Assembly: GCA_001051155.2 (NCBI GenBank)
Contig: JYIP02000003.1
Span: 4,588,001-4,652,000 of the forward strand
From: Chrysoporthe austroafricana
Lineage: Eukaryota; Ascomycota; Sordariomycetes; Diaporthales; Cryphonectriaceae
Direction: 5' to 3'
Length of the DNA stretch: 64,000 nt
This document shows positions 1-64,000 of the stretch, one piece after another. Each line of letters opens with the position of its first letter. The first letter of the stretch is position 1. The position numbers were made by a program, and so were the translations under genes. Under the pieces are notes generated by a model. It saw only the letters and a list, made by a program, of their open reading frames with translations. It did not search any database and was not told the DNA's origin.

Positions 1-2
1 TC

Positions 3-844
3 GACATCCTGGTCACGGAGCTGTTGGGCTCGTTCGGCGACAACGAGCTCTCGCCCGAGTGCCTCGACGGCATCCAGCGGCACGTGGCGCGGCCGCACGG
101 CATCTCGATCCCCGAGAGCTACACGGCGTGGCTGAGCCCCGTCGCGACGCCCAAGATCCACGCGCACCTGCGGACGGTGCTGCCCGGCGACGCCAACGCC
201 TTCGAGACGCCCTGGGTCGTGCGCCTGTACCAGATGGACCTCGTCGCCCAGCGCGTCCCCGGCCGGCCGCGGTTCCAGCGCGCGTGGGAGTTCGTGCACC
301 CGGTCTGGGGCTCGCTGCAGGAGCGGTGGGAGGCCGAGGGCCGGCCCATGCCGCGGACGCTCGGCGGCGGCGCCATGAACAACGCCGGCGGGCTGAACGA
401 GCACAACGCCCGGCACTGCCACCTTACGTTCTACTGCCGCCCGCGCGGCGGGATCCACGGCCTGGGCGGGTACTTCGAGTCCACGCTGTACACGCCGCAG
501 ACGGGCGGGGGCAAGGAGCTGGTGGAGCTGAGCATCCTGCCGGACCAGATCGACCGGAAGAGCAGGGACATGGTCTCCTGGTTCCCCATCTTCTTCCCGC
601 TCAAGGTATGTCACACCCTTCTGCACAGACCGAGATCTTTCATGCTGACGGACCTGATTAGCAACCCCTCTACTTCCCCCAGGACTCGGAGATCGAGGTC
701 AGCATGTGGCGGCAGACGGACGACACACGCGTGTGGTACGAGTGGATGGTCGAGGCGTACACCTGGGTCGGCGCGAAGACGAGGGTCAAGGTGGGCGCGT
801 CGGAGATGCACAGCAGCAAGAAGGTGGCGTGCCTAATGCAGTAG
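3..844 (+). CDS. PRMT5: PRMT5-type protein arginine methyltransferase, 3' part
   Basis: C-terminal 254 residues of a type II protein arginine methyltransferase (Skb1/Hsl7/PRMT5 family), which symmetrically dimethylates arginines in spliceosomal, histone and signalling proteins. The window cuts off the N-terminus. Exons are 3-605 and 683-844, with a phase-0 intron (gtatgt...cccccag). Near the start, ELLGS and DNELSPECLDG carry the two glutamates of the PRMT double-E loop, followed by GISIPESYTAWLSP of the beta-barrel. A barrel motif GGYFES and the end of the catalytic half, SWFPIFFPLK, follow; exon 2 supplies VWYEW near the C-terminus. Methionine codons in exon 1 are internal, not starts. The next gene is convergent. 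The family assignment is secure; only the N-terminal TIM-barrel part is unseen. Confidence 0.93.
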
Positions 845-1227
845 AAAGGCCCCCTGAGGGGGGTTTCATGATATAGAGTTTCAGGTCTCGGTACTACCTG
901 GGCTCTGGCTAAGCTGGAGGATTCTCAAGAAACACTGGTTGGAATCTCGGCCGTACCTGGAAATGGCCCATCAAAGGCTGATGCCTCTATCCCCATCATC
1001 AACAGGTATACGCTTGATCCGGCCCAGCATGATCCTATCCCATAACGCCGCTCTCGTGATGTTTCCTTCTTCCCCTTTCTCCGCACGCAGGGAGTCGTGT
1101 CCTCGTGTGGAGCCCCTTCCATGATGACGAGCCGGGCGACACGAGCTCTTCCGCATCTCTTCCATCCTGCCTCAACCGTGTCTATCTCTCCCTTCCTCTC
1201 TCTATCCAACGTGAGACGCCACAGCGA
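845..1227. other. Convergent intergenic spacer
   Basis: This 383-bp stretch lies between the 3' ends of the PRMT5 and SmF genes. It must hold both 3' UTRs. A short inverted repeat just after the PRMT5 stop (cccctgaggggg) is the only structure noted. No coding pattern was seen. Confidence 0.5.
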
Positions 1228-1811
1228 TCAGCCGTCCATCTTGACATCCCCGTTCTCCCCGTTCTGGCCCGCTGCCCGGATCCAGAGCACGTTGTTACAC
1301 CTGATCAGGACCTGGCCCAGCGATCCGGAGAAGTTGTTTTTTATGTACTCCTGGGCCTCGGCGAGCTGGATGTTCATGTAGCTGTCGATGGAGACCCTAC
1401 GTAACAAGATGTCAGCCAAGCAGATCCTCCGCCGGATGAGAGGGCAAAGACCAGAGCAAAAGATTCCGGATACTGGGAAGAATCGGATGTGGGGGCGTGG
1501 GGAGCTCACAGTCTGCCCTTGTACTCGGTCTCGTTCCACTTGAGGCGGACGAAGATCTCTTTGTTGACCCTATGGCACGGTCGGCCGTTAGCAGAGGGGC
1601 CATTTCAATCGGTCGTCCTGAGGAAAGGTAGGTCGAGGGGCCACATGGGCCGCGCGTGCTGGATGGTGCGGGTGACGAGGAATGGGCCACACGTACAGGT
1701 CCTGGAGGAACGGTCTGGGGTTGACGGGCATAAACTGAGACTTCCTGTTAGCTGCTTGCCCTCCTCGCGGTGTCTGTCCTGGACGGGGCTGCGCGGGCGG
1801 CTTACACTCAT
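1228..1811 (-). CDS. smf1: Small nuclear ribonucleoprotein SmF
   Basis: A 90-aa Sm protein of the seven-member ring that binds U1, U2, U4 and U5 snRNAs in the nucleus. Four coding exons on the minus strand: 1806-1811, 1697-1734, 1510-1569 and 1228-1396. The first coding exon is only six bases (Met-Ser); splicing it gives an N-terminus [16 protein letters not shown] that matches fungal SmF proteins. Sm1 motif: [25 protein letters not shown]. Sm2 motif: [11 protein letters not shown], with the RNA-contacting Arg and Asn. The acidic tail is short ([10 protein letters not shown]). All introns begin gt and end ag, and phases close. Without intron 1 the protein could start at the internal ATG at 1731, three residues later; both starts give a functional Sm fold. 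Confidence 0.9.
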
Positions 1812-2590
1812 GATGGGCAGTCTCGGGTTCGACGCGACGACGGGGTGGTGATTGGTCTGTCTGTCTGTCGACGGCTTGAGGTGGTCGTGGTTCTGCACAC
1901 GAGAAGTTGGGCAACGCGACGAGCAAGCGGGCGAAACGAGGCGGCAGGCAGGGCATACACAGCACACAGTAACTGTGAGAACGGAGCTCGAAATTTGGAG
2001 CAGGGGTGGGTGCTGCGCTTGCGGCTGCCAGCGGCTCGCGGCGGCTAGCGTCGCGGCTAGCGTGCGCGCGACGGGGGCTCAGCGCTGCCTCTGCCTGGGC
2101 TGACCCCCCCCCCCGACCTTCTCTCATGCATGCATGCAAGTTTGGTTCACATGCAACAACTCTATCTACTACGGTAGCAGCCCGTCCAGCCTTGTGCAAA
2201 GTGCATTATGCATTAATTTAATCTTATGCTTTCCCACCAACACACCGATGTGGGTTCTGTCAACTGTCAAGAGGCTGGGCATGCACGATACGCACACGTG
2301 CTGGCCTGTGGACGCGCGCGCGTGCCCCTTGATTCGGGCTTCAAACCGACACACGACACTCGCAGCCGTGGCTCCTCGGCGCCCCGCCTCGACCTCCAAG
2401 GAACAGGCCCTATATTGGCCCTGTTCCGCCACATGGCAGTGGCATCACGCCCGTCCGGCCTGGTGCTGAGGAGTGGCCTGACTATTCCCATCATGCCACT
2501 CCCTACCGACTGACGACGGCGCCTCGTCCTGGCTGTGGTTCGATCCGGAGCAGAGGGCTGTCACCTGCTTTCGTCGCTGCTACGCGCTGT
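1812..2590. other. Intergenic region upstream of SmF
   Basis: These 779 bp lie between the SmF start and the 3' end of the next minus-strand gene. They should contain the SmF promoter. A catgcatgcatgcaag stretch sits near 2126-2141 and a C-run near 2104-2114. No convincing gene was found. Confidence 0.4.
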
Positions 2591-3731
2591 TCACTTCCCG
2601 TCCGTCTCCCACTCCCCGTCCGCCCAGGGCTCCTGGCCGGGCGCGTTGGGCACCTTCACCTTCAGGCCGGGCGTCGACGGCCTGCTGTCCCCGAGCCACT
2701 CCGCCGTGATGACCTCCCTGCGCATGCTGCAGACCTCCCCGGCCGTATGCCGGCATAGCTCGAACGGCAGGTCCGCCGCCGCCGCAGTGCCGCCGGCCGC
2801 GGGTTCCAGCCCCTCGAACCTCGTCAGGAACCCCACGGGGATGCACACTTTGAAGTTGGCGACGTGCCGCACGCGCGCCAGGCCGCCCAGGTACAGCTCC
2901 TCGACGCGGGCGCCGCCGCTCGGCACGCCGAGCGCGACGTACAGGTTCCGTAGGCCCGCGAGGTCGCCGGCCAGCGCGTCGCACAGCGACGGCCACGCGG
3001 ACCGCAGCGTCGGCGTGTCGTACTCGGGCGCCGACGCCCACCCCTGGTCGTCCCACACGAGCTTGAGCGACCGCACGAGCGCGAGGTGGCGCGGCGCCAC
3101 GGCGTTGATGAACTGGACCGTGCAGCGGATCCCGCGGAGGCGGAAGAAGGAGTTGCTGTAGAGGAGGGACGAGGACTCTTCGTAGCTGGAGTGGGTTGCG
3201 TGTGCCCCGTCAGCAATCATGCATGGCCGCACCGGAGCGGGGGAGATGGGTGTGTAGCTCCGGGTTGTGTTTGGCTGTGACTCACATGAGCCTGCTCGTG
3301 AGGAGTAGTGACATGATATTGCCCTGAGATCGGCCCTCGTGCGTCGTCCGCGGCTCGCCTTCGTCCGCCTGCTGCTGCTGGTGTTGCTGCTGTAGTTTTC
3401 GCTTCTTCGGTGCCTTGAGCTTCGGGAACAGCGTGGGTACCGAGATGCCCTCCTCGTCGTCCAGGCTGAAGAAGCTGCCGTTCTCGAAGAGGATGTACTC
3501 GTAGATCTGGACACGGATCTCCGCCGGGAGCATGTCGAGCAGCGGGCATGCGCCGGCCCGAATCATTTCGCTCATCGTTGCTGTTGCTGGTGGTGGCGAC
3601 GGCGCTGGTGGTGGTGGTGCTGCTGCTGCTGCTGCTGCTGCTCGGGATGATGACGATGACGATGGTGATGTTGGTGCAGACCCGGGATCCTCCTTTCCGC
3701 GGCAGTCCGTCTTCCAGAGCCCCAAGCCCAT
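2591..3731 (-). CDS. DUF7730/2EXR-like fungal protein of unknown function
   Basis: Two exons, 3286-3731 and 2591-3185, joined by a 100-nt intron (gtgagt...ctccag), give 346 residues. The core LPAEIRVQIYEYILFENG, followed after splicing by SLLLTSRLIYEESSSLLYS, is the F-box-like opening typical of fungal 2EXR/DUF7730 proteins: a first helix resembling an F-box, then the conserved IYEE...LLYS segment. These proteins are abundant in Pezizomycotina and have no settled function. The N-terminus before residue 53 is low complexity (Ser, Ala and Pro runs) and is encoded by GCT/GAC trinucleotide repeats. A second in-frame ATG at 3575 would give 294 residues and is an equally good start. A Gln-rich stretch (QQQHQQQQ) lies between the two conserved segments. 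Confidence 0.72.
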
Positions 3732-6700
3732 CTCGCAGGATCGTGTCGAGTATTTGGACTGTTGAGAAGGAAAAGCTCGCTATCTCCTCGGAGCGATGTC
3801 GCAGTAAGCCCTCGATTTTGTGGCCTGATGATCTACGGCAGTGTGGCCGGGGCTGTTTCTTAAATGGCCCAAACGGGCAAAACAGGAAGCTATTCCGGGG
3901 GGGATTGCCACACACAAATTTTCAGCCCGCAGGAGGGGAGGCGCGAGGTTTCAGAAGATACCGCCGGGCAGCGAGAAATCCACGGGCAGGAAGCCAAGGG
4001 AGGAGTCCGAAGGGCGTGGGATTTAATACCGTCCCTGAAACCCTCCATCGCGCTCACGCCGTCGTCCCAGGTTCATGTTGCGATCGGGATGGCTACTCAG
4101 GTACCCTCCCTCTTCCCTTCTTTTTCTTCGGCAAACAGGGATTCTCCCTGCCCCCCCCGTCCCTGCTGACGTGATGACGATTTCCCCAGACCCTCTCTGC
4201 CTGCCCAGCCTGCCCACGCTGCCCACGATGCCCTGGCGGCCTGGCCGGTCTGCGCGGTCTGGCCGGTTGGCTGTGCTGTTCCAGCTTGGCACCGCCCAAC
4301 CAACCAGCCCTGAGCCCTCCTTTTTTTCCACCTTTTGGCGCCCGACCGCCACATGCCGCAGCAGCAGCGACCGATCACGATGATCGGGTCGGGCGCCAAG
4401 TGGGTCGGGCTTCCTCATGCAAGGCTGAAAAGCCAATTGCCGCCCCCTCCCCACTCTCCCGCCCTCGAGACCATTCATAGAACTCACCGTCTCCGGCATG
4501 AGAAGGGGAGGGGGGGGGGCAATTCGCTCGATCTTATGCCCGTGACTCGGCGGAGGGGGCGGCTCCGACAATTATATTGCCATGTGGGATATAGGGGTTA
4601 GCCTCAAGCATACGAGGTATGCTATAGGGCAACAGGTGGTTGTATGAGGGGCCTCCCGACGCTCTTACACATGTAGATACGGTAACGTGTATATTTTTGT
4701 CGGCAAACCCACTCTTATATAGCACTCATGCATGCCTCAGCAATATGGAAGAGATTGTATCAATCTGTCTTCTACATGTCGGACGCTGCAAGGCTGCATG
4801 GTCGCCGCAATACTCCAGGGTCATGCTACGAACTGGCCGCGGCTCAGGCCAGACGACTTCTCCCGCCTGGTTCCCCTCTTCCTCGTTGCAGCAACAGCGC
4901 GAGAGCTGGCTCCCCAACTGAGCACCTTCGTGCCACCCCGACGAGACGGGCCCCACTGGCAGGCTTGAAGATGGGACCAACGCGCGCCGGGACCTGGCCT
5001 CGGAGCACTGTGGTCTGACAATAGAACGCGTCCGGGGCCCAAGCACACCCCAAGCGTCTTGGTCGACCCTCGGCCCCATGGAGAAAACGCCACACTTGAC
5101 CAGCGCGTGCGTTGGGCACCAGCGGTACCGAACGCCAGACCTCTGGGAGGGTGGAGTCGACCGCGCGTATACGATCGATGCCGACCCCCCCTCGCCGCGA
5201 CACGCTCTTCCGCCTCGTCACACCATAGTATACGGTGAGCCGTATGGTCCCGACCTCGAGCCCGTCCTCACGTGGACGTGGCGTCTGGGCGCCAAGACCC
5301 GACTTGAGTTTATCTAGTACTGCCCGCCCGACTTTGCCCGCCCCACCACGGCAGTGTTATGTCGAATGTTTAGGTGCCAGACCCTCGAAGGGCCGTCGAG
5401 GACGCAGTGATGTATGTGAGGGGACGAGAACGGAGGAGGCCGCTGTCACCAGACGATCTTGCTCCGAGATGGGTCATAAAAAGAGGTCGATGGAGATCCC
5501 ATTGGAAAGCCATCCGGCAGGAGGCCGGCCCGGACTTTCAGGACGGCCTCGATGGCGGATGGTGGCATGGTGAGGGTCCTCATCGGGGACTAGAGACAAC
5601 GGATGTCGGAGGATATTCTGATCTTCCGAGGACTCGAGGGGCTGGAGTCGATACGAAGTGGGGTGCAGGACATCTGGATCTCGGTTATGAGAGAGCGAGG
5701 GGACAGGATCGCAGGGCTCAATCGCGAACCGGCCGCGACTATGGTCCGTGTCCAGGGCACACTCGCGTATCCTGCTCTGCCGGGCCGCCTCCGATGCTGT
5801 GTCAGGAGCCGTGTTCCAGGACGTAAGACCTGGAAGAGGCATGAAGTATCTGGCATCACAGTATCCAAGAATAGTTCGCGCAAGGGCTATGCTGCACTAA
5901 GGGGTTTGTCGAGTTGACAATCCACCACAGCCTAGTCCCATCCTTGCCTTGCATTTACACGCAAGAGAGCGAAGTGATTCGTTGTTTAGGTACATCTACT
6001 CGAGGAGGACTCGATTAGCTGATGGTTTTGCAAGAGTCCAGCAAGATATGCTTTTCACGAAATCCACGCAAGGATCCACTTGGAGCAATGCCCTGCGCGT
6101 ACAACTTGAAGAAGGAATGATCTGCTTGGCTGTCATACTTCATAATAGCCAAAACATTCAGGATACTCATCCCGAGAACGAGAGCGGCGTTGCATTACTA
6201 TGTGACCTAGATCAAGGAGGAGTACGAGTGAAAGATGCGCGACTTTCTGCGGCCGGAACTTGAAATCGGATATTGGTTGAATTGAAATCCACGAAATAAA
6301 TACCCAATGAGTATTATCCTTGATATACCGGTGGGTAATCACCTTAAGCTCCCAACTATTATTACTAGGTTCCGTCCTCTTCAATGCTTATTTTAACCTT
6401 AATTATTTATGTTCTATCCATATTTGAAGCACAATGATATGAACCTCGATATAAGTACCTTCGTAACTTGTTATGGGTGAAACTCCACTCAACTTCCCAA
6501 GATGAGTTTCCTGATGCCAAATAACCACGTACGGTGGCAGAATTGTAGGGACACTGTGCCCATTCTGTCAGGCTGCATGCCTTGTGCTAAGCCCCATCTG
6601 CAGCCTACACATCCTCATAGAGACATTAGCCCATGTGCGCTACCTATCCAGCCGTTAAGAAGCCATTCTTGGCCCCTTGCAGCTTATTACCTGCAGAGTA

Positions 6701-6890
6701 AGCATGTGCAACCATCATGCGAGTAAGATAAGCCAAAGTTCCTCCTACCTACCATTTGTTCTCAGCACTGTCACATTCAAGTGCAAGGGTGTTCTGACAT
6801 TTAAAAGATTGTGCAGCTTTTTTTCCTCCCCTCCTGATTTCTAAACCCAAGCGTTCTGCTGACCGTATCGCCGACCTCAGAAGTCCAACA
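3732..6890. other. Long gene-poor interval
   Basis: About 3.2 kb without a recognisable gene. Up to about 5.9 kb it is GC-rich with short overlapping frames in all directions and no protein motif that I recognise. From about 6.25 to 6.5 kb it turns AT-rich. The longest ATG-starting frames (around 5374-5826 and 5603-5917, plus) overlap each other, lack family signatures, and are best treated as chance. The last few hundred bases should contain the promoter of the rhodopsin-domain gene. Confidence 0.4.
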
Positions 6891-8230
6891 ATGCTCGTGA
6901 TACAGCGAGCATCAAACCCACCCGACCTCGACGGGCCCGCGATCGAACCCCCAGAGGGTGTCACCTCCCAATTCGACCAACCAAGCAGAAGTCATGAGGT
7001 TGGATATTTTCTTTGCATATTCTGCAGTGTACTGTCCACTATAGCAGTCCTGCTCCGTCTTTGGTCGAGGCTGCTCCTCAGGAGGTTCAAAGCCGAAGAC
7101 ATCTCGCTCATATGCGGACTAGTACGCAAGCCTATCATTAACTACGGAGTTCGAGAACGAAGTTAATCATTTCAAAGGGCTTCTTTGCGGGATACGTGTA
7201 CACTATGTATGAGGTTGCAATATTCCCCGGTATAGAAGCTCATGCTTGGGACTTGAGGTTAAGGGATGTTGAACGCATCTTATGGGTGAGCCCAAGCCAG
7301 ATTCCGATGAACTCCTACTTCTATGGTAGCGGAAGCTTTATTAAAATTCTTATAGCTCGTCCACATTGCGTCGTTGCTCTACAAATTGGCGATCTTAGCT
7401 ATAAAGCTAGCAATCCTACTGGACTGGTTGCACATCTTTGTTCCGAGCACACATCGAAATGCCATGTTCTGGGCGATCCACGTCGTGGTCTGGAGTAACG
7501 TCATATACTACGTCTCTGGAACATTCTTCGAGGCATTCCGTTGCTTGCCCGTCCAGAAGATTTGGGATCCTTTCTATGAAGGCGGTGTCTGCCACATAAA
7601 CATATTAGCTAACAACGTGGCGTCCGCTCTGATCAACCTCCTCTCCGACCTGGCTATACTCATCCTGCCGCAATGGGTCATATGGCGACTCAAAATGTCG
7701 ACAAACAAAAAGATTGGAGTGTCACTGCTTTTTGTGATAGGCATATTGTGAGTCCTATCTTGCTCCTTCATGGACTCCGTCGCGGGCCCCAGTGCTGACA
7801 CCACCCGCGCGACAGTGGTACAGCCTCTGGACTTGTACGCCTGGTTTACCTGATCCAGCTGCTACATTCTGACGACTTCCTGTACCCGGCAGCCGTAGTC
7901 GGCCTCTGGAACCTCGCCGAATTCACCGCCGCCTTCTTGATCATAGGCATACCATCGGTTCCCAAGGTCGTCCGGGTTGTCAAATCATCCAAGCCATTTA
8001 CGGTGCTCACCAGCCGCCTCAGGGGGGCCACCACCCAGTCACAGAGTGTGCCCAACGGCGACGGCCCGAGCGTGAGAACGTGGGGCCAGGGCTCGAGGCG
8101 GGTGCGCCGCGGGCTGTGGGAGATCACTGACGTGGATACGCATGCCTTGGTCACGTTGCAGGCGGCAGAAGAGTCTGGTGAAGCTGAGCGTTCCATCAAG
8201 GAGGCGCATGCAGATGTGGAGATGGGCTAA
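6891..8230 (+). CDS. Rhodopsin-domain integral membrane protein
   Basis: Four exons (6891-7121, 7178-7285, 7356-7747, 7816-8230) give 381 residues. The protein matches the large fungal family of seven-helix proteins with a rhodopsin domain (often annotated integral membrane protein or PTH11-like neighbour). Landmarks in order are an N-terminal helix VGYFLCIFCSVLSTIAVLLR with LWSRLLLRRFKAEDISLI, the GFFAGYVYTMYEVA segment after intron 1, LLYKLAILAIKLAILLDWLH after intron 2, a Cys-containing loop (CLPVQKIWDP...GGVCHIN), a helix LINLLSDLAILILPQWVIWRL, and the final WNLAEFTAAFLIIGIPS helix. The cytoplasmic tail is hydrophilic. Substrate or ligand is unknown. Introns of 56, 70 and 68 nt all have good signals. 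It lies head-to-tail with the hydrolase gene downstream. Confidence 0.85.
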
Positions 8231-8544
8231 ATGTGAGGGGGCGTCTTTCGAGCGGCGCAGTCACCTACCAGAACCGGCACATAGCCGTATCTGTCGAAAT
8301 GAATCCAAAGCGCTGGGCGTCAAGGAAATGGCTGACCCACACGCTTTCATTTGTATATACACAAATTCTGTTGGTCTTACGTGAGCAATTTTTCATGGGG
8401 TTCTCTAATCACATTCGATCAATCAGGCATATCGAGCTGTGTTTACATCTCAACAGTATAAACCCCCTCATTCCCTTCCACTCTTAACTATTCTCGCTTC
8501 CTGTCTCCGCACAGGCTCGAACCCGTTCGAATTCGCCGGCAGCG
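8231..8544. other. Short intergenic promoter region
   Basis: These 314 bp separate two co-directional genes. A pyrimidine-rich segment just upstream of the ATG at 8545 is consistent with a fungal promoter and leader. Nothing else was recognised. Confidence 0.4.
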
Positions 8545-9505
8545 ATGACTGAGGGCTACGCAAAATATCATGTGAAGGGCCTCCCTGAGCCGTGCCAGAC
8601 TTGGTACAAGGTCATCGGCGACCTCACAACTGCGGCGACCCCTCTGATCGTGCTGCACGGAGGCCCAGGAGCCTGCCATGACTATCTGCTCCCTCTGGCA
8701 GACCTCGCACCCTCGACGCCCCTCGTCTTCTACGACCAGATCGGGAACGGGCGGTCGACGCACCTGCCTGACAGGGCGGGCGACGAGCAGTTCTGGTCCG
8801 TGGATCTGTTCAGGGACGAGCTCGACAATCTCATCTCCCACTTGGGCCTGAAAGACCGGCCCGTGGACGTGTACGGGCACTCGTGGGGTGGCATGCTGGC
8901 GGCGGTGTGGGCGGCAGCAGTTCCGAGCCCGCCCAACCTTCGGCATCTGGTCATCTCGAACAGCCTGGCGAGCATGGACGCGTGGCGAGAGGGTATCACT
9001 ACGCTTAGGAAGCAGCTTCCGGCGGATGTCCAGGAGGTGCTGGACCGAGCCGAGGAGAGGAAGGATTTCGAGAGCCCCGAATATGAGGCTGCCGTCGAGG
9101 TCTTCTATAAGAGACATCTCAGCCTCGCCAGGCCGTGGCCGTCGCCTGAGGTCCAGGCGGCGCTGGAGTGGTTCGCAAAGGATGCGACCACGTACGGCAC
9201 GATGTAAGCGGCCTCTTCCCTCTAACAGACGACCAGCTTACGTCGAGTGCAGGTACGGCCCAAGCGAGCTCTACATTTCCGGTTCGCTTCGCGACTGGAC
9301 CTGTATACCGACATTGGCCAACATCAAGGCACCGACCCTTCTGATGAACGGTGCCGAGGACGAAGCTCAAGATGTAGCGATGCAGCCGTTCTTCGACAAT
9401 ATTGAGAAGGTGAAGTGGATCACGCTGGATGACGCCGCGCATTTTTCTCATGTTGACCAGCGGGAGAAATACATGAAGCATCTGAGAGCCTTTCTTGCGG
9501 CTTAG
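8545..9505 (+). CDS. Proline iminopeptidase-type alpha/beta hydrolase (family S33)
   Basis: Exons 8545-9203 and 9253-9505 (49-nt intron, gtaagc...gtgcag) give 303 residues. The oxyanion-hole motif HGGPG, the strand-turn motif FYDQIGNGRS and the nucleophile elbow GHSWGG are those of bacterial-type proline iminopeptidases, which remove N-terminal proline or act as related amidases and lactonases. The acid is probably the Asp in NGAEDEA, and the histidine lies in DDAAHFSHVDQ, close to the C-terminus. Length agrees with the family (about 300 aa). No signal peptide is visible, so it is probably cytosolic. The next gene downstream, in the same orientation, is a flavin monooxygenase; a shared pathway is possible but is only inference. 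Confidence 0.88.
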
Positions 9506-10034
9506 GCAGCGGGTGAGGGGTCTCTGTGTGTATATATGTAGGCTGTTACCAAATAGGCAGGTCTCCAGCGGTGCGAACAGTACACGGTCTGAGCCGATTA
9601 TGGATGCGATCCTCAGTTCGAGGATCCCTCAGTGCCTCGATTGGTAGTTCTGTTCATGATGGGCGGCTAGCACCTCGTTGGCGCATACCCGCCCGATCCC
9701 GATCACATCATATGAGAGGAATTGACAACATTGCAGCTGTAACGCAACCCGCCGCTTTAATGCCTATTTAAGCACACCTATCTCTGCGGACAGAGCCGAA
9801 GTTCGGAGAGATGCTCAGCGGCAGATATATTGTTCTCGTTTCACGAGACACCCTGATTTCGACTGCCTACCTCAATTTTATTCCCGAGTCCTAGCATCGT
9901 ATTTAAATTTGCGGACGTGTGAATGGCACTGTAGGTCCTCTATATGATTTGATAGGTGCCGCCGTCGACATCCGCTAGATATTTTCACGAGAGAACATCA
10001 CCCTGAACTGCCGATTCAGGAGAAAGAGACCATC
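9506..10034. other. Intergenic region before the monooxygenase gene
   Basis: About 530 bp containing the 3' UTR of the hydrolase gene and the promoter of the flavin monooxygenase. No further coding sequence was seen. Confidence 0.4.
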
Positions 10035-11700
10035 ATGGCGGAACGGGACGGCGAAACCAGCCACCAAAACGGGGACTCCGGATTGCCAGATGGCAAAAAG
10101 CAGATCCTGTTGAATGCATTCGATATGTCTACCATTGGCCACCTGTCTCCAGGGCAATGGAAAGTAAGTGCTCGCATGCGACAGTCGGAAGTCAGGCACT
10201 CGGAGGAGCATCGTCGGCTTACGCTAGCTCAGAACCCAAAAGACAAGTCGGCCACGAAACGAAACCTGGAGTACTGGATTGAGCTCGCACAGCTTCTTGA
10301 GCGGGGAGGCATCAACGCACTCTTCCTCGCCGATACATATGGGGGATATGATACCTACGAGGGATCTCTTGACAACTGCATCAGAAGGGCCGCTCAATGG
10401 CCCATGACAGATCCGACTATTGTGAGCTTGACCGGAGGTTTCGAGAACTTTAGACAACCCTAACATGACGGCACAGCCGATATCAGCGATGGCGGCAGTG
10501 ACGAAGAACCTGGCGTTCGGAATCACGGCTTCTACGTCCTTTGAGCCGCCATTCTTGCTGGCCAAGCGCTTCTCGACCCTAGATCACTTTACTCGTGGTC
10601 GCATTGGTTGGAACATCGTTACGGGCTGGAAGAAAGCTGCGTTTAAGGCAATTGGGCTCGACAGTCCTATTGATCACGACGAGAGATATCGCCAGGCCGA
10701 TGAGTACCTACGGGTCCTCTACAAGTAACGTTGCACTAACTTTCCTTCGACTTGATAACAATGACTGATATTACTCAACAGGCTATGGGAAGGGTCATGG
10801 GCCGACGACGCCATCAACCCAGATGCTGAGAACGACAGCTACGCAGACCCGGATAAAATCAGGACTATACATCACCACGGAAAGTACTACAATCTTGACA
10901 CCAGGCACATCGTTGATCCCTCGCCTCAGAGGACCCCTTTTCTCTTCCAGGCAGGGACGTCTCCGGCCGGCTCATCGTTTGCCGCGACGCACGCCGAGGC
11001 GATCTTCGTGAGCTCCCACTCCGCCTCCGTGCTGAGGCCCAAGGTCCAGAAGATCCGGGAGCTCGCCGCCGAAAAAGGCCGAGATCCACGGTCGCTTAAG
11101 TTCTTCGCCACCTTCACGCCCATCGTCGGGAAGACCGATGAGGAGGCGCGCCAGAAGCACGAGGAGCTGAAGAAGTACGCATCCGTCATCGGAGGGCTGG
11201 TCCTCTTCAGCGGCTGGACCGGCATCGACATCTCGAAGATCCCGCTAGACCAGGAGATCACGGCGGCGGACTCGCTGGAGGCGCACAAGGTCCGGAGCAT
11301 CCTGGAGAGCTTCACGACGCCGAGCGAGGAGGTGCCGAAGTGGACGCCGAGGATCGTGGCGGAGAAGGCCTGTATTGGTGGCCTGGGCCCTGTGTCCATC
11401 GGGAGCCCGCAGACTGTAGCGGACGACATGGAGGCGTGGATCAAAGAGGCAGACGTGGATGGCTTCAATATTGGCTACGTTACGACCCCTGGCACGTTTG
11501 AGGAGGTCGTGGACCTGCTGATTCCGGAGCTGAGGAGGCGCGGGCTGTATGCCGCGCCTCTTGAGGAGCAGCTCACGGCTCGGGAGAAGATATACGGCAA
11601 GGGCCAAAGAGGGTTGCGTAGTGATCATACCGGAAGCAGGTATAAGTACGAAGTATATACAGAAGACCCCGAGGAAGATTCAGAAGGGGTCAGGACTTAG
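10035..11700 (+). CDS. NtaA/DmoA-type FMN-dependent monooxygenase
   Basis: Four exons (10035-10163, 10233-10421, 10477-10724, 10782-11700) give 494 residues of the bacterial luciferase-like superfamily, nitrilotriacetate-monooxygenase component A branch. These are two-component enzymes that use reduced FMN from a separate reductase to oxidise small N- or S-containing substrates. Signature segments are KKQILLNAFDMSTIGHLSPGQW at the start, NALFLADTYGGYDTYEGS, FGITASTSFEPPFLLAKRF, the strongly conserved RGRIGWNIVTGW, and GKYYNLDTRHIVDPSPQRTP before QAGTSPAGSSFAATHAE. No targeting signal is visible. The family is common in soil fungi and often near catabolic genes. The substrate cannot be read from sequence. 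No flavin reductase gene is recognisable in the window. Confidence 0.9.
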
Positions 11701-12472
11701 TCCTGGTGGATTGGGGAAGCAAAGATAGTCATGGACTCAGCTATGCTTAAGAGGACTCTTGGTTTAGCTCAAAAAGTGTAGAGCTCCCGTTTCGTGAAGG
11801 CCTTTCAAGTCTAGAAAACAGACAGGCGGTCATATTCTCCTCTCGTTGCGACCTGAGCGAACAGCTGAGACGACTCGTCCTATGCTAGTCTCTAGTCTCT
11901 ACTACTGGAACGACTCAAGTTATTATAAATAGCTTTCGTAACTTCGCGAATGTTCCTAGAAGCCTACCGGGCACATCGTATAGCTTGCTGTAGACATTGA
12001 TGGCTGCAACTTCGCTAGAATTAAAGTACCGCTTGAACCTGTCTCATTCTGGCTTGATGTTTGATGGCGTACCTAGCCGAGAAGACCTGTGGTCTTAACA
12101 TCGTCCAATGAGGCTGCACTACGGAGACGAGCAGGAAATCGTCTTTAGGCAGGCTGTAGTATCGCTAAATGATTGGCTCCATTATCTTCCCTTTTTTCTA
12201 CTATGAGCGTTGTGGGGCTGTTCAGCTAGATCATCATGCTGCGCCCCACCGAGAGCCCGTATAAGAATGTAGTCGGTCGTTGTTCTCTCGCCGCCGACCA
12301 CGATGGCTTCACCATCCCGAATCTAGCGCCCATCTACACCTTTGGTCTAGTCCCTCTGTTAGGCTTCTGCCGTTATTCCTCTTAATATCCTTTCGCTCGC
12401 TCGTAAGGACACTCTAGTTTATCGTGTAGGAGTCAAAACTTGCCTCTAGAATCCTCTATCAGCACAGCCGCG
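11701..12472. other. Intergenic region upstream of the HET gene
   Basis: About 770 bp, lower in GC than its flanks. A tataagaa box near 12260 could serve the HET gene starting at 12473. No coding pattern was recognised. Confidence 0.4.
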
Positions 12473-14324
12473 ATGCCTAGTGACGAGCCCGACATATTCC
12501 ATCACCAGCCGCTCCCGGATAGCAACACTCACATACGACTTCTCGAGGTCCTCAAGGCCAAGAAGGGCAAGGCCGTCCAGTGCGAGTTGACGGTATGGCC
12601 TATCAAGTGCGCGCCGACTTACCACGCTATCTCGTATACGTGGGGCGACGGGCGGCGCATGAAAGTTCGGAAGAATTGCGACCTTGTCTTGCGCCAGGCT
12701 GCAAACCACAGCCGCCGCCACCGCGGCTGGCGTCATGGCCGCGGCTGCCGCTACCACTGGGTCGACGCGGTCTGTATCAACCAGGCGGACCTCGAAGAGA
12801 AAAGCGGGCAGGTTCCCCTGATGGACAGGATCTATCGTAACGCCGGCCACGTCCTCGCGTGCATTGGCGAACACAAAGACGACAGTAAGCTGCTGTTCCG
12901 CATGCTGAAGCACGTAGAGAAGATCCATGAGGCGATGGTGAGGAGGACAGGCGATGCGGAACTGAAGGAGTTCCCAGCCAACTGGAGGCTATTTTACTGT
13001 GTGAGATGGCATCTGCGGTACACAAAGAGGGCACTGGAAAGAATTGACGACGCGATATCCGCTATCACCTCCAGGCCGTACTTCCAGCGCGTTTGGGTCG
13101 TGCAGGAACTACTCCTGAGTCGAGGTCTTAGCCTGTGCTGTGGAATGGCTTCCGTGCCAATTACGACACTGCAGACCTGGAGGATGATCCGGCCGTGCGA
13201 ATCTGGCTTCGAAAACCTGAAGCCGCTGAAGACAAATAGAGATGATACCATTCTCCTTACCAAAAAGACTGTAATCGGGTCAACGGACGTGTACTACCGT
13301 CTGGAAGACAGACTGTACGGGACTCGGGTGGCGAGAAGGCTGATGGTCGACTGCAGTTCAGCGAATCCCCTCCTCCAAAGACTAGGCGACTGCGAGAGCG
13401 AGTTCGAGCCAAAGTCCTTCCTCGAGGCACTCGACATCACGGAGCCTCTGGAATGTGAGGACTTGAGGGACAAAGTATATGGGATTTTGTCCGTTGTCGC
13501 CTGGGGCGGGAACAAGCCGCTTCTCCCAAATTATACTCAAGGCAAGCTCGTGCTTGCTGTCAACGTCTTTGAGAGCGTCTTCGCGGAGTTCCAGGGCTCT
13601 CGGGGTTGTGTTAGGGGTGATGTCGGCCTGTCGGCCTCATGGATCTCGAAGTTCCTCAAGCTGAACCTCGACACCGACGAGGACGTAGCCGAGGCGGTTC
13701 GTCTGCGACAGATCCCAGAACTTGCAGCCGACGATGAATTTATATCCTCGATGAGGTCAGAGGGCACAGGAGAACGTAAGAAGTTCCCGCCCGATGGAGA
13801 CGACAGGTGGAGAGCATTCCACATATTATCCGCAAACCTGTGAGTCCGTCATTCCGTGGACCTGTTCGTTAGCGATCTGACAAGATCGCAGGAATCACCA
13901 CCACTCCACCTATTCTCGTGGAAGGACCCGGCCCCCTTACTATGTTTATTGTGACTTTGCCTGGGATGGTCCAAGATATATCGTCCCGATGATCACTCGG
14001 CCGGGAGACTGGATCTTGGTAACCATCAGGAATGACTGGAACAGCTGGCATGACAGCATGTCTCTCGTTGCTCGGGAACGTGGAGATGGATATCTAGCCT
14101 TGATTGGTAGAGCCATTCCGATGGCCAGCTCGTCGCGGGCTTACTTCGAAGACTCTGCGCCTGTCAGGGTTTTCTGGGACGCTGAAGATGCCATCATCCT
14201 GTTTGGCGTGCAGCGAATTTGCGAACATGCATTTGGTCAGATGATTTATGAGCAAGAAAACATCTCGTGGGTACAATCAGGTGTCTGCAGGACGCTCCGC
14301 TCTTCCTACGCCTGCTGGAAGTAG
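12473..14324 (+). CDS. HET-domain (heterokaryon incompatibility) protein
   Basis: Exons 12473-13839 and 13892-14324 (52-nt intron) give 599 residues. The HET domain occupies roughly residues 35-215. Its three hallmark blocks are present: YHAISYTWGD, HWVDAVCINQADLEEKSGQV followed by MDRIYRNAGHV, and YFQRVWVVQELLLSRG. A sequence LRDKVYGILSVVAWG follows, and the C-terminus carries PGDWILVTI and a YLALIGRA ending typical of these proteins. HET proteins trigger programmed cell death after recognition of non-self in fungal fusion; the domain is TIR-like. The stretch between the first and second blocks is unusually rich in His and Arg (around residues 75-92). The open frame extends 11 codons upstream of the chosen ATG but without another ATG. 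It appears intact. Confidence 0.88.
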
Positions 14325-16130
14325 AACAACAGGTCTCCAAGACCTCGGAGTCAGACGCATCAAGCAGCTACAGCGAAGGCCGCAAGGGCCGTAGACCATA
14401 AATATAAACCTGGCACCCTCAGTGAAAGGGGTCGACTTTGTTGATACGGTGAGAACCCTCGAAGAAGCATATTGTCTTGTGCTTGGCCCGCCCTAGTGCT
14501 CCCGAGCCCCGCCAGAGCGCTACCTCATATCTATATCTGCCCACTGATGACACCGACGCGACCTCTGGCACATGTATAGTACTATGATAGGGTAGGGCGT
14601 TTCATCGCTAGTATTCCGGCTGCGACCCGACAAGCAGATACCATCCGCGAAATGAACGTCTGCACGCCACGAAAAAGGGGGTGTCTTGTCATAATTTAGC
14701 ACTCCCGTGAAACGAGCCGTTCGTTGGGCCATCGCCGGCTTGGCGGACGCCACAGCTGCTCCTCCCGCAGGCGCTATCCCGCCGCGACAGGTCGGAGCGG
14801 CCCTGCCAGGCGTGCGAGGCACGCCCGCGCGTCGGGGCATTGCTGATCCTGATCACGGCAGAACTCCGGGCCAGGATCCTCTCTGGTGTCCTCCTGACCG
14901 CGCATATACTGGGCCCGGCGGGGCGCACACCCTCGAGTGCTTCGGGGCGGGGGCGCCTTCAGGCTTCTTGCGGCAGTGAGCGGCTGGACGAGTGGACAGA
15001 AGGCCGGCCGAGGGAATATCACGATCTGCGCCGCATTCCTGTACTACTACTAGGTAGCGCTCGCTGATCGCTGGGCTGTGGAGCGCGCCGTCGGGGCCCG
15101 GTCCCCACCGCCGGAGGCTGCAGGCCCGCAGCTCTGCCCAGATGATATGCAGCTGAAGGGTCAGGATCGGGCTCGCACGGTGGAGACCTGCCCACGCGGG
15201 AGTCGTGTCGGTGCCGCAACTCGCTTGCGTCACTCGGGCGTGCTACTTACTCCTCGCGTACGCAGGGCGCATGTGACGACGACAGACCTTTCGTCATGGG
15301 CGGGGCCACGAGGTGTGTCTGCCGGCGGATGACAGCGACAGCCAGCTGGTGATACCGAGACGGTCGGCCGCATGTGGTACCGCCCGCAGCGAAAAGAAGA
15401 GAAAAAAAACTCTGACGAGCCGGCAGGGCTCCTGTCGCCCACGCGAGTGGTCGGCTCGGGGCTGGCTTCCATACTGGTACGCAGGTGGTCATATCGTGCG
15501 CTGGTTAAGGTTCTGAGTGTTCGGGGGGCTGCGCCGCATGACGAACCGCACAAGCCCGGTGAGGATGGACGGACTTACTGGGCAGCTGGGATGAACAAGA
15601 CCCACAGGGTCCAAAATTAGCCCGCTGCTGCATACTTAACCACACTAACTTATATGGACCGACGGGCCACACCTGTCGGACCAGGTGAGCAGGCCATGCG
15701 GATTGAAGGATGGAGGAGTCGTGGGTGCAAGTTACTCTGGTAGGATCTACTGGATCTGTCTCAGGGCCCGCTCAAGGTCGAGCGCATGCGGCCGTATGGA
15801 GGCATACTATGAATGGCCGAGTAGCGAGGGGGGGCTAAAGAGGAAGAAGGTCGTGCTGCACTTGGTCTCGAGGCCTGCGTTGCCATCGCATCGTGCCATC
15901 GTGGTACTGGAGGCGTGGTTGGGTGGAACGAGGGGGCGTGGTGAAGGAGGGCGAAAAACAGTGTGCTGGGTAGATTGTAGATTGATTGCAGGGGCCCTAC
16001 AGAAGCACGAGAGGGAGCCGTACGGTGCCTGCGGGTCCAATGAGCTGCCGGGGAGCTGCCAAGGTTTCAGGGACCCGGCAGCCTGTTGAAACACGGCAAC
16101 ACGGCGAGGTTCCCTGCCACGCTTGCCTAA

Positions 16131-16162
16131 CCTGGCAGTGCCTGGCAGTGCCTGGCAGTGCC
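16131..16162. repeat. Tandem 10-mer, about three copies
   Basis: The unit cctggcagtg is repeated three times in succession and then partly again (cc). It lies about 1.1 kb upstream of the channel gene start. Confidence 0.85.
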
Positions 16163-16739
16163 AGGCTGCCGATGGAGGGTGCCACTGGGTGCAGTGGGTG
16201 CGAGGACGGTTGGGGCCCTGGGACCCCCCCTGCAGACCCGCTAGGTTTTCTCTCTTTTTTTTCCTCCCGTGCCCCTGAACTAGACTTTTTAGCACCCACC
16301 GTGACGTGACGTGCTGCTGGTGGCGCCCTCTCTGCCTCTCTATTTTTGAGGGGGAGGGAACTGGACCCGACCGCACTGGCGACCCGTGCTGACCTGGTCT
16401 GACCACCGCCCTGGACAGGCTGCTCCATCAAAAAAGGATTGGGATCTCGATAGGACGCCTCGGCAATCTTCTGCAGCTCGCACGGTTCTTTCAACGAGCA
16501 CCGCTTTCGCTTTTCATCTGGCCCTCCTCCCCTCCCTCCTGAGCCGCCGTCGCTGCTGTGGGCCTCCACCTGAACCTGTTCGTCCCTCTCTATCCCGCGC
16601 GAAGCGACGTCTTGCGTAAAAGGCATTGCCATTGGGTTGGTCTAGTGTCTTTGTCGATCATCGCGTCCCTCCTCGCTTCGCCCTCTCCTCGCACGAAATT
16701 ACATCACGCCTGCAGGTCTTTCGCTCGCTCGTCCGCGTC

Positions 16740-16743
<4 letters not shown>

Positions 16744-16774
<31 letters not shown>
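16744..16774. repeat. (TC)n microsatellite
   Basis: About 15 uninterrupted TC dinucleotides in the probable 5' leader of the MscS gene. CT-rich tracts near the transcription start are frequent in ascomycete promoters. Confidence 0.9.
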
Positions 16775-16778
<4 letters not shown>

Positions 16779-17291
16779 AGTCGTTTAGACGGGACGCCGT
16801 TCTAGAAGCTTTGTTCGGGCAGCATCGCCAGCATACAGACTTTCCCATTTCTTTTCTCTGTGTCTTTCGCGAACGCTGTCGACAGGGCGACCACAAAGCA
16901 TTACCGTCTCTTCCCCTTGTCTCTCGGCTCGTTGTCTATCCACGGTATAGGCACAAAGGAACACGGGGACGCGTAATAGTCTCTTGCACACCTACTTGCA
17001 CTCTGATCACGGCGTCACCATCTCCACGGGCTCGTGTCCCCAGGGCGCAGTTCTGAACCGGGACCCACCCCCCACCCCCTAGGCCAGATTCCAGCCTTGT
17101 CGCGTGCTGACTCGGGCTGCTTGGTCGACCGAGGTCTAAATTTTTGGTCGGACCCTTCTCGAGACCGGATGTCTTGAGTGCTGCTCCGGATCTACACTCG
17201 TTGCATTTTCTTCTTCCTATCTAGACGCGCCCGAGACAGGTTCGAGCGCGGGTCTAAGGGAGGCTGGCTCGTGTCACCACATTGTACACCG

Positions 17292-20200
17292 ATGCCCGTG
17301 TCACCCATTTCCAACAAGATGGGCTTCCTGCCCATCAGCCAGAACAACAACCGCTCCAGTGGTGACGCCGACATCCCGCTCACACAGGTCCCGACCGCCG
17401 GCTCCGTCGGCGCCAGGAGGCAGAACCAGTCCATCGGCGACATGTCTACCATTCCCAGCAACACCTCGGAGAAGAAGGGAGGCCTGTTCCACCGGAAGAC
17501 GAAGAACGAGAAGGATGAGGCCGGCGATGACGGGGTCATCGGCCGGCGGAAGGCCGTCAAAACCCTCGGCGATGAGGGCAGGAAGGGCACCTGGGGCGAC
17601 GAGATGGGGCTGAACGCCATGGGCCGCCTCTACAACAAGATCGTCAACTTCTCGTCCATCACTCGGTACCTGGTCTACGTCGCCCCCGTCGCCCTGCTGC
17701 TGGCCATCCCGCTCATCGTCATCCCCGTCACCGGCCACCTCAACGACCTCCACGTGGGCGGTTCCGGCGCCGGCGCGCCTAAGCTGTTCTACCTGTTCCT
17801 CTGGATCGAGGTCTCGTGGCTGTCTCTGTGGGGAGGCAAGATCGTCGCGCGGCTGCTCCCCGGCATCTTCATGTTCTTCTGCGGCGTCGTTTCCTCGGGC
17901 ACTCGCAAGTACGCCACGGTCATCAGGAACCTGGAGATGCCCATCTCGCTTCTGCTGTGGGCGCTGGCCTCCTGGCTCCTCTTCAAGTACAAGTTCCAGG
18001 ACACCACCTACCAATGGGTCTATGTCATCGTGCAGATCCTGGGGTCGCTCTTTGCGTCGTCCTGCGTTCTCCTCGGCGAGAAGTTTATCATCCAGCTCAT
18101 CAGCATCTCGTACCACCAGCGCTCCTTCGCTAACCGCATCAGGGACTCTAAGAGGGAGATCTTCCTGCTCGGTCTGATGTTCGATGCCTCGAGGACCTTG
18201 TTCCCCATGTACTGCGAAGAGTTTGCCGAGGAGGACTACATCATCAACGATAGCATCGAGGCGATGCTTGTCGGCAACAAGAAGCGGCGCAGGGGCCACA
18301 AGAAGTCGGGCTCTACGACACCGATCAACCCTATGAACCTGGTCGGCGGGGTCGGACGCTTCGGCGGCAAGATCACTTCCGCGTTCGGGAACATCGCCTC
18401 CGAGATCACCGGCAAGCAGATGTTCAACCCCAACTCCGCCCACTCTGTCGTGATCGAGGCTCTCGAAAAGGTTCGCAGCTCCGAGGCCCTTGCCCGCCGC
18501 ATCTGGATGTCCTTCGTCGTGGAGGGCAAGGACGCCCTCTATATGGAGGATGTCGTTGAGGTGCTCGGACCCGGACATCATGAGGAGGCCGAGGAGTGTT
18601 TCGAGGCCGTCGACGCCGACGAGAACGGCGATATCAGCCTGGACGAGATGGTTCGCAAGGTCGTCGAGATTGGCAAGGAGAGGAAGGCCATCACGAACAG
18701 CATGAAGGATATTGGCCAGGCCCTGGCCGTTCTGGACTCGATTCTCCTCTGTATTGTGCTGGTGATCGTCGTCATTATTTTCCGTAAGTTTGGTCCCGCG
18801 CACACTCTTGCGATATCCGCGCTGACGCCTCTCAGTTTCGTTCTTCCAGAGCAGCTTCGTCAGCACGCTCTCCAGCGCGGGCACGGCCCTGATCTCGCTG
18901 TCCTTCGCGATCTCGACCACCTGCCAGGAATTCCTCGGCTCCATTATCTTCCTCTTTGTCAAGCATCCGTATGACGTCGGCGTAAGTGAATATCGGCTGT
19001 CATCTTTCGACGAGTCTTCGCTGACGTAACACCTAGGACCGCGTTGACATCAACGGTGAAAGCCTCATTGTGGAGAAGATTTCGCTCCTCTACACGATCT
19101 TCACCGACCTGAAGTCGATGCAAATCACACAGACCCCCAACATCATCCTCAACAACCTGTGGATCGACAACCTCTCGCGGTCCAAGGCCATGAAGGAATC
19201 CATCGAGGTCAACATCTCGTACGACACCTCCTTTGAGGATGTTGAGCTGCTCCGCCTTGAGATGGAGAAGTTTGTGCGCCACGCGGACAACAGCCGCGAC
19301 TTCCAGCCGGACCTGGTCATCGGAATCAGCGGTGTGGGCGACTGCGACAAGCTCACGCTCGGCATCGCTATCAAGCACAAGTCTAACTGGCACAACGAGT
19401 CCGTCCGCGCTACCCGCCGGTCCAAGTTCATGTGCGCCCTCGCCCTCGCCCTCAAGAAGGTGCCTATCTACGGTCCAGGCGGCGGTAGTGCCACGCTGGG
19501 CAGCTCGGACAACCCCGCGTACTCTGTCACCGTGGATGATGGTTTTGCTTCAAGCGCCCGCGAGGCATACGCCAAAACGGCCGATTCTGCGAGGATGGTC
19601 CCGCGCATGAAGCACTCGTCTTCCAACAAGAAGCGCCGTGGTACCGACTCCACGGCCGGCAGCAACGAACGGCCGCGACACGTCAGCGAGCAGCAGGCCG
19701 TGGCCGAACTCAACGCGCGCCCCGTGCTCGTGGGGCTGGACTCTAACTACGGCTACAACCGGGACGACAGCTCCGACGGGAACAACGGCAACAGCAACCG
19801 CGGCTCGCCGACGCTCCACTCGCGCGACGTGTCCGCGGACCGCCACAACAACGAGAACATCGAGCAGATCCGCCAGGACCTCCGCGAGGACCTCTTGCAG
19901 CGCAACTCGACCCACGGGCGCAGGAAGGCCGGCGAGACCGTGCCGCCCGCACCGCTGGGCGACGGGCAGCCCGGCTTTTCAGTCACGCGGTTCGACAGCA
20001 GGGCCAGCGCGGCGCCCGGCACGAGCACGAGCGGCCGGCAGTTCTCGTACGACGTGGTGAACCAGAGCGGCTCGCAGCCTGGCAGCGTCCGCGGCTCGCC
20101 GAGCGTCCGCGGCTCGCCGTACGTGCCGAGCCCGCGGGTCGCCGAGGCCGCGCGCGAGAGCTACGTTCCCTTCCAGGTGCAGGGCGGGCGGCTGTACCAG

Positions 20201-20494
20201 AGCCCGCCGGGCGAGGTGCAGGGCCCCCAGTTCGGCGCGGGCACGCGGGACCTGACGCGCCCGCACACGGCGACGGCGGCAGCGGCGGGGCAGGCGACGG
20301 CGAGCCACGACTATCTCTCTGCCGCGGCAGGCGGGAGCGCGAGCATGGGCGACAGGCTGGCGCCGACGAGCTCGGCGCCGTCGCAGCAGCAGCAGGCCCA
20401 CGGGGCACGCGCCCGGGGCCGCAGCGTCAGCAGTGTGGCAGCGCGGGAGGAGAGCCCCGCGGCGCTGGGAGCAAGGAAGCAGTACACAAAGTAG
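17292..20494 (+). CDS. MscS-family mechanosensitive ion channel with EF-hand
   Basis: Three exons (17292-18783, 18836-18981, 19037-20494) give 1031 residues, matching fungal Msy1/Msy2-type channels of the endoplasmic reticulum that regulate calcium entry on hypo-osmotic shock. A cytosolic N-terminus is followed by several membrane helices (for example [20 protein letters not shown] and [17 protein letters not shown]). An EF-hand with calcium-binding loop [12 protein letters not shown] lies near residues 441-452. The MscS pore block comes after it: [14 protein letters not shown], the Gly/Ala-rich helix [38 protein letters not shown], then [19 protein letters not shown] and the [13 protein letters not shown] beta domain. 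The last 350 residues are low complexity and probably disordered. The open frame runs upstream of 17292 without another ATG; an alternative Met is ten codons further in. Confidence 0.93.
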
Positions 20495-20874
20495 AGGTCG
20501 CCCGAGAGAGACCCTATGAATGACGAATTGGGAGTTCATCTCAGGGTGCGATTTCCGGATCTGGTGGTTCGGTGCAGAAAACCGGGTAATGATACCATAA
20601 TGACCTGGTTCAGTACATACCTGGTGCTAAATAAAATGGGGGGTGGTGTTACCGGATCAAAATCATTTCGGACAGATAAAGAAAGATATTAGGGGTGGGA
20701 CTGTAGATCTAGATATTGGAGCACGGGCATGCATGACATCGCCTGAGAATAGTAAGCTTATATAGCTACAAGGATAATATGAGTATCAGACATATTCTAT
20801 CCAGTGGAGCAGTATCGACGTTAATCTCATCTGAGCATTGGCATTTCGGAATCTACTCTCTAACTCAACAGGTC
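20495..20874. other. Convergent spacer
   Basis: A 380-bp AT-rich spacer between the 3' ends of the channel and dienelactone hydrolase genes. It holds their 3' UTRs and shows no coding sequence. Confidence 0.5.
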
Positions 20875-22116
20875 CTAACAGACGTGCTCCGGCGCCGGAG
20901 CGGCCCCCTCGCGCGCGCCGAGGTCGGTCTTGAGGGCGCGGCCGAACAGCTCGAGCAGGACCTCGAAGCAGGCGCGGGTGACGGCCGGGTCGTAGCGGCC
21001 CTTGCTGAGCTCGTCGCGGATGAAGGCGTGCTGGGCCCAGGCGAACTCGTGCCAGCTGAAGAGGGCGCCGGCGCCCCGCAGCGCGGCGCGGATGAGGTCG
21101 CGCCCGGCGTCCGGCACGTGCGTGTCGCGGAGGCCGAAGATCATGCTCACCTCGCCCTTCAGGCGGGGGAGGAGGTCGATGGTGTGGTTGCTGGTGGTGG
21201 TGGTGGTGAAGGAGGGGGGCGACGTGTCGGGCGCGGCGTGTGGGCCGAGCGTGCGGCTGTGCACGTCTGTTGCGAAGTAGCAGACCGTTGCCGTTATCCG
21301 GGGGTCGAGCTTTGGGGGGCGGGAGGGTTAGCTGATAACTCTATTTTTTTTTTCTTCTCCTTGTTCTAAGATTGTCGTCAAGAGATGGAGGGCCGGGTGG
21401 CTTAACATGGACAATGGTCAATCGACTCGGTGACCTGGGCCGGCCCGCCGGGGATTTTTGGATATGGTATAAAGGGACAGAGGCTGGCAGACTCACTGCG
21501 GCCCGCAGAGCAAGGTGCCCGCCCAGACACATGCCCGTCGCCCCGATGAGCCCCGTGCAGGTCGGCAGGCTCAGCAGGTAGTCGACGGTCTTGTGCGAGT
21601 CCTGGTCATAGGACTCGAGCGTCTTCACACACGCCCTGTCAGCATAAACATCCCAGCCCCGACCGCGGAGGGGCGCCTGGAGACAGACAGACAGACCTTC
21701 TTCACCTTCCACTCATTCCCCTGGTCGGTGCCCGGCACGTCGTAGGCCAGGGGCTCCGGGCCCGTGAAGTCGTGGTAGGAGCTGGGGGCGGCGACGATGT
21801 AGCCCTGGCCGGCGATCTGGCGGGCGAAGCGGGCGACGGGGCCGGTGACCTGGTAGATCTCGGAGAAGAGACAGACACCGGGGAAGCGGCTGCCGCGGGG
21901 GCTCTGCCGTCAGCTGGAGCTTTCGTATAGTGTGTACGTGTGTGTGTACGTGTGAGGTGTTGGGTGAGTTATGCGTAGAGGGTGGTGGGGGATGAGGGTA
22001 TATCCATACGCGTTGGGATACTGAGCGATGGTCGGGTGGAAGACGAAGATCCGCATGGGGCTCTCGGCCCCATTGACGGTTGTGGTCACGTCGGCGTGGA
22101 GTTCCTTGATCAGCAT
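20875..22116 (-). CDS. Dienelactone hydrolase family protein
   Basis: Four exons on the minus strand (22010-22116, 21697-21901, 21497-21622, 20875-21309) give 290 residues. The catalytic triad of carboxymethylenebutenolidase-like enzymes is visible: Cys in GATGMCLGGHLALRAA, Asp in FGLRDTHVPDAGR, and His in WAQHAFIRDE. The conserved strand GVCLFSEIYQVTGPVARFARQIAGQGYIVAAPSSYHDF precedes the triad. The family hydrolyses lactone or ester bonds, in bacteria in chloroaromatic degradation; fungal members are usually of unknown substrate. Two acceptors are inferred: intron 1 is taken to end at cagag (giving YPNAPRGSRFPG) and intron 2 at gtgaag, since only these keep the frame. The first 35 residues contain the typical MRIFVFHP strand. 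Confidence 0.85.
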
Positions 22117-23627
22117 GTTGGCGTATGGAACCGGCCGGGCAATTCAAGAGAGAGCGAGTGGTGTTGTGTGAGGAGGGCAAATGGCAGGCCGGACGGAGCT
22201 CTGCGATGTCGTCGAGATTCTGCCCCGCGGTGGGGATGTTACTAGTACCACAGTACGTACCTACTACTATGGATGTAGACAGCTACGTAGTTCAACGGCT
22301 GGGGTACCCCTGCCACCGGTGGGCAGGGGTCTAAAGTGGTGGGGCAAGGGGCAGGGCACAGGCATCCTCGGAAGGTTAATGTCAGCCTTGAAGTATCAAC
22401 CTCGAGTCCTGGAATGATCGATCACCTCTCTCCCTCTCCACGGCGTAGGTGGTTGATGAAGTGTATAAATCTGTAGGAAACCCTGGTGTGGCTGGCATGA
22501 GAAGCCTAAGCCATCTGTTTGCCCGCCCCGCCCTCTGTTGCCCCTGAGAGGTACTGTTCTACAATGCAACACTGCAGAAACCCGCGAAAGAGCCCCTCAG
22601 GTTTATTGTGTCCCCACAATCGCAGACAGATAGAAAACAATGAACTCGCGCTGAGGTCCACGCCTGCGCTCTTGCTGAGCTGCTGGGCGCCTGCTGCCAC
22701 GAGCCAGCCCTGCGGCGTGTGCTGGAGGGAGCCCGCCAGGTAACACCGCGCAGGCAGAGAGAGGCGCGCTAGGGGGGGTTGGAGGGGAGCTGCAGTCATG
22801 CCCCTAGGCTGCAGCCCTCCAGCCCACCAAGCTGGGCTCTCACCCTCCCCTCCCCACGACCAGCAGCGACCACTACCACCACCGTCACCACCACTCCCAC
22901 GCCCTTGCCCGCAAACCTGGATCGTTCAGTCATCGTAGTCTCAGGAGGCATCTCGAGACGTCCACCAGGAGGGCAGGCGGACAGACCGTTCCCCTGCAGC
23001 AGCCTGCTTCCAGCCACAAGCAGGTCGCCTTGCTCTGCCTTGACAGCAACCGTGTTTAGTCAAGCCAGGTCAGGCCAGCCTCTGCCATCGACCGCAACCT
23101 GCGGCTCGAGAGGCTGAGAAGACGGGCACGGTACATAGGGTATCATCTCCCTCCCACGGTCGCTGGACGGGGGCAGAAACGTGTCTAGGGGTTGCCTGTC
23201 TGGCGGCCTCTGTCTGTTTGACTGAGGTTGGTCCTTGGCCCTTGTTCCTGTTCTACTATCCCTTCACTCATCCACCTGATCACCACACCACACCACACCA
23301 CACCACACCACATTACAGGGCACTACAGAGCTTCAACCTCCCTCCCAGCCCGAGACAGAGGCGAGACTTCACACCGAGACTGTCTCCACCAGCGCACCCA
23401 TCTATAGTCCTATCCGTCTGGGCCCCAGCTGGCCTTCTACCCACACATATATTGACAAGCTTCGCCAGCCAGCAACACCTTCCCTCCTTCTTTACCTCTG
23501 CGATTATTTCTGCTAGCTCATTGTACGCATCTGGGCGGTGAGCAGCCAGCTGACACCTCTCACCAGCGGCACCATCGTCCCGCGCCCGCCTCCCGCCCGC
23601 GCGAGGTCCTTGAGCCCTGCTTGAGCC
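22117..23627. other. Divergent promoter region
   Basis: About 1.5 kb between the divergent dienelactone hydrolase and PARP-UBE2Q genes, containing both promoters and the probable leader of the latter. No protein was recognised. A CCACA microsatellite lies 320 bp before the PARP-UBE2Q start. Confidence 0.45.
23281..23312. repeat. (CCACA)n microsatellite
   Basis: About six tandem copies of the pentamer ccaca in the probable 5' leader of the PARP-UBE2Q gene. Confidence 0.9.
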
Positions 23628-26600
23628 ATGTCTCTCAAGCGATTCAACGCCGATCTGCGGTCTGCCCGCACTCGGCTGAGCGAAGTTGGGATTCCAGGGG
23701 TCACCGCCATCGAGCGTGGCGATTCTGACGGGGAGCTCGTCTTCACCTTCGTCAATGAGAACCTCGCCGCACCCCTTCCCATCCGCCTGCTCTCTCAGAA
23801 CCCCGACGGCTACTCTGACGACCACAACTTTCTTCTTTTTACCGATGCCGAAGATGCCCCGCCTGCCCTGACCAAGGCCCTGGCGGACCTTCAGAACTAC
23901 ACCTTCGGCCAGAACGTCTTCGACTCGCTTCGCGATGTGTCGGGCGGCCTGGCCCGCGCCCTGGAGCCGACGGACGGGGACAGCGACATCAACATGGATG
24001 ATGCCGACGAGGTCGTTTACGTGTGTGAGGACTCTGACGATGGAGACGATGATTACGGTGCCTTTGGCGATGAATTTGATGAGATCTTTGGCCTTTCGCC
24101 GTCGCAGAACCAGGTCCCCGGGTACCGCACCGCCACCAGGGTGTCCTCTGGCGTGCTCAGCAGGATCAAGAGGGACCTCCGCAGGGCCCGCAGTGCAGGC
24201 GTCAAGGTCGGCATACTGAACGGAGTCCAGAGCGGTGCCCGGACACACACGCTGTCGCTTTCTGTGCGCGCAAGCAGGCTAGGCATCTCGGACGAGACAC
24301 TGGAGGCCTGGGACGTCGAGCCGTCCGAATACATCGTCCTCCTGCTCCGGACCAACGAGCCGTACCCCACGGCCGACATGCTGTCGAGCCACGGCGCCGC
24401 CCCCTTCGCCCTCGACTTCCGATTTGGCAAGTGCGCTAGGTACAAACCAGACGCGGTTTCGGCACGGAGGGCATTTGATTCGTACTTCGTGCGGGCCGCT
24501 AGCAGCGCCACTGCCCAGGGCGTGGAGCTGGAGGATCGGGCCTTCAAGAAGCTGTTCATCTCCAACTCCCTGGAGCAGTTCATGAACGAGCACTTCCTGT
24601 CCCTCTTCGACCTCCGCATGAGAGGTTGCACAAGCTGGGACGATGCCAACGCTCAGCACAACAACCTCGGCATTCAGCCTCAGGAGGCCGACCTCGTCGC
24701 ACGAAGAGCCGCGGACGGCCTTGTGATACCCGGACGCAGCAGTGCCAAGGGCAAAGACAGAGCACCCGGCCCGGCCGCAACGGCGGAGCTCTCCGACCCC
24801 AGGACCGCGATCCCGGCCATTCTGCTGCCTGACGAGTTGGGAGCGCCCGTCGAGGATATAAGTATGCCCCTGGTGGCCATGCAGTTTGCAACGCACTACT
24901 TCACTCGGTGTACGGAGTATTGCTTGCGCTGCCACCGGAGGCTGGACAAGGAGTTTGAGGCCCTGAAGCCCTTCGTCTGTTCGGATCCCCTGTGCCTATT
25001 TCAATACATAACGATGGGTTTCGGCCCTTCCATCGAGCACGAGGTCCTGACGCAGCCGTACGTTGTGGACCTCCTGGTTTCCCTGTGCTACAGCAGCGTC
25101 CAGTCACCTTCGAACGGTGTCGGGAAGTACCCGATACGTGATTTCCCGACTGGGCTGCGGCTCAAGGTGCCCAAGATAGCGTCCCAGTTAATGCCCCAGA
25201 TGGGGGTGCCGAGCAAGGAGCCTTCCACAAAGACACTGGGGGTCACCGTGGACCTGGAGCGGAAGGTCATACATGTGAATCAAGCTGCGGATCTTGATCG
25301 CCTCTCTGGGCACCAATGGGTCGTCCTTAACCACTTGGCCGTGACCGGACAAGTACTGAGACACCATGCATACATCACATATGTGGACCGCGCGACAAAC
25401 AGTATGGAGGCGGACATCAGGTACGTTGATCCGTTGCTTGCTAGTATTCCAAAGATCTCTGGCAGGATGTATATGGAGCTAGCCTTGTATGATGCCGAGT
25501 TCGACGATTTGGACAACGATGGAAAGGCCGCGGCCATGATCTGCGTCCTGACGACGCTTCCGCCCGTCTCGCACCTGCGAGAATACCTGATCCGCAACCC
25601 GCACGGCACGCTCAAGACCTGCCCAAACATCTCGCCCGCGGCGCTGACCCTGCTGCAATGGATTGTGGCCTCGAACCGATCGTGCATCCTGCAGGTCAAC
25701 GCTGTGAGCGACCGCCATGCGACCGACGAGAGCCTGCTTGACACTATCAAGATACGCGAGCAGGAGGCTGTGCCTTCGATGAGGGCTGGCCATGTCCAGT
25801 TCCGTTTCGCCCAGGGTACGCCCGACAAAGAGTTCCGGTTTCACCGCGCCCTCAAGGAGCTCGAGCTACAGGGCCAGACCGAGTACCCAACCCTCTTCGC
25901 GTGGCACGGAAGTGCTCTGAGGAACTGGCACAGCATTCTGAGACATGGTCTTGACTTCAAACAAACCGACAATGGCCGCGCATTCGGCCACGGAGTGTAC
26001 TTCAGCCCAGACTATAGAGTCAGCATGGTGAGTTCGCTTTCCTCTTCCATCCTTTGCTTCGGGCTCATCCTATGCCACATTTTCTTGCCGCGGGAGTACT
26101 GATTCTTGGGAACTGTCAGGGCTATGCGCATGGGCCTATGGCCTGGCCAAACTCGGCATTGAATGCTGCTGCGGCAATCGCCCTGTGCGAAGTTATCAAC
26201 CAACCCAGCCAGTTTGTGTCCACCAGCCCTCACTATGTAGTCCCGCAGCTGGACTGGATCCAGTGTCGATACCTATTTGTCAGCGCGATTGGAACCCCAG
26301 CGAATGGGTCTTCTACCGGCGATGCAGCTAAACAGGACTCGATAGACGAGATCGCCCAAGACCCCACGCGACCGGTGAGTGGCCCTGATGGTAAGACCTT
26401 GCAGATACCCTCGAAAGCTCTGCCAAGCAGCCGAAGTGCTCGGCAAGGGGGGAAGAAGCTCTCCAAGTCATCGTCGAAGAGGAACCGCAACATATCAAGT
26501 GCAGCCGCTAGTACAGATGAGGAGGACGCCGCAGATCTGGAGGTCCTGTTCAGTGATCACGAGTCTCTCCAGCCACCTCAGAAGCGGGCCAACTTCAACA

Positions 26601-27525
26601 ACGTGTCGCGGGGATCTAGTGTCGACACTGACACTGCTCTCCAAGTCACGGCGCAGCGTCCTTTGACACCACCCAACAGTGACTTCAGACCAGGCGCACT
26701 GGATCTGGCCTCTCTGCCCCGCCTCGCGCTCCCTACATGGGCGGACGCCAATTCGACAAAGAGACTCGCGACCGATATCAAACAGATGCAGAAGATCCAG
26801 GCGAGCACCCCTCTCCACGAGCTTGGGTGGTATATGGACTTCGAAAAGATCGAGAACATGTTTCAGTGGATTGTAGAGCTTCACAGCTTCGATCCCGAGC
26901 TTCCCTTGGCGCAGGACATGAAGAAGGCGGGCATCACATCGGTCGTTCTGGAGGTTCGCTTCGGTCGCGACTATCCCTTCTCACCTCCCTTCGTCCGGGT
27001 CATTCGGCCTCAGTTTCTGCCATTCATGAATGGCGGTGGTACGTCCAAACCCATCCGTCCCCGTCCTAGAGGCCTCATCTGTACGAGCTTCTGGTATCGC
27101 TCGCGCAAGAGGGGCTCCTGGGTTGGCACAGACACCCTCCTACCCAGCTGGTGCAAATGCTACGTGCATGATGTTACGGTTCCAGCGCCGCTCAATTGTA
27201 TTGAACTGCCATTGCTAACACGACGCGTTGAACAGGTGGCCACGTGACGCTCGGTGGAGCGATCTGCATGGAACTTCTGACCAGCAGCGGCTGGTTGCCT
27301 GCGACCTCGATGGATTCCGTCTTCTTATCGATCAGGATGGCCATCAGCTCGACGGACCCCAGGCCTGCGCGACTGAACCCCGCGTCGTCCGCCCGAGGAG
27401 TTGATTACTCGCCGTTCGAGGCTCTGGAGGCATTCGAACGCGCCGCTCAGCGTCATGGCTGGAAGGTGCCCACGGACGCGCGCGAGACTGCAGTGCAGCG
27501 CGTCGAGATGCCGCCTGTGCAGTAG
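23628..27525 (+). CDS. Fusion of PARP catalytic domain and UBE2Q-type ubiquitin-conjugating domain
   Basis: Three exons (23628-26027, 26120-27038, 27236-27525) give 1202 residues. Residues 1-160 look like an RWD/UBC-like N-terminal region followed by an acidic stretch. The ART/PARP fold lies around 690-860: the NAD-binding His is in FAWHGSALRNWHSIL, the Tyr in GHGVYFSPDY, and the segment after intron 1 is ALCEVIN with HYVVPQLDWIQCRYLFV. The third triad position (Glu in PARP1) aligns with His, which suggests mono-ADP-ribosylation or no polymerase activity. A basic, Ser-rich linker leads to the E2 domain, with RFGRDYPFSPPFVRVIRP and, split by a 197-nt intron, GGGHVTLGGAICMELLTSSGW. Cys1117 in GGAICMELL is the expected ubiquitin-thioester cysteine. 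Known as a fungal-specific architecture; the cellular role is unsettled. Confidence 0.92.
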
Positions 27526-28899
27526 AGTGGCAGCTCTCGGCTGAAGTGAGTTGTTGAGATGGCAGTCACTACTGTGCTGTTTAGGATGGGACGATCACCT
27601 TCGGATGCGGCGGTGGGAACCCCAGATCCAGATTTGTTATCAGTTGTCAGAAGCGCCAGATGGACCTGTAAGATCATGGGTGCCCGTTGGGCCCTCTCAT
27701 GAAAGGTCTGTCAAAGACGAAGAAGACTTCATGATGAAAATGTACAGACGCCAAGAGTCCTGGACGAGAAAATTTGGGGGAAGCCAGGAGCCGACCGAGA
27801 TCAGACAGGAAGCTGAAGCCGAGCCGCTCTATCGGAACGCAGAGCCTAGGTGAAGACAGCCTCGTCACGGGCTGCAGAGGAGCATTCTGTATGGCGGGCG
27901 GCGTCAAGGGCATCAGGGCGTCTTTATTTGTTATCAGTATGTCAGGGCATAGATGGGTTGCATCTGCATCAAGGCTTCGAGGCCAGGCGAGGACAAGGCA
28001 GGGCAAGGGAGGGCGTCAAGGCGGACAAGCGACTCTTTCTCTTTCTGCTTCGTCGTATCTTGTCGCGAGATTCCCGCAAGCGCTCCTGAAGATAGATCAG
28101 TTTCTACGCGGCGTTGGGGATAGTGCGGGAGGGCGGCCTACGTAGCTTTCGCGGAAAATGCTCCAGGCTTTGCTTTGTTCGGTCCACCGGCCAGACGTTA
28201 TTACAGGTAAAGACAGGAATGATAGTAATGTATCCTTACCACGCTGCCGAAACTATCCGAAAGTTGTTCTAGACATCTCTGCTAGCTTTCGCTGGAGATG
28301 CTCCATAATGAATGCCGTGTCGATGTGGGGATATTTATATGGGATGGAGCTGGGGCGAGGAGAGCCCAAATCGAGCTTGAGGATGTGGACTGGCCGGGCC
28401 ACTTGGCCGAGTAAGGGATATCTGCCTTAAAGAAGGGAAGGTATTACGTGTAGCGGTCTTCTAAAATGTTAGCTCGCTGGCCGTCATCCTACCCCTGACG
28501 AGACGAGGTAGTGAGTGGGAGTGAGAGGCGTCGCGATACTATCCGCTCGATCGTGCGGGTGCTACAAGGGATGCCCTGGGGGTGTTCCCTCCGCTTACAT
28601 CTGCTCCCGCCCGGCGTTACCTAGCCGGACCGTCCCGTGGGAGGAGGGGTGGGGCTCGCTGGTGTCTCGGTCAAAAGCCAATGGTCTGGGGACGGGCACA
28701 GGCACGAGCACGGGCTGTCATGAATATACCGTAGTTCGAGGGCGAGACGGAATCCATTTACTACCGGGCACTCCTAGCCACTGTGTCTATCCCACCTGAC
28801 GCCGGCACGCCTTGTCCTCGCGGGGCACGCAATAGAGATACAAGTCTGGTTGCCCTCCCGTCCCGCCCGGCTGTGTACGCCCTGCCTTGTGCACCCTGC
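27526..28899. other. Convergent intergenic region
   Basis: About 1.4 kb between the 3' ends of the PARP-UBE2Q and aldo-keto reductase genes. Short open frames on both strands carry no family motif. Nothing else was identified. Confidence 0.45.
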
Positions 28900-30095
28900 C
28901 TAGTTGTCCAGCGCCGTGACGTTCGGGTCCCAGCAGACCGGCTTGTACTCCGTCGTCTGCAGCTCGGCGACCTCCTCGGTGGTCAGCTCGAAGGAGTAGA
29001 CCTCCGCATTCTGCTTGATGCGGGCGGGCGTCACGCTCTCTGCGAGGAATGGAAAGATCTCACGGTCAGCGGTCACACCCGGTAGATTCAGAAGAAGAAA
29101 AAAAGGGGGGGGGCTCTATGCGTACTCGGGAGGGGGATGTAGCCCTTCTGCAGGCTCCACCTGATCAGGATCTGGGCCTCCGAGACGCCGTACTTCTCGG
29201 CCAGGCGCTTGAGCACGGGCTCGCCCCAGCGCTCGCCGCGGACGAGCGGGGAGTAGGCCTCGACGGCGACGCCGCGGGCGCGGCACCAGGCGGCGATGTC
29301 CTCGCGGGCGCACCAGGGGTGGATCTCCCACTGGCCGACGGAGAGGACGCCGCCGCGGCCGGGCCCGCCGCGCTCGGCCTCGAGCTCGCGGATGTGGGCC
29401 TCGAGCTCGTCCAGGTGGTGCACGCCGTAGTTGGACACGCCGATGCTGCGGACGGTGCCCTCCTCGACGCACTCGACCAGCCCGCGCCAGGCGGCCTTGC
29501 GCGCGGCGGACCCGCCGTAGGGCGCGTGCAGGAGCATCAGGTCGATGTAGCCGAGGCCCGTCAGCTCGAGCGTCTGGGCGACCTGGGCCTTGGCGTTCTC
29601 GTACGACAGGGACCGGCCCGGCACCTTGGAGGTGAAGAAGATCTGGTCGCGCGGGGTGCGGGCGGCCACCTCCCGGATGGCGGCGCCGCAGCCGGCCTCG
29701 TTCTTGTAGACGGCCGCCGAGTCGATCTGGGGGAAGGGTTAGGCGAGGCCGCGAGACCGGGACACCCGGGAGAAAAAGAAGGGGAATGGGATAGGACGCA
29801 CGTGTCGGTAGCCGACGTTCATGGCCTCGATACAGACGCCTTGCGCGACATCTTCCGGACTACATTGCGGCGACAGGGGCCGATCAGCCTGCGCGGCGCG
29901 ATGGAGGGGGAAGGGTAGGGGCGCGGCGCCGCACTCACGTCTGCCAGACCTACATCACCATCGCACATGTGGTCAGCGTCACGACTCTTGTGCAGCAGCA
30001 GTAGGAGGAAGGGGCCCTACACCGAATCCCAACACGGGGATCTCGTGGCCGCTGTTGAGCTTAATTTTGGACTGGAGGTTGAGGGCGGAAGCCAT
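28900..30095 (-). CDS. Aldo-keto reductase
   Basis: Five exons on the minus strand (30021-30095, 29939-29949, 29802-29859, 29126-29726, 28900-29039) give 294 residues. The NADPH-dependent AKR fold is clear: IPVLGFGVWQT at the first strand, then the catalytic tetrad Asp50 and Tyr55 (GYRHIDSAAVYKNE), Lys82 (FFTSKVPG) and His115 (DLMLLHAPYGG). Also present are IGVSNYGVHHLDEL, the cofactor segment [24 protein letters not shown], and a C-terminus CWDPNV typical of this branch. Exon 2 is only 11 bases and encodes VWQ plus part of Thr29; without it the GFG-VWQT motif is broken. The enzyme reduces aldehydes or ketones; the substrate is unknown. It is probably cytosolic. Confidence 0.92.
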
Positions 30096-32748
30096 ATCTG
30101 TCCTGGGCGGTGGTGTGAGGTGAAGAGGGTCTGAGGCGATGGGTGCGCTGTTGAGAGGTCTCGATGTGAGAAGAAGAGTGGGAGGAAGGGAAGCAGAGGG
30201 GGTTTTAAATTTCACGTCACGACATCGGTCCCGGCCGGGAGAGTGGCCGGCAATCGGAGGGAGGGGGATGTTATCGTGTCCTCATCGGCGCCGGGCCGGT
30301 CTTGTCTTCTGTTTCGTCTCGTCTCTGTTTCTCTCTTTCTCTCTCGTTTCTCCTCTGGGCACCCTCACCGCCTAGGAATGTCTGACTTGGAAGACGAGAT
30401 GATTCCAGATTTCAACGGCGTGGGGAGGGAGACGATTACTGATCTCAAGGGCCAAGAGGAGATGATTCCAGATTCCGACGAGGAGAGCGGGGGAGATGAT
30501 TCCAGAGCGCAGCCCAATGAGGAGACGAGATGATGATGCGAGGAGGAAGTGCGAGGCCCCTCGAGCTATTTCGAGCTGCCTGGCACAAGAGAGCATCTTC
30601 CCTATCCCCCCTCCTTCCCAATGTCCCAAGGTCTGTCTCCCGCACTGTGCTATGCACGGCACAGTATGCGCCAGGCATACCCCCCCAGAGCATAGTGCCT
30701 GCACGGTGCTGTCATGCCTCATGCCCCGCACGAGGCTCTCACCTCTTCTTCCTACGGACAACGAACAGGTCCAAGATGTTTCTATCCGAATTAATAATGA
30801 CATATCGTGTCATGGCTGGTCCCAGTCAGCTCGACGGGATTTACGCTCTGCTTGAGTAAGCGAAAACCGGCGCAGGTCACCGCCGCCTACAGCAGCCGGG
30901 AGCATTCTTCTGAGCCGCTCGACAGAAACACTATAGCAGTGCAGTTTGATAAATGTATATCCAAATTGTATCGTTTCGAGATGCGTTATGAAATCCGTTT
31001 GCCAAGACTATCTTTGGCCCAAAGACCATTTCGGCATTAATGGAGCGGTCAGTATAAAAGCTATGAACACGCTATAAACGATATAAATTTGATGGATCGG
31101 CAAGTTCCTTTTGACAGGCTTAGAGATGGAGTCCCCAGGTTGGAAATTCAGTGGGTGCCCTTCCCCAAGACCTTCGTTTGCCATTACACACCAGCTCATC
31201 CTCCTGAGCACCATCGAGCTCCCTCTTCCCAGCGCCTTCCATCGCCGCCAACAAGACAACAGACAACGCAGCGCAAATCTCTTCCATGGCCGGATCCCAC
31301 TCATAATCAAAGAGTTCTAGTGCACCTTCCTTCCCCACGGCGTTCTTGAGTCATTACATACGAGCCCATTCTTAAGAGCACCTTCGAGCTCCTTCTTCCC
31401 AGCAACTTCCATTGCCAGCGAGACAGTAACCCGTGTACCCGCCGTGTGCCCGCCTACCCGCCGCAAATTCCTTCCACGGCCGGTTCCAACCCAGAGTCAA
31501 AGAAATTGAGTGCACTTCCCTCCCCCACGGCCTTCTTCTGCCCTGCACACGAGCTCCTTCCCAGCACCTTCCATCACCAACCGGATGCGGACTTCTTCCA
31601 TCGCCAGTTTCCACTCAGAATCAATCCAAAGTCTCAGCTCCTACGTCTCTTCTTTAATCCCTCTACATTCTACCGCTATGCCGCGTAGTCTCGAAGAGAT
31701 CCCGCACGGTGTCGGCCGCGACCTGCGCTACGGAATAGTAGAGATAAAATTCCGGGCGAAGTAGGATGCAGTGCTCTACCAGAACCGCAACCTACTTCGC
31801 TGGCTGGATTCTTATGTTGTTCCAGGTCGATCGATACCTTCTCGACGTTGAGGCAATGCCTGGCAGGCCGGTTTAAGCTATCCCTGAGCGGAAGCTGAAG
31901 TGCGCAATTGATACCACAGAGAAGGAGCCCAGTCCTGCTTCGCACGCAATACCTAACCACTGGATCCGCGCCACCTCGACTCCTGTTATCCAAGCAATAC
32001 GGGCTCGCACATACTCATGCCGTTCGTTCGTTGGGCCGTCGGTTCGTCCTGGACTACCCCAAAGTCCCCAATGTACCGAAGACTTCGTGGGGCCTCTTCT
32101 ACTGACCCTGAATATCGTCCTTGCGTTTATAGGGACAAAGGAGGGAGGAGGAGGAGGAGGAGGAGGAAGAGAAAGGAAAGAAAGAAAATAAGAAAAAGAA
32201 GAAATTGAAATAGAAAAGTCAATAATATGCCAGAACTAATGTTGGCACCTACCTCATGCCAACCACCAAACCTGGGGCACTAGACTCGAACAACCTAAGC
32301 GTGCACCAAAACAGACGATAGATAGAACATAATAGACCATGCCTAATGTCTTGTCAGGCACCGTATGCAAAGAAAGGACAGAGAAAACTAAGATAGAAGG
32401 GCGGGTCGTCGAGACAGGGCGTCGGGTCTACTAGCCTGCCTGGCCTACGACGCTGTCGTCGTGAAGTCAATCGAATATGCACGCACACACAGAGAATTAA
32501 TATTTCGATGATGCCTAGCATCTGGTCAGAAAGTAATTGAAGAGACAAGAACGCGAGTTTCCCTCTTTTTCGTACGTGGAAGGGGCTGTGGTCCAAAGTC
32601 TGTCTGCTTATCGGCCAAAGAAAGGGGAAGTCCACCATGACACCATGCCCTTGCACTGCCCACTACAACAAGAACGAAATTGGGAAAGGAACAACTTTTT
32701 TTTTTTTTTTTAATCATCCTTATCCATCGTTTCAACCTCATCCTATAG
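30096..32748. other. Gene-poor interval with degenerate repeats
   Basis: About 2.65 kb upstream of the aldo-keto reductase. A 51-codon acidic frame (30379-30534, plus) with a repeated EMIPDS/EMIPDF motif is present but is not supported as a gene. A degenerate tandem repeat fills 31.14-31.62 kb, and a purine tract (GGA and GAA repeats) lies near 32.13-32.21 kb. The rest holds no recognisable protein. Confidence 0.4.
31142..31620. repeat. Degenerate tandem repeat, about three units of 170-190 bp
   Basis: Units begin near 31142, 31314 and 31503. Each has the order gtgc-cttccc-cccacggc-ttc, a cacgagct or cagctcat block, cttcccagc-ccttccat, and a downstream ccttccatggccgg or equivalent. Identity is partial by eye. 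On the minus strand each unit contains a Trp-rich short frame (for example RPWKEFAAG or DPAMEEICAA), which may hint at a decayed coding repeat, but no family was recognised. Confidence 0.6.
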
Positions 32749-33170
32749 TCAATTACTCCCATCTGAACCGTCATCCTCTGTGCCAACCTCATTAGCTGCT
32801 GCCTGATTAAAATCCCCTTGGCCTGCGTCTAGAGCCTCGATGGTCCCCTGATAACACTTCAGGTTTATCTCCAGCAAGCCCTTGACATCCATCACCATGT
32901 TCTGCACCTTGAAGCACATGCCTCTGATAATCTATCGAGAAGTCTTGTCTCGGTAATATCAACAGATATTGATATCTTCCTAATCTCCGCTTCATAGTTC
33001 CTGGACGATTCAACAGGGGCAGCAGAGGTTCTGGCTCGTGGGGTGTACAAAAAGCTCGTGGCAACGTCGGCGGTAGTTAAAGAGGCAGGGCCTAAAAGTG
33101 TCAGCATTTTGAGGGCGTATGCTCGGCGTATGCTACCCACGGGCACTGCCAGCTGCAGCAGCCGCCGCAA
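32749..33170 (-). pseudogene. Decayed coding region, unidentified
   Basis: Two overlapping minus-strand frames look coding but do not join. The upstream one (to about 32930) contains SFLYTPRARTSAAPVESS and a helical stretch YEAEIRKISISVDITETRLL. The other starts at an ATG at 32919, encodes 56 residues (KVQNMVMDVKGLLEINLKCY, then an acidic tail) and ends at 32749. A frame change near 32925-32935 separates them and no intron fits, so a frameshift is the simplest reading. No homologous family was recognised. Confidence that this is a gene relic is modest. Confidence 0.35.
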
Positions 33171-33407
33171 CTCGCGGCGGCACCCAACCCTGATTCGGGT
33201 TGGGGATGGACCCTGTATATGTTTAGCAAATGCTGACTTTATGTCTGATTTCGATTGAGTATATGCTTACCATGGTGATACCCATAGGGCGAGGGGTTGA
33301 TGGCGGATGCTACCGCCTGGGTCTGAAAATGGGCTGGTTGCATTGCCATGATCTGAGCATATGCTTAGCATGTATTTACCCAATAACGATCAGCCCCACC
33401 TTTCTGT

Positions 33408-33486
33408 ACGCACTACGAGCTTTTTTGTACCCCCAATGAGCTTTTTGTATACCCCATGAGTTTTTTTTTTGTACACCCCACGAGCT
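33408..33486. repeat. Short tandem repeat of a gagctttttgtacacccca-type unit
   Basis: Three to four units of about 24 bp, each containing (c/t)gag(c)tttttt(g)ta(t)acccc(a), run in tandem. The same unit occurs once in inverted orientation at about 33028-33052, where it encodes SFLYTPR in the adjacent decayed frame. Confidence 0.7.
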
Positions 33487-35130
33487 ATATGCCCGGGGCA
33501 GCAATCGATCCTTGGTATTCTTTTTTGAAGGCGACCAGGGCACCATCGATGGCATTGACCATGGACTGTGTTGTTTGCCTCTCTGTTTCGAAAAATACCG
33601 AGGGAATAGGTCCGAGATGGCCATTGTTGTTGTCGAGTTCGTATTTGACCCGGGACCCAGGGATCTTCGAGGGTCCCAATATCAGCACTGTATTGTTCAG
33701 TGCCTCCGTGACCAATTTTGTTGCCCGCTCTGTGAACTGCGAGTCCATTTTCGTCACGTCGATCTCCAGTCCGTCCTTTTGTGCCGCGATACAGAACTGT
33801 AGGATAAATGCCCTGTGATCCCGCTCGTCGAGGAGGCTGTTGAGGACATGAACATCAGTGTGTCTGCGGATTCTATGTGCTAGCGCGAAAATGCGCTCGG
33901 AGGTGATGGCGTCGGGGAATGATTGGTCTCCGCTGAACCATAACACGTGTAGACGATCCGGGTTAGATCAACTTCCTTTCACTGGTGTGCCTTCACTGCT
34001 CCTACGGTGGATTGATCAACCATGCATGCGCACCCGTCGAAATAGCATAGCAGTCTTGGTTGCCCGGAACCAGCTCATCCAAGATCTTGTGAGCAGGGTT
34101 CCGTGTCCCCACAAGGTCTCGACCCAGCGCCTTGTCCGCAGCATCCTTGATCTGCTTGAGGTATGTGACATCTCCAGTCTTCTTGTAACAGAACCATTTC
34201 CTGAGCGGGTCTCGAGCGACTGCAATTCCTTCATCGACTGCCAGGAACTGACGGCGAAGCTGGCAGAATCTTGGGCCAGATGAGGTCTTTAGGAGGTCGA
34301 GGAATGGATGTTCTCAGCAGTACTCTTCCATGAACACGGAGAGACCAGCCTGCACTGTAACGCTCCTTCGTCTTGCCATTGGATGGCCGTCCCTCGCACC
34401 ATTCCCAGTAGAAGAATAGGTGGTCTTTGTGCGTCTGCGGGAGGGCTCGCGCCTTACACCCATAGCACAAAGAGGTTGCCTCTCACCTGGGACAACTGTG
34501 CAACAACAATTCTGGTGCTGCCAGGTTTCGTGCTGATGACTCAACCTCGTGCCATGGAAGAGTCCTTACGCTCTAGGATTTCGCCGACGACAACAGCTAG
34601 CTGGAAACATTTCTCTTCTTCTTGGCCTCTTCTCTCCGTAAGAAACATTTCCGCCAATTCTCTGGTAGGCCAGCGTTCAAAACTTTCCTCGTTGCTCCAT
34701 ATTACTCAACGATGATTGGGATCTTTCTGGCGAGACAGGGATGGCTGTAAAAACCCTCATTGGGTCAATATTGGATATCCATCGCATCCTCAAGCCAGTC
34801 ATAAGTGACGATCTTGATATGTTGGAAAAGATCCTTGGCATCATACACTGATTCTGGGTTATCTAAACAGCTCTCTCGATACAGGAATGTAGAATGCGTG
34901 TGCATACCGGCCTTCTCGCTAGAGCCCGTCTTCGCGCACCGGTCAGAGTGGTACCTGATGAGGCAGAGGTGGATGACCATCTTCACGTCCTCAGTACTGG
35001 CAGTCGGCGCGATACCGATCTTCTCGTACAGGTGGTCACAGCTGCTGCTACTGTCGTTGTGATCTTCATCGTTCTGTAAGGGGGGAAGGGCCAGATCCCT
35101 GTAGTAATTATTGGTCTCTTGGTTTTTCAA
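33485..35130 (-). pseudogene. Decayed gene with a degenerate J-domain-like N-terminus
   Basis: Successive minus-strand segments read as one protein but are interrupted. Segment 34765-35084 follows a ttacag acceptor and encodes HLYEKIGIAPTASTEDVK and IRYHSDRC, a DnaJ-like helix pair in which the HPD motif would be HSD; it ends in TGA. Segment about 34470-34705 (WSNEESFERWPTRELAEMFL...) has an in-frame TGA after DSSMARG. An intron 34443-34493 leads to THKDHLFFYWEWCEG. A further TGA or frame break near 34310 precedes HPFLDLLKTSSGPRF and VARDPLRKWFCYKKTGDVTY. A clean intron (gtagga...ttcag, near 33939-34010) then leads to GDQSFPDAITSERIFALAHRIRRH, ending at 33485. No ATG was found at the 5' end. 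Several stops plus preserved splice sites suggest recent decay. Function is unknown. Confidence 0.55.
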
Positions 35131-35190
35131 GTACCAGAAGGAAGTTAGGTACGAGTAGTGGCTACGAGGTTAAATATACAAAGTGGGGAG

Positions 35191-35252
35191 TGCACAGGCC
35201 ACCTACTTATACAAAAGGCCGCCTTCCGAAACCGGTAAGGCTCCAGCAGCAT
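35191..35252 (-). promoter_or_regulatory. Promoter-like block upstream of the J-like relic
   Basis: On the minus strand this block reads atgctgctgg...ccg...aagtaggtggcctgtgc and lies directly upstream of the decayed J-like gene. A related block occurs at 53192-53250 upstream of the helicase relic. The shared cores are ccacctactt, gccgcct or ccgcctgcct, tccga or ttcga, and agcagcat. Its regulatory role is inferred from position only. Confidence 0.4.
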
Positions 35253-35719
35253 ACTACCCTCCTACCCTAATCCTATGCAACCGGGTATAGTCCCGCTCGC
35301 TTAGTCGGTGCGCAGTCGGCCTACGAAGGACGACGGGTACGGAGGGCAATATACGAACCCTCATTTCCAGCAGCTATTTTTATTACGAACCACAGGCGAA
35401 AAAGGTGATACCCGGCGCCTTACCCTACGCAGTGGACGGACTTATTGGGACTAGTACTTGATGGCACCATCATATGTTTGGGTAACTTCGCCCGCCAGGG
35501 CAGCCAGGCCCATGCGGTCACAGCGGTAGCACCATGGTTTGCCCTTATGGGTACGCAGGCCTTACGACAATCTTTCTTCTCAGACTACTAAGTACGAGGT
35601 AATTCCCCCTAGGTAATCTGCCCGTGCAGGGCCAATACATGATGTTTTGTACTACTATGCGTGGACGGCACTAGCAAACGCGGCGTAGCTGAACTCGGTA
35701 TCCTCGCCGATCTGGAAGG

Positions 35720-35866
35720 TTATATGCCACAGACGGAGACGGTAACGGCGCTGGGATGCAGGATCTCGCCTGCCTGCACATTTTCTGCAAAATTCTTCTT
35801 GGACACGACGAGGTGGGTAACCTTCTCGCCAATCTCGTCCATGACCTCGAAACGGTGCTGCGTCAT
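35720..35866 (-). CDS. Small hypothetical ORF (48 aa)
   Basis: A 48-residue frame, MTQHRFEVMDEIGEKVTH onward, ends in SVCGI and TAA. Codon use and composition look protein-like (charged first half, then a VTHLVVSKKNF strand). On the minus strand a TATA-like sequence (tatataag, 35961-35970) lies about 100 bp upstream of the ATG, followed by an A-rich leader. It could be a complete small gene, or the first exon of a longer one, since no good donor was found. No homologue was recognised. Confidence 0.35.
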   Translation of the reverse strand: MTQHRFEVMDEIGEKVTHLVVSKKNFAENVQAGEILHPSAVTVSVCGI

Positions 35867-35956
35867 AGCCGCCAAGCGTTTGATATGTTGTTTTATAGGG
35901 AACGAACGAGTGTATATTGAAGCTTGACGAACTGAACTATCTGGAAGGGAGGAAAG

Positions 35957-35977
35957 CCGCCCTTATATAGAGGGCCT
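35957..35977 (-). promoter_or_regulatory. TATA-box region
   Basis: The plus-strand text ttatatagagggc (35963-35975) is the reverse of a gccctctatataa TATA region placed about 100 bp upstream of the 48-aa ORF. The identical 13-mer recurs at 53175-53187 upstream of the helicase relic on the same strand. Confidence 0.4.
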
Positions 35978-36402
35978 TTTGGCCCTCTGAGGGTCTGGAA
36001 ATACAGCTTATCTTTCCCTTGGCCCATTTGCCTTTCCTTTCGACCGATAGAGTCTGTTTGTTACACGGACACCTAAGGATGCCCTAAGAAAGGAAGGATA
36101 TTAAGGCATTGCGAGTTACGCGCCGTTGGGCTTGACCGGTGCAGCCCAACCGCAGGAAGAAAGGCACCCAACTGCATAAAGAAGGGGGCTGTGCAATGGA
36201 TGCCTGAGGCAGACGTCGAGAACCAAGGTCTATAAGTACGGCGGGAACGAGCCCGACGGATCAAGGATGGACCTGGTTCTCCAGCACTCCTTAGACCACC
36301 TTAACAGTTATCATTAAATGAAGACCCCTTCCAAGCTCAGAACTCTGCCCTTGTAACACTGTTGGGCATCGATATTACCTTTTCAGAGGCCAGCGCGGTT
36401 TC

Positions 36403-36594
36403 CTAAATAGGAAACCGTGATGGCGATCTGGAGGTTATCAGGCCAGGGAGCCAGAGAGGGTGCCTGAGAGCCTTGTCAATATTCAACATGATATTGGCGA
36501 TTTGCCAGCACGGAACGAATGCATCCTCGTTCAAATTGCCAGAAATGCAGACGACGGCGGTCTCGATTCGCGGCCAGGGGAAAATGCCAGGCAT
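36403..36594 (-). pseudogene. Possible exon relic, unidentified
   Basis: A 63-residue frame starts MPGIFPWPRIETAVVCISG and contains FVPCWQIANIMLNIDKALRH. Upstream, ccactaac...tctacaag has the form of a branch point and acceptor, so the ATG may be internal to an exon. Composition is protein-like (Trp, Cys and Ile in sensible positions), but no family was recognised and no continuation was found. Confidence 0.25.
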
Positions 36595-36719
36595 CTTGTA
36601 GAGTGAGAGGCGTTAGTGGATGATCCAGCACAAGCACAGTACCGCTTGATCAGATGGCCTTCCTCGCCTTAGATGTAATGTCGAAGTCTGTCTGCACAGG
36701 TTTCGAAGTCGCAGGATGG

Positions 36720-36925
36720 AGAGAGATCGGGGTCTCTGTATGGTTGACGGTTCCAATAAGGAGAGGCAGGACCAGAGAGATACAGAGTTCAGACTCTTGT
36801 GTGTGTAATGGGAAGTCTGTCTGGCAGGTCTCAAGGTAGAAGCAGAGAGGAAAAGTCGAGGTCTCTGTATGGTTGACGGTTCCAGGGAGGAGAGGCAGGA
36901 CCGGAGTGATTCAGAGCTCACACCT
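36720..36925. repeat. Two-copy direct repeat of about 130 bp
   Basis: The segments near 36731-36795 and 36861-36925 share ggtctctgtatggttgacgg, ttcca..gg(a)gaggcaggacc(a/g)gag and cagag(t/c)tca. The intervening parts (gaagtctgtctg-caggt) are also related. No clear coding function was found. Confidence 0.7.
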
Positions 36926-36927
36926 TC

Positions 36928-37090
36928 CAGGGAAGACGACCAGGGAAGACGACCAGGGAAGACGACCAGGCATGAGTACGGAGTCAACAGGCATGAGTAC
37001 ACAGTCAATAGGTATTATCAGTGGAGATGACCAGGTATGAGTACAGAGTCAACAGGTATCAGTGGAGATGACCAGGCATGAGTACGGATA
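36928..37090. repeat. Minisatellite cluster
   Basis: Three exact copies of the 13-mer ccagggaagacga are followed by four to five variants of a roughly 21-bp unit (caggcatgagtacggagtcaa) mixed with copies of tatcagtggagatgac. The array is non-coding as far as can be seen. Confidence 0.75.
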
Positions 37091-37799
37091 CAAGAGGTTC
37101 GAAAGTCAGAAGAAATTTGAAAGTCGAAAGAGGCAAGTTTATTTCACCACCACGCCGCCATGCACATACACACATGTCCACGCCGCACTCCCTAGCTTCC
37201 AGATCCCTCTTCAGCACTGTGTCCTCCTGTTCAAGATCGTCAGCAATTGACCTTACTGATCTTGCTGCTGGGAAAGCTTCATGCGTACCTTGGCCGTTGG
37301 TGTGTTTGCATAGGGCGTAGTATTTCTGCTTCATCTCGTCGTAGATCGAGTATCGATGAAAGTTTCTCAGGCATTGATGAAGGTTTCTCAAGAATTAATG
37401 AAAGTTTCTCAAGAATTAATGAAAGTTTCTCAAGAATTAATGAAAGTTTCTCAAGAATTAATGAAAGTTTCTTAAGAATTGACGAAAATTTCCGTTGATC
37501 TCCTGGTCTGCTGTATCGGACATGAACATCAAGAGCTTAGCTGTAGCTGGCGTAAGGCCGCTTGCAATCTCTGGCCCATGCTTCTCCGCTAAGCGTCGCG
37601 TGTTGTCTTCCATCAGGGCGTCAAGAGCCTTAGCCACCTTGTTCTCGAGCTCTTCGCGCTTCTTTTCGTCAATAGCCTCTTCTTCTGCTCCACATTTCGT
37701 CTTTTTTGTTCCTCCTCTCCGTTTCTTGCGTCCCAGAAGGGCGATTAGGTCCTGAGTAGCAGACGACAGGTCCTCCAGGGATTGCTGTGGATGATCCAT
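37059..37799 (-). pseudogene. Coiled-coil protein gene interrupted by a 21-bp array
   Basis: From ATG at 37799 the minus strand encodes MDHPQQSLEDLSSATQDLIA, a basic segment (GRKKRRGGTKKTK), a charged helix (EKKREELENKVAKALDALME) and GPEIASGLTPATAKLLMFMS, then enters the 21-bp array and meets TAA at 37458. Past the array the same frame resumes as RNFHRYSIYDEMKQKYYALC and continues with IADDLEQEDTVLKRDLEARE. Array units within this frame read CAT-TAA where the flanking units read CAT-CAA or CAT-CGA, so the ancestral protein probably ran through. The first 114 codons could still be expressed as a short protein. A gtacgc...gaacag intron within 37227-37288 is possible but not required. No family was recognised. 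Confidence 0.5.
37351..37497. repeat. Seven-unit 21-bp tandem array
   Basis: Units of 21 bp, consensus aattaatgaaagtttctcaag. Units 3-6 are near identical (the last of them has cttaag), while unit 1 has atcgatgaa, unit 2 attgatgaa and unit 7 attgacgaa. The plus-strand frame reads as a heptad FSRINES; the minus-strand frame matching the flanking gene reads NFH-stop-FLR. Confidence 0.92.
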
Positions 37800-38163
37800 C
37801 CCAAGCTGTGTGTATGAGACGCGTGCTGGTGAAATTGACAGCCCGATTGCGTGAAATGCTCGAGGCGTCCAGAGGATGTGTGGTCCTCCCAAGAAGTGGC
37901 TGTTGAAGAGTTTTTGGAAAGTTGGAAGAGGAACGAATTGTGGATTGGGCTTGGGAAAGCCGTGAACTCGTGATGCCTGTTTGCCTGCAAGCGGACAATG
38001 GCAAGACTTGTTTTACCCGTGTGCCCGTGTGGAGGGGAATTATCTGCGGAGGCATAGGAGGTCTAGCTCCTTCCTTTCTTGCCACGAACCCTCTCGCCAG
38101 ACCTTCGTCTCTCCTACACACCAAGAAACGGTTACCGCTGATCTTACGCGGCCGACACATCGC
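37800..38163. other. Divergent promoter region
   Basis: These 364 bp lie between the start codon of the interrupted coiled-coil gene (minus) and that of the acidic-tail gene (plus). The arrangement suggests a shared bidirectional promoter. No TATA box stands out. Confidence 0.4.
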
Positions 38164-38659
38164 ATGATGTCTTCCCGCCGGTTTGAGGAGAAGCTCAAGG
38201 AGCTCGGCTTAACCAGGGAAGAGCTGGCCGAGCTCGCCAAGATAAACCTTGAACGACAAGCCAGAGCTTTGGAGGCCGACGCTGAGAAACGCTATCGTGA
38301 ATGGACTCCTTCCAAGAGCTGGGGCGAAGCTCCATCCCCAGAGGAGACACGACCTCCCAGCAGTCGCAAATCGGTAAGCTACAGAAGCCCTCGGGACCAC
38401 AGTACCTATATAAGCCCCCAGTGGATCATCCACTTAGCCCCCAGTGGAATGGATCATCCACTCGGCGTGTTGACTAATTCTCACCACTGCCACACAGAAA
38501 TGCGCTACTGATGTGAGCGAGCGCGAGCGAAATGATATCGGGGAGGATGGGGAGGATGGGGAGGATGAGGACAACGATGAGGAAGACGACGAGGAGGAGG
38601 ACAATGAGGACAAGGAGAGCGAGGAGGACGAGGAGGAAGACGATTGGACTACATCTTGA
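38164..38659 (+). CDS. Small protein with helical N-terminus and acidic tail
   Basis: Exons 38164-38373 and 38498-38659, joined by a 124-nt intron (gtaagc...cacacag, with a tgactaat branch site), give 123 residues. The first half is a charged helix (RRFEEKLKELGLTREELAEL, then RQARALEADAEKRYREW) and a Pro/Ser linker. Exon 2 encodes a run of Glu and Asp (about 35 acidic residues) ending in DDWTTS. The composition resembles chromatin-binding acidic proteins or chaperones, but no family can be named. Without splicing the frame would end in an unrelated His-rich tail at 38511, so the intron is well supported by the acidic continuation. The gene is divergent from the interrupted coiled-coil gene. 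Confidence 0.6.
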
Positions 38660-38979
38660 TTGCGAGACATCGACAGCGAAACAGGACGGTAACCCCGTGG
38701 ATTCATGGATGAGGGCTGTCAAAAATGAGGAAAAGAAAGGAGGTCCAAAGCTGAATTTCATTGAGCAGCATTGCGCCCAAGCCTGTCTGCCCTACTGCTC
38801 AGAATCATAGCCCATTCCTATGTTCAGAAGTCGAAATCATTCCCGGATTCCCGATTTAGGCCGCAAATTTCCCGTTAACTGCCTCATGTCTTTCTTCTAC
38901 ACCGTAAGAGTTGCACCGGGGCTCATCCGAGCTGCAACGTAATACCACACACAGCCTTACTGTCAGCACCGCGATCTTC
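38660..38979. other. Intergenic spacer
   Basis: A 320-bp stretch between two small plus-strand ORFs. No coding pattern or clear regulatory site was seen. Confidence 0.35.
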
Positions 38980-39216
38980 ATGACGCAAGGCAGTTCGGCT
39001 GCGATACACCGCACCAAATACCCTTCTCGATCAAATCAGGGCGAGGACAAGCCAAAAAAGTTACAATTTCATGAATCAGTTGAGCCTATCGGTACCCTTT
39101 GGCTTGTTAAACTCTACGAAGAGCACGGCTGGCTGTACCGCGGTCAACTCGATGCCGAGAAGGGCGTCGTCAAGGGGTCCCGTGGGGGGGGTGGTATTCG
39201 GAACCTTAAGACCTGA
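38980..39216 (+). CDS. Small hypothetical ORF (78 aa)
   Basis: A 78-residue frame from ATG 38980. The second half, PIGTLWLVKLYEEHGWLYRG, has a natural protein composition. The C-terminus runs into a Gly-rich stretch encoded by a G-run near 39183-39191, where a frameshift or sequencing error would alter the end. No family was recognised; it could be an exon of a longer or decayed gene. Confidence 0.3.
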   Translation: MTQGSSAAIHRTKYPSRSNQGEDKPKKLQFHESVEPIGTLWLVKLYEEHGWLYRGQLDAEKGVVKGSRGGGGIRNLKT

Positions 39217-39469
39217 ATGACCGGTTCAAGGAGTGGATTGAGATAATCACCGTGTGCACGGTTACATACGAGAAGGATTGCCTCGGGTGACCCAAGGGAC
39301 ACACGGTAGGCGGTTCTCGTAGGCAGTTCTGATAGGCCGTCGTACTGCCTATAAAATAAGTTCATAATGGCAGAATCGGTTAATTAGGGATAGCTTTGTA
39401 AAGATTAGACGCGTCTGTAAACACTGAAAAGATGGGTTTTGCGTCAAATAACCTTCGAAACCGCCTTGG

Positions 39470-42400
39470 CTACCAAGAAAAGCTGCTATCAGTATCACCA
39501 TCTTGTTCCTCATCCATTCTGGCCGATCCCGGTCTTATGGCTCCAGACGATTCACTATGCTTGAAGCTTCCTGGAGTTCCCATGGTTTGTCTATTCGTAT
39601 CCTCCAGGCTCTGCAAATCAATGTCATCAGCTGGATTCCCAAAACGACCAGCGACGCTGAACCCTCCTAGCTTGGCGTCGATACTGATAGTCGGGTACAA
39701 TTGGCCGCTAGGGACCTCGTCATTCTCAAACGCAACACCTATATCCGCAGTGCACAGTGTCAGCAAGTATCGCCTTCTGAAGGGTTTGTAGCACCATCGT
39801 AGGACATTAATTACCGAGAGATCGCTTATTCTTGACGAAGGAGACGGTTCTATTCCCGTCCCGAACTTGGATCTGGCAACCGACAGTGTCGCCTAAGCCG
39901 AAGCCTTCGGCATATGGCCGACCCCATCCCACTTGGTCATACGCTCGGCCGTCGTCGCCATGTAATGCTATGGATCCGGCGTCCCAGCCTACCATGCGGT
40001 CATCCGTAATATCCTCAGTGCACAGGCCAATGCCGATGTCGAAGCTGTAGGTGCTGTTAGTCTGCCTGCCACACTTCAACATTCGGCTCGAACATACGGT
40101 CCTTTGAGTGGCTCCGACCTCCCAACCGGTGCAGTGATTGTGATCTCGAAGTAAAAGTCTCGATCGGCAGGTATGCAGAAATTCGAGCGGATCAGTGCAA
40201 ACTCCCGTTGCTCGACGTTAGGGAGGGGTCCCAGGCCGACAGTGACGGTTTGGCTATCATTAGACACTTCCAGCGGGTATGGTTTCTCTTTGGTGTCCCA
40301 CCCCGTGGGTGACTTGGGTGAGATGGAGTCATCTTGTGTGGATTAGCCTTTAGCCAAGTAGTTGCGTCTGGTGCAGTGCTCACCCTGACTCTTTTTGATA
40401 GCGCCTTTGAACCAGGCCGGCAGCTCCGACGAGGAACGCGGCCTGCTATGTTCCATGGTGTACGCCAGCGTCCAGCCGTTCCTATCTGGCTCTGACTTAG
40501 CGACAATTTCTGCTCTTGTTTCTTCATTTTCATCTCCGAGCAGGGCGTTGAGCAGACCATCTGGGTCCTCCGCAGTAAGCACATTGTGCAGGGCAGCTGA
40601 ACAGCAAATGCGCCACTCGCTTCTCTCCGACATTTTAGCCACGACCTGCTCCACAACATCGCTGGATCCAGACAGACATGCCCAGTACAGAGCATCTCGC
40701 TTGTGCACGTCTTCCTGAAAGACATTTATATCTCTATCGAGGAGCAGGCCTAAGATTTTTGAGTCACCACCCCTGGCACTTAGCATCGTCGGGGTCTTTC
40801 CCGTCAAGTCGCATATATTTGGATCGGCCTCGTGCTCGAGAAGTTTGGACACTAGCTGAGCGTTTCTCTTCTTTACTGCCATATGTATGGCCGTATCACC
40901 GGCTTTGTTGGGCTTGTTGAGGGAAATGTTGTGTTCTGTCGCATTCTCCAAAAGATAGTCGACCACCTCGTTCGAATCCCACATGATGGCGTAGGTTAGT
41001 AATGTGTAGCCTGGGGCGACCTCCGTTTTGGCCGACAGGCCGGTGCCGTGCCTAATAAGGGCTGCCACGGCGCTGAGCATCTCCTTGCGAACAGCCGCCC
41101 AGAGCGCCTCTTCCAAACCTTCCAAGGGGACCCTAGACGATTTTAACACAATCTCCACCATACCTGAGTCTACCGTCTCGATGGCGAGCTGCATCGCAGC
41201 CTTACTGTCCTTCCGAATATTGGGATCGGCACCACGCTCGAGGAGGAGGCGTGCGACTTCTTTCTCTTCACCTATAATGGCAAAGCTAAGCGGAGTGCCT
41301 TTGCTGTCGATCTGCGCGTTTATATCTACACTATCAACGCTCAGAAGGTACTCGACGACCTTCAACTCCCCATTGTAGGCCGCCAAATGGAGCGCTGTTG
41401 CACCACTGGCCTTGGCTATGGTCGGGTCGACTTTCTTGTATTCATTCTCAATCAAGAGTTTCACGACCTCCAGGTGTCCGTTCTGAGCTGCGCGGTGGAG
41501 GGCAGACGACCCAGTCTTGTTCCTGATTGTTGGATCTGCCCCGTGCTTCAGGAGGAACTCAATCACCTGGACAGATCCCACTTCTGCCGCAATAACAAGA
41601 GCTGTGGATCCGTATTCATTGACCTCTTCCACCAGTTCTCTGCGTTCCCCCTTGCTGCCGACGAGCGCGACCGTGTTAGCGAGATTCCCGGTCGCGTGGT
41701 GTAGCGGAGTCCATCCCCTACTATCCTTCAGGTTTGGTTCTGCTCCGTGCTTCAAAAGACAGGATATAACCTCGGAGTTGTCTCTACTTGCGGCGCATGC
41801 TATGTGTAATGCTGTGGCGTCGTTGAATTCTTCGGGCGAGTTCGGATTTGCTTTCACTTCGAGAAGCTGTTCAACTACACTTTGTCTCTCGTCATCTCTA
41901 CATGCAACATGCAGAGGCGTTTCCTTGCTATTATTGAGATGCTCACGATTCGCACCGCCCTGAACAAGCGGCTTGATAACCTTTGGCTTGTTTCGGAGAA
42001 CGGCTAGGTGGAGGGGGTGCTCTTCATCTTTATCGAGTCTGTTCATATCGAAGTCTCTTTGATGCAAGACGGATATTGCCTGTTCATCATCGTTCTGGAT
42101 GGCTGTGTAGAGCAATTCATAAAGTTCATCCGTAGACTCTTGGGACAATTGCTTCCAAGTCCCCTGGTGCGTCAAAAGCGTATTCAAGGCTCTGTGGTGC
42201 TGTCTCCGTAGAGCAACTTGGGCCGCTTTGGTGATCGCCTGGTGGTCGAGTGAACTGAGTTTCTTCTCGCTGGACAGAAGGGCGTGGATAACCGCGTGCT
42301 GCCCACTCTCAGCAGCCAGCTCAAGCGCTCTTGGCGCTGTCTGTGCATCACTCTCTACGAGATATTTGACTACAGGCACATGACCTGCCCTGGCAGCAAT

Positions 42401-45400
42401 TTCTAGGGCGGAGATGGTGGGCTCGGTAGATGATGAGGGAGGCTCTGGCTCTGAGTCGCTGGTAATTTTGGCCTTGCCATGCTCAAAAAGAGACTTGAAG
42501 ACGTCGAGATGCCCATGCTGAGCTGCTAGCTGAATGGGCGTCATCTGTTCGGCGTTCCGAGGGTCAACCTCGCACCTTGGTTCTTCCAAGAAGATTCGCG
42601 TAACCTCGTCGAATCCCATTCGAGCCGCCAGGTGAAGGGGGGTGTTTCCCCCCTCGCCGGGACGATTTACTTGGATGTTATACTGAAGTAGTAACAGGAT
42701 GATCGGCCGCTGGCCATGTTCTGCTGCTATTAAGAGGCACGATTCCAAATCGTCAGACGCCGAAATAGAAGTGCCATCGGAAGCATTAAGGTTTACTTTC
42801 TCCGACACGTTGCGGCTGGCTTGGGCATCATCAGGCTCGTCGCCTCGGTCTCTATATGCCGAGGGGTCAGACTCAATTTTGAGTTTCCGGTATGCGGCGT
42901 GCTCCAGAAACTTGGAACAAATCTCCTCGTCCCCGTTCTTGGCAGCCTGGTAAAGAGCGCTTGATTTGCTCTCGTCATGGATCGTAGGGTCCGCTCCACT
43001 AGCGAGAAGTAGCTCTACCACTTTTGCTTGGCCATATTCCGCAGCTAGGAAGAGTGGAGTTTTGTTGTTTGACGGTATTGGTTTGTTTATCGTCTCCTTG
43101 TCTGCATCTAAGAGCAGACTCAAGATGGCATAGAAGCCTGACTCGGCTGCAATTTTAACGGCATCATATCCGTTATTATCGATTGCTGTAATATCAGGCC
43201 GCTCTTTGAGTTGAAGTATTTGTTCGACCATCGCCTTGTTACCCAAACGGGTGGCTATGTGCAGCATCGTCGATCCATCCTGCGCTGTGGCCCTTGAAGA
43301 CGCTCCATGTCTCACCAACACATCCACGGCATGCAAGTGATCTTGTTGGGTTGCGAGGAGGAGCGGCGTAAGACCTCCTTGGCCCTTTATTTCGAGAGCT
43401 GACGGCGAAAGGACAGGAGCAAGCTCAGTAATGAGTTCTGCTCTGCCTTCCATAGCTGCGAAACTAACACAGTCCTCGACCATTTGATGCCTAAGGTTAA
43501 CATCACTAGCCCAGTATTGTTTATTTGATATTTTTGAGTCGGCCAATGGGTTTGGAAGGAGCACCTCAGTCTCATTTCCTCCAGGAATGACTCCGCTAAT
43601 GAGCTCGTTCACGATCTGCGTGAGCCCAAGTCTACTGGCGGCGGCCAGGGGAGAGGCTAGAGGCTCAAGGCTCTCAGATAGATGACTCTTGAAATGTACG
43701 TACAGGCTGAACCAAGTAGAACGCAGAGGAGCATTCTGGAAAAGCTGAGAAACCGTTTTGTGCGCCTGAGGGTGGCCATGACAGAGGCTGTAGTGGTCAG
43801 GCCAGCACAGGGTAGAGTACTTAAGGAACTCAGCCTCTTTGGAGAGTGCGGCAGTCTTCGGCTGTATCCCTGGCTCAGTACTCGATGTGACTCCTACCAC
43901 AGACGATCTGTCATGATAAAAGGCGCTAATATACTTGATACAGGCATTCAGCATTGAGAAGTGCAGCTGTCTCGAAACCGGTTTGTGATTTGTGTGGAGG
44001 TAGTCGGTGAGCGTCTCGTGTATCGGGTACAAGCGGCCGTTTCTGATCTTGATCAAATGCGCAATGCCCTTTCTTGCAGAAATATCTTTATAAATGTCAT
44101 ATGAAGTGTAATGGCGCAAGTCTCGCAGTGTCTGTGTCTTGGTTCCCTGGAGAGCCAGGCATGTTGCGAGTTCGGGGCTGCGGAGAGGTCGAACAGCTGT
44201 CGCAATGCACCCTAGCACCTGACCTTCCCATAAAGACAGGTTGGTGAAATAGTGCGAATATAAACCATCCACGGTCTTGGGAAGATGTCCAAGACTGAGC
44301 TTGAGCTCCGCTTCGGTTGAGTATTGGATGGACGCTTCAAGCAGCCTCAGTCTCTGCGTCATCAGCAAATATGGAGGAGACCCCTCGCACAGACTGCGGA
44401 TCACTTCCTCGTGAAGTTCGAACCACAGAGTGCTTTGCCTAGCGTTTCTGAGTACACCCTGCCGGACAGCCTCTTCTGATGCCGTCCTCATCTCCGGGTG
44501 TGTGCTGAGATTCAAGGATAAGAGAGTACTGAGGTTGATAGGGAAGACGATCTTGGCCTCAGAAGAGCTAGTCAAGGCAAATTTCAGAGGTCCGCCGGCT
44601 TCTTTCTGAATGGAAGCAGCATTCTGTAAGTATTGAAGCAGGCTGTCTTCGCAATTGTGGATTCCGTCGATGAACCCAAAGACACTTTCCGGATAATATT
44701 CGAGTAACGATCGTAGCAGGGCCCACATTCCAGCTTTGTTGAAAAGGGACTGCTCTAGTAGAGCTCTACATAAAGGTTGTGTTCTCCGGTACAACGAAGG
44801 TCTGGCGGAGAGAAGCTGCCGGCATAGCGATAAGAGAATATTTGCCGGATCGGTAGTCTGTACGTACTGCTTATGGGAGCTAAAACTGATGAAGGTTGCG
44901 TTACGGCAGTCAGGGATTGCCATGACCTGCTCCATGAGAAAGCCAGAAATAGCAGATGATCCCGAACCTGGTTTACCGTGGAGGTGAAGAATGCTGTTCT
45001 CCGAAGATGCCAGCCAGCTAAGAAAGGTGTCGTTGGTAGTGATCCACCCCATTGTCGGATGTCGGCCGCTGAGCGCATCGAAATGTGTTCCAGGATCTCT
45101 CTCAGCAAGAGCCTGCATGAAATCCGAGTATTCGACTTTAGAATCTGTGTGTCCGAACATTAGAACCCGAAATGGACTGCTAGGTTCACGTCGTTCAAGA
45201 CGCACCCCTTATCTTGGTTTTCTCATCAATGATGCTCCAAAGCAATTGAGTCTTTTGGTCGTCGGGCGTGAACCACCAGAGTTCGCTATGGGTGCAGTTG
45301 GCAGCGATGTTTTCCTCCGAGGCAATGCCGAAAGTGGAAGAAGACTCATCTACCACCTTTGACGCCAAAATCAGAGTCGATTTTGTTTTATGGGGTGTAG

Positions 45401-46284
45401 TGAAGTGACACATACCCGGTTGCCAAGGCCAGTTTCATAACCTTCCCCTTTTTCTGGACGCTCAACAAAGTTGACAATGGAGAATTTTGACAGAAGCAGA
45501 GAAAAGGGCACAGTGATTGAGGAAATCATATCGGTGGACTCTTGTACGAAGGCAAGAGGGTCAGGAATCTGTTGGGTTGTCGCAAGCATATGACGCATTA
45601 ATTGCTTGTCCAGGGATGTTTCGCTGCTCACCCGATGTAGGGTGCCGAAAAAGAACTATAGAATTATCAAAATTAGTAGTGCGAACTGAGTCGAGAACAA
45701 GTCTTTATCACAGACCAGGGCAATTGTTCTCCGGATGAGATCTTGATACTTCCAATCTCTTGTCGCTTCAAGCAAGGCCTTCAGAGGTTAGTCAAATTTT
45801 CATAACATTGCAACGAGTTTGTGGCCGAAGGGGTGAGAATGCTAATCGATGACAAACCTGTTTTACCACCAAGCCTCCAATGTTTTGCGCTAGAAACAGG
45901 ATCGGCCCTGGATGTGTGATCCTGGTATGATCTGTAGGCTGGATCTGGGCTTAGATGACAAGTTATCACCAGAGCCACGGCCACGCACCTCTTGTAACCC
46001 TGCCTCATCTGATAATAGTTGGAGCAAGTTCTCTGATGCCCTCCAAATCCATCCTGTCTGTGACACCTGGATGGTCCCCGACTGCAAACCATCGAACACT
46101 ACGACACGGGCTTCTGGGAAGCGATCATGAAACACTTCTTCAACGTTTTGCTTTGATTGAGCCGCGTGCCGCGAGACCTCGAGCCCGCAAACCAGCACAA
46201 GGCTGCAGGGAGATCACGAGTGGTTAGCATGGTCGCCACAGGTTGACGATCAAGGGAGGTACTAACTCACTAACAAGAAGGCAT
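39470..46284 (-). CDS. NLR-like protein: SesB-like hydrolase, NACHT-like NTPase, ankyrin repeats, SPRY
   Basis: Ten minus-strand exons (46271-46284, 45989-46202, 45858-45944, 45716-45778, 45416-45655, 45206-45356, 40384-45144, 40098-40332, 39815-40044, 39470-39738) give about 2087 residues. Residues 1-250 resemble the SesB-type alpha/beta hydrolase found on fungal NLRs (PILFLAQNIGGLVVKQ; FFFGTLHRVS; VVDESSSTFGIASEEN). Around 300-700 is a NACHT-like region: HLHGKPGSGSSA in the P-loop position, FGFIDGIHNCED at Walker B, and a winged-helix-like part ending LYPIHETLTDYLH. More than twenty ankyrin repeats follow (for example TPLHLAARMGFDEVTRIFLE). The last three introns assemble a SPRY domain (FYFEITI, GIGLCTE, GSIALHGDDGRAY, VRDGNRTVSFVKN, GVAFENDEVPSGQLYP). 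The hydrolase nucleophile appears as Asn97 and the P-loop Lys as Ser. Exons 2-4 are less certain (one 44-nt intron, one gtctgt donor). Such proteins act in fungal non-self recognition. Confidence 0.8.
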
Positions 46285-46712
46285 TGTAAAAGTGCTGTAA
46301 AGTAGGCTTCTAGGACGATGACCTAGTTGAGTCACAGAGTAGACAATAACAACTTGATTCAAAGATAATCACGGTGCAGGCATAAGGAGTAAATGAAGAG
46401 TGTAAGTTGAGCTGCAGAGGGGGAGGGAAATGCCTGGCTGGGAGCACAGCACACTCTCACCACCGAAACAGGTAGCGGAGCAGCATCCCTGTAGAGAGGC
46501 AGTGGGAGGGTGGAGGGATTTGGAAGTAGTAGCCTACTCATGTGCAAGCAGACTAAAGTCTAATTGGACAGTCGTCTGCCTGAGCTGAAATATAATGAAA
46601 TTCTGCAGTCGCCCGATGTAATGAAATGGGTACTCAAAAAGGTACCTGTGAAGTACATGCTGGTGAGACCAACAACGCATCATATTAGCAGGAGCGCCTG
46701 TACTCCCGAACG
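46285..46712. other. Promoter region of the NLR-like gene
   Basis: These 428 bp lie between the NLR-like start and the 3' end of the unknown minus-strand gene upstream. They would hold that gene's 3' UTR and the NLR promoter. No further gene was seen. Confidence 0.4.
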
Positions 46713-47564
46713 TCAAGCGCCTGTCTCGATTGGCGTAGCGAATGTCACGTCGACGCTCTTGAGCACTTCCATCTTTTCCATTTCTTCCACCGCATTGCCG
46801 AGATTGGCGGGGTCGATTTTGACGGGATCCACGGCTTCCATCTGCCCTACGCCGAAGAAAGAGCGAACATCTGTGCCAAAATCGACCTTGGTGTGGATAG
46901 CAAGCCTGACCAAGAAGGGCTTGTCGTGGTTGTGCCGGAGGAGCACTGCCGTTCTCATCCACCTCGGTATCCCGTTCTCCTTCTCCTCATCTTCAGCAAG
47001 CCACCAGATAGCCGCGTTATCCTGTCCAAAATCGTCCTCGCGCTCATTGCTTGGAATTCCCGACAAGCTTGTGTAGTGCTCTTTGGTGATTTCCCCAGAG
47101 ACTTCCCATTCGAAGCCCAAGCTTGCCTCCACCAGACCGTCCATGCCAGAACCCAGGGTGCCGCTGAACTTTTTCCTGACTGCTGACTTGCTTTCGGCCT
47201 TGTTCAGTGCAAAGGATCCATCTGGGACAATCTTGTGCACCACAGGATCCAGTTTATGGTCAGCCTTGGGGAGGGCGTCCGCAAACTCCACGACGATCTT
47301 GGCGCTCTTAAAGCGTCGACCCGGGTTGGGTACCTGAAAGCGGAATTCGAACACCAAGAGTGTCCCGCGTGGCCCACCCTTCGTAATCGTACCACTAAAT
47401 GCCTTCGTGAGGACGGCCCTAGTCCTCACAACGCCTCCATGGTTTCCCTTGTTAATGATGACCATCGAATCATTAGGCTTGAAAACTTCGCCAGGCTCCC
47501 TCCTTTGCCGTAAGGAATCATCATCATCCGATGTGGGCAGCAGGGGAATGTCGATAACGTCCAT
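46713..47564 (-). CDS. Conserved-looking protein of unknown function, predicted beta-rich
   Basis: A single-exon gene of 283 residues, co-directional with the NLR-like gene downstream (start codons about 1.3 kb apart). Hydrophobic alternation indicates beta strands: GTLLVFEFRFQVPNP, FKSAKIVVEFADAL, LVEASLGFEWEVSGEI, TAVLLRHNHDKPFLVRLAIH. A conserved-looking AAIWWLAEDEEKENGIPRWM segment sits near residues 195-215. There is no signal peptide or membrane helix. I do not recognise the family, although the pattern resembles proteins of unknown function encoded beside fungal incompatibility genes. The clean uninterrupted frame, in a neighbourhood full of broken genes, argues that it is under selection. 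Confidence 0.75.
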   Translation of the reverse strand: MDVIDIPLLPTSDDDDSLRQRREPGEVFKPNDSMVIINKGNHGGVVRTRAVLTKAFSGTITKGGPRGTLLVFEFRFQVPNPGRRFKSAKIVVEFADALPKADHKLDPVVHKIVPDGSFALNKAESKSAVRKKFSGTLGSGMDGLVEASLGFEWEVSGEITKEHYTSLSGIPSNEREDDFGQDNAAIWWLAEDEEKENGIPRWMRTAVLLRHNHDKPFLVRLAIHTKVDFGTDVRSFFGVGQMEAVDPVKIDPANLGNAVEEMEKMEVLKSVDVTFATPIETGA

Positions 47565-48312
47565 CTCGAGAGCTGTTATGGGAAGACTGCCTATGTGACA
47601 ACGGTAGAAAAACTAGTGGTGCAGCAGCGACTGGGAAGACAGAAGGCAGTCTGCATTTTATGCTGGAAACATACACGGCACTTTACTCTGACACGAAAGC
47701 TCGATGGGAGTGCCCTACCGCCTGCCAAACCTTTTTGAGATACTTGTATAACATTATGGATGGCCGAAGCTAAAGTGAATCTATGTAATTATTGCCCGAC
47801 GGCTTGACAAGGCTCTAGTATCTACCAAGTACCAGTTCTACAGACTATTGAATCGAATGGGCAGCATGTATGCAAGTTTCAGCTCTCCTTAATGCTCTCT
47901 AGAGCTCCGCATATGTAGTCGTTGTCACTTCACCGCGGCTGATCAGCGCACACTATTGGTATGAGAAGCATTTTATTGGATGCTGATAGTTAAAGAATAT
48001 GCGCTCCATTTCCGACACTTCCGAAGTCCTTGATTCCCCTGGTACTTTGAGGAGCCGGAACGTTGCAGCCTAACCCACACCAGGCACTGGAAAGGGAAAG
48101 GAGAATACAGCCTGACCAGCCCCGAACGTGACACCTTTGCCATGATTTCATCTTTTCATATGAGTGCTCGCACGCCAACCCTGGAGTTCTGAACATCAGC
48201 GACCCGCATTATATTTCATCCTGAGGTATCTCAATCCCCTTAGCGCTATCAACACCGAACTCGGAGTGGGCAGATACCATTTGACAATACTCTAGTCAAT
48301 CAATCATCAACA
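47565..48312. other. Divergent promoter region in the NLR/subtilase island
   Basis: About 750 bp between the divergent unknown 283-aa gene (minus) and the ankyrin-subtilase gene (plus). Both promoters must lie here, so co-regulation is possible. No other coding region was seen. Confidence 0.45.
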
Positions 48313-51300
48313 ATGCCAGAGACAGAACTGCTAAGAGGGTATGAGAGTGATGAGGATATTGCCAATTCGTCCAACACCAAGGACACAGAAGTGAGATCCA
48401 GGGATCTTTTAGCAGCAGCAAAAAATGTCGACTTTGACGATAATTCAGAGAGAAACGATTTTGAGAAGAGACACAAGGAAGCCCTGAAGAGAGCCAGCAA
48501 CTCCAAAAAATCGGTGGACGGTAATATTTTGCATGCCCTGGCCAGCGATTCAGAAGATGAGTGGTGGATTTCCGCGAGGAGCGCCCCGCGAGCCAGATCT
48601 TTCTTGAAATGGGTTGTCAAAGAGCATCCGCAAATGTTGGAGTGCCAACTCATCAATAATGGGTATCTCCCTTTACATTTGGCGCTCTATCGTCAAGACA
48701 AGAGACAAGAATTTGTGCGCATTGTTCTTGAAAGTCTCGCCCCCGAAAGCAGGGACGAGCTGCACCCTACACTGGTCCAGATGTTCCAACATCGCAACCT
48801 GCAAGATGAAACCTGTCTGCATCTTGCTGTGAAGTATCGCTCAGAGCATACGACCCATATCATCAAATTATGTGCTCAAGTTGTACAGTTAGCACCAAAC
48901 CGCGATATTTTTGGACAGCGCAGCAAGATTGATGGGCAAACGGCACTCCATCACGCGGTCCGGCTGATCAATGAGGAGCCAAATTACGACATCGAGTTTC
49001 TCACGGAACCAAAGCGGTCGGTCATTCCACTGCTGAAGTCATCATCAGTTGACCAGCCGGCTCAGAACGACTGGGAGCTGATTGGTCTGAAACCGGTCCG
49101 AAAGAGCCCTGACGATAGGAGAAGAGAGATTGTGAAACTTCTCATGGAATCAGATACTGAAAAGAAGGCAATACTGGCAAAGATGGAATGGAAGGATAAC
49201 AGCCAAGAAAGAAAGTGGAACTTGACTCCCTTTCAGGCCAGGGAGGCGGACTTGGCCGTTGTCATGTGGAGTATTTATAAAACTAAAGCCAAGAAGGCAT
49301 TGCCACCGGAAAAGTTTCCAGACAAGGAGAAGACGCGCGCCTTCGCGCGTGGCCAACTTTTCCCGGCTGCCTTAGCAGAAGCACGAGGTCAAGACGAGAT
49401 CTTGACGCTGTTGAAGCTCCTATGCATCGATAGTTTCCGTACCAATCGCAAAAAGCTTCTCCAGGCGCTCTATGAGCCAGGCAGAGGTACGTGTTATCCA
49501 CAGCTTACTAACCTAGGACATCATGCTCAAATAATAATAGAGAGACACCTCGAGTTCAGCCTATCAGGGCTTCGGGGTCAGACTATAACGAAAGACTATC
49601 TCAAGAGACTTGTGAAGCATCTCAAGTTCGAATCTATTCTTACTTGCGTCAGGCTGCCGAGTCTGATCTTTGAGACACAAACGGCCGATGACGGACTACA
49701 ACCAGCACAGGCCAACAGCCACTCACGTAACGGGGATCCCCCGGATTTGGCACAGCAGATGATTACCGCTGACGCTTCTCAGAAAGGGAAGGGAAGAAGG
49801 GACCTCGTCTCCGTATTTGGCTGGCTGAGGGAGAACCATGTGCGCACGATCAAGCGCGTTGTGGTCATCGATGATGGTGATCGGCCGCATTCAGACGAGG
49901 CTATTGAAGAAGCTTTGCACGATTTTGACGTAGAGACTTGGGACTGGAAGAAGCCCGACATTTGCAGCGACGTGATTCACTCGGTGGCACCCAATGCCAA
50001 AGAGGTGTCGTTGTATTGGTCTGGAAATGCTGCCACCATTCTGGGCTGGTATAGCAATGAAGGCTTTGCCAATCGCAACAAATTCAAGAAGGTGGGCCAG
50101 ACCCTCTCTGCCTCAATGTCTGCACCAGATTGACAGATAATGCCTTTAGCTAAAGAAGATTATTCTTTACTATGATAACGTGCGTGTCCAATTCATCAGA
50201 ATCCACGTCCTGGGCCTCTGAGCCATAGAAGGTTAACAAATGTTTTATAGGGGTTTGAAAGCAAGCCGAGACTAAAGAAACACATCGAAAATTTTCAACT
50301 GAGGCTTAACGAATCAGTCAGCAAGCAGAAGGCAAGCATCAGAAGCCCGAACGATAAGCAGCTTCTGCATAGCCAAACTGAGGATGTCGAAAAGGAAGAC
50401 TATGAGATTGTGGAAAATAAGGATCCACCTATGCCCCTAGCTCCGATCCTGCCTGAACCAGGAGAAGAGATTAAGATTGTCCCTGCTGAAGACCCAGGAT
50501 TCCGAAGTTTCAGGTCGAGCTTCAAGAGTGTCAGCATGAGAGGTAGTCAAAAGTAAGTTCCGGCCAGTCCACAATATCCTGCCTAAGTAGTAAAACGGTG
50601 AGAACTAACGTCGAGGGCTTTGTAAATCTCTAGCGACAACAAATGGCTGCGGGACATTGAGCCTGTATCGAAATTCATTCGCTCAATTGCCGACAAGATA
50701 GAACAGGCGAAGAAGAATTCAACGAGGGACATGCCGATACAGGAGGAGCCGACCGTGAGCATTGCCATCATTGATGACGGCATCGACGCCTTCCTTGATA
50801 GGTTTGACGGGAAAATCATCTCAGGTGCCTCATTCTGTTCTCCAAACGGCCTCGATGATTCGATGGAGCCTTATTTTCTTCCTTCTAGCGGCCAGCACGG
50901 CACGCTCATGGCAGCCCTCATTCTGCGCATCTTCCCTCGTGCACGCTTATACGTGGCTAGGCTGGACGAGAGATCGAGTGGTGTGCACGGAAAACGGCAT
51001 ATAACCGCCCGTTCTGCGACTGAGGTGAGTATCTAAGCTCAAAAGGCCGCAGGTATCGGAAACTCACGCTAACCGTGCTTTTAGGCCATCGATTGGGCAA
51101 TCCGCTGTAATGTTCACATCATTTCCATGAGCTGGACCATTGAGAGAAGTAGCAAGACGACCGAGGAAATCAACGGACTGACTGAGGCATTGAACAAAGC
51201 CAAGAGCGACCACAAAATTCTCATGTTTTGCGCCGCTAGCGACCAAGGCAATAGCACGCGTCTGTACTGCTATCCTGCAGCCAGCGACGATTGTTTGCGG

Positions 51301-51799
51301 GTTGGGGCCTCGACGGAAACAGGCGAGCGTTGTGACTGGGTTCATGAGAAAGAGTACGATGTACTGCTGCCCGGCGAAAACGTTCCGCTCGACCTAGGCA
51401 TCGATACTATATCTACCGAGCACAGCGGCAGCTCCATTGCTACCGCAATTGCATCGGGTCTTGCCGGGCTCATCCTCTACTTGGCTCAATACAGTCTTGG
51501 CGAGAAGGAGTGCAGCAAGTTCGGGCTCACTGGAAAGAATGAGATGCGGGCCATGTTCCGTTTCCTAGCGAATTACAGCCCCACTAACTCCAGTTTCCCC
51601 CAAGTTAGCCGGTTGAGCTTTCTCAAAGATAAGGATGCGAGACGCCCCAAGGACGAGAAGGATGTGACAAGAGAGCTGAAAGACTTCTTCAAGCAGTACA
51701 AAGTAAGTACATACTCGCAAATTCGCAAAAGATAACTGGGTACAAGAACTCCCTTCTGATTCCGACTTTCAGGATTTTTTGGCCAAAGCGGGAAAGTAA
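48313..51799 (+). CDS. Ankyrin-like and subtilisin-like (S8) domain protein
   Basis: Six exons (48313-49486, 49541-50091, 50251-50552, 50634-51024, 51085-51702, 51773-51799) give 1020 residues. The N-terminal half has divergent ankyrin-type repeats (YLPLHLALYRQD; ETCLHLAVKYRSEH; GQTALHHAVRLINE). A conserved module follows: FGWLRENHVRTIKRVVVIDD, HSDEAIEEALHDFDVETWDW and KEVSLYWSGN. The subtilase domain (about 715-960) keeps its triad: Asp723 (VSIAIIDDGID), His764 (SSGQHGTLMAA) and Ser923 (SGSSIATAIASGLAGLI). There is no signal peptide, so the protease should be intracellular, as in fungal NLR-type S8 effectors. Intron 1 is 54 nt without a stop, so retention would add 18 residues. The donor of intron 2 (gtgggc) is a guess; otherwise the frame ends at 50133. 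Together with the neighbouring NLR this suggests a cell-death or recognition role. Confidence 0.82.
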
Positions 51800-52016
51800 T
51801 ACAATATAACGTGTTCAAGTTCTAAAGCTAATCCAACTTTAATAAAAAACAAAAGAGATTGAAATATATAAAAAAATGAAAATTTCATTATTGATTTACG
51901 CGGTTTAGATTTATCCAGGAAGGACTGCTTTGAGCTGGGGTGCAATTCTGGCCGAGAGGTACTGAAGATGTGGAAGACTGAAGCAGCAAACACCCTACCC
52001 TATCCATTTTTGGGCA

Positions 52017-53068
52017 TCACCTCAATCGTCCAGCATATCCACCCCGAGGCCAGCGTACTGTGCAGCCCTCGATATCTGGCCAGAGCTCTGCTTCGCTGGG
52101 AACCCGAACCTTGATAGTGGGCGACCGACCCTCACGAACTACCCGACCTGCAAGATCCTCGACAGTGCCGCGTTTGCGTTGGAGAGACTGGTTGATGTAC
52201 TCATCGACCTCTGACTGTTCCGCAGAGACTTTGCATACCACCACAGTGTTGGTTTGTCCCATTCGCCGTGGACGGCCAAGGAGCTGGTTCAGTAGTCCTG
52301 GCGACCAGAGAGGCACCAGAGAGGCTCGCAGAGAATGAGGTGGGTGCCTCCTGTGATGTTCAGTCCAGTCCCTCTAGATGCAGCGCTCAAGAGGAGGACG
52401 TTCACTTGCTTCTGCCCAGCAGCTGGTGCCGAATGTCGATTGAACCTCCTTAGGATATCAGCACGGTCATCTGTGGACGATATACTGCCGTTGAACTCGA
52501 GGATGCAGAACCCAAACTCCCCCTTTGCCTCCTTATCAGTTCTCATGAGCGCCTCCTTGATGACGTCGAGAGACATTACCGACTTGGAGCAAATGATGAG
52601 CTTGTCCTGGTGATGGTTCTTGCGGATGCGCTTGCTCAAGTCGACGATGGTACTGATTGCCAGTGTGAAGACTTTAGAATCGGGCTTATGATAGGGCCTG
52701 AAAGACAAGCCGCGAGCCTCGTCGCTAAACTGCCGAGGGGCCGAAGAGATAGCAGGGGGAACCTCCACAGACTTCCCCCTGCGAAGGGCAGGGGAAATCG
52801 CTGGAATATGGCAGAGGTACCGGGACGGGCGTTAAAGTTGTCCAGGCATCCATAGCAGCCTCGTACTCGCGTTGGGCCTGAGAAAATTAGCGACAATTAC
52901 GAAGCGACGTAGGCGATGCCTCCGAGGGTACTTACCTTAGGCTTGGACTTTATGGCTTTATTAGACCATTTTCCGGTCATACGGATAGGAAGGGCAGCGG
53001 CCCATGGCGTGGGCAGCCATGGCGCGGCATTTTCAGCAGAGGACTCTATGTGGTCCGTGCGAGATCCT
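52017..53068 (-). pseudogene. SNF2-type helicase C-terminal fragment, frameshifted
   Basis: Only the second RecA-like lobe of a SNF2 family ATPase is present. Upstream pieces read ENAAPWLPTPWAAALPIRMT and, after an intron (gtaagt...ctcag, 52879-52938), AQREYEAAMDAWTTLTPVPV. A further gap leads to SKVFTLAISTIVDLSKRIRK and DKLIICSKSVMSLDVIKEAL, then RGTGLNITGGTHLILCEPLW (motif V region). There an 11-bp tandem duplication shifts the frame. The other frame continues SPGLLNQLLGRPRRMGQTNT (motif VI, normally QxxGRxxRxGQ) to a stop at 52017. The first lobe with Walker A/DEAH motifs is missing upstream, so this is a truncated relic. Confidence 0.7.
52304..52325. repeat. 11-bp tandem duplication causing a frameshift
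   Basis: accagagaggc occurs twice in direct succession (52304-52314 and 52315-52325). Counting one copy restores the helicase frame from motif V to motif VI; counting both breaks it. Confidence 0.85.
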
Positions 53069-53191
53069 CTTGGTTAGCGCCTGTTAGCGGTCATTGGCCA
53101 ATATACGGGTTTCGGTATCAGAACGTATTGATCTAGGAGAAAAGGAAGGAGAGGTTGCTAGGAAGGAGCGGCTATTATATAGAGGGCAGAA

Positions 53192-53250
53192 GGGCACGGA
53201 CCACCTACTTCTATAGCTGACCGCCTGCCTTTCGAGAACTCTAGCAGCAT
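53192..53250 (-). promoter_or_regulatory. Promoter-like block upstream of the helicase relic
   Basis: Related to the block at 35191-35252: ccacctactt, ccgcctgcct, ttcga and agcagcat occur in the same order and orientation. A ttatatagagggc TATA region (53175-53187) follows on the downstream side relative to the minus strand. Confidence 0.4.
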
Positions 53251-53944
53251 GAAGGTTTCGTCCAGCTCCGGCAAGGTTTTCCTTCGTGGGTATTAGCAAG
53301 GGGGCCGCATGCTAGATAACTAGCGGAGTTGGATACTCTATAGCGAGATAATAATTTATTTATTCATTGTCAGAATCGGACGTGCTGCCAAGATGCTCCA
53401 GCCAGCATCTGGTGAATCCCAGGTCTGATCGACCTCTCGACGTCTTGTCTTGGTTCCGTGAACCACCCATCCTCGTCTCGTCGTCACTGTACTCGCCATC
53501 ATGGGAGAGTCCAACCCGCTATTAAAGCGTGGCTCACGAGAAGGACTGATGACTTCAAACGTTGCGTACTTTGAAAGGGTGAAAGGCTAACGGCCAGCTG
53601 TTCCAAGGTTACACAAGAAGCAGCCCCTTCCGCTAGAGAACGACGTGAACAGAATTAGACTCACCTGATGTGGTCTGGAAAAATTAGGGAGAAGGAGGAG
53701 AAGGAGGAAGGGAGGGAGGAAAGGGAAAAAGAAAAGAGCTCAAATAAGATACAAATTAATAACAAGATAAAGAGGAATTGTAAAAAAATTATTATGATAA
53801 ATTTGTAAAACAAACAAGTTATATTTTAATAATACACAGTCTAATAGGAGACTTTGAGAAAGACACTGTAAATATAAAGGAGTCGTGGTGGTAAAACAAG
53901 AGCCGGTCATATCGGTAAGGCTTGATCCGTCAAACTTGAACCCC
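53251..53944. other. Gene-poor AT-rich interval
   Basis: Nearly 700 bp with a purine tract (gga and gaa repeats, about 53680-53740) and AT-rich sequence. No gene was recognised. Confidence 0.4.
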
Positions 53945-54495
53945 AGCTTCTTATAAGCGTATGGAGAACTGTATAGCATCCAGCATTCCTTTATCACTAT
54001 CCAGGCTACGGAGGACTCAAGCCAGCTTAACGGAAACTCACTTGTCCCGCGTATAGTTCGTAATACGCAGCCTTACCAAGCTCGCGACAACTAGTGTCTA
54101 CCGGACGAAAGCTACGAGTGCATCCCATAAGCGTCGCGCAGATATTGAAGAACGGTTCTTTTTTTTTCTCTCATTCTCAAAAGGCTTTAACGTGATCTCG
54201 TGATAAGTCCCAGCGACAAAATAGACCATATACAGTACAAAGCTGGCCACAGATAGTCCCACCTGGCGGCCTTTATCACACTCCAGTTATCCCATTCATT
54301 TGATCCCGGCTTCCCATAAGCGCGTCGAAAGCTGTGAAGCATCCAGCTGTTCCCTCACTACTGCCCGGATCACGGAAGGATACTCGGGCCAGCCTGACAG
54401 CGGCCGGCCTGTCCTGCGTGTCAGTCTGCAAGCGCAGCCTCGTCAAGCCCCCGCAACTCCATGTGCCCCCCCGAACGGAAGCTGCTAGTGTATTC
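53945..54495 (-). repeat. Degraded tandem copies of the aldehyde dehydrogenase 3' end
   Basis: Two partial copies of the last 110 or so bases of the adjacent aldehyde dehydrogenase gene and its 3' flank. Copy at 54011-54125 matches 54564-54680 (agctcgcgac, acgcagcc, cttgt all aligned), and copy at 54385-54490 matches the same part (gcgcagcctcgtcaag, cggaagctgc, tagtg). Each copy is preceded on the plus strand by the same 3' flank with ataagcg, gctgtgaagcatccagc and a c-rich block (53945-54010; 54303-54384; native 54490-54563). Both copies have lost the frame. Confidence 0.8.
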
Positions 54496-54555
54496 CGTTA
54501 GCGCATAAGCTGTGAAGTACCCGCCATTTCCCGCACCACCACCGAGCGTCTCTGC

Positions 54556-56207
54556 TCAAGACAGCTTGATGGCAACCGACTTGTTCTGCGTGTAATTCGC
54601 CAACGCAGCCTCGCCCAGCTCGCGACCGATACCAGACTCCTTGTAACCTCCGAAAGGAAGCTGCCAGTGAATCATATTATAGCAATTCACCCAGACTGTG
54701 CCGGCCTTGAGGGCATTGCTGACGCGGATGGCGGTGTTGAGGTTGCTGGTGTGGACGGCGGCGGCAAGACCATAGGAGGTGTCGTGGGCGGCCTCGATGA
54801 CATCCGCCTCGGTCTTGAACTTGGCAATGGTGCAGACGGGCCCGAAGATCTCCTCCTGGGCGATCTTCATCTTGGGGGTGACGTTGCTGAAGATGGTGGG
54901 CTGGATGAAGTAGCCCTTATCGCCGTGGCGCTCGCCGCCGGTCTCGACCTTGGCGCCCTCCTCCTTGCCGGCCTTGATGTAGCCCATGATGCGGTCGTAC
55001 TGCAGCTGGCTGACCTGGGGGCCCTGGAAGGTGTCCTCGAGGAAGGGGTCGCCGACCTTGTTCTCCTGGGTGCGCTTCTTGAAGGCCTCGACGAACTTGT
55101 CGTAGATGCCCTCCTGGACGAAGATGCGGGAGCCGGCGCAGCAGCACTGGCCGTGGTTGTAGTAGATTCCGAAGTTGACCCAGTGGATGGCCTCCTCGAT
55201 GTCGGCGTCGTCGAAGACGATGTTGGGCGACTTGCCGCCGAGCTCGAGGGTCACCTTCTTGAGGTTGGAGGAGGCGGCGGCCTTCATGATCTGGCGGCCG
55301 ACGGGGGTCGAGCCGGTAAAGGCGACCTTGTCGATGTCCATGTGCGAGGCGATGGCGGCGCCGGCGGTCTTGCCGAAGCCGGAGAGCAGGTTGTAGACGC
55401 CCGCGGGGAAGCCGGCCTCGGCGACGAACTGCGTGGCCACCAGGGCGGAGAGGGGCGTCTGCTCGGCAGACTTGATCACGACGCAGTTGCCGGTGGCCAG
55501 GGCGGGGCCGATCTTCCACGCCCACATGAGCAGGGGGAAGTTCCAGGGGATGATCTGGCCGCAGACGCCGATCTGGTGGTTCTCAGGGTCAGCAGATGGC
55601 TCGCGACGGCGGCGCGGGTTGGCACCAGGTTAGACGAAGAGAGAGGGGGGAAGGAGGCGTACCGGCTCTGCCCTCGAGTAGTGGAACATGCCCGGGTCGA
55701 TGTCGTGGGTCTTGCCCTCGATCTTGTCGGCCCAGCCGCCGTAGTACCGTATGCAGCCAACGACGGCGCCGACGTCGCCGCGAGCCATGTTGATGGACTT
55801 GCCGTTGTCGAGCGACTCGACGGCGGCCAGCAGGTCGGTGTTCTGCTCGAGCAGGTCGGCGAGCTTCAGCATGAGCCGACTGCGGGTGTTGGGCGAGGTG
55901 CGGGCCCACTCGCCCTCGAAGGCCTTGCGGGCGGCGGCGACGGCGACGTCGACATCCTTCTCGGTGGCCTCGGAGACCTGGGTGATGACCTCCTCAGTGG
56001 AGGGGTTGATGACGTCAAACTTCTTCTTGTCGACGCCCTCGACCCACTGGCCGCCGATATACCTGCGGAGGGGGAGCTTGTTAGTCCACAGCGGGCAGGC
56101 AGAAGGGGGGAGGGCAGGATGGGGGAGAGAAGGTTTTCAACATACAGGCCTGTGGGCTGCTTGTAGACGCCAGTGACTGGCGTCTTGAGTTCTGTGAACA
56201 GAGACAT
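54556..56207 (-). CDS. Aldehyde dehydrogenase, NAD(P)-dependent
   Basis: Three exons on the minus strand (56146-56207, 55663-56062, 54556-55572) give 492 residues, the normal length for a cytosolic class 1/2 type ALDH (fungal AldA/Ald5 group), which oxidises acetaldehyde and other aldehydes to acids. Key motifs: [29 protein letters not shown] in the Rossmann loop, the general base Glu in [18 protein letters not shown], the catalytic Cys in [17 protein letters not shown], and [17 protein letters not shown] with WVNCYN and [15 protein letters not shown] near the C-terminus. The [15 protein letters not shown] start and lack of a presequence favour the cytosol. The 499-codon plus-strand open frame across this gene is only its mirror. 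Its 3' end has been duplicated downstream. Confidence 0.94.
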
Positions 56208-58124
56208 GGTGGTGGTAGATGTGATGTTCGGTGTTGGGCGCAAGGTCGTCTAGAATTCTAGCACCGGCGTGAGGAGGGATGGACAGATGGGTAGATGAAA
56301 GTATGTATCGTGTATATGTTGTCGAGAGGGGTATCAAGGGGGGCACAGAGAGACACAGAGAGATAGAGATAGAGAGAGAGAGATGGAAGATGAGGAGAGA
56401 GAACGAACGAGGCAGACAAGACCGGCGACGGACGGGTCAAATAATAAGTCCCATACGACGGGACGGTGGACGGTAAATGAGTGGCGAAGGCTGCCAAGGG
56501 CGATATCGTCATGGGCAGGAGGTCGGTTCCCCAGAGCGGGGTTGTGACAAGCGGCACCGGGGAAAGCTGACACCCCCAGGAAAGCCAGGGGAGCTAACTC
56601 GGCCAGTGCTATTGGGTGCTGCACTAAGCAGACCTGCTGCTGCTGCTGGCATGGAGGGATGTACAATGGTATGTACAGCGGTGGTGCGCGCCTCCGTCGA
56701 AGCTAACGTTCGGATCCGCTCCCTGGCGGGCGGGCGACGCATGTATGCCAGGCTGCCAGGGCATGCGGCGCCACCAGCACCACCACCAGTACTACCACCA
56801 CCACCAGCGTCACCGCCGACAGCACCAAGCTCCGGGATGCAGCAGCAGGTGGGCATGGCACGCAGGTACTGCGCTCCCAGAGAACGCCAGCCCGGCTGCA
56901 GGGACGCGGTGCAGGTCTGGGCGGCGAGGGCGTCCTCTCCTCTCCTCCGCTCCTCTCGTGGCGGCTCCTCGAAGAAGACGAGTTGGGGCTGTGAGGGCAT
57001 CACCGCGGGGTTCAGGGTGGGACACACCCCTGCCCTGTGGTCGACCCCGGATGGGGCAACCCCACACTCTAGGCGCTGTACGGAGTACTTCAAAAGCAAC
57101 CCCCAGTCCCGGAAATCCCTCCAGGGCCGCCCTCGGATTACAAACACGCAACATCTTTGTTCCCCAAGGGGATCCTCTCTCTCCCACCCCCAAACCCACC
57201 AAGTCTGGGGTTGTATGTACGGATCCACTCTCCCTTGGCCCGAGGACGGTCGGACGCCCAACCCTTTGGGATGTGGGCTCTCGCTCCCCTGCGTCGGTGG
57301 GTAGAGTGCGGCGCGGGTGCGCGGTCACGAGGACCCCTGGGGAGCCGGTACATTTACGCGGGACTGGCTGGCTGGCTGCTGATGTCACGGTGGTTCCTGT
57401 GGACCGCCCGCCCGTCCGCTCCTGTGGTGATCCTGTGTGCTGAGTGTGCTGAGTGAGTAAGGACCTACCGGGCCACGGCGGGCCTGGTACCTGGGGTGCT
57501 GGGCTGTCTGCTAAGTGATCGCAGGTGCACGGATACCAGGTGCCATGTACCATGTACCATGTAATGAAAGATACCCTCCGCGTTTGACGCTTGCCTTGCA
57601 CCCCGCATCCCCAGCGGGCGGGCTGGCCACTGGGGCCCCCCGCTGTCCTACCCCAACCCCCAACCTTGCCGGGATGGGAGCTCGTGGTTCTCCTCGTGGC
57701 AGCCAGGTCTGCGGTCCCAGAAGACTGGCCACTTTCGGCCTATATAGTGCCTGGCAGGTAAGCCTGCACCCTCGAGGGGCCGCTGGTCGCCGTCCGTGTG
57801 CTCGGCAGGAGCTCGAGGCGTCCGTCGTGGCACGTCTTGGTGCGGACGTCCCTGTCTCGGGGGAATGCCCAGCGAGGGGGGCCAGCCCCACCAGAGCGCC
57901 CCATCGGCAGCCCGCGTCAGAAGGAGGCGGAGCTTGGGAACAGGTTGGGAAGAAGCCCACGGGTCCAGAACCCGACCTTGGCGGCCCGCCCTTCGACAAA
58001 ACAAAAAGGACATGCAATTAAAAAAAAAAAAAAAAAAAAAAAGACAAAACGCCCAGCAGAAAAAACCCAACCCCAGCCCCCCCCCCCCCGCCCCCACACC
58101 CCCCCCCCGCCCCCCCCNGGCGCA

Positions 58125-58183
<59 letters not shown>

Positions 58184-59548
58184 AAATGCGCAGCAGACAA
58201 AACCCACAGCGAGCCGCACCACCTGCGGATCCGAAGCCCTCTCCAGGCGCTCCCTCGACTCCCATTCCGCCGACTGACTGCTGGGTCCTGCCAGTTATCG
58301 CTGGTGGTAGTCTCCCCCCCATAACCCCCTGGGGCGAGTCGCGCCCGGCCGAGGTCTAGGAACTTCCTTGTGTCCGGCTTATGCGGCTCCCAGCGTGGAG
58401 ATGAGGCCGTCGCCAACATACGATCTGACAACGCCCCTCCCCCCCAAAGGCCCGCCAGGGCGAGGGCCCGTTCCCAGACGGCGGGATGGAAGCCGCACTT
58501 CGGGGTCCTATCATGCACCCCGGATTTAGGAGGTCATACGACTGCGGGCTGAGGTGGTCGCTTTCGCCAACAGCAGGACGAGAAGGTCCTCTGGGGCGTA
58601 GCGCCGTCGTACCCGACCAGCCGGTGAAGTAGTTTGGGCTGGGTGCAGGGGCAGAGACAACCTCGAAAACGACAGATAACTAACTAATTACTCTTAGCGC
58701 TGGAGGGAGGGGCACGGTGTCACATGCCTTGCCTTCATGCAGGACACGAATACTCTGGCGCCGATTCGGGAAGAGAAACATGACAAAATAAATTGTGTCT
58801 CTACTCGGGTGTCTCAGATGCCTTGTCTGAGCCGGCGTGTTGGAAGAGTGTATACCCGAAAGAGTGTATGTAGCATTTGGTCGCCCTGGAGAGGAGACCG
58901 CTCAACCTTGGGGCCGTCGGGTCACCAGTAGATACCTGCTCAGCACACGTCTGTCTGTCTACTTTGATCCTCAAAACCTTGGATACGCCATGACAAACGA
59001 AAATTATGTATCCGAGACGGCGACGAGACGAGCTGCTGGGACCTAGATTCCCAGCAGATGCTCGAGGGTGGTTCGGCGTCCAGGATGGCCTTCTATATCC
59101 CCGCCTCTCTTTGCCCTTCTTTGGCGACTTAGACTTAGGCAGGCTGTCTATGATTGGCCGAGCCCGAGCAGGATCTGTATAAGGTTTCAAGGGCGGCGAT
59201 GGATTCCGGAGAGCGTACGACGCAGCAAGAGAGGTGGTGTGTTGCTCAGTTGCTGCACCCCTGCACACCCCCCAGCCCGTATTGGCCGAGGCGTTATGTA
59301 AGCCGCCTAGGTGCGTGCGGCTGGATGAGGGAGGCGGTGTGGGACGGATGGAGCTAGTTTTTCGACGTCCGTGAACGAATTCCTGGGCACATTGATTTTC
59401 TGCCGCCCAGCCATCATCCATCGTCCTGTGATTCTGGCACCACGTCCCCTTGCGGCGCATCGACGCCCAGCAGAGCCCCCCCCTCCGGAGCACCCCTAGG
59501 CACCCGTCGCGCGAAAGGCTTCTGAATGACTCTGTATGTCGCGAAGAG
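56208..59548. other. Long divergent intergenic region
   Basis: About 3.3 kb between the ALDH start and the telobox-protein start. It contains GA repeats (56340-56400), CTG repeats (about 56634-56649) and CCA repeats (about 56771-56815). Several long GC-rich open frames occur on both strands (for example 56477-57304 plus and 56810-57601 minus), overlapping one another and lacking any known domain. The stretch 58.02-58.22 kb is unreliable sequence. Confidence 0.45.
58021..58220. other. Low-quality poly-A/poly-C stretch with an N (assembly gap)
   Basis: A 22-A run, a C-rich run with an N at 58118, and a second A-run of more than 50 are flanked by two related texts: acaaaacgcccagcagaaaa on the left and gcaaaatgcgcagcagacaa on the right. 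The left copy looks like an error-laden version of the right one, with substitutions towards A and C. This is most simply an unresolved join, so nothing biological should be inferred here. Confidence 0.8.
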
Positions 59549-62500
59549 ATGGCGGACGCTCCACAGAATGCGTCGCCGGCCCCGGCCGTAGCGACAGAGA
59601 CGAGAAGCGGTACGTTCGATACCCAGCCTGCCGCTCAATCGGCATGTGAAGGGCAGATTGCCGCCTTGCCCGTTGTCGCGGGCCCCATGCGGGCCCGCGA
59701 TAGTGGATTACAGAGCATCCTCTGATAATGTGAGCCTCCAGAGACGCCACAGAACGAGCCAAGTAGTTCCCAGGATGTCCCCGTCGCGTCGATCAAAAAC
59801 GAAGGGGCACCGCAGAGGCTCGACGCTGTCCCCGCGAGGCCAACCTCCGATGTGACTACTGATGCTACCCCGGCACCAGCACCGACCACGGCTGCTCAGG
59901 TCAAGATGGAGGCAGAGGACCTCCCGCAGGAGTCTCCCACGCCTGCTCCGCACGCCCAGCCGCTCTCGATCGCCATCCCCACCTCCTCGAACGGCACCAG
60001 CGCGCCATCTACCGCGCCGACTCCCCCATCCGGCACGGCGGGCGTGGTCTCGTCTGTGCTCGCTTCCATCCTCCAGGGGTCGGTCCCCACGCCGGCGATC
60101 TCCCCGCTCTCGGACGTGGGCCCGGCAAAGCGGTCGAGGACGCCCGAGGCCGGAGAGGAGGGCGGCGCCGAGAAGAGACAGAAGACGGAGCACGCCCCGG
60201 ACGACCAGGCCGACGAGGACGCGGGCGCCGGCGGCGACGAGGAGGAGGCGGAAGCCGCGGGCCTGCTCGGGTGGGACCTGGGCGCGCAGCTGTCCAACGT
60301 CCTCGGCTCGGTCGAGCCGGAGGCTGCAGCGCACGACGCGGGCGGCGGGGCGGAAGAGAGCGCGATGGACACGATGCCGTCCATACCCCTCCCGCCTCCC
60401 CGGCGGCGTCTCGAGAAGATGAAGTTTATAGAGAACCCCACCTATTTCTCGCGGGCCATGGGCCTGCCGATGCTAGGCAGTCTTGTAAGTGGACCAGCTC
60501 TTTGGGCTCCGGGTTGGTTGGACGCGTGCCTGATGATCCCTACAGTCCGTGCAGATATTGCTTGCGCTCTTCCAGCAGCCGTCGGAGGTTACGGACCGGC
60601 AGATCCGAGACGTCAGGACGGAGGGCGGCAAGGTGTATTCGGCCTTGCGGCAGACGTTCATGGCGGTCCTGAAGCTGTTCACGGACGCCACTGTCTTCCT
60701 CAGCGCTGACGACCTCGACATCCACGACCCCGGCGACCGCGAGACGATCCAGATGGCGAACCTAGCGAGCATGTGCGCGAGCTTCTACGGGCCGGGGGGC
60801 CCGACCATGGCGACCGCCCATGACAACTTCCTGAAGATTATGATTCCGGAAAATGGCATGATTACGGACGACATTTCTGCGCTATATCTAGACCAGAAGA
60901 CGCAGAGTTTCCTCGCATACGCAAACGTCATGGAGGACAAAGAGTCCACAAGGAACAGCTTAATGGACAAGTTCTTCCCGCTGGATCTGGAGGAGAAGCT
61001 GCGGGGGTACTGGAGGGAATCGAACCTCACCATGTCAGCGGACGAGTTTGTCAAGCCGTTCACGGACAGGCGCAACCTGCTCAAGGCCATAGGTCATGAC
61101 AAGGAAAAAAGAAGTGAGCATACTGCATCATTCGGACCTGCGCGTATGAGTATGGCGGCTAATTTGAGACAGAGGCACTTGAGGCCAAGTACCAGTTCGC
61201 ATCGTTTCTGGATAGCCTGAGTGCATTCATCCGCTCGAATTTCGACTCCATCCTGGATTATGCCGAGAGCCATGGCTTTGAAGTCCCGAACGAGGCGGGC
61301 GAAGAGGACCTGATGCTCATGGACGCCGTTCAGTCACAGTACTCCGGTGCATTTCCTGGGCAGGTGAGACGCGGCGGGCCGGATGCCGGGTTCGACAGTG
61401 CCGGCCTGGCATCACTCATCACAGAAAAGCTGACCGGGTATGATGGGTACGGATATGGCTCGTCTGCGATACCGGAAAGCACCACCCTTCCGCCCAGTCA
61501 AAGCCTCCCAACGTCTGTCCTGTACGAACGAGCTCGGCAGGCAGCCGTTGCGAAATCATCAGCACACGCTCGCCGGGAGGGTCTCCACTCTACAAGACGG
61601 CCATGGACCCCGGAAGAAGAGAAGGCCCTGATGGCAGGGCTCGACATGGTCAAGGGCCCACATTGGAGCCAAATTCTCCAGCTCTTTGGCCAGAACGGGA
61701 CGATCTCTGACATTCTCAAGGACCGGACCCAGGTACAGCTCAAGGACAAGGCTAGGAATCTCAAGCTGTTCTTCCTCAAGACGAATTCCGAGATGCCGTA
61801 CTACCTACAGTGCGTCACCGGCGAGCTCAAGACGCGCGCGCCAAGCCAGGCAGCACGGAAAGAGGCGGAGGAGCAGGCACGCGTCCAGACCGGAGGCAGC
61901 CCAAACACATACGCTTCGTCCTACATGAACGGCTCAACAAACGGCACTAGCTCTCTAACCCATGGGCCTCCCATGAGCGGATCACCACGACCAGGCACAG
62001 CAACGCCGGGAGTAGGTCCTTCGACCCCCGTGGGCGTCAATACCCAACATCATCAACCTCAACAACAGTCATACCAGTCTCATCAGGGCTACCAGCAACA
62101 AAGACCACAGCAGGCTCAACAGACAGCCAGTGGCATCAGTCATACTACATCTACAATACAGCCATCGACTGCGCCGAGACCCTTGGCTCCTCAATCCCAA
62201 CATCAGCCTATAGCGCCCGCACCCTCCTACCCACGATCACTGCAGCAAGCCGGCGCTCCAGCGACTCCCCAATACCAACAAAGGCCAATACAGCAACCTG
62301 CCGCCCAGGCGCCGACTTCCTACCAGCAGGCTCAGCGGCCAATGGCAGCGGCCCCAGCCTCTTCTGTCCCTCCACGAAATACCCCTGCTTCTGCTACACC
62401 CCAGACCCAGTCGCGACCACCAGCGATTGTTGGTCACCCCTCGTCTGCTTCGCCTCGCCCGGCTCCCGCTGCCGGCACTGCACCAGCCCGACCCGCGTCC

Positions 62501-62941
62501 GTACCGGCTGCTGGATCGATTTCTTCACCTGTCTCGACAGGACCCGCAAGAGCGGTGGCGAACATCCTGCCGGCGCCACCTGCGCAGGGCTTGGCTGTGC
62601 CGGCGATCGCGCCTGCGAAGCCTGCTCAGCAGCCGTCTACCCATCCATCTCAACCCGCTGCACAACCTGCAGTGCCCAAGCCGGCACAGTCCGCTGCCCC
62701 CCCTTCAGCTCTCAACCAAGCGCAAGCGCCAGCGTCGGCGTCTACACCGGCGTCTGTACCGGCTCAAGCTGCCGTTCCTGCACCTGCTCCAACCCCAGGG
62801 ACCGCGTCTGCACCGGCTCCAATACCTGCTCCTGCCCCTGCTTCAGCCTTAGAGACTCCAGCAAAAGAAGCAGAGGGCAGGCAAATTGCTGAGGACGAGC
62901 TCTTAGCAAACGCCCTGAAAGCGGCTATTGACTCAGCCTAG
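59549..62941 (+). CDS. TRFH-Myb telomere/telobox-binding protein (Tbf1-like)
   Basis: Four exons (59549-59609, 59742-60484, 60546-61113, 61173-62941) give 1046 residues. A disordered acidic and Pro/Ala-rich N-terminus leads to a TRFH-like dimerisation domain (about 240-500; [72 protein letters not shown]). A telobox-type Myb repeat follows near residues 598-660: [50 protein letters not shown]. The last helix is the sequence-reading telobox signature shared by Tbf1 and TRF proteins. The long tail is Gln/Pro/Ala-rich. Such nuclear proteins bind TTAGGG-like repeats at telomeres or promoters. In-frame ATGs exist further in, but the first exon joins a matching phase and is preferred. Confidence 0.88.
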
Positions 62942-64000
62942 GAAAGCCTGAGTCAACTTTCGGAGGCGGTTGCTCGCAAGTGAGCTACACCCCTAGGCAC
63001 TCGTACCGCGGGCTCGGACCAGGGCCAGAATTTCAGCCATACATATCGGGCGGCTGATTTGTGAGATGTGATGGCAATCAACTAAAGCGATACGTATCTG
63101 AGGAGAGAATCGGGATGAAGATGAGACGAGGCGGACTGGAAAGCCCTCCCAGGCAATCAAGCTTGGGTCATCCGTGATTTTATGGCTGATTCCGGTCACA
63201 CAGCCAGATCATTCCAGCGTGGTTGTTTGCTGTGTGGCTTCCTCAGCAGCAGGCCCCCGATCCATTCCCGGGGGGTATCGCCCTGTCTAGAATAATACGC
63301 TACAAACTTCAATTTAGCAACCCTCAAGTTCAACAAAGCCCTCCCGAGATGCAAGGTGTATAGCCTGCGGTCAGGCAGGGGCTAAGAGTGCACATGATGT
63401 GTCTTCCGTGCTACTTCAAACCGCGCTCGTGGAAAGCTAATGTTGAATCAAGCGCTACAGATATTGCGCATCACTAGGCGATGTGGGATTCTCACAGCAG
63501 GAGAACGAGCGTGGTATCTGCACTAACGAGCTCCATGGCCCTTGAACATACGCGGCAGTCTGGGATACAAATCCTATGTAGGTATAGGTGCATCGTGGCC
63601 TCGAAAGCAGAGTCCAAGACCTCGGGAGCAGGATCGAGTGCACCACTCACGACGTAAGTCCTAGGTCTCGGATGGACAGCTGCAGCTATCCCTACGGCAC
63701 GGGGTCGCCGACGGCTTCAAACATTTGCCACCAGCGAGCCCTCAGCCCCCGGGAGGGCATACGATATATGAAACGTCCCCTGCGCTCTTGTGCTACCTGA
63801 CCAGAGCTTCCCACCCTCTTTCCTTCAAACTTTTCACGGAGTCATCAGGGCTCTCTCATCGTCGATGTTTGGCGCTCCTGCTCTGCCCCAAGCGCACGCC
63901 AACCCAGCGTGAGGATCTTTTCAAGACTTGTGGTGTCTCGCTTGCTGACTGCCCACAGTCGTCGGGCGGGTTTCAGACTGAGTGATCTATTGTTTTTGCT
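62942..64000. other. Intergenic end of window
   Basis: The last 1.06 kb holds the 3' UTR of the telobox protein gene. No supported gene is seen; short frames near 63.59-63.99 kb (plus) lack motifs. Confidence 0.4.

Follow-up and report, generated by a model that had tools for sequence, protein, structure and literature searches.

According to two reviews, about 80% of the fungal gasdermin genes form clusters with protease genes, about 63% with subtilisins and 19% with CHAT proteases; the proteases often bear ankyrin or TPR repeats, and clusters of two or of three genes occur (PMC10197012, PMC12881547). SPRY domains are known from 46 NLR proteins of the Sordariales, in the accessible text always at the C-terminus and always together with ankyrin repeats (PMC12258605): the placement of a SPRY domain behind ankyrins, which a first-pass annotation of the DNA studied here had regarded as unusual for an NLR, has thus already been published. 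Non-canonical P-loops have been noted for fungal NLRs in general, again in the accessible part of the report (PMC4986451). A search of the open-access literature, with many journals outside its coverage, gave no account of fixed pseudo-SesB NLRs in fungi or of the gene cassette described below.

In Chrysoporthe austroafricana, a stretch of 64,000 nucleotides (contig JYIP02000003.1, positions 4,588,001 to 4,652,000; hereafter the window) encodes a large NLR protein that lacks key residues of two domains, and beside it a small protein and a subtilisin (Table 1). We propose that this NLR is a non-catalytic receptor or scaffold in a cassette with the subtilisin as a switch and the small protein as its substrate and probable executioner; to this proposal as a whole we give somewhat less than an even chance. 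The large NLR is unlikely to be an enzyme and probably serves a device of several genes as its sensor or scaffold: the non-catalytic sensor or scaffold envisaged in the first-pass annotation is still the best interpretation, and it can now draw on the fixed loss of the residues in the relatives. Two things had escaped that annotation: the small gene and the subtilisin gene next to the NLR, relatives of which recur together elsewhere in the genome, and a sister clade of SPRY-ankyrin NLRs with Gly at the elbow.

The gene of the 2085-amino-acid NLR was rebuilt as a predicted model with nine introns, all of the GT-AG type and 50 to 79 bases long. Its exon boundaries, including the very short first exon of 14 bases, agree with those of its relative P0001, itself a predicted protein (the two start with MPSSYLVLVCGL and MPSCYLVLVCGL). 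The ten coherent exons with more than 2000 open codons that had been recognized previously were recovered without any stop or frame break, and all three deviating motifs could be confirmed in the rebuilt protein: AQNIGG at the nucleophile elbow (residues 93-98), GKPGSGSS at the P-loop (residues 311-318), and FIDGIHNC at Walker B (residues 412-419). In this model the Asn of the elbow has number 95; use of the equally possible acceptor before 45944 would make it residue 97, as in the first-pass annotation. Both motifs with a lost residue lie inside exons in a frame that matches the relatives, and from this reading of the sequence a splice variant restoring the Ser or the Lys was rejected. Of the domains suspected earlier, the Pfam scan detected the NACHT-like one as NPHP3_N (residues 285-447, 70.1 bits), the long ankyrin array and, C-terminal to it, SPRY (residues 1901-2018, 58.2 bits), but no hydrolase family above the cut-off; DUF676 and PGAP1 match nine relatives weakly (best E 0.0061). 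The predicted structure of residues 1-204 of P0001 is that of an alpha/beta hydrolase, and a Foldseek search by itself gave nothing below E 0.001. The domain order is therefore effector, NACHT-like domain and repeats, with the effector assigned by the fold of P0001. A His is found within the NLR sequence CTHSELWWF, which we take to be the position of the DHSG motif of SesB; P0002 has Lys at that place. In Walker B, the first Asp is present in the query and in P0001 to P0004, and the later acidic pair has become HN; P0005 and P0010 have Thr in place of the Asp. The extreme C-terminus (window 39470-39520) is acidic and ends with SFSW, DFSW or IYSW in the query, P0001 and P0004.

Table 1. Features of the window around the NLR gene; positions are counted from the first base of the window.
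Feature	Position	Strand	Remark
NLR, whole gene	39470..46284	-	start ATG at 46284, stop at 39472-39470; ten exons
NLR exon 1	46271..46284	-	ATG, 14 bases; agrees with P0001 start
NLR exon 2	45989..46202	-	pseudo-hydrolase domain begins
NLR exon 3	45858..45938	-	carries elbow AQNIGG; alternative exon start 45944
NLR exon 4	45716..45778	-	rebuilt gene model
NLR exon 5	45416..45655	-	rebuilt gene model
NLR exon 6	45206..45356	-	rebuilt gene model
NLR exon 7	40384..45144	-	NACHT-like domain (GKPGSGSS, FIDGIHNC), helical part, ankyrin array
NLR exon 8	40098..40332	-	SPRY begins
NLR exon 9	39815..40044	-	SPRY
NLR exon 10	39470..39738	-	SPRY end and acidic tail
Small gene	46713..47564	-	single open frame, 283 amino acids; upstream of NLR, same strand; candidate substrate/executioner
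Divergent gene, first long frame	48313..50133	+	from first ATG; Ank_2 29.6 bits
Divergent gene, subtilisin part 1	50626..51036	+	Asp and His motifs IIDDGID, QHGTLMA; 20.5 bits (cut-off 21.8)
Divergent gene, subtilisin part 2	51085..51735	+	Ser motif GSSIATA, 52.9 bits; Asp at oxyanion place
HET-domain frame	12407..13843		94.7 bits
Frame with partial PARP domain	23625..26102		37.6 bits

A database search with residues 1-780 of the NLR returned nine proteins among 7990 candidates scored, five of them close. P0001 to P0004 are 44-67% identical to the query, and the P-loop residues recur in all four: P0001 reads AQNIGG, GEPGSGSS and FIDRIHNC, P0004 from Bombardia bombarda, at 44% identity, reads AQNVGG, GKPGSGSS and FIDGIHNC, and P0002 and P0003, the gene models of which begin downstream of the elbow, have the P-loop GKPGSGSS. 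The model of P0005 begins downstream of the P-loop, and P0010, added by a profile search, reads SQNVGG and EPGSGST. In a quickly computed 42-row tree (drawn from 51 database proteins, ten without a match to the NACHT profile as well as P0014 and P0031 being left out, and with long branches for L075 and four others), the query, P0001 to P0005 and P0010 form one clade with an SH-aLRT value of 100. Within this clade the elbow is Asn in all four readable rows (query, P0001, P0004, P0010), the P-loop Lys is replaced by Ser in six of six readable rows, query included, and the glycine stretch PGSGS is invariant (6/6). Since the relatives keep identical losses, the loss is fixed in the clade, and both sequencing error and private decay are ruled out as its cause. 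The two inactivated domains are about as conserved as the repeats and the rest of the NLR, or more so: identity is 67% for the hydrolase, 75% for NACHT, 60% for the ankyrins and 59% for SPRY with P0001, and 54%, 61%, 51% and 55%, respectively, with P0004. Thus, there is strong sequence support for the view that the NLR is a fixed pseudoenzyme, without the elbow nucleophile and without the P-loop Lys.

This outcome answers the question of private mutations that the first-pass annotation had raised, and it bears out its view that the gene is not simply decaying. Its picture of an otherwise intact protein with both motifs lost holds, now with the loss recognized as fixed, and only the supposed rarity of the SPRY arrangement has to be given up. 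It might still be argued that the motifs reflect relaxed decay after a recent duplication in a gene that is otherwise intact, as either loss needs only a few base changes; yet the same residues are present clade-wide and in relatives with as little as 44% identity, and the spliced frame is free of stops and frame breaks, which makes this hardly credible. The strictly kept glycine loop, unlike a decaying one, would rather suit a NACHT-like domain that binds nucleotide without hydrolysis, the replaced residues tuning the binding, so that the protein would be a nucleotide-sensing switch. We regard this as decidedly improbable, because the domain has lost the phosphate-contacting Lys as well as the acidic residues that normally follow the Asp of Walker B.

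The genome (48.15 Mb, 22 contigs) contains 77 matches to NPHP3_N, and the P-loop was read in 51 of them: the 30 best, 20 chosen for covering the P-loop, and the window. Of these, 45 have Lys, one has Arg and one, the window itself, has Ser; four have no recognizable P-loop. These four, L051 (C5), L052 (C20), L053 (C8) and L055 (C21), have VHG or VDG at the expected place and are perhaps a further P-loop-less family; L051 contains an in-frame stop. A search with a degenerate elbow pattern gave ten matches against nine in a backward control and is useful only as a source of readings: two matches are intact elbows of the SesB type (VHSLGG and CHSLGG), two come from the window and from its paralogue on C22, and six are apparently due to chance. 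The C22 paralogue, L035, is a second hydrolase-NACHT-ankyrin-SPRY gene in the genome. Its elbow reads GYGFGG, with Gly in place of the Ser, and its P-loop Lys is present. L035 and its relatives form a sister clade, clade B, of 21 rows (SH-aLRT 80 alone, 99 with P0051 inside) with a P-loop Lys in 17 and Arg in four; the window NLR and the C22 NLR are remote paralogues from different clades. Many models of this group have no N-terminus, so that the elbow can be read by pattern in only seven rows, and it is Gly in all of them (L035, P0037, P0042, P0044, P0047, P0048 and P0051). The elbow Ser is found in the remote relatives P0006 and P0008. Outside the query clade, too, the P-loop Lys has been changed, to Ser in P0013, Thr in P0012 and Arg in P0011.

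The gene order around the NLR recurs in the genome. A protein search identified five copies of the small gene, on C16 (the window), C22, C2, C21 and C1, and a search with two other members of the family added a sixth on C12. All six have a protease gene less than 5 kb away, five times for a subtilisin and once for a TPR-CHAT protease. In the window the protease is encoded by a divergent gene that lies beyond the small gene and spans 48313 to about 51735; the order divergent protease, small gene, hydrolase-ankyrin gene is shared by C22 and C2, and in C1 the protease gene sits between the other two. In C21 (L073), the small gene has the TPR-CHAT protease (103.8 bits) as its neighbour, and a caspase-domain gene lies further out. 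The gene that follows the small gene in C12 has an ankyrin part (39.0 bits) and a subtilisin part (52.3 bits). The nominal chance of protease linkage is 0.56% per copy for the first five copies, based on 19 subtilisin and eight CHAT loci according to our grouping of the matches; as the copies share ancestry, multiplying these chances gives no real probability, and the C12 copy was found after the linkage pattern had been formed. The evidence for the linkage of the small gene with a protease is good in this one genome. Ankyrin matches beside the subtilisin reach scores above the cut-off at three loci (window, C2 and C12), stay below it in C1, and are absent in C22; ankyrins thus do not accompany the protease everywhere, which speaks against the cassette.

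The catalytic motifs with Asp, His and Ser are present in the subtilisins of the window, C22 and C2, the last read across several frames; in C1, Asp and His are present and the Ser motif, read by eye, is altered to NSGATA. The oxyanion place is occupied by Asp in the window, C22, C2 and C1 and, by eye, in C12; the subtilisins with this Asp beside a small gene are those of the window (50626-51735), L072, L075, L077 and L082. In L079, L080 and L081, which are further subtilisins of the genome, Asn takes this place. In the convertase PC2 it is Asp.

The third gene of the cassette is more variable. A firm hydrolase-NACHT-ankyrin-SPRY NLR lies beside the small gene at two of the six loci, the window (elbow Asn) and C22 (elbow Gly), where the small gene is again directly upstream on the same strand. 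At two more, C2 and C1, a predicted remoter hydrolase-ankyrin protein takes this place. The C2 gene matches the hydrolase with E 2.6e-5 at the elbow SHDIGG and with E 1.2e-4 after it, has ankyrins, and gave no NACHT match. In the C1 gene, ankyrins and a hydrolase match downstream of the elbow (E 1.2e-4) are present, and there is no NACHT match (best E 0.63); its elbow AEDIGG is a probable reading, made by eye in a frame with a score no better than E 4.3. If all readings stand, the elbow Ser has been replaced in four of four loci (Asn, Gly, Asp and Asp), three of these readings being firm. The flanks examined of the C21 copy with its CHAT protease contain no NLR, and those of the C12 copy were examined to 5.2 kb. 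Since the C22 NLR keeps its P-loop Lys, loss of the ATPase motif is no rule of the cassette. Epoxide hydrolases and dehalogenases use an Asp nucleophile at the elbow, and the Asp in C2, in P0011 (SHDLGG) and probably in C1 could mean that the chemistry has changed and that some family members are active; this is very improbable for the family, as Asn is no such nucleophile and the Gly of the sister clade cannot be one. That the Ser has given way to various residues, depending on the lineage, is in keeping with an effector chemistry that could be given up after a neighbouring gene had come to encode the effector, and the conserved hydrolase fold agrees with a binding role for this domain.

The presence of a firm NLR at only two of the six loci counts against the cassette. 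The NLR might instead be a stand-alone decoy or regulator that merely adjoins a separate two-gene unit of small gene and protease: a protease accompanies all six small genes, NPHP3_N domains are as common in the genome as the 77 matches indicate, and gasdermin-protease units are usually two-gene clusters, as stated in the accessible part of the report (PMC10197012). We consider this somewhat unlikely, since the window and C22 NLRs have the same layout in spite of their remote relationship, hydrolase-ankyrin proteins are also present at C2 and C1, and small protein and NLR are joined in another species: in P0042 of Fusarium decemcellulare, a relative of the small protein (25% identity over 209 amino acids, E 3e-11) forms the N-terminus of a clade B SPRY-NLR. 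Beyond this genome, however, P0042 is the sole case of the linkage, and its gene model could be in error.

The small protein matched no family in a Pfam scan. A profile of its family (seven rows) had no matches in the PDB at E 10, and the single sequence did not retrieve any gasdermin. Along its whole length, conservation in the family was too low for a profile comparison with bacterial genomes. In a weak test with single-sequence templates, hhalign gave probabilities of 0.1-0.2% for the small family against three exons, two of L079 and one of L081. As a positive control, an L079 exon beside another subtilisin of the genome matches RCD-1 (E 1.6e-4); the second candidate exon, L081, does not, so that sequence tests can miss members of the gasdermin family. 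The gasdermin-like exon (L079:735-1259) adjoins a DUF7580-subtilisin gene (L079:1864-4897), an arrangement that resembles an ordinary gasdermin cluster of fungi. Sequence comparisons by profile, single sequence and hhalign thus detected no gasdermin identity of the small protein; a single-sequence structure model (pLDDT 34.6) was too poor for use. It may be a hidden gasdermin or some other executioner or adaptor, and the protease may act on another target than the small protein.

From the directly observed residue losses and their conservation, the predicted hydrolase fold, and the recurrent linkage of small gene and protease, we infer the joint action of the three proteins, its order and its output in cell death. 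In the proposed cassette, the NLR would combine a SesB-type alpha/beta hydrolase without nucleophile and a NACHT-like domain without P-loop Lys with ankyrins and SPRY. The latter two modules would read a ligand, and the ligand-bound receptor would release or assemble the subtilisin. Once licensed, this protease, which has kept its catalytic motifs, would cleave the small protein, the probable executioner of cell death. It is tempting to go further and to see an immune cassette with a doubly dead NLR as sensor, a subtilisin or CHAT protease as switch, and a small protein that founds an executioner family unrelated to gasdermins in the gasdermin slot, the receptors having repeatedly dropped their effector chemistry (Asn, Gly and Asp elbows) as the effector moved to the neighbours; in this extended form the idea is clearly unlikely. 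A testable rule would be that, in fungi, linkage of an NLR to a protease and a small protein goes along with loss of the NLR's own enzyme at the N-terminus. Should the small protein kill after cleavage without being a gasdermin, a further, unrecognized family of fungal executioners would exist, and surveys seeded on homologues of RCD-1 or HET-Q1 would have missed it. Moreover, natural pseudoenzyme NLRs allow one to ask whether NLR signalling in fungi needs nucleotide hydrolysis.

Plant sensor NLRs with degenerate P-loops, and GID1 and the neuroligins, pseudo-hydrolases that serve as receptors or adhesion modules, have likewise lost catalytic residues and kept the fold for sensing or binding; we mean this as an analogy and claim no homology. 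With the SesB-like NLRs the window NLR shares the common layout of alpha/beta hydrolase, NACHT and repeats, but its elbow reads AQNIGG where the intact ones of the same genome have VHSLGG and CHSLGG. The Sordariales proteins resemble it in their ankyrins followed by a C-terminal SPRY domain; in comparison with the accessible part of their description, the loss of the nucleophile and of the P-loop Lys and the adjoining protease and small gene are features of the window locus (PMC12258605). The NLR itself may thus be a variant of a known fungal type, and the novelty of the small family may be greater. The fungal gasdermin and HET-Q2-like clusters, as far as their descriptions are accessible, have the same layout of a small gene beside a subtilisin or CHAT protease (PMC10197012, PMC12881547, PMC10989679), and the window subtilisin has triad motifs and repeats (Ank_2) as the HET-Q2-like protease does. 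In contrast to these clusters, no similarity to gasdermin or RCD-1 could be detected for the small protein, a pseudoenzyme NLR is the third gene, and the cassette subtilisins carry an oxyanion Asp that sets them apart from the three Asn-bearing subtilisins of the same genome.
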